A stretch of DNA of 43,940 nucleotides, taken from positions 1-43,940 of the forward strand of contig JAHEYC010000021.1 in the NCBI GenBank assembly GCA_023251775.1, written 5' to 3'. The notes beneath the pieces are model-generated. The model did no database searches. It was not told where the DNA came from and saw nothing but the letters and a program-made list of their open reading frames with translations. The position numbers were made by a program, and so were the translations under genes. This document shows, piece after piece, positions 1 to 43,940 of the stretch. The stretch is from Sphingobacteriaceae bacterium. Its GTDB lineage: Bacteria; Bacteroidota; Bacteroidia; B-17B0; Aurantibacillaceae. Position 1 is the stretch's first letter. Every line of letters begins with the position of its first letter.

Positions 1-585
1 GATACACGCGGTGGTGCAGCTTTATCTATTAAGAGTATTGTAAATAAGCCTATCAAATTTGTTGGAACAGGCGAAAAGATGGATGCGCTGGATGTATTCT
101 ATCCCGAGCGTATGGCCGATCGTATTTTGGGAATGGGCGACGTTGTAACTTTAGTTGAACGCGCGCAAGAACAATTTAACGAAGAAGAAGCACGCAAACT
201 TTCCAAAAAAATTGCCACAAATAAATTCGACTTCAACGATTTTATTGCGCAATTACAACAGATCAAAAAAATGGGTAACCTAAAAGATCTTGTGGGTATG
301 ATACCGGGCGTTGGAAAAGCAATTAAAGATGTAGATATTAATGATGATGCCTTTAAAGGAATTGAGGCTATTATTTCATCAATGACACCACAAGAGCGAT
401 TGAAACCGGAATTATTAAATGGGGCCCGTAAATTACGAATTGCCAAGGGTAGCGGACAAGGCATTACTGAAGTAAATAAATTACTAAAACAGTTTGAAGA
501 AACCCGAAAAATGATGCGCATGATGAACGATAAGAACGCAATGGCAAAGATGATGCGCAATATGCCCAAGATGCCGGGGAAATAG
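1..585 (+). CDS. ffh: Signal recognition particle protein Ffh (SRP54), C-terminal part
   Basis: The reading frame is open from the first base, so the gene starts outside the window; 194 residues are visible. The first residues (DTRGGAAL) and PIKFVGTGEKMDAL at about 17-30 are the last GTPase-domain motifs of the SRP54 NG domain. They are followed by the helical M domain, which ends in a methionine-rich tail (KMMRNMPKMPGK). Ffh binds 4.5S RNA and signal peptides and delivers ribosomes to the membrane receptor FtsY. The TAG stop lies only nine bases before the left inverted repeat of the GxxExxY element, and no independent terminator is visible between them. The family assignment is secure. Confidence 0.97.
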   Translation, partial: DTRGGAALSIKSIVNKPIKFVGTGEKMDALDVFYPERMADRILGMGDVVTLVERAQEQFNEEEARKLSKKIATNKFDFNDFIAQLQQIKKMGNLKDLVGMIPGVGKAIKDVDINDDAFKGIEAIISSMTPQERLKPELLNGARKLRIAKGSGQGITEVNKLLKQFEETRKMMRMMNDKNAMAKMMRNMPKMPGK

Positions 586-594
586 GAGGTTATT

Positions 595-624
595 AGCCAC
601 GAATTACACGAATTTCACTAATCT
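595..624 (+). repeat. Left terminal inverted repeat of the GxxExxY element
   Basis: This pairs with 1180-1209, 29 of 30 positions matching. It is built of three 9-base units beginning CAC (CACGAATTA, CACGAATTT, CACTAATCT). It starts nine bases after the ffh stop. Confidence 0.85.
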
Positions 625-686
625 AGACGCACAATTACATAAGTTATATAAAAGGAGTTAAGAATTTCACTAAACTAAACGCCTAA

Positions 687-1115
687 GTGGAAAATCATGA
701 GGAAATATTTACTGTAAATGAAGACATTGGTCTTTATGGAGTGGATAATTTAATTTATAGAGAGGAAGTCTATTCGTTTATTGCGTGTTGTTTTGAAGTA
801 CACAAAACTTTGGGTAAAGGGTTTTTGGAAGCGGTTTATAAAGATGCCCTTTGTTATGAGCTAAAACAAAAGAATATTCCTTATGAAAGGGAAAAGAAAT
901 TTGAGATCGAATATAAGGATATTGTTCTTCCACATTATTATTTTTGCGATCTTATGATCTATGGTAAAATAATTGTGGAGATCAAGGCGCAAGAAGATAT
1001 TATAAATTCCAGCTATAAACAATTAATAAATTACCTTGCTGCCTCAAATACAAAATTAGGACTGCTTGTAAACTTTGGGGAAGAGAGTTTAAAATTTAAG
1101 CGTGTGGTTCTTTAA
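687..1115 (+). CDS. GxxExxY family protein (PD-(D/E)XK nuclease fold)
   Basis: A 142-residue protein. The family signature G-x-x-E-x-x-Y is GFLEAVY at residues 45-51. An Asp at 88 followed by the pair E98-I-K100 fits the catalytic core of PD-(D/E)XK nucleases, and YKQLINYL follows at 110-117. This matches the GxxExxY family, whose members are known to belong to the PD-(D/E)XK superfamily; the cellular role of the family is not established. The start is GTG, the first codon after an in-frame stop at 684-686, and no in-frame ATG is nearby; it sits directly behind the inner left repeat box. The gene is the only cargo between the nested inverted repeats at 595-624 and 1180-1209. Activity on those repeats is my inference. 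Confidence 0.85.
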   Translation: MENHEEIFTVNEDIGLYGVDNLIYREEVYSFIACCFEVHKTLGKGFLEAVYKDALCYELKQKNIPYEREKKFEIEYKDIVLPHYYFCDLMIYGKIIVEIKAQEDIINSSYKQLINYLAASNTKLGLLVNFGEESLKFKRVVL

Positions 1116-1163
1116 TGCAGTTAGATCTATATACACAGATTAGTGAAATTAGAAATAAAAATA

Positions 1164-1171
1164 TATATTTG
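1164..1171 (+). promoter_or_regulatory. Possible -7 box (TATATTTG) for folD inside the element's right arm
   Basis: TATATTTG matches the Bacteroidota -7 consensus TAnnTTTG and lies 54 bases before the folD start. No TTG is found at the expected distance upstream, so only half of a promoter is visible. Confidence 0.3.
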
Positions 1172-1179
1172 TTACACAC

Positions 1180-1209
1180 AGATTAGTGAAATTAGTGTAA
1201 TTCGTGGCT
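1180..1209 (-). repeat. Right terminal inverted repeat of the GxxExxY element
   Basis: The reverse complement of this segment matches 595-624 with one mismatch. A further copy of its box AGATTAGTGAAATT lies 42 bases inward at 1138-1151. Confidence 0.85.
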
Positions 1210-1225
1210 TAAAAAAGTAAGAAAA

Positions 1226-2107
1226 ATGGAATTAATAGACGGAAAAAAAATATCATTGCAATTGCAGAGCGAAATTGCAGAAGAAGTAAAAACAATTGTT
1301 TCTAAAGGCGGAAAGCAACCACACTTGGCTGCTGTTCTTGTAGGAAATGATGGTGGAAGCGAAACATATGTAGCCGCAAAAATAAAAGCCTGTGAGAATG
1401 TTGGTTTCAAATCAACATTTATACGTCATACAAGTGAAGTGACTGAAGCTGAACTTTTAGCAACCGTGGTTAAATTAAATAATGATAAAGATATTGATGG
1501 CTATATCGTTCAAATGCCATTACCAAAACATATTGATGAACAAAAAATAATTAAAGCGGTTGATCCTGCCAAAGATGTGGATGGTTTTCATCCCGTTAAT
1601 GTTGGTAGAATGGTTTTGAGTTTACCATCTTATATTAGCGCAACTCCGAATGGAATTGTTGAACTCATCAAACGTTACAAAATTGAAACTAGCGGAAAAC
1701 ACTGTGTCGTTATTGGTCGTAGTAATATTGTTGGCTCACCTATGAGTATTTTAATGGCAAAAAATAATGCCTTTGCAAATTGCACGGTTACCATTTGCCA
1801 TAGCAAAACAAAAGATATTTCTTTTTTCACCAAACAAGCCGATATTATTATTTGCGCTTTAGGTAAGCCTGAATTTTTAACCGCTGATATGGTTAAACAA
1901 GGTGCCGTAGTAATTGATGTTGGTACAACTCGCGTTACAAGCACCGAAACAAAAAGTGGTTTTAAATTAAAAGGTGATGTGAAGTTTGATGAAGTGGCAC
2001 CTAAATGTTCGTTTATTACTCCGGTTCCGGGTGGAGTAGGACCTATGACAATTGCTTCTTTGTTGAGTAACACTTTGCTTGCTTCAAAAAAAGTGATCTA
2101 CAAGTAA
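1226..2107 (+). CDS. folD: Bifunctional methylenetetrahydrofolate dehydrogenase / methenyltetrahydrofolate cyclohydrolase FolD
   Basis: FolD interconverts 5,10-methylene-, 5,10-methenyl- and 10-formyl-tetrahydrofolate in the cytoplasm, supplying one-carbon units for purines and formyl-Met-tRNA. The 293-residue length is normal. Visible landmarks are Y48 and K52 (YVAAK, the catalytic lysine), QMPLP at 96-100, D119 in the KDVDGFHP loop, the NADP-binding loop GRSNIVG at 164-170, and PGGVGPMT near the C terminus. K52, Q96 and D119 correspond to the catalytic K54, Q98 and D121 of the E. coli enzyme. It is transcribed alone, with the GxxExxY element in its leader and a long inverted repeat after its stop. 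Confidence 0.97.
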
Positions 2108-2119
2108 TTTTGGAAAGTC

Positions 2120-2198
2120 GCCCTTCGACTACGCTCAGGGTGACATCGTCTGAAAGTCGGTCTGCATAGCTGAGTCACCCTGAGCGTAGTCGAAGGGC
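2120..2198. repeat. Perfect 25-bp inverted repeat between convergent genes
   Basis: The arms 2120-2144 and 2174-2198 are exact reverse complements with a 29-base loop; the core reads CCCTTCGACTACGCTCAGGG. It sits between the folD stop and the end of the leftward sugar operon, where a bidirectional terminator would be expected. However, no T-tract follows either arm, and sequences of this kind are dispersed repeats in several genomes. Its function is unknown. Confidence 0.75.
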
Positions 2199-2206
2199 AT
2201 GTGGTA

Positions 2207-3052
2207 CTATTTATTCTTAATGAATAACTTGTAAAATAAGTTGCGTAAGAGTTGTAACAAAAAAGAATTCACTCCCGCAGTCATCACCCAAAAATAAGAA
2301 AGCTTATAGCGTTTGTCTTTGTAAACTGCTTTTGTAAATTCTCTGAATAATCTAGCTTGATCAAATTTTAATTCTTTATTACTGGTAGATTGTGCTGAGA
2401 TACGAAATTTTCCCAATGGCTCGGGAATAACGTAAAGATCTCCTTGTAATAATAATTCCAAAAGCATATCAAGATCAAAGGTCCAGTTATTTCCTTTTTC
2501 AAATTTTGGTTCAGGAATTTTATCGTAATGTTCTTTTTTAAATAAAGCACCGTTGGGTTCGCCTAGAATATTAGAGCCGTATAAAAAATTTGCGCGTATG
2601 GCCCAAAAAGCAGAGAACAAACCTGTACCAAACAAAAACTTCTTTAAGTACACTTGTTTGCTTTCGTCATTAATGATTGAAACATATCCATTCACTAGCG
2701 AAACATTTTTGTATTTTGGATCTTCCATAATGGCCACTTCTTTTTCTAAAGTAACAAGTGCCATACCATCATCGGCGCCCATAAATGTTAAGTATTTTCC
2801 TGTAGCGTAAGTAAAAACTTTAAGGTAATTGTATTTTATCCCCATGTTCTTTTCGTTCGAAAAGATCTTGACGCGCGAATCGTTGTACGCTTTTATTAAT
2901 TCGAGTGTTCTATCGGTTGAACAATTATCAGAAATGATGACCTCAATGTTCTTGTAGGTTTGCCCCAAAACGCAATCCATTGTTTCGTTGATGTATTTCT
3001 CACCATTGTAAACCGGAATGCAAACACTAACAAGTGGTCCTGAAGCAGACAT
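2207..3052 (-). CDS. Family 2 glycosyltransferase
   Basis: A 281-residue protein with a GT-A fold start: VSVCIPVYNGEKYI at about 8-21, the nucleotide-binding SDNCSTD at 41-47, and the metal-binding acidic pair in GADDG at 92-96. The C terminus is basic with a hydrophobic patch (FFWV/VNSFLLQLL-type residues) that may lie on the membrane. It should transfer a sugar from a nucleotide donor during surface polysaccharide synthesis. It is the last gene of the rfbF operon and starts directly against the stop of the CmcI-like gene. A natural inference is that it uses the modified CDP-sugar made by the genes upstream; donor and acceptor cannot be read from sequence. Confidence 0.88.
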   Translation of the reverse strand: MSASGPLVSVCIPVYNGEKYINETMDCVLGQTYKNIEVIISDNCSTDRTLELIKAYNDSRVKIFSNEKNMGIKYNYLKVFTYATGKYLTFMGADDGMALVTLEKEVAIMEDPKYKNVSLVNGYVSIINDESKQVYLKKFLFGTGLFSAFWAIRANFLYGSNILGEPNGALFKKEHYDKIPEPKFEKGNNWTFDLDMLLELLLQGDLYVIPEPLGKFRISAQSTSNKELKFDQARLFREFTKAVYKDKRYKLSYFWVMTAGVNSFLLQLLRNLFYKLFIKNK

Positions 3053-3784
3053 TTATTTTATGCGTTTTAAATAGCCGTCGGGCGCAACACTAATTAAGAT
3101 CTTATTATCAATGCTCTTATCAATAACAAAATTATGGTTGGTCTTTAAAAATTCGAACACTGCTGTTTTAGGATTACTTCCAACATCCCAAGGTCTATCA
3201 TCGTAAACGCCTTTTGGAAGATCTTCAACTACAGTATCAAACACTACGCAATACGAACCAACTGTTGTTAATTCTGCGTAGGCTTTTAATTCTTCCAATA
3301 CATGATCGTGTGTATGATTTGAATCGAATAAAACCATCACCGTTTTTTTACCTTTGGCATGATCTTTAACTTGCTGCACAATGGCCGGATCAATAGCAGA
3401 ACCTTGGATCATCTTAATGCGTTTTGCCATTGGATGAGCAATGATCTCTTTTTTATTGTGTTCGCGAATATCAATATCAATTCCTAAGATCTCGCCTTTA
3501 CCGATAAGTTCTAAAATAGAAGCGTAAAATATAAGTGAACCACCGTGAGCAATTCCTGTTTCGATGATAAGATCGGGTTTGATATCCCAAATTAATTCCT
3601 GCATGATCACAATATCTTGTGGATACTGAATGATCGGCCTACCCATCCATTTGAAATTATAAGAATATCTTGAATCGATGGATTCTTTTAAGAACTCGTT
3701 GGTTACTTTTTTAAGTGATGCATTTTTCCCTTGTAATTCAATATTGGCCTCACACTCTTTTTTAAATTTTTCTATTTCGTTCAT
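3053..3784 (-). CDS. CmcI-like SAM-dependent methyltransferase / cephalosporin hydroxylase family protein
   Basis: A 243-residue protein of the CmcI / rhamnosyl O-methyltransferase family. The SAM-binding region shows ETGIAHGGS at 75-83 and GIDIDI at 101-106; DSNHTHDHV at 154-162 carries the family's metal and active-site acidic and histidine residues. Family members methylate hydroxyl groups of sugars or small molecules; the hydroxylase name is historical. Eight bases separate it from the methyltransferase gene upstream. In this operon it most likely O-methylates the deoxysugar or the growing glycan, which is inference from context. Confidence 0.85.
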   Translation of the reverse strand: MNEIEKFKKECEANIELQGKNASLKKVTNEFLKESIDSRYSYNFKWMGRPIIQYPQDIVIMQELIWDIKPDLIIETGIAHGGSLIFYASILELIGKGEILGIDIDIREHNKKEIIAHPMAKRIKMIQGSAIDPAIVQQVKDHAKGKKTVMVLFDSNHTHDHVLEELKAYAELTTVGSYCVVFDTVVEDLPKGVYDDRPWDVGSNPKTAVFEFLKTNHNFVIDKSIDNKILISVAPDGYLKRIK

Positions 3785-3792
3785 TGCTTATC

Positions 3793-4869
3793 TTATAAAG
3801 TTATTAATTTGATATTTAATTTATCGGCAACAGGCTTAATTTCGTTCAGATAGTTAATGTTCATCACGATGGCTGTTTCAATGTTGTATTTAGAGATATC
3901 CTCCGGTTTTATAATGGGGTGACCGGTCCCGCCCAAGAATTGGTTTTGTTTTTTTGGATTGATATCGATCACACATTTTACTTTGGTGGCATCCTTGTCA
4001 ATTAAATTCAGAAAGGTAGAACCCTTTGCGCCCGCACCCCAAATGGCTATATTTTTATGTTTGGAAACTAGATCGGTATATTCTTTTATTTTATCATTAA
4101 AACGAATATTGTAAGTTTTGATCTCGCGCTTTTCAATTTGTTTTTTTACTTTTCCAAGATCGGCGATCACGTAAATGTACTGACCGTTGAAAAAATGTCC
4201 GCCTACACTTTCGGTAAAGAACTGCTGTAATGTTTCTAAAGTAAAATAATTGCAATGCTCATAAAATACATCTTCGCTTGCATTATTATTCACGATCCAC
4301 TCAAATGTTGGAACTTCAATGTAAATAAATCCTTTGTTATTATTTGCCTTTGCAACTGTTTGAATAAAATCGAATGGTTTTGAGATATGCTCAAGTGTGT
4401 GACGCAAAATAATAGATTCAGCACCCACATTAGAATATTTATCCGAGAAAAAATCCTTGATCACTTTTGGAGAATCGCCTTCGTAGGTTGGATCAAAACC
4501 TATCACATCTTCACCGGCTGCTAAAAGCATATTCATAAAATACGCTTTACCGCATCCTATTTCTACAATTTTTTTACCCAACATATTGTTGGTCTTCATA
4601 ATGTGAATAACGTTGCGCAAATGATCTTGAAAAAATCCTGAATTACTTTGTTCATTTTGGTAATGCTGATCGTAATCAATGATTGAATCATCAAAATTGG
4701 CACTGAACACAAAACCGTTATCTAATGATTGCGCAAGGGTGACATTTATTTTTTTAGCAGCCTTTGCTAATTCAGGCGTAGGATAAACCATGTTCTGAAT
4801 AAGCGGAACGCCTTTTTGTTCGTATATCACTTTGGTATTCGAACTACCTGTTAATGGACATGTTATCAT
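3793..4869 (-). CDS. Class I SAM methyltransferase with C-methyltransferase C-terminal domain
   Basis: A 358-residue protein. Motif I of the SAM fold is VEIGCGKAYF at 102-111 with the acidic GFDPTYEGD after it, and a FYEHCNYF segment resembles the catalytic Y-H-E-H-F of sugar C-methyltransferases. The C-terminal third (IAIWGAGAKGSTFLNL) is the second Rossmann-like domain typical of the TylC3/NovU group. Unlike its operon partner at 5711-6937 it lacks the four-cysteine zinc site; only Cys4 remains of that pattern. It overlaps the preceding SDR gene by 26 bases. It probably modifies the same nucleotide sugar, but the position methylated is unknown, and it may act on another carbon or an oxygen. 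Confidence 0.82.
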   Translation of the reverse strand: MITCPLTGSSNTKVIYEQKGVPLIQNMVYPTPELAKAAKKINVTLAQSLDNGFVFSANFDDSIIDYDQHYQNEQSNSGFFQDHLRNVIHIMKTNNMLGKKIVEIGCGKAYFMNMLLAAGEDVIGFDPTYEGDSPKVIKDFFSDKYSNVGAESIILRHTLEHISKPFDFIQTVAKANNNKGFIYIEVPTFEWIVNNNASEDVFYEHCNYFTLETLQQFFTESVGGHFFNGQYIYVIADLGKVKKQIEKREIKTYNIRFNDKIKEYTDLVSKHKNIAIWGAGAKGSTFLNLIDKDATKVKCVIDINPKKQNQFLGGTGHPIIKPEDISKYNIETAIVMNINYLNEIKPVADKLNIKLITL

Positions 4870-5710
4870 TTAAAATAAGTTTTGATTTTTTAGTGTCGCC
4901 CCAAAATTTCATGGGTTCATAATCGGGATAGGGGTAATGGCCTAAATTGAGTTTTATGTGTTTATGATTTTGTGATAAATGATCTTCTACTAATTTTTTA
5001 ATGGTGATCGGAACGCCGCTACAACAGTTGATGATGCCCTCCACTTTTTGTTGCAATGCGAATATAACTATATTTTCCGAAACGGCTGTAACGGGTAAAT
5101 AATCACGCTCTTGATCTCCCTTACTCATATTGAATACCTGCTCATTAGCAGCTAGGGCTTTTTCTAAAAGGGGAATAATAGACTTCTCGCTTTGACCTTT
5201 TCCGTGCATATAAAATAGTCGCACCCATTTAAAATTAAACGAGAATTTGGTCTTTAGTGCTTCTAATTCCATTCGCAATTTATTTTTAGCAATTGGATAA
5301 GCAATGGTTGGTTCGCTTTTCATATCCTCACTCAGCAGGCCTTCTTTCATCCCATATTCTAAACATGTACCAATGCAAGTAAGATCTTTTAGTCCGTTCG
5401 AGATCAAATTTTCAAGAAATTTTTTTTGTGCAGGAAGTTCTTTGGTGATATGATCCTCACTTTTGAAATTGGCTAAATGTCCCCAACCTAAATGGATCAT
5501 CTTATCCGGTGAATTAAATTTTTTAAAAAGATCTTCCGATGTTGTATCATACATATCGTACTCTACAAATTGTATCTTGTTAAACCACTCTTTTTCTTTG
5601 GCTCTTGCAAGATCGTTGGATGTACCAATAACCGTAACGCCACGCTTTAGTAATTCTTGTACAACATAATTACCAATAAAACCATTGCAGCCTGTTACTA
5701 ATACTTTCAT
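4844..5710 (-). CDS. NAD(P)-dependent epimerase/reductase (extended SDR)
   Basis: A 288-residue Rossmann protein with GCNGFIG at 7-13, a conserved Thr in GTCLEYG near 115, and the catalytic pair Y138/K142 (YPIAK). It belongs to the sugar-nucleotide epimerase/dehydratase SDRs. In deoxysugar pathways this position is usually filled by the 4-ketoreductase that finishes the sugar, which would suit a cluster that makes CDP-4-keto-6-deoxyglucose and has no other reductase. Its start abuts the stop of the C-methyltransferase gene with no gap, so the two are translationally coupled. Confidence 0.85.
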   Translation of the reverse strand: MKVLVTGCNGFIGNYVVQELLKRGVTVIGTSNDLARAKEKEWFNKIQFVEYDMYDTTSEDLFKKFNSPDKMIHLGWGHLANFKSEDHITKELPAQKKFLENLISNGLKDLTCIGTCLEYGMKEGLLSEDMKSEPTIAYPIAKNKLRMELEALKTKFSFNFKWVRLFYMHGKGQSEKSIIPLLEKALAANEQVFNMSKGDQERDYLPVTAVSENIVIFALQQKVEGIINCCSGVPITIKKLVEDHLSQNHKHIKLNLGHYPYPDYEPMKFWGDTKKSKLILNDNMSINR

Positions 5711-6937
5711 TTACAGTGTTTGCAATTTTGGGATAGGAACCACAAATTTGCAGCCCCAAGCGTTTACGTAATCTAATTGTTTTACAATTTCATCTTTGAT
5801 ATTCCAAGGAAGGATGATGATAAAATCGGGTTTATCTTTTTTAATGCGATCTTCTTGCACAATAGGAATATGACTTGCGGGCATGAATTTATGTTGCTTG
5901 GCAGGATTTGCATCCACCACAAAACTGATCATATCATTTTTAACTCCACAATAATTCAATAAGGTATTTCCTTTAGCAGCCGCGCCATAAGCAGCCACTT
6001 TTTTACCTGCACGTTTTTGTTTCAATAAAAAATCTAACAGATCATTTTTAACTGTTTCGATCTTGGTTTGAAAATTCTTATAGTAATCAATCTTCAACAT
6101 TCCTGCATCTTTTTCTTTTTGCAACATCACCGCCACATTTGACCCAATTGGTTTTGAACTATCTTCTTTATGTTTTGCAAAAATGCGTAACGATCCGCCA
6201 TGGGTTGGAACTTCTTCCACATCAAACATCACTAAACCTTGCGCTTCAAATATTTTACTTACTGTTGTAAATGAGAGATACGAAAAATGCTCGTGATAAA
6301 TTGTATCAAATTGATTGTTTAATACTAATTGATATAAATGTGGAAATTCCATGGTAATAACACCGTTCTCTTTCAACATCACTTTCATGCCACCAACAAA
6401 ATCGTTGATATCAGGAACGTGAGCTAACACATTATTTCCCAATAGAAGATCTGTTTTCTTGCCTTCGCCGGCTAATTTTGTTGCTAATCGCACGCCAAAA
6501 AAATCAACCACAGAGGGAATTCCTTTTTTAATGGCCACCGCTGCCGTATTGGCTGTTGGCTCAATGCCAAGTACAGGGACATTTTTTTCTTTGAAGTATT
6601 GTAACAAATAACCGTCGTTAGAAGCAATTTCGGTAACTAAACTTTTTTCGTTATAACCAAAACGCGCGATCATCATCTCGGTATATTTTTTGCTATGCGC
6701 TAACCAGCTTGTTGAAAATGAAGAAAAGTACGCGTAATCACTATTAAAAATATCTTCCGATTTTTTGTATTCGTCAACTTGCACCAAAAAACATTTTTCG
6801 CAAGCCATTACTTTTAACGGATAAAATACTTCCGGCTCATTTAATTGTTGAGCGGTTAAGTATGAATTAGAAGCAGGACTATTTACCAGATCGGCAAATT
6901 CAGTTTCAACTTTATGTTTGCAAAAGCGACATTCCAT
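5711..6937 (-). CDS. Nucleotide-sugar C-methyltransferase (TylC3/NovU type)
   Basis: A 408-residue protein with the full three-part layout of sugar C-methyltransferases: an N-terminal zinc-binding part with C3/C6 and C46/C49, a SAM-binding domain (VTEIASNDGYLL at 101-112, GIEPTANTA after it), and the C-terminal domain (VAAYGAAAKGNTLLNY). The catalytic stretch YHEHFSY at 214-220 is the one that in TylC3 holds the active-site Tyr and His. Characterised members methylate C-3 of 4-keto-deoxysugars, giving a branched sugar. A 3-C-methyl branch is therefore likely here; the exact carbon and stereochemistry are inference. Confidence 0.92.
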   Translation of the reverse strand: MECRFCKHKVETEFADLVNSPASNSYLTAQQLNEPEVFYPLKVMACEKCFLVQVDEYKKSEDIFNSDYAYFSSFSTSWLAHSKKYTEMMIARFGYNEKSLVTEIASNDGYLLQYFKEKNVPVLGIEPTANTAAVAIKKGIPSVVDFFGVRLATKLAGEGKKTDLLLGNNVLAHVPDINDFVGGMKVMLKENGVITMEFPHLYQLVLNNQFDTIYHEHFSYLSFTTVSKIFEAQGLVMFDVEEVPTHGGSLRIFAKHKEDSSKPIGSNVAVMLQKEKDAGMLKIDYYKNFQTKIETVKNDLLDFLLKQKRAGKKVAAYGAAAKGNTLLNYCGVKNDMISFVVDANPAKQHKFMPASHIPIVQEDRIKKDKPDFIIILPWNIKDEIVKQLDYVNAWGCKFVVPIPKLQTL

Positions 6938-6939
6938 AA

Positions 6940-7485
6940 TTAGATTCCTTTAAACGTATTATCAATTAATTTGTAGGTCTTATCTTTTTCTGAGACCATC
7001 ACAGGAGGCAAAGGCCATTTAATATTCAGTGCAGGATCATCAAAGCGTAAACCTCTATCCGCATCGGACGTATAATATTCGGTGTGATGATAAATAAGCT
7101 CCGAATCATCTTCCAATGTTTGAAAACCATGCGCAAAATCCTCCGGCATATAGATCATCTTTTTATTCTCTGCCGAAAGTTCAACCGTTACGTGTTGTAA
7201 AAATGTTGGAGAATATTTTCTAAGATCAACAATAACATCTAGTACAGCACCGCGTATGCAACGAATTAATTTTATTTCTTGATACGGAGGAATTTGATAA
7301 TGCATTCCACGAATGGTTCCCTTATTTCTGTTCCATGAATGATTCAATTGCACAAATTCTTTTTTGTGACCAATTTGTTGGAATTCTTTTTTGCAGAATG
7401 TGCGCGCAAAACCTCCTCGTGCATCCGTTAATAAATTCAATGATACAATGTACGCGCCTTTTAATTTTGTTTCTTCAAATGTCAT
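6940..7485 (-). CDS. dTDP-4-dehydrorhamnose 3,5-epimerase family protein (RmlC-like cupin)
   Basis: A cupin epimerase of 181 residues when started at the ATG at 7485. That start forms an ATGA overlap with the rfbG stop and gives the usual family N terminus (MTFEETKLKG); a start nine bases upstream (7494) is also possible. H62 in RGMHYQ is the catalytic base and Y132 in the IYHHTEYY stretch is the catalytic acid position; PEDFAHGF at 114-121 is the cupin core. The substrate here is more likely the CDP-4-keto-6-deoxyglucose made by RfbG than a dTDP sugar. Some relatives epimerise only C-3 or only C-5, and the sequence does not tell which. Confidence 0.88.
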   Translation of the reverse strand: MTFEETKLKGAYIVSLNLLTDARGGFARTFCKKEFQQIGHKKEFVQLNHSWNRNKGTIRGMHYQIPPYQEIKLIRCIRGAVLDVIVDLRKYSPTFLQHVTVELSAENKKMIYMPEDFAHGFQTLEDDSELIYHHTEYYTSDADRGLRFDDPALNIKWPLPPVMVSEKDKTYKLIDNTFKGI

Positions 7486-8579
7486 TTTGTCCATTTATAA
7501 TTTAGTTCTTTTGCTTTTGTAACGTAATCTCTTAGGTCGGCTTCGGTATTCAAAACTTTACCTTCATAATAATTCTTATACCAAAGTATGGTATATTCAA
7601 TTGCTTTTTCTGTATTCCAAACCGGATACCAATGTAGTTTTGAATTCGATTTGGTACAATCCAATCTTAATAATTTTGCTTCGTGTGGTTGATCTTTTTG
7701 CGGTGGCGTTTCAAATAAAATATGTGTCCATAAATGAACTGCGCGATCCAATACTTCTTGTACCGAAAGTGTCTCATTATTAGCCGGACCAAAATTCCAA
7801 CCATCCGAAACAGAAACATCGCCTTGTAAAATCTTTTGTCCTAATACCAAATATCCCGAAACCGGTTCCAATACATGTTGCCAAGGACGAGTTGCTTTTG
7901 GATTTCGTATTTCGGTTGTTTCTCCTTTTGCTGCGGCTTTTACTAGGTCGGGGATCAAACGATCAACGCTCCAATCGCCACCGCCAATAACATTTCCGGC
8001 ACGACCGCTTGCTAAAATGAAATTGTGTTTTTTTCCGAAGTCGTTTGATGAGAAGAACGAACGGCGATAAGAACTCGTTAATACTTCGGCGCAACCTTTG
8101 GAAGCGCTGTATGGATCGTAACCACCCATGCGATCAGTTTCGTTGTACGGACGATCATCTTCAAAATTTTCGTAGCATTTGTCGCTCGTAACAATGACGC
8201 AACCTTTTACATGAGCATTTTCTTTACAAGCTTCAATAACATTAGCTGTACCAATGACATTTGTTTGAAAAGTTTCGATAGCATGTTTGTACGAATAACG
8301 AACCAACGATTGCGCTGCTAAATGAAATACAATATCAACTTTGAATTTTGAAATTGTTTTTATTAGAAGTTCAAGATCATTCACATCTCCCATGATGTGT
8401 TCGTATGTTGCATGTAATAATTTAAAATGATTTGGTTCGCTGGGAATATCTTTTGAATAACCAACAACCTTTGCGCCCATTTTTGTGAGCCAATACGCCA
8501 TCCAAGAGCCTTTAAAACCGGTATTACCGGTAAGCAGAACAGTTTTGTTATTGTATATCCCTCCAAAAAGGTTTACCAT
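7482..8579 (-). CDS. rfbG: CDP-glucose 4,6-dehydratase
   Basis: Converts CDP-glucose to CDP-4-keto-6-deoxyglucose with tightly bound NAD. The 365-residue SDR shows TGNTGFKG at 17-24, the TSDK motif at 131-134, Y157/K161 (YSASK), and RPWQHVLEPVSGYL, a hallmark of this enzyme. I chose the ATG at 8579 because it overlaps the rfbF stop by seven bases and yields the normal N terminus (MVNLFGGIYNNKTVL). A start at 8609 would add ten residues running inside rfbF. It is the second gene of the operon. Confidence 0.95.
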   Translation of the reverse strand: MVNLFGGIYNNKTVLLTGNTGFKGSWMAYWLTKMGAKVVGYSKDIPSEPNHFKLLHATYEHIMGDVNDLELLIKTISKFKVDIVFHLAAQSLVRYSYKHAIETFQTNVIGTANVIEACKENAHVKGCVIVTSDKCYENFEDDRPYNETDRMGGYDPYSASKGCAEVLTSSYRRSFFSSNDFGKKHNFILASGRAGNVIGGGDWSVDRLIPDLVKAAAKGETTEIRNPKATRPWQHVLEPVSGYLVLGQKILQGDVSVSDGWNFGPANNETLSVQEVLDRAVHLWTHILFETPPQKDQPHEAKLLRLDCTKSNSKLHWYPVWNTEKAIEYTILWYKNYYEGKVLNTEADLRDYVTKAKELNYKWTK

Positions 8580-9349
8580 ATTTTCCACGGAGCCTTTTGG
8601 CTTTCCCACAATTCTTCGAGTTCAATTTTATCGCGCATGGCATCCATACATTTCCAAAAACCTTTATGACGGTATGCATTCAATTGTTTATCGTTGGCAA
8701 TATCTATCAAAGGTTTCTTTTCCCATTGTATATTATCTTGATCTCCTTCTAAGTATTTAAAGATCCCAGGCTCTAAAACAAAAAATCCACCATTGATCCA
8801 TACGCCATCACCTTCGGGTTTTTCTTGGAATTTACTTACCAAACCTTTTTCATTTGTTTCAATATTTCCAAATCGTCCGGGTAATTGAATAGAAGTAAGC
8901 GTAGCTAATTTACCATTTGCTTTATGAAATTTTACCAAAGCATTAATATCAACATCGGCAACACCATCACCATACGTAAGCATGAATGTTTCATCCTTCA
9001 CATGTTTTTGAATGCGTTTGATACGTCCTGCCGTATTTGTATCCTGACCTGTATCAACCAACGTAACTTTAAATGATTCCGAATTAGTGAAATGCACATC
9101 CACCACATTTTTTTCAAGTTCAACAGTGATATCGGAATTGTACAAAAAGTAATTGATGAAATATTCTTTTATCAAATGTCCTTTATACCCCAAACAAACC
9201 ACAAATTCGTTGAAGCCGTGTTTGGCATAAATTTTCATGATATGCCAAATGATAGGTTTCCCGCCGATCTCTATCATTGGTTTTGGTTTTATGGTGGTTT
9301 CTTCAGATATCCTGGTGCCTAATCCGCCGGCTAATATGACTACTTTCAT
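8573..9349 (-). CDS. rfbF: Glucose-1-phosphate cytidylyltransferase
   Basis: Forms CDP-glucose from CTP and glucose-1-phosphate, the committed step of CDP-deoxysugar synthesis. The 258-residue protein has the nucleotidyltransferase signature AGGLGTR at 7-13 with KPKPM at 21-25, the metal-binding YGDGVADVD at 126-134, and the family-typical PEGDGVWINGGFFV and KGFWKCMDAMRD. It is the first gene of the leftward operon that runs to 2207, with a consensus promoter just upstream. No RfbH-type 3-dehydrase is present, so the pathway should keep the 3-hydroxyl rather than make a 3,6-dideoxyhexose. Confidence 0.97.
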   Translation of the reverse strand: MKVVILAGGLGTRISEETTIKPKPMIEIGGKPIIWHIMKIYAKHGFNEFVVCLGYKGHLIKEYFINYFLYNSDITVELEKNVVDVHFTNSESFKVTLVDTGQDTNTAGRIKRIQKHVKDETFMLTYGDGVADVDINALVKFHKANGKLATLTSIQLPGRFGNIETNEKGLVSKFQEKPEGDGVWINGGFFVLEPGIFKYLEGDQDNIQWEKKPLIDIANDKQLNAYRHKGFWKCMDAMRDKIELEELWESQKAPWKIW

Positions 9350-9367
9350 GAAAGGTTTTTAGTGTGT

Positions 9368-9395
9368 CAAATATAGAATTTATTTGGGGAATCAA
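9368..9395 (-). promoter_or_regulatory. Promoter of the rfbF sugar operon
   Basis: Read on the minus strand, TTG (9395-9393) is followed after 17 bases by TATATTTG (9375-9368), an exact fit to the Bacteroidota TTG / TAnnTTTG promoter. Transcription would begin near 9360, about ten bases before rfbF. Confidence 0.65.
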
Positions 9396-9529
9396 AAACT
9401 CTTTTAAGCCCTTGTACACTAATTAATACGGCTATTTCACGAAGTGGCGATTTAGCATATTTTAATTTTTTTTATTGTTCAATTTTTTAGTACTTTTAAA
9501 AGCTATCCTAGTATTAATGACCTTGGTAA

Positions 9530-10456
9530 ATGAGTAAAAAGATCACTATAATTGTTCCTATCTACAATTCCTCTGCTTTTATGAGCAATTTAGTGGAGGC
9601 TATTGACGCTGAGCGTAAAAATTCCAATTGGGATCTTGAATTAGTATTGGTAGATGACGGAAGTAAGGATAAGAGTTTTGACAAGATCGTTGAATTGAGC
9701 AAAACGTATTCTTATATAAAAGGGATAAAATTATCGCGGAATTTTGGTCACCAAATAGCCGTAAAAACAGGACTTTCGCATTGTACCGGCGATTACGTGG
9801 CCGTAATTGATGATGATCTTCAAGATCCTCCGTCGTTACTCCCGGGATTTTTTAAATATTTGGATGATGGCTATGATGTGGCTTATGGCGTTCGAAAAAA
9901 TCGCAAAGAGAACATCTTCAAAAAATTAAGTTATAATAGCTTCTATCGTATTCTTAAAAGATTAAGTGATACGGATATTCCTTTGGACAGTGGCGATTTT
10001 TGTGTGATGAAAAAGCAAGTTGTAGATAACATGCTTAAGTTGCAGGAAAAAAATCCATTCTTAAGAGGTATTCGCGCTTGGGTTGGATTTAAACAAATAG
10101 GCGTAGAGTATGAGCGCGCCGCAAGATTTGATGGGCAATCGGGTTATACATTCAAAAAATTGATGAGGATCGCTATGGATGGCATCTTTTCGTTTTCTTC
10201 TGTTCCAATTCGCATCATTACATGGTTAGGATTTTTGGGTTTGCTTTTTGCGGTGGTGTATTCGGCCCTTGTAATTTATGAATCCATTGTAAATAGCATC
10301 GATGTAAAAGGTTTTGCGAGTTTGGCTATCATTATTTTATTTTTTGGATCATTAACCCTTATTTGTTTGGGAATTATTGGCGAATATATTGTTCGTATAT
10401 ACGACGAAGTGCGCAACAGGCCTTATACTGTTATCGAAAAAACCATTAACCTATGA
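9530..10456 (+). CDS. Polyprenyl-phosphate glycosyltransferase (GtrB/DPM1-like GT2)
   Basis: A 308-residue GT2 protein. Visible are VDDGSKD at 41-47, IDDDLQDPP at 93-101 (the metal- and substrate-binding motif typical of dolichol/undecaprenyl-phosphate glycosyltransferases), and two C-terminal transmembrane segments at about 229-255 and 268-290. Such enzymes load a sugar onto undecaprenyl phosphate on the inner face of the membrane, for use by a periplasmic GT-C transferase; that role is filled by the gene at 11397. It overlaps the next gene by four bases (ATGA). The sugar is unknown. Confidence 0.92.
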   Translation: MSKKITIIVPIYNSSAFMSNLVEAIDAERKNSNWDLELVLVDDGSKDKSFDKIVELSKTYSYIKGIKLSRNFGHQIAVKTGLSHCTGDYVAVIDDDLQDPPSLLPGFFKYLDDGYDVAYGVRKNRKENIFKKLSYNSFYRILKRLSDTDIPLDSGDFCVMKKQVVDNMLKLQEKNPFLRGIRAWVGFKQIGVEYERAARFDGQSGYTFKKLMRIAMDGIFSFSSVPIRIITWLGFLGLLFAVVYSALVIYESIVNSIDVKGFASLAIIILFFGSLTLICLGIIGEYIVRIYDEVRNRPYTVIEKTINL

Positions 10457-11394
10457 GTTATACGCACGTTGCCATATTAGGTGCTAATGGTTTTATTGGA
10501 AAGCATCTCACCAAAGTGTTGATGCAAAATTCGGTTTTAAAGATCAGCTTATTTGGAAGAAGCGCAACGAATGAGTTCAAAGATAAATTACCCTATCATC
10601 AGTTGGATCTAAATAATTCTTCGCAATTAGAAAAATATTTTAAGGAAACAGAAATTGTTTATTACCTCGCTTCCGATTCTATTCCTTCGTCGAGTTGGGA
10701 TGATCCAAAATTTGATGTAGAAAAGAATTTATTGCCATTCATTCATTTTTTGAATAACGGTGCGAAGCATAAATTAAGAAAAGTGGTATTTGTTTCAAGC
10801 GCGGGTACAATATACGGACCATCCAAAGAAAAATTAACTGAAGATTCGGATAAAAAACCATTTTCGCCTTATGGCATTACTAAATTGGCCATGGAAAATT
10901 ATTTGAATTATTTTGAAGTTCGTCACGGCATTAAACACGATATTTTTAGAGTAAGCAACGTATATGGCGATGGACAAGATACCTCGAAAGGCTTAGGCAT
11001 CATCAATACATTTTTAGAAAAAATAATTACCGATCACAGCATCACCATTTATGGTAACGGCGAGAACATCCGAAATTATATTTGCGTGAATGATGTGGCT
11101 AAATTATTGAGTTTGTCAATTGCTTCGGGAAATGATTCGAATATTTTTAACTTAGCTTCCAATGATAATATCAGCATCAATCAACTGGTAGCCATCATAA
11201 AAAAAATTGTGAAAGAGGATTTTAAAGTGAATTATAAAGAGACAAGGCAGAGTGATAATCCTGCCATAAGTTTAGATAATTCAAAATTGAAAGCAAGTTA
11301 TAAGGATTTTAAATTTGTGGAGTTAGCTTTAGGAATAGAGCAAACTTACAAGCATATTAAAGAAAAGTTAGGAGTAAAAAATAATCAGAACTAA
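10453..11394 (+). CDS. NAD-dependent epimerase/dehydratase (extended SDR)
   Basis: A 313-residue SDR with GANGFIG at 10-16, serines at 115-116 (VSSAGTIYG) and Y140/K144 (YGITK). The overall pattern (VVFVSSAGTIYGPSKE, FRVSNVYGDGQD, IYGNGENIRNYICVNDVA) is that of UDP-sugar 4-epimerases and related enzymes. It is translationally coupled to the GtrB-like gene before it and ends two bases before the GT-C gene. It probably provides the sugar nucleotide that the GtrB-like enzyme uses. The exact reaction cannot be assigned from sequence alone. Confidence 0.88.
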   Translation: MSYTHVAILGANGFIGKHLTKVLMQNSVLKISLFGRSATNEFKDKLPYHQLDLNNSSQLEKYFKETEIVYYLASDSIPSSSWDDPKFDVEKNLLPFIHFLNNGAKHKLRKVVFVSSAGTIYGPSKEKLTEDSDKKPFSPYGITKLAMENYLNYFEVRHGIKHDIFRVSNVYGDGQDTSKGLGIINTFLEKIITDHSITIYGNGENIRNYICVNDVAKLLSLSIASGNDSNIFNLASNDNISINQLVAIIKKIVKEDFKVNYKETRQSDNPAISLDNSKLKASYKDFKFVELALGIEQTYKHIKEKLGVKNNQN

Positions 11395-11396
11395 TT

Positions 11397-13184
11397 ATGG
11401 CAAAAACAAAAGTAGCCGAAAAACCTGGCCGTCAAACAGGTGCTAAAGTAATAGCTGTACCTGCACTAAAGGATAGTAAGGAATTTAAAATTGGGAGTAG
11501 AAGCATTGTGGTTTCGAACGAAGATCTTATTTGTACAGGACTTTTATTGCTATTGATGTACATCATTTATTCTATCCGTTCTAATTTTTTACTCATCCCA
11601 TTTGAACGTGATGAAGGTATTTACAGTTATTTCGGAAATTTGATATTGGATGGAAAAACGCCTTACAAAGATTTTTATGAGGTTAAGTTCCCTGGTTTAT
11701 TTTATTTTTTCGCAACCATTGTTGCTATTTTTGGTGATACAGTAAAAGGAATGCATACTGGTTTTATGTATGTGAATATGTTAACCGCTTTATTTGTTTA
11801 TCTGGCTTCACGAAAATTATTTTCGCCCATTGCCGGAATTGTTTCTGCAACAACTTTTGCATTTGTTTCGTTAACACCAACCTTAAGTGGATTCACAGTT
11901 CAGGCCGAACATGGCGTAGCATTTTTTATTAGTATAGGAGTTTATTGTTATTCAGTGGCGCGCGCAAATAATAAATGGTACTCTTATTTAGTAATGGGTG
12001 CAGCTATGGGTATGGCATTCATGACAAAGACCAGCGGGATCTTTTTAGCATTTTGGGGAGCGCTCATTATTCTTACCGATTGGTTCTTTACAAAGCCTCG
12101 TACGTTCAAAGCACTATTAATAAACATGTTCTCGTATGGAGGCGGAGGTATATTGATCGTTGCGAGTTTCTTTTTATTAATGGCGTCGAAGGGCGTTTTT
12201 AGTGATATGATATTTTGGACATACGAACATCCAAAGAGCTATATTAATAGTATGCCTTTTGAAGAAGGGGTAAAATATTTTAAGTACACGCGCGATGCTA
12301 TTATTCAAAATCATAAATTATTTTGGTTTCACAGCGTAGCGGCTATTGGATTGTGTTTATTAAAACCTGCCAATATCAAACTTAAGATATTTGGAATTAC
12401 GTTATTTGGACTTTCTTTTATGACCATTGTTCCGGGTTATTATTTTTACGGACACTATTGGATCCAAACAGTTCCCGGACTTTCTATTGTGGCAGGCTTA
12501 ACGGTTTATTCGGTATTAGGAATTTTGAGAACGTATTTCAAATTAGTTCAACCCCGTTATGGCTATATTTACTTGGGTATATTTGCCGTACTCACGTTCA
12601 ATCATGCTTCAAATATGAAAGGATATTATTTTCATCCAAACTACGAACGCATTTTAAGAGCTACCTATGGCAATAATCCTTTTCCTGAATCTATGGAAAT
12701 TGCCAATTATATTAATGCGAACTCTAAGCCTGAAGATAATATTGTATTGTTAGGATCAGAGCCACAGATCTATTTTTACACTAAAAAAAGATGTCCTTCG
12801 CGACATGCATATTTTACGGCCTTAGTAAATAATATTCCTGCCCATCATCAATGGCAAAGAGAATTTGCAAAAGATGTAGAGAAAGCAAAACCAAAATTTG
12901 TGATCTTCTTTAATCATCCGCTCTCGTTATTGGTTCAGCCTAATACAGATAAATACGTTTTTGAATGGGCTAATAAATTCATCAGCGAGAATTACCATAT
13001 TGTTGGATTGGTAGATATGATCGAAGGTCAGCAAAGTGTGTATGTGTACAACGAAAAAATGAATACCTACAAACCTGTTTCGCAAAACCTGATCTATATT
13101 TACGAACGGAATGCTGGGCCTAGTGCTATTAATACTGCTGCAACTAATACGACGACAACTACTACAACTACTCCGAAACCTTAA
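11397..13184 (+). CDS. GT-C fold membrane glycosyltransferase (PMT/ArnT-like)
   Basis: A 595-residue polytopic membrane protein. After a 40-residue basic cytoplasmic tail comes the first membrane segment (about 45-60), then the periplasmic loop with FERDEGIYSYFG at 69-80, whose acidic residues are the expected catalytic site of GT39/ArnT-type transferases. Roughly ten further hydrophobic segments and a soluble C-terminal domain follow. It should take a sugar from undecaprenyl phosphate and place it on a periplasmic acceptor (glycan, lipid or protein). The tail is rich in Thr and Asn. The last 17 bases overlap the convergent gene at 13168. Confidence 0.87.
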   Translation: MAKTKVAEKPGRQTGAKVIAVPALKDSKEFKIGSRSIVVSNEDLICTGLLLLLMYIIYSIRSNFLLIPFERDEGIYSYFGNLILDGKTPYKDFYEVKFPGLFYFFATIVAIFGDTVKGMHTGFMYVNMLTALFVYLASRKLFSPIAGIVSATTFAFVSLTPTLSGFTVQAEHGVAFFISIGVYCYSVARANNKWYSYLVMGAAMGMAFMTKTSGIFLAFWGALIILTDWFFTKPRTFKALLINMFSYGGGGILIVASFFLLMASKGVFSDMIFWTYEHPKSYINSMPFEEGVKYFKYTRDAIIQNHKLFWFHSVAAIGLCLLKPANIKLKIFGITLFGLSFMTIVPGYYFYGHYWIQTVPGLSIVAGLTVYSVLGILRTYFKLVQPRYGYIYLGIFAVLTFNHASNMKGYYFHPNYERILRATYGNNPFPESMEIANYINANSKPEDNIVLLGSEPQIYFYTKKRCPSRHAYFTALVNNIPAHHQWQREFAKDVEKAKPKFVIFFNHPLSLLVQPNTDKYVFEWANKFISENYHIVGLVDMIEGQQSVYVYNEKMNTYKPVSQNLIYIYERNAGPSAINTAATNTTTTTTTTPKP

Positions 13185-13503
13185 TGGTGATCTCTTTTAT
13201 TGAATTCACGTCATCGTATTTACGCGATGTAAAATTTAAGATGGTGATGCCCGGTTTTAAGGCTGTAAAATAAAAATAAACACCATTGGTATTTCCTTCC
13301 CAAACTGTGTTCATGTGGTCAACAATGGTTTTGTCGTATTCCTCATTTAATTGCCAGGTGTATCCGGTTCGGTGATCTTCGGGTAAATTCACACGAAATT
13401 TTTTGTAGAGTTTTACTTTGCACGGTTGCGGATCGTTGATCTTAATGGTTTGATAAGAGCACGATGCAAGAAATACTGTAGCTATTAAAAGTAATTTGTA
13501 CAT
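13168..13503 (-). CDS. Lipoprotein with chagasin/inhibitor I42-like domain
   Basis: A 111-residue protein. The signal peptide ends in a lipobox (LASC, lipidated Cys15), so it should be membrane-anchored. The remainder looks like the chagasin fold: RTGYTW at 45-50 corresponds to the NPTTGYxW loop that inserts into the active site of papain-type proteases, and the strand pattern FYFTALKPGITILNFTSRK fits the later family region. The first Asn-Pro of the motif is not kept. The start shares one base with the VWA gene's stop (TGATG), and the 3' end overlaps the convergent GT-C gene. Protease inhibition is inferred from fold only. Confidence 0.65.
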   Translation of the reverse strand: MYKLLLIATVFLASCSYQTIKINDPQPCKVKLYKKFRVNLPEDHRTGYTWQLNEEYDKTIVDHMNTVWEGNTNGVYFYFTALKPGITILNFTSRKYDDVNSIKEITIKVSE

Positions 13504-15563
13504 CAGATCAATCCGTGATATTTACGTAAGAACCATTCTAAAGATAACAGAACAAGAAGCAGTGCGAAGATCCATTTAAGATCGATGAGCTCTGTTGTTT
13601 CGTTTTGCGAATACGTAATTGGTTTTATAGATTCATTAGTTAAGATGGATGCTTCTAGTGCTTTAAGATCACTTAACGTGTACATTTTTCCATTGGTTCC
13701 TGCGCTTAATTTTTGAAGTAAACCATGATCGGCCACTGTATTTATTTTTTCGGAGATCACAGGCTTTACAATTAGAATTCCTTTTTTTACGGTTATAGTT
13801 GCATCCGTTTTAGTTTTTGCTTCGTACGAATATTCTCCGGGAGCTAATAAACCTAAAGCTAATTTATACGAATTTCCTTGTTTGCTAAATGTATAATTAA
13901 AAGCATCTCCTTTTTCATTCTTTATTACCATAGTCACATCCGGTTGCGTGATGAGTTCATAGCTTTTATTATAAACTTCGGCAGTGAATTCAATAGGTTC
14001 ATTTTCGCTGATGATCTTTTGCGTGTAGATCCTAAAAAAACTTTTATCGCTTTTTACCGAGAGGTATTGAATAGATTTGCTTATTAATTCATTAAAGGCA
14101 GTGAAATTATTGCTCTCCTCATAATTTCTGAGTTTCCATCGCCATAAACCATCTCCAATAAATACTCCGCTTTTCAAACCGTTTATTTCTGTAAAGAATA
14201 AAAGGGGTTCCGCCATGGTAACCGATCCTATTTTTTGATTTAAAAGAATTTGCGCGCCATTTGAAACGCTGTATTTTGCAAAGTAAGTTTTTACGGCAGG
14301 AAAATTATTGATCGAATTTCGTAATTCTTCCGAAATGGTAAATAATCCAAATCCATTATTGATGGCGGGCTCGGAATCATTTAGTTTATCAATAAAAGAA
14401 GTTATTTTTATTTCATTCAATCCTGAATTTGGTCCGGGATTAATAATGAGGTAGGGGATACGATTTGTAACGCACTCGTCAACAATATTACGATTACCCG
14501 CCACATAATTATGAATGATCACCAAACTGAAAGGTTTTACCACTCGATTGAATTTATCGGTAAAATCTTTTATCAATTCGTAGTTCTTCATGCTTTCGAT
14601 ACTTTCACTTATGGCCGATACATCCGGATGTGGAGAATTAGATACCAAAAGAATTTTATCGCGGTTATCAATTACATCCACAATAAAACTCTGTGTATTA
14701 TTAATTAAATTAGTTTCACCTTTAACTTGCGATACATTTACTATATAACGTTGAACTCCCGGCGCATCAGCATCTAAAATAAAATTAACGGTAGAGATAA
14801 AATTTTGCGAATTGATCTTTAGTTCTTGTTCGCCTTTTTTAATGTTATTCTTAAAGATAGTTACAACACATTCTTCGCCATTTAATTTAACGGCATTAAT
14901 GGTGATCTCGGCCAAAAATTGATTTCCCAAATACGCTACTTGGTTATGATTTATCTTTTGAATAAGCGCATCCTTTTTTTCTACAGTATCTCCTAAGGCA
15001 ATAGTGTAGATCGGAAATTTTATCTTTTCAAAATTATAGATAGGATTTGCGCCTTTATTAATAATTCCATCTGAAGCTATGATGAGGGCTCCAATGTTCT
15101 GTCCCGAAAAATTATTGGCAACATCTGCCAATAAATTCGACATATCAGTTTCTTTATCTTTAAAACTAATGCTATCGGATAAACGCGTTCTTTCGCCAAA
15201 GAGCAATTGCTTAATGGTAAAACGTTTTGCTAAACCATTATTTAATGCTTGAATATTTTCGTTCAATAATTTTGAGAGTGTTGCGCTGTCTTTTCCTGAA
15301 ACAACCGAAGTTGAATTATCTATTGCGACAAGAATGATGGGATTTTCGGTATGATTATTAATGTGTTTTAAAAAAAGATTGGTTAGTAAGATGCATATAA
15401 GAGTAATGCAGATAGCCCTTGTACCAAAAAGTATTCTTTGAATAAGAGGAGAGAGTTCGCCTGACTTTTTATCTTTATAATATAATAACAGTGAAAATAA
15501 TGCGCCAATTATAAAGCACAGTACAAAAAGATACCAGGGTGTGTCTGAAATTATCTTTACCAA
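13503..15563 (-). CDS. Membrane-anchored VWA-domain protein
   Basis: A 686-residue protein with two N-terminal membrane segments (about 10-28 and 45-65), a von Willebrand A domain whose metal site is DNSTS at 82-86 (consensus DxSxS), an extracytoplasmic beta-rich middle, and a C-terminal membrane segment (about 664-680). It resembles the Bacteroidota membrane proteins with an internal VWA domain that have no defined role. The only plausible start is TTG at 15563, 12 bases after an in-frame stop, so the N terminus is less certain than for the neighbours. It follows fabG by 30 bases and is coupled to the I42-like lipoprotein. Confidence 0.8.
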   Translation of the reverse strand: MVKIISDTPWYLFVLCFIIGALFSLLLYYKDKKSGELSPLIQRILFGTRAICITLICILLTNLFLKHINNHTENPIILVAIDNSTSVVSGKDSATLSKLLNENIQALNNGLAKRFTIKQLLFGERTRLSDSISFKDKETDMSNLLADVANNFSGQNIGALIIASDGIINKGANPIYNFEKIKFPIYTIALGDTVEKKDALIQKINHNQVAYLGNQFLAEITINAVKLNGEECVVTIFKNNIKKGEQELKINSQNFISTVNFILDADAPGVQRYIVNVSQVKGETNLINNTQSFIVDVIDNRDKILLVSNSPHPDVSAISESIESMKNYELIKDFTDKFNRVVKPFSLVIIHNYVAGNRNIVDECVTNRIPYLIINPGPNSGLNEIKITSFIDKLNDSEPAINNGFGLFTISEELRNSINNFPAVKTYFAKYSVSNGAQILLNQKIGSVTMAEPLLFFTEINGLKSGVFIGDGLWRWKLRNYEESNNFTAFNELISKSIQYLSVKSDKSFFRIYTQKIISENEPIEFTAEVYNKSYELITQPDVTMVIKNEKGDAFNYTFSKQGNSYKLALGLLAPGEYSYEAKTKTDATITVKKGILIVKPVISEKINTVADHGLLQKLSAGTNGKMYTLSDLKALEASILTNESIKPITYSQNETTELIDLKWIFALLLVLLSLEWFLRKYHGLI

Positions 15564-15593
15564 ACGAAGGAATATTTAAAAGTTAAAAAGATG

Positions 15594-16340
15594 TTAGGTT
15601 AACATTCCTCCGCACACATTAATGCATTGGCCTGTAACATATGCGCTCATATCACTAGCTAAAAATAAAGTAACGTTAGCAACATCCTCCGAAGTACCTC
15701 CTCTTTTTAAAGGAATACCATCGCGCCATGATTGAACAACTTTTTCATCTAACGCTGCTGTCATTTCTGTTTCAATAAATCCGGGAGCAATAGCATTACA
15801 GCGAATATTACGTGATCCTAATTCAATAGCAACCGATTTTGTAAAACCAATAATGCCGGCTTTTGATGCGGCATAATTACTTTGTCCGGCATTTCCTTTT
15901 ACCCCAACCACCGAACTCATATTAATAATAGAACCTTTACGTGCTTTTAGCATTGGCTTTTGCACGGCCTTAGTTAAATTAAATACCGATTTTAAATTCG
16001 CGTTGATCACTTCATCCCATTGTTGTTCGCTCATACGCATTAATAAGGTATCGCGGGTAATACCTGCGTTGTTCACTAACACATCTATAGTTCCAAACTC
16101 GGCAACAACAGCGTTCACAAGATCGTCGGCCGCTTTAAAATTTCCGGCATCACTTTTATAGCCTTTGGCTTTTATTCCAAAAGCTTGTAATTCTTTTTCC
16201 AGAGCAAGTGCTTTTTCTTCTGAACTAACATACGTAAAAGCTACGTTTGCTCCATTTTGCGCAAAGCTTAATGCAATGCCTTTTCCAATTCCGCGTGTGG
16301 CGCCGGTTATCAGGGCCACTTTATTTTGTAATAATTGCAT
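15594..16340 (-). CDS. fabG: 3-oxoacyl-[acyl-carrier-protein] reductase FabG
   Basis: Reduces 3-oxoacyl-ACP with NADPH in fatty acid elongation. The 248-residue classical SDR shows TGATRGIG at 12-19, NNAG at 90-93, the catalytic Ser in NMSSVVG near 143, and Y156/K160 (YAASK). PGFIETEMT and CGGM near the end are typical of FabG. The frame is open further upstream to 16406, but a consensus promoter lies inside that extension and the family N terminus is MQLLQNKVALITG, so the ATG at 16340 is the real start. It heads the fabG - VWA - I42-like operon. Confidence 0.95.
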   Translation of the reverse strand: MQLLQNKVALITGATRGIGKGIALSFAQNGANVAFTYVSSEEKALALEKELQAFGIKAKGYKSDAGNFKAADDLVNAVVAEFGTIDVLVNNAGITRDTLLMRMSEQQWDEVINANLKSVFNLTKAVQKPMLKARKGSIINMSSVVGVKGNAGQSNYAASKAGIIGFTKSVAIELGSRNIRCNAIAPGFIETEMTAALDEKVVQSWRDGIPLKRGGTSEDVANVTLFLASDMSAYVTGQCINVCGGMLT

Positions 16341-16358
16341 AATGAATGTGTTAAAAAG

Positions 16359-16385
16359 CAAAAGTAAGTATAATATTTGTCTCAA
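16359..16385 (-). promoter_or_regulatory. Promoter of fabG
   Basis: On the minus strand, TTG (16385-16383), a 16-base gap and TACTTTTG (16366-16359) match the TTG / TAnnTTTG consensus. Transcription would start near 16352, about a dozen bases before the fabG ATG. Confidence 0.65.
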
Positions 16386-16416
16386 AAAGGTTTCAAATTT
16401 TAACATATATTAGTTT

Positions 16417-16434
16417 TTGGCACGATACTTGATT
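16417..16434 (+). promoter_or_regulatory. Sigma-54-like -24/-12 promoter of the first adhesin
   Basis: TTGGCACGATACTTGATT: the -24 half TTGGCACG is exact, and TTG follows at the correct spacing; the base after it is A instead of the usual C of TTGC. The expected transcription start is near 16443, 20 bases before the ATG. A near copy occurs before the paralog at 20625. Confidence 0.6.
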
Positions 16435-16462
16435 AACCTAATCAGTATTTTTAAATTGTAGA

Positions 16463-19400
16463 ATGTTAAAAACAAAACAAATGAAAAAAGTAATGAAATT
16501 AAAAATGATCGCTGTTGCGTTCGCAAGTTTATTAGTGAGCAGCACATTTGGTCAAACTCAAAAAGTGATCGGTGATTCACTAGCAGGCTTTGAAGAAGCG
16601 GCTGCTAAAAAAGCTGCTCTATCGGAAGGATTTTACGGAAGTGAATTTCCTGTTCGTATGGAAGCTTTAAAGAGAAATTATATTATCGCTAAATACGGAT
16701 TGAAAGTAGGTAAAACATCTGCTTTTACTGCACCTAAAAATTACGGTAAAACTGCAGCTCCGCAATGTAATAACGAAGATTTTGAAGCATCTGTAGCGGC
16801 AGCAATAACTACAAGTAATCAGATCGCAGGTTGGACAGTTGAAGGCGGTACAAATACAAACCCAAACAACTCTTGTAACTTATTAGGTTGTTGTCCAAAT
16901 GCACCAAATCAAGGTGCTTTGATCACAGCTCCTGTAACAGGTTACGTTGATCCTGTTGTTGGCGCACAATATCCTATTTTTTCGGTATTTGGTACCGCTA
17001 ATAATAATGGTATTGGTGTTAACCCACAAATTGGTTTACCTGCCATGTATGGTAATAATTTTATCCGATTGAATAATGCTACTTCTAATTTTAGTATGGA
17101 GAAATTAACAAAAACATTCTTAGTTACTCCAAATAATGCTTTATTCCAATTTGCATTCATCTCTGTATTTTATCCGGGTCACGGTTGTTGTGATGCAGGT
17201 GCATTCCAAATTAAATTAACTAACGCTAGTACAAACTCAGTATTAACTTGTCCTGCGTTCTCGGTATCAGCACCAAGTTCACAATGTACAGGCACAACTC
17301 CGGTTACATATTATATTGGAGGTACAAATAACGTTAACACACCTTCAAACTTTAGTCCTATTTATAATAAATGGTCGTTAAATACTTTGGATCTTACAGC
17401 TTACATCAACTCAAACATTCAGATCGAGATCATCGCTTCTGATTGTACCGGTGGAGCTCACTATGGTTATGTATATTTTGATGCACAGTGTAGCCCAATG
17501 GTAGTTATTGGAAACAATAGCCAATTCCCTGCAGGCTCACCAAGTATCACCTTGCCAACTTGCGGTGCAAGTGGTGCAACTATCACTTTACCAAATGGTC
17601 TAGGTCCATATTCATGGAATGGTCCGGGAGTACCGGGTAACTATACAGTTCCATCATTTACTAATCAAACTTACATTACTACGATCTCTGGAACATTGAA
17701 TGCGATCATGAATCCTCCGGGAGCATGTGCACCAATTATTCGTTTGATCACAGTAACAATAACTCCTGCACCAAACTTAAACTTAACACCGATGCAGCCA
17801 ACGTGTTCTAATACGGTGGCCAGTTTAACGGGAACACTCACGGTGGGGGCCACACCAATGACGGTGATCCATTCCGGTCCAACCGGAACTGTTCCGGTTA
17901 ACGTTACAGGAAACGCATTTACGTCCCCCGGAGGAACGGTCACGACTTTAGCACCTGGTATTCATACCATAAGTATCATTGATGGTATAGGTTGTAATAT
18001 TTCAAAAACAGTACAAATAAATCCACCGTTAGCTTTACCAAACTTTACCGTTGGTTCACCTGGTGCAGATTATACATTAACGTGTTTGAATACACCAATT
18101 ACAATGACCACAAGTAATCCCGGATTAACTTATATGTGGACAAGTCCAAGCGGAACAGCTTCCGGAAACTTTGTTAACGTAGCTGTACCGGGTAACTGGC
18201 AAGTAGTAGGTGTAAATCCTGTATCAGGATGTAGCATCTCGGTTAACTTCACTATCTCACAAAATTTAACTTCACCAACGGTTGTTATTACACCAACTGT
18301 AAGTAACATTACGTGTGCAGGTGGATCAGGATGTTTTACTTTAACAAGTAATTTAGGTCCGAATGTTACAACAGATTGGCTTCAGATATCCGGTTCAAAT
18401 ACAGTAAATGTTGGTATCCCACAAGGAACAATAAACATTTTCTGTGCAGGACAACCGGGAACATATTGGGGTTGTTCAACCAATAACTTAACGGGTTGTA
18501 TTTCGTGTAAATCAGTACAGGTAACAGCCTCTGTTGGCGTACCGGTATTTACGATAACAAGCCCAACCAACTTTACCATAGGTTGCGCCAGTACAAGTAT
18601 CACCAGTATGCAAGTAACAACGGTAATTACCTCACCAATAGCAAATGCTCCGTGTCAGTATACTTTTGTTCCACCTGCTACAACGGGAACACCAACAACC
18701 TTTACTGTAAACCCTAACCAAAACGGTATCACCGTTCCGGGCACATGGGTAGTGTATGTAAAAGACTTAACTAATAACTGTATCTCAAGTCAATCAATTA
18801 GTATCATACAAAATACTATTGCACCAAATGTTGACTTCATACAGCCATTAAGTTTATTAACGTGTAGAGATGCAAGTATGGTATTGCAAGGTATCAGCAG
18901 TAACAGTAATACAACTATTACTTGGACCGTACCGGCCATTCCATCTAACTCGGTAAATCCAACACCGAATCACACGGTAACGATCAACCCTGCGGTAACG
19001 AGTTCTTCAGCCAACTTAACTTCTATTGGAACATTTACGGTAGGCGCAGTGGATATCAATAATCAATGTCGTTCAACAAAAACAGTACAGATCATCCAAG
19101 ACATAAGATTACCTAAGTTCACTATTACAGCGTTAACTAACTCGGTGATCAATTGTATCAATATGGACGTGGTAATAGTACCGGTAGTTACACCAACCTT
19201 AGCAGTGGCTTTAGTACCAACATATGTATGGTATCCACCGGTAGGCGGCGGAGTAGCAGGTACACAGTTCAATACTACAGCAGCAGGTACGCATACAGCA
19301 ATTTCAACTTCGGTTGTAAATGGTTGTACATACTCGGCAGTGTATTCAGTAGCGAGCGATCTTACACCTCCTGCAGTTGATTTCACTCCTGTGTATACGT

Positions 19401-20176
19401 TGGATTGTGGTACAAACCAAGCAACATTAGTAGTGGTTGTATCACCTACAGCAAACTTAAAATACTATTGGGATATATTCCCTGCAGGTGTGTTCATCAC
19501 TGATAGAACCAAATCGATAATTCAAGGAACTCAACCTGGTGAGTACGGTGTAACAGTAACAAATACGTTGAACGGTTGTAAAACAACAGGTGTTTACGAA
19601 GTAGTTCAAGGCGCTTTAAATACTGATTTCATCCCAAGTACACAATCAGGATATTCACCATTGTTTGTGAGCTTCAATAATACAAGTTCATCATCAGCGG
19701 GTACAGGAAGTATGATAGGAACTTGGAGTTATGGAAATGGAGGAGTATTAACCAATACCTATAATGCAAGTGGTACATCGAGTATCATACCAAATACTAC
19801 TTATACTGCAGCAGGAACTTACAGTGTGTTATTAAATGTAACAAAAGGAACCTGTAAAGGAACCAAGATCAAGATCATCACTGTAGAGGTACCAAGTAAG
19901 CTGGAAGTACCAAACGTGTTCACACCAAATGGTGATAAAGTAAATGATGTGTTCCGTTTGATCGCAGCAAGTTTAAATGAGATCAATGCATCTATCTTTG
20001 ATCGTTGGGGAAATAAAGTATACGAAGTTGAAAGCGGAACCGGAAATATTGGATGGGATGGTAAGAACATGTTCGGTAAGGAATGTCCTTCAGGAACATA
20101 CTTCTATATGATCAAAGCCACCGGTAAAGATGGTCAAGAATACGACCTAAAAGGTAACGTTACATTGTTCAGATAA
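16463..20176 (+). CDS. Giant T9SS type B surface adhesin-like protein (paralog 1)
   Basis: A 1237-residue secreted protein. The signal peptide (about 1-31) ends before QTQK. The N-terminal head (about 95-350) is a cysteine-containing beta domain with PGHGCCDAGAF. Then come several Ig/SprB-like repeats, one with the SprB-repeat pattern LAPGIHTISIIDGIGC, a PKD-like domain (YSPLFVSF...TYTAAGTYSVLL), and at 1147-1237 the gliding-motility-associated type B sorting domain (VPNVFTPNGD, IFDRWGNKVY, GTYFYMI). It should cross the outer membrane by T9SS and act at the cell surface; adhesion or gliding is inferred from the family. An alternative start is Met7. Its 3' 1.6 kb is identical to that of the next paralog. 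Confidence 0.9.
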   Translation: MLKTKQMKKVMKLKMIAVAFASLLVSSTFGQTQKVIGDSLAGFEEAAAKKAALSEGFYGSEFPVRMEALKRNYIIAKYGLKVGKTSAFTAPKNYGKTAAPQCNNEDFEASVAAAITTSNQIAGWTVEGGTNTNPNNSCNLLGCCPNAPNQGALITAPVTGYVDPVVGAQYPIFSVFGTANNNGIGVNPQIGLPAMYGNNFIRLNNATSNFSMEKLTKTFLVTPNNALFQFAFISVFYPGHGCCDAGAFQIKLTNASTNSVLTCPAFSVSAPSSQCTGTTPVTYYIGGTNNVNTPSNFSPIYNKWSLNTLDLTAYINSNIQIEIIASDCTGGAHYGYVYFDAQCSPMVVIGNNSQFPAGSPSITLPTCGASGATITLPNGLGPYSWNGPGVPGNYTVPSFTNQTYITTISGTLNAIMNPPGACAPIIRLITVTITPAPNLNLTPMQPTCSNTVASLTGTLTVGATPMTVIHSGPTGTVPVNVTGNAFTSPGGTVTTLAPGIHTISIIDGIGCNISKTVQINPPLALPNFTVGSPGADYTLTCLNTPITMTTSNPGLTYMWTSPSGTASGNFVNVAVPGNWQVVGVNPVSGCSISVNFTISQNLTSPTVVITPTVSNITCAGGSGCFTLTSNLGPNVTTDWLQISGSNTVNVGIPQGTINIFCAGQPGTYWGCSTNNLTGCISCKSVQVTASVGVPVFTITSPTNFTIGCASTSITSMQVTTVITSPIANAPCQYTFVPPATTGTPTTFTVNPNQNGITVPGTWVVYVKDLTNNCISSQSISIIQNTIAPNVDFIQPLSLLTCRDASMVLQGISSNSNTTITWTVPAIPSNSVNPTPNHTVTINPAVTSSSANLTSIGTFTVGAVDINNQCRSTKTVQIIQDIRLPKFTITALTNSVINCINMDVVIVPVVTPTLAVALVPTYVWYPPVGGGVAGTQFNTTAAGTHTAISTSVVNGCTYSAVYSVASDLTPPAVDFTPVYTLDCGTNQATLVVVVSPTANLKYYWDIFPAGVFITDRTKSIIQGTQPGEYGVTVTNTLNGCKTTGVYEVVQGALNTDFIPSTQSGYSPLFVSFNNTSSSSAGTGSMIGTWSYGNGGVLTNTYNASGTSSIIPNTTYTAAGTYSVLLNVTKGTCKGTKIKIITVEVPSKLEVPNVFTPNGDKVNDVFRLIAASLNEINASIFDRWGNKVYEVESGTGNIGWDGKNMFGKECPSGTYFYMIKATGKDGQEYDLKGNVTLFR

Positions 20177-20179
20177 TAA
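18555..20179 (+). repeat. 1,625-bp segment identical to 22720-24344
   Basis: From 18555, one base after the mismatch at 18554/22719, to a few bases after the stop, the two adhesin genes read the same in every stretch I compared, including all synonymous positions. It codes for the last repeats, the PKD-like domain and the sorting domain. Confidence 0.9.
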
Positions 20180-20200
20180 AAAGAATAGCATATCATAAAG

Positions 20201-20232
20201 ATCCCTCGAGTAAACCTCGGGGGATTTTTTTT
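20201..20232 (+). terminator. Rho-independent terminator of adhesin 1
   Basis: The stem ATCCCTCGAG / CTCGGGGGAT (one wobble pair) with a four- to five-base loop is followed by eight T. It lies 24 bases after the stop. Confidence 0.85.
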
Positions 20233-20286
20233 GCTAATAGTAGAAGGGGTGAGATAAAAAAGTTGGAGATAAACCTGTTTTTTTAT

Positions 20287-20400
20287 GCCACAGATCACAC
20301 AAATTCACACAGATTTCATTCACAGATTAAAACATGAACGCATTATATTAAATAAAAAAATCTGCGACACAAATCTGCGAGAATTTGCGTAATCTGTGGC
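20287..20400. repeat. Palindromic repeat element, GCCACAGAT subfamily
   Basis: A 114-base imperfect palindrome that begins GCCACAGATCACACAAATT and ends with AATCTGTGGC, its terminal 9-10 bases fully complementary. The arms consist of CAC(A/G)AAT- and CACAGATT-type units at 9-10 base spacing. It resembles the ends of the GxxExxY element but is a distinct subfamily, and it carries no gene. It sits between the two adhesin paralogs. The rest of this 448-base gap (20405-20575) shows nothing I recognise. Confidence 0.7.
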
Positions 20401-20575
20401 AAGACATGGCTTTCTCCCACTATTGATTATGGCCCATAGAAATCCTTGCTAAGACTTTATCCCCGCCGGCCATACGGTAAACTTTATTTTCACAACAGCC
20501 TGTATTCTGTTAAAAAGGTTTCGTTTCCATAGAAATAAGTGTTAAAAAGATGTAGAAATTAACAAATATTGCACT

Positions 20576-20593
20576 TTGGCATGGTACTTGATG
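20576..20593 (+). promoter_or_regulatory. Sigma-54-like -24/-12 promoter of the second adhesin
   Basis: TTGGCATGGTACTTGATG aligns base for base with the element at 16417 (three differences). The expected start is near 20602, 23 bases before the ATG. Confidence 0.6.
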
Positions 20594-20624
20594 AATAGCA
20601 GAAAAACAATACAGTTATTGTAGA

Positions 20625-23600
20625 ATGTTAAAAACAAAACAAATGAAAAAAGTAATGAAATTAAAAATGATCGCCCTAGTGTTCGCAAGCTTATTAGTGA
20701 GCAGCACGTTTGGTCAAACTCAAAAAATGATCGGGGATTCTTTAGTAGGATTCGATGAAAATGCTGCTAAAAAAGCCACCTTATCGGAAGGTTTCTTTGG
20801 AAACGAGTTCCCTGTGCATATGGCGAAATTAAAAAGAGAATATATTAACGCTAAGTTTGGCTTAAAAGTAACTAGGCCATCGATGTGGAAAACGCCACTT
20901 AACATGGCTAAAACTGCGGCTCCGCAATGTAACAATGAAGACTTTGAAGCATCTGCAGCAGGTCCAATTACTACAAACAATCAGATCACGGGTTGGTTGA
21001 TCGAGAGTGGAATAAACCAATTTCCAAACAACTCCTGTAATCTTGGAGGCTGTTGCCCTAGTACAACACAGAATTCAGAGTTGATCTCTGCTCCTGTAAC
21101 AGGTTATATTGATCCTGTTGTTGGTGCTCAATACCCACTTTATTCGGTATTTGGTACATCAAACAATAATGGTATCGGTGTTAACCCGCAATTAGGTTTA
21201 CCTGCGATGTATGGAACAAACTTCATCCGTTTAAATGATGCGATTACAGGTGATTATAGTATGGAGAAATTAACTAAATCATTCTTAGTTACTCCAAGCA
21301 ATGCTTTATTCCAATTTGCATTCATCTCGGTATTTTATCCCGGTCACGGTTGTTGTGATGCAGGTGCATTCCAAATTAAGTTAACTAACTTAACTACCAA
21401 CTCGGTATTAACTTGTCCTGCGTTCTCGGTATCAGCACCAAGTTCACAGTGTACAGGTACAACTCCGGTTCAATATTATATCGGCGGTACAAACAATCCT
21501 AATACACCTTCTAACTTTAGCCCTATCTACAATAAGTGGAAACTACAAACATTAGATCTTACATCTTACATCACTCAAAACATTCAGATCGAGATCATCG
21601 CTTCTGATTGTACAGCGGGTGGTCACTACGGTTATGTATATTTTGATGCACAATGTAGCCCAATGGTAATTATTGGGAACAATAGCAATTACCCTGCAGG
21701 AACACCAAGTATCACATTACCAACTTGCGGTGCGAATGGTGCAACTATTACTTTACCAAATGGTCTAGGTCCATATTCATGGAATGGTCCGGGTGTACCG
21801 GGTGGCTATACAGTTCCATCATACACCAACCAAACTTATATCACCCCGATCTCGGGAACATTGAACGCTATCATGAATCCTCCGGGAGCATGTGCGCCAA
21901 TTATTCGTTTGATCACAGTGAGTATCACTCCTGCACCAAATTTAAATCTTACACCGATGCAGCCAACGTGTTCTAATACGGTGGCTAGTTTAACGGGAAC
22001 ACTCACGGTTGGGGCCACGCCAATGACGGTGATACATGCCGGACCAACAGGAACAGTACCAACTAACGTCACGGGAAATAGCTTTACGTCCCCCGGGGGA
22101 ACGGTCACGACCTTGGCACCTGGTATTCATACCATAAGTATCATTGATGGTATAGGTTGTAACATTACAAAAACAATACAAATAAATCCACCATTAGCTT
22201 TACCAAACTTTAGTGTTGGATCACCTGGTGCAGATTATACATTAACCTGTTTGAATACACCAATCACAATGACCACAAGTAATCCCGGATTAACGTATAT
22301 GTGGACAAGTCCAAGTGGAACGGCTAGTGGAAACTTTGTGAACGTAGCAGTGCCGGGTAACTGGCAAGTAGTAGGTGTAAATCCTGTATCAGGATGTAGC
22401 ATCTCGGTTAACTTTACTATCTCACAAAACTTAACTTCACCAACTATTGTAGTTACACCAACTATCAATAACATTACATGTGCAGGTGGATCAGGATGTT
22501 TTACTGTAACAAGTAACTTAGGTCCTAACGTTACAACAAACTGGTTCCAAGTATCAGGATCAAATACAGTTTATGTTGGTATCCCACAAGGAACGATCAA
22601 TACATTCTGCGCAGGATCACCTGGTGTATATTGGGCAGAATCGGTTAACAACTTAACCGGTTGCAAATCTACTAAGAGTGTACAAGTAACAGCTTCAGTT
22701 GGAGTACCGGTATTTACGGTAACAAGCCCAACCAACTTTACCATAGGTTGCGCCAGTACAAGTATCACCAGTATGCAAGTAACAACGGTAATTACCTCAC
22801 CAATAGCAAATGCTCCGTGTCAGTATACTTTTGTTCCACCTGCTACAACGGGAACACCAACAACCTTTACTGTAAACCCTAACCAAAACGGTATCACCGT
22901 TCCGGGCACATGGGTAGTGTATGTAAAAGACTTAACTAATAACTGTATCTCAAGTCAATCAATTAGTATCATACAAAATACTATTGCACCAAATGTTGAC
23001 TTCATACAGCCATTAAGTTTATTAACGTGTAGAGATGCAAGTATGGTATTGCAAGGTATCAGCAGTAACAGTAATACAACTATTACTTGGACCGTACCGG
23101 CCATTCCATCTAACTCGGTAAATCCAACACCGAATCACACGGTAACGATCAACCCTGCGGTAACGAGTTCTTCAGCCAACTTAACTTCTATTGGAACATT
23201 TACGGTAGGCGCAGTGGATATCAATAATCAATGTCGTTCAACAAAAACAGTACAGATCATCCAAGACATAAGATTACCTAAGTTCACTATTACAGCGTTA
23301 ACTAACTCGGTGATCAATTGTATCAATATGGACGTGGTAATAGTACCGGTAGTTACACCAACCTTAGCAGTGGCTTTAGTACCAACATATGTATGGTATC
23401 CACCGGTAGGCGGCGGAGTAGCAGGTACACAGTTCAATACTACAGCAGCAGGTACGCATACAGCAATTTCAACTTCGGTTGTAAATGGTTGTACATACTC
23501 GGCAGTGTATTCAGTAGCGAGCGATCTTACACCTCCTGCAGTTGATTTCACTCCTGTGTATACGTTGGATTGTGGTACAAACCAAGCAACATTAGTAGTG

Positions 23601-24341
23601 GTTGTATCACCTACAGCAAACTTAAAATACTATTGGGATATATTCCCTGCAGGTGTGTTCATCACTGATAGAACCAAATCGATAATTCAAGGAACTCAAC
23701 CTGGTGAGTACGGTGTAACAGTAACAAATACGTTGAACGGTTGTAAAACAACAGGTGTTTACGAAGTAGTTCAAGGCGCTTTAAATACTGATTTCATCCC
23801 AAGTACACAATCAGGATATTCACCATTGTTTGTGAGCTTCAATAATACAAGTTCATCATCAGCGGGTACAGGAAGTATGATAGGAACTTGGAGTTATGGA
23901 AATGGAGGAGTATTAACCAATACCTATAATGCAAGTGGTACATCGAGTATCATACCAAATACTACTTATACTGCAGCAGGAACTTACAGTGTGTTATTAA
24001 ATGTAACAAAAGGAACCTGTAAAGGAACCAAGATCAAGATCATCACTGTAGAGGTACCAAGTAAGCTGGAAGTACCAAACGTGTTCACACCAAATGGTGA
24101 TAAAGTAAATGATGTGTTCCGTTTGATCGCAGCAAGTTTAAATGAGATCAATGCATCTATCTTTGATCGTTGGGGAAATAAAGTATACGAAGTTGAAAGC
24201 GGAACCGGAAATATTGGATGGGATGGTAAGAACATGTTCGGTAAGGAATGTCCTTCAGGAACATACTTCTATATGATCAAAGCCACCGGTAAAGATGGTC
24301 AAGAATACGACCTAAAAGGTAACGTTACATTGTTCAGATAA
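20625..24341 (+). CDS. Giant T9SS type B surface adhesin-like protein (paralog 2)
   Basis: A 1238-residue paralog of the protein at 16463 with the same layout: signal peptide, head domain with PGHGCCDAGAF, Ig/SprB-like repeats, PKD-like domain, and type B sorting domain at the end (FDRWGNKVYE). The head and first repeats differ at many residues and synonymous sites (for example around residues 90-120 and 610-640), whereas everything after the SPTNFTIGC motif near residue 700 is identical at both protein and DNA level. The mosaic shows recent gene conversion or partial duplication. It has its own sigma-54-like promoter and terminator, so it forms a separate unit. Confidence 0.9.
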   Translation: MLKTKQMKKVMKLKMIALVFASLLVSSTFGQTQKMIGDSLVGFDENAAKKATLSEGFFGNEFPVHMAKLKREYINAKFGLKVTRPSMWKTPLNMAKTAAPQCNNEDFEASAAGPITTNNQITGWLIESGINQFPNNSCNLGGCCPSTTQNSELISAPVTGYIDPVVGAQYPLYSVFGTSNNNGIGVNPQLGLPAMYGTNFIRLNDAITGDYSMEKLTKSFLVTPSNALFQFAFISVFYPGHGCCDAGAFQIKLTNLTTNSVLTCPAFSVSAPSSQCTGTTPVQYYIGGTNNPNTPSNFSPIYNKWKLQTLDLTSYITQNIQIEIIASDCTAGGHYGYVYFDAQCSPMVIIGNNSNYPAGTPSITLPTCGANGATITLPNGLGPYSWNGPGVPGGYTVPSYTNQTYITPISGTLNAIMNPPGACAPIIRLITVSITPAPNLNLTPMQPTCSNTVASLTGTLTVGATPMTVIHAGPTGTVPTNVTGNSFTSPGGTVTTLAPGIHTISIIDGIGCNITKTIQINPPLALPNFSVGSPGADYTLTCLNTPITMTTSNPGLTYMWTSPSGTASGNFVNVAVPGNWQVVGVNPVSGCSISVNFTISQNLTSPTIVVTPTINNITCAGGSGCFTVTSNLGPNVTTNWFQVSGSNTVYVGIPQGTINTFCAGSPGVYWAESVNNLTGCKSTKSVQVTASVGVPVFTVTSPTNFTIGCASTSITSMQVTTVITSPIANAPCQYTFVPPATTGTPTTFTVNPNQNGITVPGTWVVYVKDLTNNCISSQSISIIQNTIAPNVDFIQPLSLLTCRDASMVLQGISSNSNTTITWTVPAIPSNSVNPTPNHTVTINPAVTSSSANLTSIGTFTVGAVDINNQCRSTKTVQIIQDIRLPKFTITALTNSVINCINMDVVIVPVVTPTLAVALVPTYVWYPPVGGGVAGTQFNTTAAGTHTAISTSVVNGCTYSAVYSVASDLTPPAVDFTPVYTLDCGTNQATLVVVVSPTANLKYYWDIFPAGVFITDRTKSIIQGTQPGEYGVTVTNTLNGCKTTGVYEVVQGALNTDFIPSTQSGYSPLFVSFNNTSSSSAGTGSMIGTWSYGNGGVLTNTYNASGTSSIIPNTTYTAAGTYSVLLNVTKGTCKGTKIKIITVEVPSKLEVPNVFTPNGDKVNDVFRLIAASLNEINASIFDRWGNKVYEVESGTGNIGWDGKNMFGKECPSGTYFYMIKATGKDGQEYDLKGNVTLFR

Positions 24342-24344
24342 TAA
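22720..24344 (+). repeat. 1,625-bp segment identical to 18555-20179
   Basis: This is the second copy of the shared 3' segment. Divergence resumes immediately after the stop codons, where the two genes have different terminators. Confidence 0.9.
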
Positions 24345-24360
24345 TTTCCTTTTCATAATT

Positions 24361-24394
24361 AAAGTCCCTATCTTAGATGGTAGGGACTTTTTTT
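24361..24394 (+). terminator. Rho-independent terminator of adhesin 2
   Basis: The stem AAAGTCCCTATC / GGTAGGGACTTT (one wobble pair) is followed by a run of T. It lies 20 bases after the stop. Confidence 0.85.
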
Positions 24395-24406
24395 TTAAGA
24401 GAAAAT

Positions 24407-24424
24407 TCGGTTCTTACCTTGAGA
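24407..24424 (+). promoter_or_regulatory. Possible degenerate sigma-54-like promoter of the 24451 operon
   Basis: TCGGTTCTTACCTTGAGA keeps GG and TTGA at the same spacing as the two better elements but has lost GGCAC. The expected start is near 24433, 18 bases before the ATG. No TAnnTTTG box is seen here. Confidence 0.35.
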
Positions 24425-24450
24425 GAACAACAAATTCTAAATAATTCATA

Positions 24451-24909
24451 ATGAAAAAAATACTAATGATCGCTTGTTGTTTAGTTGTAAGCATAAGTAG
24501 TGCGCAACAAGACATCTATCAAAAAGTTAGCGCGTTTTTAAAACAAAATGATCCAACGCTTATCACACAAAGCAAATTGATGGTTATCAATTTTGTTTCT
24601 CCTGATCTAAAGGAGGATAAGAACGATCATAGCACACTTGATAAAACAGCCAAGGTATATGGGAACGCAAAACTAAAAGGCGGTAAAAAAGGTGTTATAT
24701 GTATTGCAGTGGTTGAAGATGCTCAAGCTGAGATAGCATTAAACAAACAAGGCTATAAGAATTTGCTTGTCATCAATAGATCGCAGATCGACAACGTAGA
24801 TACAAAGGGAATTGATAATATCACGTTCAACTCTAACGGAGAAGTAGTGTTCAAGAATCTGGAACAGGGAAAGATCTACGATGCCATAAATCAACTAATA
24901 ACCAGATAA
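24451..24909 (+). CDS. Small secreted protein, possibly thioredoxin-like fold
   Basis: A 152-residue protein with a signal peptide (MKKILMIACCLVVSISSA, cleaved before QQD). I do not recognise a family with certainty. The order of segments (KLMVINFVSPDLKED, a helix, KGVICIAVVED, then a KNLLVINRSQ strand, and ITFNSNGEVVFKNLEQG near the end) resembles redoxin/TlpA-like folds, but no CxxC is present, so it would not be redox-active. It has no T9SS sorting domain and should stay in the periplasm or be released. It is the first gene of an operon with the 24922 adhesin, 12 bases away. A chaperone or accessory role for that protein is speculative. Confidence 0.7.
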   Translation: MKKILMIACCLVVSISSAQQDIYQKVSAFLKQNDPTLITQSKLMVINFVSPDLKEDKNDHSTLDKTAKVYGNAKLKGGKKGVICIAVVEDAQAEIALNKQGYKNLLVINRSQIDNVDTKGIDNITFNSNGEVVFKNLEQGKIYDAINQLITR

Positions 24910-24921
24910 TAATTTTACAAA

Positions 24922-27900
24922 ATGAAAAAAGTATTATTCAGCATTTTTATATTAGTCGCATTTATTAGTAGTAAAGCGCAAAATGATGATTGCATCGACG
25001 CCATTCCATTATGTACAAATCCAAATTTTACATTTAACGCGAATTCTGGTCCGGGCAATGTGATCGATTTTTCAACGTCTTCTACTGTAAGTAATCCGCA
25101 AACAAATCCAAATCCTCCAAACATGGGCTGTTTATTATCGGGCGAATTAAAACCTCAATGGTTGATCTTAACGGTTGGTAATGCAGGAAGTTTAGAATTT
25201 GTATTTGGTGCAAGTGCAAGTGCAAATCCACAAGCAGGTTTTTATGATTGGGCTATGTGGCCTTATACACCTTCTTCATGTGCTCAAATTTTCAATAATA
25301 CCTTAGCGCCTATCCGTTGTAATTGGAATGCCACATCAACCGGAGGAACAGGTATGGCATCAGCGGCAAATATTCCTACGGGAGGAAACCCCGGTAATTA
25401 CGAAGCGCCATTAGCAGTTAATGCTTGTCAGCAATTCGTTATTTGTATCTCAAACTTTAGTGGCGTAAATACCTTAGTAAGTTTTCAGAGCATTGGAACT
25501 GCAAGTTTATCGTGTAATCCAAATTGTAATCCTAGTTATTTTGTTTGTCCGGGTTCAACAATTGCTGTTACACCGGTTAATTTCGCGAATCTCACAAATC
25601 CTACTTTTTCGTTGATCCCCGGACCATTGGTTAATACCACCGGAACTTTTGTTTTAACTCCAAGCGTTACTACACAGTATACAACTTATATCACAGGAAC
25701 AAATTCATCTAACGCAGTGCAAACCATCAGCGCTACTTTAAATGTTACAGTATATCCAAAACCATACACAAATCCGGTTGTGATGAATGCATCGTGTGGT
25801 AATATTGTAACTAATAGCGTTAATTTAAATGTCACATTTAATCCGTCAGGAAGTCCGAATTATACTACTACCTGGAGTCCGATGCCGAGTACGGTCACAA
25901 CGGTCAATAGTGGAACGGCCGCCGGGCTCACGCCTGGGGTCAATAATGTTACTATAACAACGGCCAATGGTTGCACAAATGTGGCAACCTTTACGGTGGC
26001 GCCAATTCCGCAACCTGCCAGTTTTACCATTGTAAATCCAAGTAATGATTATACAATTACCTGTTTGAATACAAATGTACTTTTAACTGCAAGTGTTACC
26101 AATGGTGTACCATTAACTTATATTTGGTTCCCAAGTTGTACGGGTACATTAAGTGGTGCAAGTATGAATTTTACGCAAGCCTGCACAGGGCAAGTTGTTG
26201 GAACAAGTTCAACAGGATGTCAATTCGTGCAAACATTTACTGTGTATCAAAACTTCACTTCACCAACAATTGCAATTACACCAACAGTTCAAAACATAAC
26301 GTGTGCAGGTGGTAGCGGATGTTTTACTCTTACGAGTAATTTAGGACCTAACGTCACAACCAATTGGTTCCAAGTCTCGGGTTCAAATACGGTTTATGTT
26401 GGTGCAGCGCAAGGCACAATAAATATTTTCTGTGCAGGATCACCGGGAGCCTATTGGGGAGAATCGGTAAATAATTTAACGGGTTGCAGGTCTACCAAAT
26501 CTGTTCAGGTTACTGCATCGGTTGGTGTGCCAATATTTACGATCACTAGTCCAACTAATTTTACAATTGGTTGCGCGAGTAAAAGCATCACGAGTATGCA
26601 AGTAACAACGGTGATAACATCACCTGTGCCAAACGTTCCTGTAAATTATACCTTCATGATACCGCCGGTAACGTCAACGCCAACTACATTCACTACCAAT
26701 CCTAATCTCAATAATATTGTTGTGCCGGGGACTTATGTTGTGTATATAAAAGATCTAACCAATAATTGCATCTCTTCTCAATCTATTAGCATCTTACAAA
26801 ATACAATTGCACCGAATATTGATTTCATACAACCGCTAAGTATTTTAAGTTGCAGGGATCCGAGTATGGTATTGAATGGAATAAGCAGTAATCCAAATAC
26901 GCAAATTAGTTGGACAGTTCCTGCTATTCCGTCAAATTCGGTTAATCCTACACCAAATAATACGGTGATGATAAATCCTGCGGTAACTAATTCATCCAAT
27001 AATATCACTGCGGTTGGAATTTATACCGTTGGTGCGGTTGACCAAAATAATATGTGTAGTTCAAGTAAAACAGTACAAATTCTTCAAGATATTCGTTTAC
27101 CAAAATTCACCATCAGTGCCCTTACAAATTCGGTGATCACGTGTAAAAATCCGGATGTTGTTATTGTTCCAATTGTAAGCCCAACATTGGCAGTTGCCTT
27201 AGTTCCAACGTATGTTTGGTATCCGCCGTTTGGTGGAGGAGTTGCCGGTACTCAATTCAATTCAACTGCTGCAGGCACTCATACATCCATTTCAACTTCG
27301 GTTGTAAATGGTTGTACAACTTCAGCAACATATGCTGTAGCTATAGACGTTACGCCGCCTGCTATCAGCGCTGCAAATCCGTTCACTTTAGATTGTAATG
27401 TAAATCCAACAGTGAGTTTAATGCCAACTATTACAGGAACTGTTACAGGATTTACGTATTCGTGGACCGTTCCGCCTGGTGCGCTTACGTCTAACTTAAC
27501 ATCTTCTTTATTAACCACAAATACGACCGGTTTATATCGTGTGCTTGTAACAAATTCTGTAAATGGTTGCGCTTCGCAAGAATCATATTCGGTAGTTAAT
27601 GGTGCATTAACTGCTAATTTTGTTCCAAGTACGTCAAATGGATTTGCACCTCTTTCAGTATTTTTTACAAATACCAGCGCAACTAGTACAGGAGCAACAA
27701 GTATCATTTGTATTTGGAGTTATGGAAATGGCGTAGCATCACCAACTATTTTAAATACCATAAGTCCGTCAACAACGTATACCGCCGCCGGAACATATAG
27801 TGTTGTATTGATCGCCAGAAAAGGTTCATGTATTGATAGCTCTATTCATGTGATCAGAGTTGAGATCCCAAGTAAGATGCAAGTACCAAATGTATTCACT

Positions 27901-28152
27901 CCTAATAATGATAAGGTTAATGATGTGTTCCGCTTGATAGCATCAAGTCTTAAGGAGATAAATGTGACCATATTTGATCGTTGGGGTAATAAAGTATATG
28001 AGCTCACCAGTGATACAGGTAATTTTGGATGGGATGGTAAGAATCAATATGGTAAGGAGTGTGCGGCCGGGACCTATTTTTACATCATTAAGGCTACAGG
28101 AAATGACGGGACCGAATTTGATCAAAAAGGCAACGTAAGTTTATTTAGATAA
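24922..28152 (+). CDS. Giant T9SS type B surface protein (third of the cluster)
   Basis: A 1076-residue protein with a signal peptide of about 19 residues (ending SSKAQ). The head (20-190, beginning DDCIDAIPLCTNP, with YDWAMWPY) is unlike that of the first two adhesins and resembles the PPC-like N-terminal domains common in T9SS proteins. After about residue 280 the stalk is homologous to theirs: SprB-like repeat, GSGCFTLTSNLGPNVTT, SPTNFTIGCAS, DFIQPLSIL, and ALTNSVITC modules. A PKD-like domain and the type B sorting domain (VPNVFTPNNDKVNDVF, FDRWGNKVYE) follow. DNA-level divergence from the first two is considerable. It is co-transcribed with the small secreted protein upstream. Confidence 0.9.
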   Translation: MKKVLFSIFILVAFISSKAQNDDCIDAIPLCTNPNFTFNANSGPGNVIDFSTSSTVSNPQTNPNPPNMGCLLSGELKPQWLILTVGNAGSLEFVFGASASANPQAGFYDWAMWPYTPSSCAQIFNNTLAPIRCNWNATSTGGTGMASAANIPTGGNPGNYEAPLAVNACQQFVICISNFSGVNTLVSFQSIGTASLSCNPNCNPSYFVCPGSTIAVTPVNFANLTNPTFSLIPGPLVNTTGTFVLTPSVTTQYTTYITGTNSSNAVQTISATLNVTVYPKPYTNPVVMNASCGNIVTNSVNLNVTFNPSGSPNYTTTWSPMPSTVTTVNSGTAAGLTPGVNNVTITTANGCTNVATFTVAPIPQPASFTIVNPSNDYTITCLNTNVLLTASVTNGVPLTYIWFPSCTGTLSGASMNFTQACTGQVVGTSSTGCQFVQTFTVYQNFTSPTIAITPTVQNITCAGGSGCFTLTSNLGPNVTTNWFQVSGSNTVYVGAAQGTINIFCAGSPGAYWGESVNNLTGCRSTKSVQVTASVGVPIFTITSPTNFTIGCASKSITSMQVTTVITSPVPNVPVNYTFMIPPVTSTPTTFTTNPNLNNIVVPGTYVVYIKDLTNNCISSQSISILQNTIAPNIDFIQPLSILSCRDPSMVLNGISSNPNTQISWTVPAIPSNSVNPTPNNTVMINPAVTNSSNNITAVGIYTVGAVDQNNMCSSSKTVQILQDIRLPKFTISALTNSVITCKNPDVVIVPIVSPTLAVALVPTYVWYPPFGGGVAGTQFNSTAAGTHTSISTSVVNGCTTSATYAVAIDVTPPAISAANPFTLDCNVNPTVSLMPTITGTVTGFTYSWTVPPGALTSNLTSSLLTTNTTGLYRVLVTNSVNGCASQESYSVVNGALTANFVPSTSNGFAPLSVFFTNTSATSTGATSIICIWSYGNGVASPTILNTISPSTTYTAAGTYSVVLIARKGSCIDSSIHVIRVEIPSKMQVPNVFTPNNDKVNDVFRLIASSLKEINVTIFDRWGNKVYELTSDTGNFGWDGKNQYGKECAAGTYFYIIKATGNDGTEFDQKGNVSLFR

Positions 28153-28160
28153 ATACCCAA

Positions 28161-28196
28161 AAAAACCCGCTAAAACCAAGGCGGGTTTTTTGTTTT
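28161..28196 (+). terminator. Rho-independent terminator of the 24451-28152 operon
   Basis: The stem AAAACCCGC / GCGGGTTTT with a ten-base loop is followed by TTGTTTT. It lies nine bases after the stop. Confidence 0.85.
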
Positions 28197-28203
28197 AACA
28201 CAG

Positions 28204-28230
28204 TTTGGTTCGGTTTTTGTCTTATCTTTG
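28204..28230 (+). promoter_or_regulatory. Promoter of the fourth adhesin (two readings)
   Basis: Two promoter types overlap. TTTG at 28204 and TATCTTTG at 28223-28230 fit the housekeeping consensus, though with a short 15-base gap. TTGGTTCGGTTTTTGTCT at 28205-28222 keeps the GG-N8-TTG spacing of the sigma-54-like elements at 16417 and 20576. Either would start transcription just before the ATG at 28244. Confidence 0.5.
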
Positions 28231-28243
28231 TTATACCTATCAT

Positions 28244-31200
28244 ATGAAAAAAATACTATCAATTTTAACGCTATGTTTTGTGTTTGTTATCGCAACAAAT
28301 GCACAAACAAGTTGTGCCACTGCACTACCATTTTGTGCAGGTGGAACATCAGGAGGAACTTTTCCTGCAACAGTAAATGGCCCTACTGCCGAAAACGGCC
28401 CAAACTACGGATGCTTAGGCACACAACCAAATCCGGCTTGGTATTATTTACAAATAAGCACCTCGGGTAATCTTGATATTTTAATTCAGGGTACTGCCAA
28501 CCAAGATGTGGATTTTATTTGCTGGGGACCTTTTGCCAGCTTAGCAGGTTGTTGTAATTCATTAACTGCAGCAAACATTGTTGATTGTAGCTATTCTTCC
28601 AGTCCAACCGAAACATGTCAAATAGTTGGCGCGATCGCCGGGCAATTTTATATGGTACTTATTACAAATTTCTCCAACGTTCAACAAGATATTTTATTTA
28701 CACAAATTGCCGGAACAGGTTCTACAAATTGTGGTATCGTTTCAACCAGCACCATGATATGTGCAGGAAGTGTTGCAACACTTTCCATTACCAATAATTC
28801 AAATCTTGCGAATCCAACGTTCTCTATGAATCCCGGTGCTATTGTATCAGCTGTACCATTTTTTACGGTCGCGCCAAGTGTCACTACAACTTATACCTTG
28901 TATGTGAGTGGAACCAATACCATCAACAGTACTCAAGTTACACAAACTGCTGTGGCAACTGTAACTATTTTACCTAAACCCGTCATTAATCCATTGGTGA
29001 TGAATAGCACATGTGCCAGCGCGAGTAATTCCGTCAATTTAAATATCACATTTATGCCAAGTGGAAGTCCAAACTATACGGTCACGTGGGCTCCCCCTCC
29101 AAGTAATTTTACACCGGTAAATAGTGGTACGGCATCAGGGCTTACTCCGGGCACGCAAAATGTAACTGTTACAACAGGAAGTTGTAGTACAGTAAAAAGT
29201 TTTACGGTTGGGCCAATTCAAATTCCGGCATCGTTCACGGTATTTAATGCATCAAACGATTATACGGTAACGTGTATCAATCCAAATGTTATTTTAACTA
29301 CAAGTATCACCAACGGAAATCCTTTAACGTATGTGTGGTTCCCAAGTTGTTCAGGAACTGTTGCAGGTACAAGCATGAGTTTTACACAACCGTGTACAGG
29401 ACAAGTAGTAGGAACGAGTGCCACGGGATGTACCATGACACGAACTTTCCAGGTGTTCTCAAACTTTACTTCACCAACAGTTGTCATATCTCCAACGGTT
29501 GTATCCATCACGTGTATTCCGGGTAGTGGTTGTTTTACACTTACAAGTAATTTAGGACCAAACGTAACAACACAATGGTATCAAGTTGCCGGAACAAATA
29601 GTGTACCTATTGGTCCTGCCCAAGGAACCATAAATATTTTATGTCCCGGTAATCCCGGCGATTACGTTGGTTGTTCAACAAACAATTTAACCGGTTGTGT
29701 TTCTTGTAAATCAGTTCAAGTAACCGCATCGGTTGGTGTACCTGCTTTCACTGTAACGAGTTCTACTAATTTCACCATTGGTTGTGGAACCACAAGTATT
29801 ACTACCATTCAGGTAAGTACGGTTGTAACATCGCCTGTTCCCAATACGCCGGTAAATTATGCGTATGTTCCGCCACCAGCAACAGCAACACCGGTATACA
29901 CAACTAATCCTAATTTAAATAATATCACTATACCGGGAACTTACGTGGTTTATATAAAAGATCTTACCAATAACTGCGTCTCTTCTCAGTCGGTGAGTAT
30001 CATACAAAACACCATTGCACCAAATGTTGACTTCATACAACCTTTAAGTTTATTAACGTGTAGAGAGCCAAGCATGGTATTGAACGGAATAAGCAGTAAT
30101 TTAAATACAACTATTACTTGGACAGTTCCTGCGATCCCATCTAATTCGGTTAACCCAACTCCAAATACAACGGTAACAATTGATCCTGCGGTCACAAACT
30201 CGAGTAATAATATTACCGCAGTTGGAATTTATACGGTTGGGGCAGTTGATAATAATAATCAATGTCGATCAACAAAAACAGTACAAATTCTACAAGATAT
30301 TCGTTTACCAAAATTCACTATTAGCGCACTTACAAATTCGGTGATCACGTGTAAAAATCCGGATGTAGTTATTGTACCAATTGTAACGCCGTCGTTGGCA
30401 GTTGCTTTGGTGCCAACGTATGTTTGGTTTCCACCGGTTGGACCGGGAGTTCCAGGAACGCAATTCAATTCAACTGCGGCTGGAACACATACTTCTATTT
30501 CAACGTCGGTTGTGAATGGTTGTACATATTCAGCAGTTTACGCTGTAGCCATTGATGTTACGCCGCCTGCTATCAGTGCAACAATTCCATTTACATTAGA
30601 TTGTTCAAGTAATCCTACTGTTTTAATAACGCCTGTGATAACTCCAACGTCTGGTGCATACACATATACATGGACAGCTCCTGCAGGCGTATTGATATCT
30701 AATCCTTCAGGAAAGAATTTATTGGCGAATCTAACGGGTTTATATAAACTCGCTCTTACAAATACAATTAACGGTTGCAGTTCATCTGAATCGTACTCGG
30801 TAGTTAACGGTGTCTTAGTTGCTAATTTTGTTGCTAATCCTTCAAACGGATTTGCGCCACTTTCAGTATTCTTTACAAATACAAGTGCAACGAGTACCGG
30901 TGCCACTAGTATCATCTGTGTTTGGAGTTTTGGAAATGGAGTTTCATCAACTACAGTTTTAAATACGGTTTCACCTGCAACAACATATACCGCTGCCGGA
31001 ACCTACAGTGTTGTATTGATCGCCCGAAAAGGCACCTGTGTTGATAGTTCAATTCAGATCATCAATGTAGAGATCCCAAGTAAGATGCAAATACCAAACG
31101 TGTTCACGCCTAATAATGATAAAGTAAACGATGTGTTCCGTTTGATCGCTTCTAACTTAAAAGAAGTAACTGCTATCATTTATGATCGTTGGGGAAATAA

Positions 31201-31360
31201 GGTTTACGAAGTAACCAGCGAAACAGGGAACTTCGCCTGGGATGGTAAAAATCAGTACGGCAAAGAATGCGCTGAGGGAACATATTTCTACATTATTAAA
31301 GCCATAGGAAAAGATGGTCAGGAATATGATCAAAAGGGTAACGTAAGTCTGTTCAGGTAA
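28244..31360 (+). CDS. Giant T9SS type B surface protein (fourth of the cluster)
   Basis: A 1038-residue protein. The ATG at 28244 begins a clean signal peptide (MKKILSILTLCFVFVIATNAQ); the open frame extends 13 codons further, but that extension is occupied by the promoter. The head (about 22-175, beginning TSCATALPFCAGG, with NQDVDFICWGPF and GQFYMVLITNFS) is a PPC-like domain of the same general kind as in the 24922 protein. The stalk carries the same modules as the other three, followed by a PKD-like domain and a type B sorting domain (IPNVFTPNNDKVNDVF, YDRWGNKVYE). It forms its own unit between two strong terminators. Confidence 0.9.
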   Translation: MKKILSILTLCFVFVIATNAQTSCATALPFCAGGTSGGTFPATVNGPTAENGPNYGCLGTQPNPAWYYLQISTSGNLDILIQGTANQDVDFICWGPFASLAGCCNSLTAANIVDCSYSSSPTETCQIVGAIAGQFYMVLITNFSNVQQDILFTQIAGTGSTNCGIVSTSTMICAGSVATLSITNNSNLANPTFSMNPGAIVSAVPFFTVAPSVTTTYTLYVSGTNTINSTQVTQTAVATVTILPKPVINPLVMNSTCASASNSVNLNITFMPSGSPNYTVTWAPPPSNFTPVNSGTASGLTPGTQNVTVTTGSCSTVKSFTVGPIQIPASFTVFNASNDYTVTCINPNVILTTSITNGNPLTYVWFPSCSGTVAGTSMSFTQPCTGQVVGTSATGCTMTRTFQVFSNFTSPTVVISPTVVSITCIPGSGCFTLTSNLGPNVTTQWYQVAGTNSVPIGPAQGTINILCPGNPGDYVGCSTNNLTGCVSCKSVQVTASVGVPAFTVTSSTNFTIGCGTTSITTIQVSTVVTSPVPNTPVNYAYVPPPATATPVYTTNPNLNNITIPGTYVVYIKDLTNNCVSSQSVSIIQNTIAPNVDFIQPLSLLTCREPSMVLNGISSNLNTTITWTVPAIPSNSVNPTPNTTVTIDPAVTNSSNNITAVGIYTVGAVDNNNQCRSTKTVQILQDIRLPKFTISALTNSVITCKNPDVVIVPIVTPSLAVALVPTYVWFPPVGPGVPGTQFNSTAAGTHTSISTSVVNGCTYSAVYAVAIDVTPPAISATIPFTLDCSSNPTVLITPVITPTSGAYTYTWTAPAGVLISNPSGKNLLANLTGLYKLALTNTINGCSSSESYSVVNGVLVANFVANPSNGFAPLSVFFTNTSATSTGATSIICVWSFGNGVSSTTVLNTVSPATTYTAAGTYSVVLIARKGTCVDSSIQIINVEIPSKMQIPNVFTPNNDKVNDVFRLIASNLKEVTAIIYDRWGNKVYEVTSETGNFAWDGKNQYGKECAEGTYFYIIKAIGKDGQEYDQKGNVSLFR

Positions 31361-31380
31361 GGCTTTTAAGATATTCTATT

Positions 31381-31415
31381 AAAAAGCCCGGTCTTAAAAA
31401 GATCGGGCTTTTTGT
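31381..31415 (+). terminator. Rho-independent terminator of the fourth adhesin
   Basis: The stem AAAAAGCCCGGTCTT / AAGATCGGGCTTTTT (one wobble pair) with a short A loop ends in a T run. It lies 20 bases after the stop. Confidence 0.9.
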
Positions 31416-31468
31416 TTATAATTTGTTGGGGTTTATCCAAGGGAATTCCTGTAAATTAGATGTCCTGT

Positions 31469-34135
31469 ATGGCGAAAAGTGTAGAGAAAGAAACCCCCTT
31501 AATGAAGCAGTATAACAGCATCAAGGCAAAATACCCTGATGCTATTTTGCTATTTAGGGTTGGAGATTTTTACGAAACATTTGGCGAGGATGCTATCAAA
31601 GCAGCTAAGATCTTAGGCATTGTTCAAACCAAACGTGCTAATGGTTCAGCGTCATTTATCGAACTCGCGGGTTTTCCTTATCATTCGTTAGATACCTATT
31701 TACCAAAATTAGTTCGCGCCGGTTATCGTGTTGCTATTTGCGATCAGTTGGAAGATCCAAAAACGGTAAAAGGAATTGTGAAACGTGGCATTACTGAGCT
31801 GGTAACGCCGGGCGTAAGTTTCAATGATAAGATATTAGATCATCAACAAAATAATTTTTTAGCAGCGATACATTTTGAAAATGATAAGGCCGGTGTTTCT
31901 TTTTTAGATGTTTCTACAGGTTTATTTTTAATTGCTGAAGGAAGTTCAACCTATGTAGAAAAACTCATTCAAAATTTTAAGCCTAACGAAGTTCTATTTG
32001 AAAAAAATAAACGTCATGAATTAAATGATCTGTTAGGAGATAAATTCTATTCGTTTGGCCTTGATGATTGGGCCTTTAAATATGATTTTGGTTTTGATTC
32101 GCTCATTAAACAATTTGAAACCACATCGCTCAAAGGATTTGGTATTGAAGGTATGAATACCGCCATTGCAAGTTGCGGTGCATTATTACATTATTTGAAT
32201 GAAACAAAACACGATCGCTTAAAACACATTACACAAGTAAGCCGTATTGATGAGGATGAATATGTGTGGATGGATAAATTCACCATTCGTAATTTAGAGA
32301 TCTACGCTTCTAATCATGAGAACGGAAAATGTTTAGTGGATGTGATCGATGAAACGCATACACCAATGGGTTCGCGTTTATTGAAACGTTGGTTGGCTTT
32401 ACCATTAAAAAATACTGCAGCGATAAATGAGCGCTTAGATGTGGTGGATTATTTTGTAAAGAACGATCTGGAACGCTTAGAGTTGATAGGCTTACTAAAA
32501 GATATTGGCGATCTGGAACGCCTTATCTCAAAAGTAGCCGTTGGAAAAGCAAATCCGCGTGAATTATTTCATATCAAACGTTCGTTGCAAATTGTGGCCG
32601 ATATAAAACAGCGCACGCAAGGTTTAGAGAATACATCACTAAAAAAAATAAGCGAGCAATTAAATCCTTGTTTATTGGCGTTCGAAAAATTAGCCAAGGA
32701 ACTAAATGAAGAAGCTCCTGTAAATATCTTAAAAGGAAATGTGATCAACCCCGGAATAAATGCAGAGTTGGATGAATTACGTGGTTTATCTTACAGCGGA
32801 AAAGATCATTTACTAAAGATCCAACAGCGCGAAATAGAGAATACGGGAATTAGCTCGTTGAAAGTGGCGTATAATAATGTGTTTGGGTATTATTTAGAAG
32901 TGACCAATGTTCACAAAGATAAAGTTCCAACAGATTGGATGCGTAAACAAACACTCACCAATGCCGAGCGCTATATAACTCCCGAATTAAAAGAATACGA
33001 AGAAAAAATATTAGGTGCTGAAGAAAAGATCGCGCGGTTAGAACAACAATTATATGAAGAGTTAATTCGTTTTGTGGCCGATTATATTGAACCCATTCAA
33101 CTCAACTCAAATTTATTGGCGCGTTTGGATGTACTCATTGGTTTTTCGGAATTGGCCTATCAAAATTCGTATGTGCGCGCCAATGTAAATGATGGTCATG
33201 CCATTAATATTACGGATGGCCGCCACCCGGTTATTGAAAAGCAATTGCCATTAGGAACAGATTACGTAAGCAATTCGGTTTATTTGGATAACGAAACGCA
33301 ACAAGTGATGATGATCACCGGTCCTAATATGAGTGGTAAATCGGCATTGCTTCGTCAAACCGCATTAATAACATTAATGGCGCAGATCGGAAGTTTTGTA
33401 CCTGCAAAAGCAGCCGAGCTTGGCATCGTTGATAAGATCTTCACGCGCGTTGGTGCTACAGATAATATTTCTTCAGGAGAATCTACATTTATGGTAGAGA
33501 TGAACGAGACCGCCAGCATTTTAAATAATTTAAGCGATCGCAGTTTGGTATTGCTGGATGAGATAGGAAGAGGAACAAGTACCTATGATGGAATTTCAAT
33601 TGCCTGGAGTATTGCCGAGTTCATCCACAACCAACCGAGCAATAGAGCAAAAACATTATTTGCCACGCATTATCACGAGCTCAACGAGATGACCAATTAT
33701 TTTCCTCGCATCAAAAATTTTAATGTGAGTGTTCAGGAATTAAATAACAAGATCATTTTCTTACGCAAATTAAAAGAGGGTGGAAGCGAACATAGTTTTG
33801 GAATTCATGTGGCAAAAATGGCAGGTATGCCGCGCATTGTGATCGAGCGGGCAAATGTGATCCTTCAAAAATTGGAAAAGGAACATGAGATGGAATTAGA
33901 ACTGGCGAATGCGAACGGCGTATTGGATGGAGGAATGAAAAAGGCGCCATTACCTAAAGGAACAAAGAACAATGCGGTTTTGCGCGATGAGGAAGTGCAA
34001 TTAAGTTTTTTCCAATTGAATGATCCCGTACTTCAAAAAATTAAGGAAGATATTTTAAATATGGATATCAATACCTTAACACCGGTTGAGGCCTTGATGA
34101 AACTCAACGAGATCAAAAAGACATTAGGCATGTAA
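31469..34135 (+). CDS. mutS: DNA mismatch repair ATPase MutS
   Basis: Recognises mismatches and small loops and recruits MutL. The start at 31469 gives 888 residues and the usual N terminus ([15 protein letters not shown]); an ATG nine bases upstream (31460) is also possible. The mismatch-wedge motif is FYE in [11 protein letters not shown] near residue 34, Walker A is GPNMSGKS near 617, and Walker B is [14 protein letters not shown] near 695, followed by the H-loop FATHYHEL. All domains are present at normal length. The downstream PagL-like gene starts six bases after its stop, so both are probably co-transcribed. Confidence 0.97.
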
Positions 34136-34141
34136 TTGCTT

Positions 34142-35311
34142 ATGAAAAAAATGAGCAAACATCTTTTTTTATTTTTGATCATTTCGTTCTCACTTTCAGC
34201 TCAGGATAGTATCCCAAAAAATAAACTCGAACTTGCATTCAATGCTTATACAGGATATTTGGTTCCCGCTTATCCCGGCTCACCAAAGAGTAATTATTCA
34301 TTCTTGAGTTCAATTGGATTTCAGTGGCAAACTATGGGGAAAGATGAGTGGCAGCAATTGTATCGGTTTCCTAAATACGGTTTTGAAATATTTTACAGCA
34401 CGTTCAATAATCCTGCAGAGTTAGGACATAATATCGGCATTGTTCCTTCCTTAGAATGGCACGCAAAAAAACCAAGCAAGAATTGGCGTTTTAAATTTGG
34501 TTTGGGAGTTTCTTATTTTAATAAACCTTTTGATCTTGTTTCAAATCCGAATAATTTTTACATAGGGAGAAATTTTACAAATATGAGTATCACAAGTATC
34601 TTTTGGACAAAGAGATTGAATAAGGATCTTGCCCTAACTTACGGTATTTCTTCAACTCATTGTTCCGACGGACATACAGCCTTGCCTAATGCGGGAATGA
34701 ATATTTTTTGCGCACATGTTGGTTTGCGTTTTGAAAAGCAAAGAGAGTTCAGAAAAGTGGAAATACCTGTTCAAAATTTAAGAAATACGTTTGTAGTAAA
34801 AGCAGGAATTGGTTTTCATGAATTTGGCTCTACCACAAAAGCAATTGGCGGACCGGAATATCCAAGTTATCATTTGTCGGGTTGGTACTCTAAACCATTT
34901 AAAAACATTCATCTCTTTCAGGTAGGAATGACATTAGCGTATTACACTAGTTTTTATGATTATATAAAAAATCAGGAAGTATATTCAACTGATCAGCAAT
35001 TGAGGTCGAGTACAGGAATTGTTTTTGCGGGACATGAATTTATTTTTGGAAAATTTGGTTTTGTTTCTCAGCTGGGCATTTATTTTTACAATCCGTTTTT
35101 TATCAAGCAAAAAAAGATAGAAGGCTCATGGAGTAGTTTTGGCCAAAAGTTAGAAGCAATAAATACAAATCGCATCGGTGTGATGTATTATCCTTTCAAA
35201 AAAAGGAATGCGCTTAATAATATCAGTAAACAATTAAGCATTGGGGCATTTATTAAAGCTAATGTTGGTCAGGCTGATCTTTTTGAATATTCTATTGGGT
35301 ATTCGTTTTAA
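34142..35311 (+). CDS. PagL-like outer-membrane barrel (acyloxyacyl hydrolase family)
   Basis: A 389-residue protein starting at the ATG at 34142 (MKKMSKHLFLFLIISFSLSAQ, a signal peptide); the six bases before it contain only a TTG. The body alternates aromatic and polar residues as in beta-barrels, and HCSDGHTALPNAGMN near residue 173 resembles the HxSNG-type motif of the lipid A deacylase/acyloxyacyl hydrolase group in Bacteroidota, with D in place of N. A role in removing acyl chains from lipid A is possible but not certain. It follows mutS by six bases, with no functional link expected. Confidence 0.65.
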   Translation: MKKMSKHLFLFLIISFSLSAQDSIPKNKLELAFNAYTGYLVPAYPGSPKSNYSFLSSIGFQWQTMGKDEWQQLYRFPKYGFEIFYSTFNNPAELGHNIGIVPSLEWHAKKPSKNWRFKFGLGVSYFNKPFDLVSNPNNFYIGRNFTNMSITSIFWTKRLNKDLALTYGISSTHCSDGHTALPNAGMNIFCAHVGLRFEKQREFRKVEIPVQNLRNTFVVKAGIGFHEFGSTTKAIGGPEYPSYHLSGWYSKPFKNIHLFQVGMTLAYYTSFYDYIKNQEVYSTDQQLRSSTGIVFAGHEFIFGKFGFVSQLGIYFYNPFFIKQKKIEGSWSSFGQKLEAINTNRIGVMYYPFKKRNALNNISKQLSIGAFIKANVGQADLFEYSIGYSF

Positions 35312-35351
35312 CCGGAATAGCTCTTCGCAGCTCCGCTGCTTACATTTTTTT

Positions 35352-35499
35352 AGCCACGAATTTCACTAATTAACACGAATCTGTGTTTATATAAATTGCA
35401 CCAATCTATGTGTAAACCAGATTTGATCTATAAACACAGTTTAGTGAAATATAGTTGCCCTTTACACCCAGATTAGTGAAAATTCGTGTAATTGGTGGC
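35352..35499. repeat. Gene-less palindromic element related to the GxxExxY element (copy C)
   Basis: A 148-base imperfect palindrome from AGCCACGAATTTCACTAATT to GTGGC. Its right arm matches the right arm of the GxxExxY element almost throughout: TCTATA-ACACAG, a TTAGTGAAAT box at 35441, and CAGATTAGTGAAAA at 35469. One deletion of about ten bases separates the two. It fills the gap between a + strand stop (35311) and the stop of the gene at 35527. No gene inside. Confidence 0.75.
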
Positions 35500-35526
35500 A
35501 AGATAGCTCAAGGCATTGTGGGCTAT

Positions 35527-36519
35527 TTATTTTGTGATCCGAAATAATTTCCCGTTCGAACTACTCATCACCATTTTCCCTGTTTTATCTTGTACAACCG
35601 AAAGCAGATCGGCTTTTGTGATCGAGGAATATTCTTTGAATGTTTGTCCGTCTTCACTGCTTATCACCAAACCTTCGCTTCCAACGGCCCAGCCTTTGTT
35701 GGCATCAACAAAACAAATACTATTGAAATGAATTCTTTTCTTGGTTGTTTTATTTGGTTTTAAAAGTGTCTTCCAACTGCTGCCACCATCATCTGTTTTG
35801 TAAATTCCGCCATCATATCCACATGTAAAACCAATTTGCGAATTCACCGTTGAGGAAGATGTAAAAAAATCTCCCGAAAATTCCATCGGTGAATAGTTAT
35901 AACCATGATCTTGCGTGCGGTAAGAATTTCCGTATCCCGCCAAAACAAAATTCTCATGTGTAAAATTCAAACCCGTTCTAAATTCATGATCAAAATGCCA
36001 AACCCAACGCATGGTATTATTCTCGAACCAAAGTGCATTTCCGTTATGATAATTTTCTCCGCCTACCATCATCAATAAATTATAATTCCCAAAAATGCAA
36101 CGTAATGGTGTGTGATTAAAATATTGCAGACCTATAGTTGCAAAACTTACTTCGGTCCAGCTATTTCCATTGTTAGCACTTCGCAAAACCAATAGATCAT
36201 CACCGCAACAATACGCAATGGTATCATTCACAAAATTGATATCGTACAAACATTTTCCTTGAGTATTTATAATGAGCTGCCAGGTCTTACCTGCATCTTT
36301 GGTTCTGTAAATAAAACCATTCTCATTTTTTTTACCGCCGCAAATAAAACCTGTGTTTGCATCCAGCCAAGCGCTTTTATGAATGGCTTGCTGTGTAGGT
36401 GTTGTAAGCTCTTCGGGCTCTAAACTGCTTGTTTTTTTGCTCTTTTTACAGGCGCTAAAAGCAGCTGTCAAAAGCAGAGCAAATAGCCCCAAAAACCCTA
36501 TGAAAAGCCTTATTTTCAA
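35527..36519 (-). CDS. Lipoprotein with Ycf48/BNR-type beta-propeller repeats
   Basis: A 330-residue protein with a signal peptide and a relaxed lipobox (FSAC followed by KK). Aspartate-box-like repeats are visible: TKDAGKTW, SANNGNSW, TDDGGSSW and SEDGQTF, each about 60-90 residues apart, with GFICGG, AYCCG, GFTCG and GWAVG strands between them. This is the pattern of Ycf48-like/sialidase-like propellers. Such Bacteroidota lipoproteins are surface or periplasmic and of unknown binding partner; photosystem assembly does not apply here. It is a single gene, reading away from the tRNA promoter. Confidence 0.8.
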   Translation of the reverse strand: MKIRLFIGFLGLFALLLTAAFSACKKSKKTSSLEPEELTTPTQQAIHKSAWLDANTGFICGGKKNENGFIYRTKDAGKTWQLIINTQGKCLYDINFVNDTIAYCCGDDLLVLRSANNGNSWTEVSFATIGLQYFNHTPLRCIFGNYNLLMMVGGENYHNGNALWFENNTMRWVWHFDHEFRTGLNFTHENFVLAGYGNSYRTQDHGYNYSPMEFSGDFFTSSSTVNSQIGFTCGYDGGIYKTDDGGSSWKTLLKPNKTTKKRIHFNSICFVDANKGWAVGSEGLVISSEDGQTFKEYSSITKADLLSVVQDKTGKMVMSSSNGKLFRITK

Positions 36520-36553
36520 CAGGTTAAATATACTTAGAGGACTCGTATTTTTT

Positions 36554-36584
36554 TTGGGGGGTTATCAAATTTTATTTACATTTG
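36554..36584 (+). promoter_or_regulatory. Promoter of the tRNA locus
   Basis: TTG (36554-36556), 20 bases, then TACATTTG (36577-36584) is an exact TTG / TAnnTTTG promoter. Transcription would start near 36591, upstream of the tRNA-like repeats. Confidence 0.7.
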
Positions 36585-36622
36585 CACTCCCCAATGAAAG
36601 GGCTTCGGCCTGATCAATGGAA

Positions 36623-36758
36623 AAGCGAATTAGCTCTCCCGATAATTATCGGGATGGTAGAGCGAAACAGAGTAGTGACTTAATCACTAAAAGCGAATTA
36701 GCTCTCCCGATAATTATCGGGATGGTAGAGCGAAACAGAGTAGTGACTTAATCACTAA
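36623..36758 (+). repeat. Two exact 68-bp tandem copies of a tRNA-derived sequence with a palindrome in the D-loop
   Basis: Units 36623-36690 and 36691-36758 are identical. Each reads GCGAATTAGCTC, then the perfect 18-base palindrome TCCCGATAATTATCGGGA (36637-36654, 36705-36722), then TGGTAGAGCG. The flanking parts match the D-arm of the intact tRNA-Gly that follows at 36762, whose D-loop has AGT at the palindrome's place. The second half (TAGTGACTTAATCACTA) forms a short hairpin but not a normal anticodon arm, and no T-arm is present. These are therefore not functional tRNAs by ordinary rules. Confidence 0.8.
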
Positions 36759-36761
36759 AAA

Positions 36762-36834
36762 GCGAAAGTAGCTCAGTTGGTAGAGCGTAACCTTGCCAAG
36801 GTTAAGGTCGCGGGTTCGAGACCCGTCTTTCGCT
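36762..36834 (+). tRNA. tRNA-Gly (anticodon GCC)
   Basis: Full cloverleaf of 73 bases: acceptor GCGAAAG/CTTTCGC, D-arm AGCTC/GAGC, anticodon stem TAACC/GGTTA with loop TTGCCAA (GCC at 36795-36797), T-arm with GTTCGAGAC, discriminator T. CCA is not encoded. It is preceded by the tandem tRNA-like repeats. Confidence 0.97.
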
Positions 36835-36837
36835 CTT

Positions 36838-36863
36838 AAACCCTCTCTTTAGAGAGGGTTTTT
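36838..36863 (+). terminator. Terminator-like hairpin between the two tRNA genes
   Basis: The stem AAACCCTCTC / GAGAGGGTTT with a TTTA loop is followed by TT and an A-rich stretch. It may end or attenuate transcription after tRNA-Gly; no second promoter is obvious before tRNA-Leu. Confidence 0.7.
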
Positions 36864-36888
36864 AAATAAGGACCACAACAAGCAACAT

Positions 36889-36973
36889 GCCTCTGTGGTG
36901 GAATTGGTAGACACGCAGGACTTAAAATCCTGTGGCCTTAACAGCTGTGCGGGTTCAAGTCCCGCCGGAGGTA
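36889..36973 (+). tRNA. tRNA-Leu (anticodon TAA)
   Basis: An 85-base class II tRNA with a long variable arm. The acceptor GCCTCTG pairs with CGGAGGT (two wobble pairs), the anticodon stem is CAGGA/TCCTG with loop CTTAAAA (TAA at 36923-36925), the T-arm is GCGGG-TTCAAGT-CCCGC, and the discriminator is A. CCA is not encoded. Confidence 0.96.
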
Positions 36974-36992
36974 CTAAAAGGGTTCTTATTCT

Positions 36993-37020
36993 AAACCTCT
37001 CAGTAATGAGAGGTTTTTTT
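36993..37020 (+). terminator. Rho-independent terminator after tRNA-Leu
   Basis: The stem AAACCTCTCA / TGAGAGGTTT with a GTAA loop is followed by a T run. The next 145 bases, up to the lipoprotein gene at 37167, show no feature I can support. Confidence 0.85.
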
Positions 37021-37166
37021 ATGGAGTACAACATAGGTACAACATTTCATATTGTGGCTTTATAAAAGAGCCTCAATAAATAGAATTAACAAACCATGGC
37101 CTAATTATTGCCTAATTTATTCTCGATATTTTTCGCTATTTTTAATCATCTCATAAAATCAATACT

Positions 37167-37688
37167 ATGAATAGATCTACACGTATGATCATTGTAACAG
37201 GAGCACTCATTTGCGCTCTTGGAATTTTATTCTCGGCCTGTAAAAAGGAAGAGATACCCGGGCCAAAAGGTGATCCCGGAACTCCTGGAATTGGTGGCAA
37301 CTCCAACATTGTTTCTACAAATAGTTTTGTGATCAATAGCGCAGCATGGATATCGGATACTGTTGCTCAATGCATGAAAGTAACTCTTAGCTTCACAGCA
37401 CTTACGCAAGATGTGGTAGATAAGGGCGGGGTAAAAGTGTATAAACAAGTAGGCACAGTTTGGTCGGAATTACCATTAACTACAACCGATCTTTTTACGC
37501 AATATGGTTTTGATGTAGGCAATCTGTATTTGAATTATATAAACATTGAAGGCGGAATGCCCGGAACTCCTCCCGCAACTGAAAGATATCGTTTGACCAT
37601 TCTTTCGGAAGTGCAAAGAACGGCATTTCCCCAAGGGAATTCTGAAAATTATGTGGGAATTAAAAACATAAGACCAATAGTTAAGTAA
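37167..37688 (+). CDS. Lipoprotein with short collagen-like motif (first of a pair)
   Basis: A 173-residue protein: signal peptide, lipobox LFSAC with Lys-Lys after the cysteine, then three to four Gly-x-y triplets (GPKGDPGTPG) and a compact beta-rich domain of about 120 residues (VYKQVGTVWSELPL, YLNYINIEGG). The triplets are too few for a stable triple helix alone. Small lipoproteins of this design are frequent in Bacteroidota, with no known role. The next gene encodes a shorter homolog 16 bases downstream, so the two form an operon of tandem paralogs. Confidence 0.82.
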   Translation: MNRSTRMIIVTGALICALGILFSACKKEEIPGPKGDPGTPGIGGNSNIVSTNSFVINSAAWISDTVAQCMKVTLSFTALTQDVVDKGGVKVYKQVGTVWSELPLTTTDLFTQYGFDVGNLYLNYINIEGGMPGTPPATERYRLTILSEVQRTAFPQGNSENYVGIKNIRPIVK

Positions 37689-37704
37689 AAAAACAAGATC
37701 CAAG

Positions 37705-38136
37705 ATGATGAGTTATTCGAATATAAAAACATTTTTTTTGGTGATATCCTTTTTACTATTGGGATCTACATCTTGCAAAAAAGATGTTGCCGGTCCTAAA
37801 GGCGACGCGGGTACTCCCGGTAAAAAGGGAAACTTAAAACAATCGGAGCGATCATTTACTGTACAAGCTTCTTCATGGATAAATAACAGTGGTTTTTGGA
37901 CAGCCAATGTTTACTTTCCTGAGATCACAACAGATGTATTATCAAAAGGAGAAGTTAAAGTATATATGAAAATTGGTACACAATGGTGGAGTTTACCTTA
38001 CGCCGTTGGTGATATTATGATGCATCAAACATTTGAATTCGAATATCTCCATTTAGAATATTCAAAGATCCACGGTATACCGCCAAGTTCACCCGGACAA
38101 GTAACTTTTCGAGTGATGATATTACAACCCGTTTGA
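37705..38136 (+). CDS. Lipoprotein with short collagen-like motif (second of a pair)
   Basis: A 143-residue paralog of the 37167 product. The lipobox is GSTSC followed by KK, then GPKGDAGTPGKKG and the same beta domain (FTVQASSWIN, GEVKVYMKIGTQWWSLPYAVGD, PSSPGQVTFRVMIL). It lacks about 20 C-terminal residues of its partner. A second Met follows directly (37708), so the start is uncertain by one codon. A gene-less palindromic element lies 40 bases after its stop. Function unknown. Confidence 0.8.
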   Translation: MMSYSNIKTFFLVISFLLLGSTSCKKDVAGPKGDAGTPGKKGNLKQSERSFTVQASSWINNSGFWTANVYFPEITTDVLSKGEVKVYMKIGTQWWSLPYAVGDIMMHQTFEFEYLHLEYSKIHGIPPSSPGQVTFRVMILQPV

Positions 38137-38175
38137 TAGAAAGAATTTATAGCAGCTCAGCTTCCGGTGTTTTTT

Positions 38176-38318
38176 AGCCACGAATTTCACTAATTATCAC
38201 GAATCTGTGTTTAATTAGATTTCACAAATCTAAACGCAAGCTCTATTCTATTAACACATATAGATTAGTGAAATTAAATAACACATATAGATCGGTGCAA
38301 ACTCGTGAAATTCGTGGC
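38176..38318. repeat. Gene-less palindromic element related to the GxxExxY element (copy D)
   Basis: A 143-base imperfect palindrome from AGCCACGAATTTCAC to GAAATTCGTGGC. Its left arm contains TTTCACAAATCTAAACGC, matching the inner left box of the GxxExxY element (TTTCACTAAACTAAACGC at 666-683), which is directly followed there by the gene. Its right arm has the AGATTAGTGAAATT box at 38262 and a weaker one at 38289. It looks like the two ends of the GxxExxY element joined without the gene. A short hairpin CTCGGCGAAGCCGAG follows at 38331. Nothing else is seen in this 306-base gap. Confidence 0.75.
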
Positions 38319-38443
38319 AAAATACATCACCTCGGCGAAGCCGAGTCATTTAAAATTCTTCAATACTTATTTTCATGAAAGTGTTTTTTGATCGGAGCAT
38401 TCTTTATATTTACGCTTAAAGTTTTTGCGGCCATAAAATAAAA

Positions 38444-39262
38444 ATGGAGATCGTCGGTTACATAGCATCAATTATTATTGGCATCACTCTTGGGCTTATA
38501 GGCGGTGGTGGATCAATACTCACCGTTCCTGTTTTAGTTTATTTATTTGGTGTAGAACCAATGATGGCTACCGCATATTCGTTGTTCGTAGTTGGAACAA
38601 GTAGTTTGGTTGGAGCATTTCCAAAATACAAACAAGGCTTGATAAGTTTAAAGACAGCTATTGTTTTTGGAATTCCTTCCATTATAGGCGTATTTGCTAC
38701 ACGTAAATTTATTGTGCCTGCAATTCCTACGGATGTATTTCACTTGGGCGACTATGTAGTAACAAAATCAATTCTGATGATGGTATTGTTCGCCATTTTA
38801 ATGGTGGCTGCATCTGTATCGATGATCCGCGAGAAAAAAAATAAAACAATTAGTACCGAAGCAGAAGAGCAAAAATTTAATTATCCCATGATCATTCTCG
38901 AAGGTTTAATTGTTGGAGTTTTAACCGGACTAGTGGGCGCAGGAGGTGGATTTTTAATTATTCCCGCTTTAGTGATGTTGAGTAAACTCCCAATGAAAAT
39001 GGCGGTTGGCACTTCCTTATTAATTATTGCAGCAAAATCATTGATAGGATTCATGGGTGACATTTCAACTCACGCAGCAAAAATGGATTGGAAATTATTA
39101 ATGATCGTCACAACTTTATCTATTGGCGGGATCTTTATTGGTAATGCCTTTTCTAAAAAAGTGGATGGCGATAAACTAAAAAAAGGATTTGGTTGGTTTG
39201 TATTGGTAATGGGAGTTTACATTATCGTGAATGAGTTATTTCTTAAAACAGGAAGTCATTAG
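38444..39262 (+). CDS. TauE/SafE family membrane permease (sulfite exporter-like)
   Basis: A 272-residue membrane protein with about eight hydrophobic segments in two similar halves. Each half starts with a glycine-rich helix: GLIGGGGSILTVPVLVYL near 18-35 and GLVGAGGGFLIIPALVML near 165-182. This internal duplication is the signature of the TauE/SafE (DUF81) family, which moves organic or inorganic sulfur anions across the inner membrane. The substrate cannot be told. It is a single gene, separated by a shared terminator from the convergent T9SS gene. Confidence 0.92.
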   Translation: MEIVGYIASIIIGITLGLIGGGGSILTVPVLVYLFGVEPMMATAYSLFVVGTSSLVGAFPKYKQGLISLKTAIVFGIPSIIGVFATRKFIVPAIPTDVFHLGDYVVTKSILMMVLFAILMVAASVSMIREKKNKTISTEAEEQKFNYPMIILEGLIVGVLTGLVGAGGGFLIIPALVMLSKLPMKMAVGTSLLIIAAKSLIGFMGDISTHAAKMDWKLLMIVTTLSIGGIFIGNAFSKKVDGDKLKKGFGWFVLVMGVYIIVNELFLKTGSH

Positions 39263-39287
39263 AATTATTTTTTAGAACTTGTAACTA

Positions 39288-39322
39288 ATAAAAAAGCCCT
39301 CGCGTTTGCATGGGCTTTTTTA
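39288..39322. terminator. Bidirectional terminator between convergent genes
   Basis: AAAAAGCCC (39291-39299) pairs with GGGCTTTTT (39312-39320); T runs lie on both strands. It serves the permease (+) and the T9SS protein (-). Confidence 0.85.
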
Positions 39323-39335
39323 ATAAGATCTTAGA

Positions 39336-40211
39336 CTATTGATCCAATTTTATTTTCTGACTTAATATCGCTTCACCAACTTTTAGTTTATACACATAAA
39401 CTCCTGCAGATAATGACTCTAAATTAATTTGTTTTTGTCCTTGCTCAACGGTAGCATGGTAAACTTTATTTCCTAACATATCGTAAATGGTAAGATCAGA
39501 ATTTTGAGTTAAGGCCTCTTTCAAATATAATGAACTTGCATAGCTGTATATTTTTGCCATACTGGTTTGACTTTGAACAATACCTGTTGAAGGAACAGTA
39601 TAGTAGATCGTCACAACCGGTGTTGGATTTGGTGTTAAGCTAAACGAGTTATTTAAAAGAATAGCGGTTGACTCATTTTTATACGGATAGTGCGCCATGT
39701 AAATTGCTAATCCAAATTCGGTGGAGTTAACATCACCGGGAGTGATACTGCTTACACCCCAAGTATCGGTTGGTGTTCCATACAATTTAGTTCTTCCGCT
39801 TCCCGGACTGGTTAATGTAGAAGTACCTAAAATACCTGTAGCATGATTGGTTCCTACTTCTAAACCATTAATAAGTAATTTAATGGTTGTATCTCTAGGA
39901 TTTGCTGTCCACGTTGTACCGGTAACCATTGATGAATAGGTAATGTTAGCAGTAATTCCTACAATGGTTGCGTTTACCGGAACAGAAAAACTGAAATTGC
40001 TTAGGTTCAAACCTTTTGAAAAGGCAAATAAGAAACCTTGCGGTAAATTACAATCGGCAAGGGGAGTAGTGATGGTCCAGCTATAACTGCCCACGGCTGT
40101 TGTACTATTTAATACACTTGCCGGTGATTTGGTTGTTGACAATTGTGCAACACCTTTGTAGCTGCAAAAAAGTAATGAGCTTAAAAATAAAGTAGTAAAA
40201 AGTTTTTTCAT
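39336..40211 (-). CDS. Secreted protein with T9SS type A sorting domain
   Basis: A 291-residue protein: signal peptide (MKKLFTTLFLSSLLFCSYKGVAQ), a beta-sandwich-like domain of about 180 residues (with VNATIVGITANITYSS and SVLNSTTAVGSYSWTITTP), and a C-terminal type A sorting domain of about 70 residues (LTIYDMLGNKVYHATV, LSAGVYVYKLKVGE, QKIKL). It should be exported by T9SS to the surface. The N-terminal domain resembles those found in surface proteins of sediment bacteria but I cannot name it. It is transcribed alone. Confidence 0.82.
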   Translation of the reverse strand: MKKLFTTLFLSSLLFCSYKGVAQLSTTKSPASVLNSTTAVGSYSWTITTPLADCNLPQGFLFAFSKGLNLSNFSFSVPVNATIVGITANITYSSMVTGTTWTANPRDTTIKLLINGLEVGTNHATGILGTSTLTSPGSGRTKLYGTPTDTWGVSSITPGDVNSTEFGLAIYMAHYPYKNESTAILLNNSFSLTPNPTPVVTIYYTVPSTGIVQSQTSMAKIYSYASSLYLKEALTQNSDLTIYDMLGNKVYHATVEQGQKQINLESLSAGVYVYKLKVGEAILSQKIKLDQ

Positions 40212-40232
40212 ATTTTGGTTTTAAATTTCCAG

Positions 40233-40240
40233 CAAAATTA
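40233..40240 (-). promoter_or_regulatory. Possible -7 box of the 39336-40211 gene
   Basis: On the minus strand this reads TAATTTTG, matching TAnnTTTG, 22 bases before the ATG. No TTG is found at the usual distance, so the promoter is only partly supported. Confidence 0.35.
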
Positions 40241-40348
40241 TAGGAATTTAAGAACTGTGGTTAGTAAAAGAGTGAGTGGCTAAAACAAATGAGTGAATAG
40301 TGTTTTAGAGCAGTTCAGCTATAAAGAAGATAATTTTTATAAATGCGT

Positions 40349-41509
40349 TTAGTGAAAGACCACAAGTTTTTTCACCGACCTGCTGTGGCCTGATAATAAT
40401 TCTAAAAAGTAGATCCCGTTTGGCAGCGTTTGAACATCAATAGAACCATGCAATTTATCAGAGAGTATCATCTTACCTTTAGTATCTAGTAATTTATAAA
40501 CAACAGTTTCATTTGTGTTCTCATAACTCACAACTAATTTATCGGAGCATGGATTTGGATAGATATAAAATGAATTTAAAAGTGAGTTCTCATTAAGTCC
40601 TGCAGGATTCTCGTTGATCACACCAACAGCGTCAAGATCAAATCCGCTGCTTCCAAATGCAGTGGGAAAAGGATCATTCACGGGATTCGTATTCATATCA
40701 TACGTGGCGAGCGACGGCGTAATGCTTCCAACAACATCAATGATCTTTATATGGGTTATAGCATTTACATTTAAGCCCGGCGTGTTTTTTAATTCTTCCA
40801 GATCAAATGGTGTTCCGTAATTTACTCTATATTTTCCTGCTAGATTATTTAGCTTGGTACAATCCAATGGATCAAATGCGCCAACTTGCGTTGTGAATTG
40901 TGTATTGGATGTTGCCTGAAATCGAAAAAAGTTTGTCCCATCACTACTTACTTCCACAAATGCCAATTCCAAAAAATTATCAGCAAAACCATTTTCAAAA
41001 ACAGCGAAATCGTTTCCCGTTCCGTTTTTGATACTATTTGAAAATGTAAGAATAGCAATGCCTCCATCACCCAAACTTACAATAGGATTAACCCCTGCTT
41101 TTAATGTTCCGTTATCATCAATACCAACCGTAGCTGTTCCTAAAGAAGTATTTGAAGCATCTTGCCAACCGCGCGTAACGGTGCAAGTTTTTGCCCAAGC
41201 TACAAATGCGATGCTGTCTTTATGCATGGCCGATGTATTTGTAGAACCCGGTGCAGCGTGAAATTGTCCAAAGCACAATGAGTTCATCATTATGAACAAA
41301 ATGATAAGTGGTGTGATCTTAGAAGGGTTATTTATAAGTTCAATGATGCAATTGCTGCATAAGCATGATTTGAATTTGCTTCTCATATAGTTTAAAATTT
41401 TGTCGGGAATAGTTAAGGATGTACAAAAACAATTCTTGATATCATTTGCTTTACAGATGAAAGGGTTAGCGCAACTTGGACAATATATGAACTGATCTTT
41501 TTTTTCCAT
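40349..41509 (-). CDS. T9SS type A surface protein with N-terminal Cys-rich CWC domain
   Basis: A 386-residue protein with an unusual order. Residues 9-60 carry eight cysteines in the Cys_rich_CWC pattern (CPSC at 10-13, then C19, CFC at 27-29, CLC at 49-51 and C54). Residues 65-81 are a signal-peptide-like hydrophobic stretch (ITPLIILFIMMNSLCFG) that ends before QFHAAPG. The main domain (FAVFENGF, LELAFVEVSSDG) and a type A sorting domain (FYIYPNPCSDKLVV, LPNGIYFLELL) follow. The CWC part thus precedes the export signal in one continuous frame. It may be a gene fusion, or the signal peptide may have a very long n-region. Function unknown. Confidence 0.8.
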   Translation of the reverse strand: MEKKDQFIYCPSCANPFICKANDIKNCFCTSLTIPDKILNYMRSKFKSCLCSNCIIELINNPSKITPLIILFIMMNSLCFGQFHAAPGSTNTSAMHKDSIAFVAWAKTCTVTRGWQDASNTSLGTATVGIDDNGTLKAGVNPIVSLGDGGIAILTFSNSIKNGTGNDFAVFENGFADNFLELAFVEVSSDGTNFFRFQATSNTQFTTQVGAFDPLDCTKLNNLAGKYRVNYGTPFDLEELKNTPGLNVNAITHIKIIDVVGSITPSLATYDMNTNPVNDPFPTAFGSSGFDLDAVGVINENPAGLNENSLLNSFYIYPNPCSDKLVVSYENTNETVVYKLLDTKGKMILSDKLHGSIDVQTLPNGIYFLELLSGHSRSVKKLVVFH

Positions 41510-41589
41510 ATCACAAAATCATTTCGCGGAAGTACATTGTGCGAAACCGAAATTTTAGTTTTTTGGTATTACAACAGCAATACCTTTGA

Positions 41590-41597
41590 CAAATATA
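41590..41597 (-). promoter_or_regulatory. Possible -7 box of the 40349-41509 gene
   Basis: On the minus strand this reads TATATTTG (TAnnTTTG). The transcript would start near 41583 with a leader of about 75 bases that opens with the hairpin GGTATT / AATACC (41565-41584). No TTG lies at the standard distance. Confidence 0.35.
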
Positions 41598-41624
41598 ATG
41601 AATCAAACAAAAAGTATCGGAAAT

Positions 41625-41657
41625 AAAAAAGCCCTGACGATAACGTCAGGGCTTTTA
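41625..41657 (-). terminator. Terminator of the Omp28-like gene
   Basis: AAAAGCCCTGACG (41627-41639) pairs with CGTCAGGGCTTTT (41644-41656). On the minus strand a T-rich tail follows. It lies 17 bases after the stop of the gene ending at 41674. Confidence 0.88.
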
Positions 41658-41673
41658 ATATTAAGAGGTCTTA

Positions 41674-43629
41674 TTATTTAACAATGATCAGTTTCTCTTT
41701 CAAGATACCGCCATTTGTTTTAACCGAAACATTATAAGTTCCAGCAGCAAACTCAGAAGTGTTGATAGTGATCTCACTTGTTCCTGCTAATACTTCGGCA
41801 GCTTTGTTTGTGAAAACAACTTTACCTGTGATATCAGTAATTGTGATATCAGCAAATGAATTGTTATCTAATTTGATACCAACTACTGCTTGATCTTTAG
41901 CAGGGTTAGGATAAATTCCAATAGAATTATCGCTGCTATAAACTTTCACTTGAGATGGTACAGTAACTGAACTTGTGAAAGCTGAGTTAGATTGTAACAC
42001 TTGGTGAGTTACAACGTCTTGTACCCAAACAACGTACTCATAATTGAAAGTACCTGTGCTTGTCCAGAAGTTAGTGCTCATTTGAGCAGGAGTTCCTGCA
42101 GCAGTACTTCCATAAGTTAACGTTTGGTTAAATGTAACCGGAATTGGAGTACCATCCACTGTGTTATACGATGTTCCTGAAGCAGGATACATTTGACGTA
42201 AAGCATGGTGGTAATCTTTTTGAGTTGTTGAAGCACCAGGATAGTTATAGTATGATTGAACTAATGCCTGATAAACTCTAATTGGAGAGTTTGATGGAAT
42301 AGTAATAAATGGCGTGATAGTAGCATTAGCTGTAACAACACCTGCATTGTAAGTAATAGTTGGTGTGATGTTAGCGTATGCAGGCCATGTTTTAGCTACA
42401 TTGATATTTGCTTGGTTTCCTGTACCAGGTGTACCATTGAATAATACAGTTGGAGCAGAGTTACAATTGTAATAAGTTCTTCTTGTTAGAACGTCGTTAT
42501 TGTAGCTTGGATCGTTACCCGGAGCTGGCCAGTTAACTTGATATTTCACAGCATTTAAATTACTACCCGGAAGGTTAGCATTGTTGCTTTGTAAGATAGG
42601 ATCCCACACTGCGTTCAAATTTTGACAAGGAACACAAGTAGAAGATGTAAATTCTTCAACTAAAGCATTGATAGTAACAGATTGTGAAGCAACGTATACA
42701 TATTGTGATGCTGTATCGTTTGCTGCAACTGCTTGCGCACCTCCGTTAATAGCACTAACCCAAACTTTGATGTTGTTTGTACCTAAAGTTAAATTAGCAG
42801 GAGTTGTGAAAGAGAAATTTTGAGTTCCATAATAAGGAACAGATGGTGCAAACGTAATAGTTTGTGATACCGGAGCTCCGTTATTTACATTATAGTTCAT
42901 AACTGCTGTAGTAGCTGTTCCATAACCTAATTGCTTGAAAGTTGCACTAACGGTTTGGTTACCTGCACCTACCATGTAACGAGTTAAATTGTTCACAGTT
43001 AAAATGCTTCCGTCGTGTTGATTTGCCGGAACTAGAACAGCGAAATTATCATAAGCAATTTGCCATCTGTCATTTCCGATATCGCGAATAGCTAAATATA
43101 CATTTTGACCAGCATATGCATTTAAACTTACACCACGTGTTGTGAAACCTGCAGTAGCTGCATCACCCGGATTGTAGATCTCACCAGCAATGGTGAATAA
43201 TGCCGGATTAGCAAGGAAGTTCGCTGCAGTTGTACCTGTATTAGAGATCCTCACCTCATAAAATCCTGTAGCGGTTGGATCAAACGAAGTTGCATCCCAA
43301 TTGAAAACTGCATTTGCAGGAACGGTGAATTGAGGTGAAATAACGTAATCATTTGATGTACCAGCCGGGTTGTATCTTGAAGTAGTTACAAGTACATTTT
43401 GGTGACTGGCGTGCAATGCAAACGCAGTAGTTACGTTACGAGTAACACCGGCATTTGTACCAAAGTTATAAGCTGATATTGATGCATTAGGAGTTAATCC
43501 ATCAACGTTGTTTTGGAACCAACCCACTGGAATAAGTGAACCGGTTGCCGCATTGAAATTCTCTGACCAGACTTGAGCTGAGGCTACACCTGATGCTAAG
43601 AATGCGATAGCGAGTAGTTGTTTTTTCAT
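41674..43629 (-). CDS. Omp28-like surface protein with T9SS type A sorting domain
   Basis: A 651-residue protein: signal peptide (ending GVASAQ), an N-terminal jelly-roll domain of the choice-of-anchor type (WSENFNAAT, NDYVISPQFTVP, WQIAYDNFAV) to about residue 205, an Ig-like linker, then an Omp28-family domain that begins ALVEEFTSSTCVPCQNLN near 325 with the thioredoxin-like CVPC, and finally a type A sorting domain (SIGIYPNPAKDQAVV, FAAGTYNVSVKT). Omp28 proteins are outer-membrane or surface proteins; a redox role of CVPC is not proven. Its start lies 38 bases after the stop of another T9SS gene, so the two are probably one operon. Confidence 0.9.
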   Translation of the reverse strand: MKKQLLAIAFLASGVASAQVWSENFNAATGSLIPVGWFQNNVDGLTPNASISAYNFGTNAGVTRNVTTAFALHASHQNVLVTTSRYNPAGTSNDYVISPQFTVPANAVFNWDATSFDPTATGFYEVRISNTGTTAANFLANPALFTIAGEIYNPGDAATAGFTTRGVSLNAYAGQNVYLAIRDIGNDRWQIAYDNFAVLVPANQHDGSILTVNNLTRYMVGAGNQTVSATFKQLGYGTATTAVMNYNVNNGAPVSQTITFAPSVPYYGTQNFSFTTPANLTLGTNNIKVWVSAINGGAQAVAANDTASQYVYVASQSVTINALVEEFTSSTCVPCQNLNAVWDPILQSNNANLPGSNLNAVKYQVNWPAPGNDPSYNNDVLTRRTYYNCNSAPTVLFNGTPGTGNQANINVAKTWPAYANITPTITYNAGVVTANATITPFITIPSNSPIRVYQALVQSYYNYPGASTTQKDYHHALRQMYPASGTSYNTVDGTPIPVTFNQTLTYGSTAAGTPAQMSTNFWTSTGTFNYEYVVWVQDVVTHQVLQSNSAFTSSVTVPSQVKVYSSDNSIGIYPNPAKDQAVVGIKLDNNSFADITITDITGKVVFTNKAAEVLAGTSEITINTSEFAAGTYNVSVKTNGGILKEKLIIVK

Positions 43630-43667
43630 TTGTTTTTGTTTTTTGGTTTATTTTTTGTGACTGTTAT

Positions 43668-43940
43668 TTATTTTGTTATTGTTAATTTTCTTGTAAGAGT
43701 TGAAGAGCCATTTGTGATCTTCACCACATAGATCCCTGTTCCAAGATTCTCGCTGTCAATAGCGATAGTATTCTTGCCTTTTTCTAAACTGATCTCTTTA
43801 GTTGAAACAACCGAACCTAAGCAATTATAAACTTGTAATTTTGTTCCGCTTAATTCCTTTGTAGCGTTCACATCAATAAAAGATCTTGATGAACTTGGAT
43901 TTGGATAGATATTTGAGATACTAGTAAGATCACTAGAATT
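43668..43940 (-). CDS. T9SS type A sorting domain, C-terminal end of a surface protein (partial)
   Basis: The frame stays open to the last base of the window, so the protein continues upstream outside it; 90 residues are visible. They read ISNIYPNPSSSRSFIDVN, then LQVYNCLGSVVSTKEI, LGTGIYVVKIT and a basic RKLTITK end: a complete type A sorting domain. The GTG at 43871 is internal and not a start. The gene lies 38 bases upstream of the Omp28-like gene in the same direction. Confidence 0.85.
   Translation of the reverse strand, partial: NSSDLTSISNIYPNPSSSRSFIDVNATKELSGTKLQVYNCLGSVVSTKEISLEKGKNTIAIDSENLGTGIYVVKITNGSSTLTRKLTITK

Follow-up and report, generated by a model that had tools for sequence, protein, structure and literature searches.

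GxxExxY genes lie between mirrored arrays of a seven-base word that recur in gene-less copies

GxxExxY genes lie between two arms that are arrays of a 7-base word, mostly C-R-C-N-R-A-K, mirrored across the gene. This gene-between-arms arrangement is general. In the genome analysed here the same arms recur many times without the gene, which suggests a repeat-enzyme partnership similar to that of REP sequences and RAYTs, with an unrelated enzyme. On balance, the analysis leans toward gene and arms forming one unit, the protein being a nuclease specialised on the repeats of its own arms, which it would bind, cut and mobilise.

The gene-bearing element between ffh and folD

The window, i.e. the whole stretch of 43,940 nt that was analysed (contig JAHEYC010000021.1, positions 1–43,940), is part of a host genome of 3.6 Mb, termed G000. 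Its features are listed in Table 1. The outer arms of the element between ffh and folD match at 29 of 30 bases, and when the pair is extended to positions 590–624 and 1180–1214 the match is 91% over 35 positions. The GxxExxY gene is the sole open reading frame of at least 90 aa between the arms, and profile searches assign it to TIGR04256 (138.3 bits, cut-off 35) and PF13366 (126.5 bits, cut-off 22). A preliminary description of this DNA had read the gene as the single cargo of nested two-box inverted ends, and had pointed to two places further along the window where this nested arrangement recurs without the gene; the arms, the inner boxes, the single open reading frame and both copies bear this out. 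It had overlooked one more gene-less element, whose units are of a different type.

Table 1. Positions in the window of the gene-bearing element and of gene-less copies
Feature	Position	Strand	Evidence
Entire gene-bearing element, between ffh and folD	595–1209	+	Inverted repeat I1; matching arms; element present or absent at the orthologous site within the genus
Left outer arm, units CACGAAT, CACGAAT, CACTAAT	595–624	+	Inverted repeat
Left inner box AATTTCACTAAACT	663–676	+	Motif match
GxxExxY protein, predicted PD-(D/E)XK fold, GTG start, 142 aa	687–1115	+	TIGR04256; PF13366; AlphaFold2 model
Right inner box	1137–1150	-	Motif match; inverted repeat
Right outer arm	1180–1209	-	Inverted repeat
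Gene-less copy, arm type of the window gene	35352–35500		Repeat match; not seen at the corresponding position of G265, the nearest relative
Gene-less copy, arm type of the window gene	38176–38319		Repeat match
Gene-less CACAGAT-type element, cognate of L004 (G000:C111)	20286–20401 (approx.)		84% identity with the L004 arms when these are joined

Elsewhere in the window, positions 2120–2198 hold a perfect 25-base inverted repeat with the word CCCTTCGACTACGCTCAGGGTGAC, which is REP-like and unrelated to the GxxExxY arms. Four related very long genes are found at positions 16455–31360, with inter-copy blocks of up to 100% identity (families D1–D11), and a 68-base perfect tandem duplication at positions 36621–36756 immediately precedes a tRNA gene.

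Gene-less copies and the four unit types of the genome

The host genome was searched with the terminal box AGCCACGAATTNCAC, as had been proposed in the preliminary description. With at most two mismatches the box is found 85 times in forward and 84 times in reverse orientation, compared with 12 and 4 times for the reversed pattern; with at most one mismatch the numbers are 73 and 66, compared with 0 and 0. From these counts, 70–80 palindromes of the window type are therefore estimated to be present in the genome.

The genome has four GxxExxY genes. Inverted arms surround all four, and each gene displays different units: CACAGAG (L001), CACGAAT/CACTAAT (L002, the window gene), CACGGAG (L003), and CACAGAT and kin (L004). 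Gene-less cognates were found for every one of the four. For the types other than that of the window gene, 11 places were read; seven have paired arms of the right type (L228, L233 and L238 for L001; L236 for L003; L221–L223 for L004) and four have a single or partial arm. No gene-less cognate of another GxxExxY gene, L305, is found in its own genome (G172) at E ≤ 1. L305 has CTATGAT arms and carries an extra direct copy of its upstream arm just 3′ of the gene.

The gene-less copies of the window type are intergenic, 28 of 29 being located between open reading frames of at least 120 aa (3.2 expected). They are positioned after T-runs and have an interior of their own in common, with a mean column identity of 72% in 16 copies. 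No target-site duplication is seen in 30 elements (mean 1.97, with mispaired flanks at 1.68; p = 0.12 by permutation).

Predicted fold and active site

An AlphaFold2 model made from 52 sequences has a mean pLDDT of 85.5, with residues 1–20 unreliable, and displays two helices, five strands, a helix and two strands. Among known structures, 4ic1 matches the model best (E = 4.8e-4 and TMq 0.55 in Foldseek). A second structural comparison gives 4ic1 a Z of 9.7 over 100 residues with an rmsd of 4.2, and the next entry 7.5. By its title 4ic1 is SSO0001, which is called a Cas4 exonuclease in the available text of PMC3466216. The top structural matches include Cas4, RecE, AddAB and Hjc; among the families listed by VIA-align none stands above Cas4, and the best sequence relative in the PDB has an E-value of 0.94.

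H39, E48, D88, E98, K100, Q112 and Y116 are invariant or at least 90% conserved in sets of 26 and 52 sequences. The arrangement D...ExK...QxxxY with an upstream His corresponds to the motif set of RecB/Cas4-like proteins. No conserved cysteine is found among the invariant or near-invariant columns of the same two sets. The Fe-S cluster of the Cas4 protein Pcal_0546 has four conserved cysteines, according to the available text of PMC4176176, a feature of Cas4 that GxxExxY does not share. GxxExxY thus resembles Cas4/RecB-like proteins in its modelled fold and catalytic set and is a predicted PD-(D/E)XK nuclease. The earlier placement in the PD-(D/E)XK superfamily agrees with the alpha-beta core fold of the model, the top structural matches and residues D88, E98 and K100.

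Gene and arms in other genomes

An array was defined as at least two tandem C-R-C-N-R-A-K units with a spacer of 1–5. The 121 loci that were scanned comprise 43 of the window's class and 78 named loci spanning 16 phyla. Loci from the genome search are best-scoring matches and not a random draw; 80 of 552 relatives were kept as named loci, and two of these were left out for short flanks. An array is present upstream in 90 loci and mirrored downstream in 87; it is on both sides in 79, on either side in 98 and on neither side in 23. Arrays in the opposite orientation occur in 21 upstream and 24 downstream flanks. Shuffled flanks give an array on either side in three of the 121 loci, and other open reading frames of the same named loci, 18 in all, in four. 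GxxExxY genes usually lacking flanking repeats, a condition that the preliminary description would have taken as refutation, are thus not what is seen (arrays in 98 of 121 loci). Start-to-start spacing of the units is 8 (88 cases), 9 (157), 10 (92), 11 (35) or 12 (3).

It should be noted that the word was derived from loci that are partly included in the 121-locus count. In 29 loci outside the word choice (nine of which are also within the 121) arrays are on both sides in 15 and on either side in 18, and a reversed unit is seen in one. This lower frequency (18 of 29) is partly due to other words in some loci. ACAGGAT, ACTGATT, CTATGAT, CACATAG and ACGAAT are such words in part of the array-less loci.

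Each of the 16 phyla has at least one named locus with an array. Named loci outside Bacteroidota (n = 40) have arrays on both sides in 33, on one side in five and on neither in two; the corresponding numbers for Bacteroidota (n = 38) are 15, 10 and 13. When upstream flanks were locally aligned with reverse-complemented downstream flanks, 50 of the 78 named loci had an arm-to-arm match above that of mispaired flanks at p ≤ 0.05, and 28 at p ≤ 0.01; the test is conservative, because mispaired flanks also contain the motif. GxxExxY is matched in eight of 72,556 plasmid records, and a tblastn search with one GxxExxY protein gave no match in 50,697 phage records.

In a sample of 247 genomes of the window's class, 159 have a GxxExxY gene. 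Five or more boxes are found in 23 of these 159 genomes and in none of the 88 without the gene (Fisher p = 3.7e-5, uncorrected for relatedness), where the highest count is four. The repeats are not equally common in genomes that lack the gene, which in the preliminary description would have counted as refutation. Twelve other genomes are rich in boxes (at least 11; some of these genomes are 68–86% complete). A same-arm, CACGAAT-type gene is found in three of them, G209, G216 and G131, with 45 of 49 matches examined (three weak ones and a second match in an open reading frame already used were left out). G026 has a kindred gene with CGC[GT]AAT arms. G081, which belongs to the window's genus, has 55 boxes and a lone gene with CACATAG arms, and the element is absent at its ffh–folD site; gene loss with surviving repeats is therefore possible.

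Unit type and protein phylogeny

The last base of the unit was mapped on a tree of 139 proteins, which is built on few columns and leaves 63 of 136 inner branches open. Labels were given to 100 proteins (G in 85, T in 15), and 39 with no clear label were dropped. The last base changes four times, compared with 14.2 times when shuffled (0 of 500 shuffles as low). Within Bacteroidota, where unnamed loci of the window's class were counted as members, it changes four times vs. 13.6, and the second base (CAC vs. CGC) nine times vs. 19.0, again with 0 of 500 shuffles as low in each case.

The less common words display the same pattern. The CTATGAT-armed proteins L301, L305 and L309 are 68%–78% identical and come from three families by tool codes. 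The CACATAG-armed proteins L348, L363 and L370 are 74%–86% identical, and a fourth one with these arms is 47%–51% identical. ACGAAT-armed proteins are mostly each other's nearest, and the proteins most closely related to that of the window have GCCAC..ATT-like arms. Unit type follows protein clade and is thus co-inherited with the protein; this is expected from recognition and also from mere co-inheritance. Between paralogs of one genome, identity does not exceed 69%, with a median of 41 (33 pairs from nine genomes, with part of their genes). An exception is the pair L363/L370, which is 86% identical, CACATAG-armed in both members and located in the same genome.

Inheritance at the ffh–folD site

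The genus set consists of 40 genomes, of which 27 ffh–folD sites were read and sorted by eye; 12 were not read and one (L092) was unreadable. The gene is intact at eight sites and broken at two (G255 and G269). Arms or half-arms without the gene are found at four sites (G247, G270, G259 and G266), and 13 have no clear arm, including that of the closest relative, G265. Presence or absence of the element thus differs between species at this site. The gene is common by descent at 10 of the 27 sites, so hopping is not seen; it looks inherited and lost several times. No clean empty site was found among the relatives, which are too diverged, the nearest being 80%–85% identical at the site; of the elements compared, G265 has neither. 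In G260 (L091) the orthologous element has a left arm that has grown into several tandem arm copies.

The ffh–folD gene is under purifying selection. In 28 ortholog pairs (G255 and G269 not included) dN is 0.07–0.26; dS is saturated in 22 pairs, and the ratio is 0.13 or less in the other six. Together with the site survey, this shows a gene that is kept by selection over the genus and is often missing.

Other gene families with repeats of their own

There are four Y1_Tnp genes in G000, on C25, C131 and C94 (L295–L297) and C33 (L294). L295–L297 each go with their own set of strong, GC-rich inverted repeats (CCCCGAAGGGG, GGCTCCGTAGGAGCC and GGTCGGGACTTAAGTCCCGACC), and L294 has a weak one. A two-unit array within 500 bases was found for none of the four.

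TIGR02436 genes encode four-helix-bundle proteins, which are taken here to be 23S rRNA intervening-sequence or Avd-like proteins; they are present in 79 of 99 genomes of the class. Five such genes of G000 have mirrored arms with other words (p ≤ 0.05 in four, 0.055 in the fifth). In the wider set of TIGR02436 loci (L035–L039 and L244–L273), 28 of 35 have inverted arms at p ≤ 0.05. The arm units are tandem words of 7–8 bases (AGTTCGA, GTATTGA, GATGTCA, AAAGTT and others), mostly specific to the locus, and a CRCNRAK array is found in none of the 35. Thus three families in one genome, GxxExxY, Y1 and four-helix-bundle, each tend to have their own repeats.

Possible explanations

If gene and arms form one unit, the GxxExxY protein would bind its own arm units and would nick or trim DNA there, most simply on single-stranded or extruded arms. 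Arm-bounded DNA, mostly gene-less, would be copied into intergenic places beside T-runs, and the insertion step may be carried out by host repair or replication. The gene itself would rarely move and would persist or disappear along lineages, in the manner reported for RAYTs and REPINs.

Alternatively, an ordinary transposase of Y1/HUH or DDE type may move the palindromes, with GxxExxY as a passenger between two copies. The four Y1_Tnp genes of the genome, and the nine of 12 other box-rich genomes that show no same-arm gene, are in accordance with this; however, no Y1 gene has an array nearby, three have strong repeats of their own, and a passenger would hardly be one family in 16 phyla with arms tracking its own tree. 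On the evidence of the Y1 genes and of this breadth, a transposase is an unlikely agent. It is similarly improbable that the arms are an operator for self-regulation or belong to a restriction-like or addiction module, with gene-less copies as decayed elements. Such a role would fit arms close around a gene that is under purifying selection and missing at many sites, and palindromes can outnumber or outlast a gene. The estimated 70–80 gene-less copies of the window type are difficult to explain in this manner, since their number, their shared interior and their unrelated neighbouring open reading frames need copying, not decay alone.

The arms may also act as RNA, in the form of a long transcript hairpin. 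The hairpins predicted for 19 copies are strong (-38.8 to -71.5 kcal/mol), arm pairing is 82.6% vs. 28%–44% for slid partners, and four-helix-bundle genes have analogous arms. In the 16 copies that were aligned (A3), however, pairing is 82.6% vs. 84.8% for shuffled columns and covariation 0.056 vs. 0.074, with 500 of 500 shuffles as high. RNA hairpin function was rejected as the main reading because the arms covary less than shuffled columns, and it is given very little probability. Variable positions pair slightly below shuffled columns, which is perhaps selection against perfect palindromes. The units of the 16 copies are near-invariant on each side and the spacers mismatch, which favours a reading of the word itself. 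At gathering scores, Rfam matched only two tRNAs and none of the repeats in 12 sources including the window. The 23S rRNA intervening sequences form a long hairpin in the transcript; this identity was rejected for the element, as the protein is TIGR04256, the site is ffh–folD, and Rfam gave no rRNA match in the window.

Should the arms of each gene hold its own recognition word, target and function would be testable at once in a large family, common intergenic repeats of many phyla would gain a candidate partner enzyme, and the REPIN/RAYT way of life would have a second, unrelated enzyme. A broader proposal, offered tentatively and with some doubt, is a transposase-independent class of palindrome partnerships, in which a small protein (GxxExxY or, in parallel, a four-helix-bundle protein) would read its own mirrored word in a clade-specific manner and spread gene-less arrays. 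In that case the recognition code of very many uncharacterised nucleases could be read from the 7-base word.

Comparison with known systems

In the open PMC literature (subscription papers and preprints being outside the search) no description of a GxxExxY-arm association was found, nor a study of the function of GxxExxY/PF13366/TIGR04256/PDDEXK_3, nor a mention of six literal repeat words. Similar in form are the TAACTGA heptamers of Beggiatoaceae, cyanobacteria and Bacteroidetes, which are tandem 7-base units in intergenic DNA. In the available text of PMC4679880 and PMC4853749 these are direct repeats, mostly just 5′ of start codons, the main genome having a single inverted case, and no such protein partner is named there; the GxxExxY arms are mirrored. 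TIGR02436 genes are alike in being a small single open reading frame between inverted arms of short tandem units, but the protein is unrelated and the CRCNRAK array is absent. Unlike insertion sequences and MITEs, the present elements have no target-site duplication. The Cas4/RecB nucleases (SSO0001, 4ic1) are similar to GxxExxY in fold and in the D...ExK...QxxxY and His residues. GxxExxY differs from Cas4 in having no conserved cysteines, and its neighbours here are ffh and folD.

There is also a close likeness to REP/REPIN-RAYT systems. According to the available text of PMC3116915 and PMC8049555, RAYTs are single-copy and each is distinct, with its own repeats. As in those systems, every repeat type has an enzyme gene to itself, which lies between copies of that repeat (all four genes here; L363/L370 is an exception), there are many gene-less inverted doublets between genes, and the repeats are also found in genomes without the enzyme. 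The preliminary description had proposed a REP/RAYT-like logic with a different enzyme. This holds in part: the unit recurs in 16 phyla, arms follow protein clade, all four genes have cognates and paralogs are mostly distinct, but the nine box-rich genomes with no same-arm gene do not conform. The systems also differ in that a RAYT is a Y1/HUH transposase, whereas GxxExxY is of the PD-(D/E)XK type, TIGR04256 and PF13366 being its sole matches at E ≤ 0.001, and in that the GxxExxY arms consist of tandem 7-base units.
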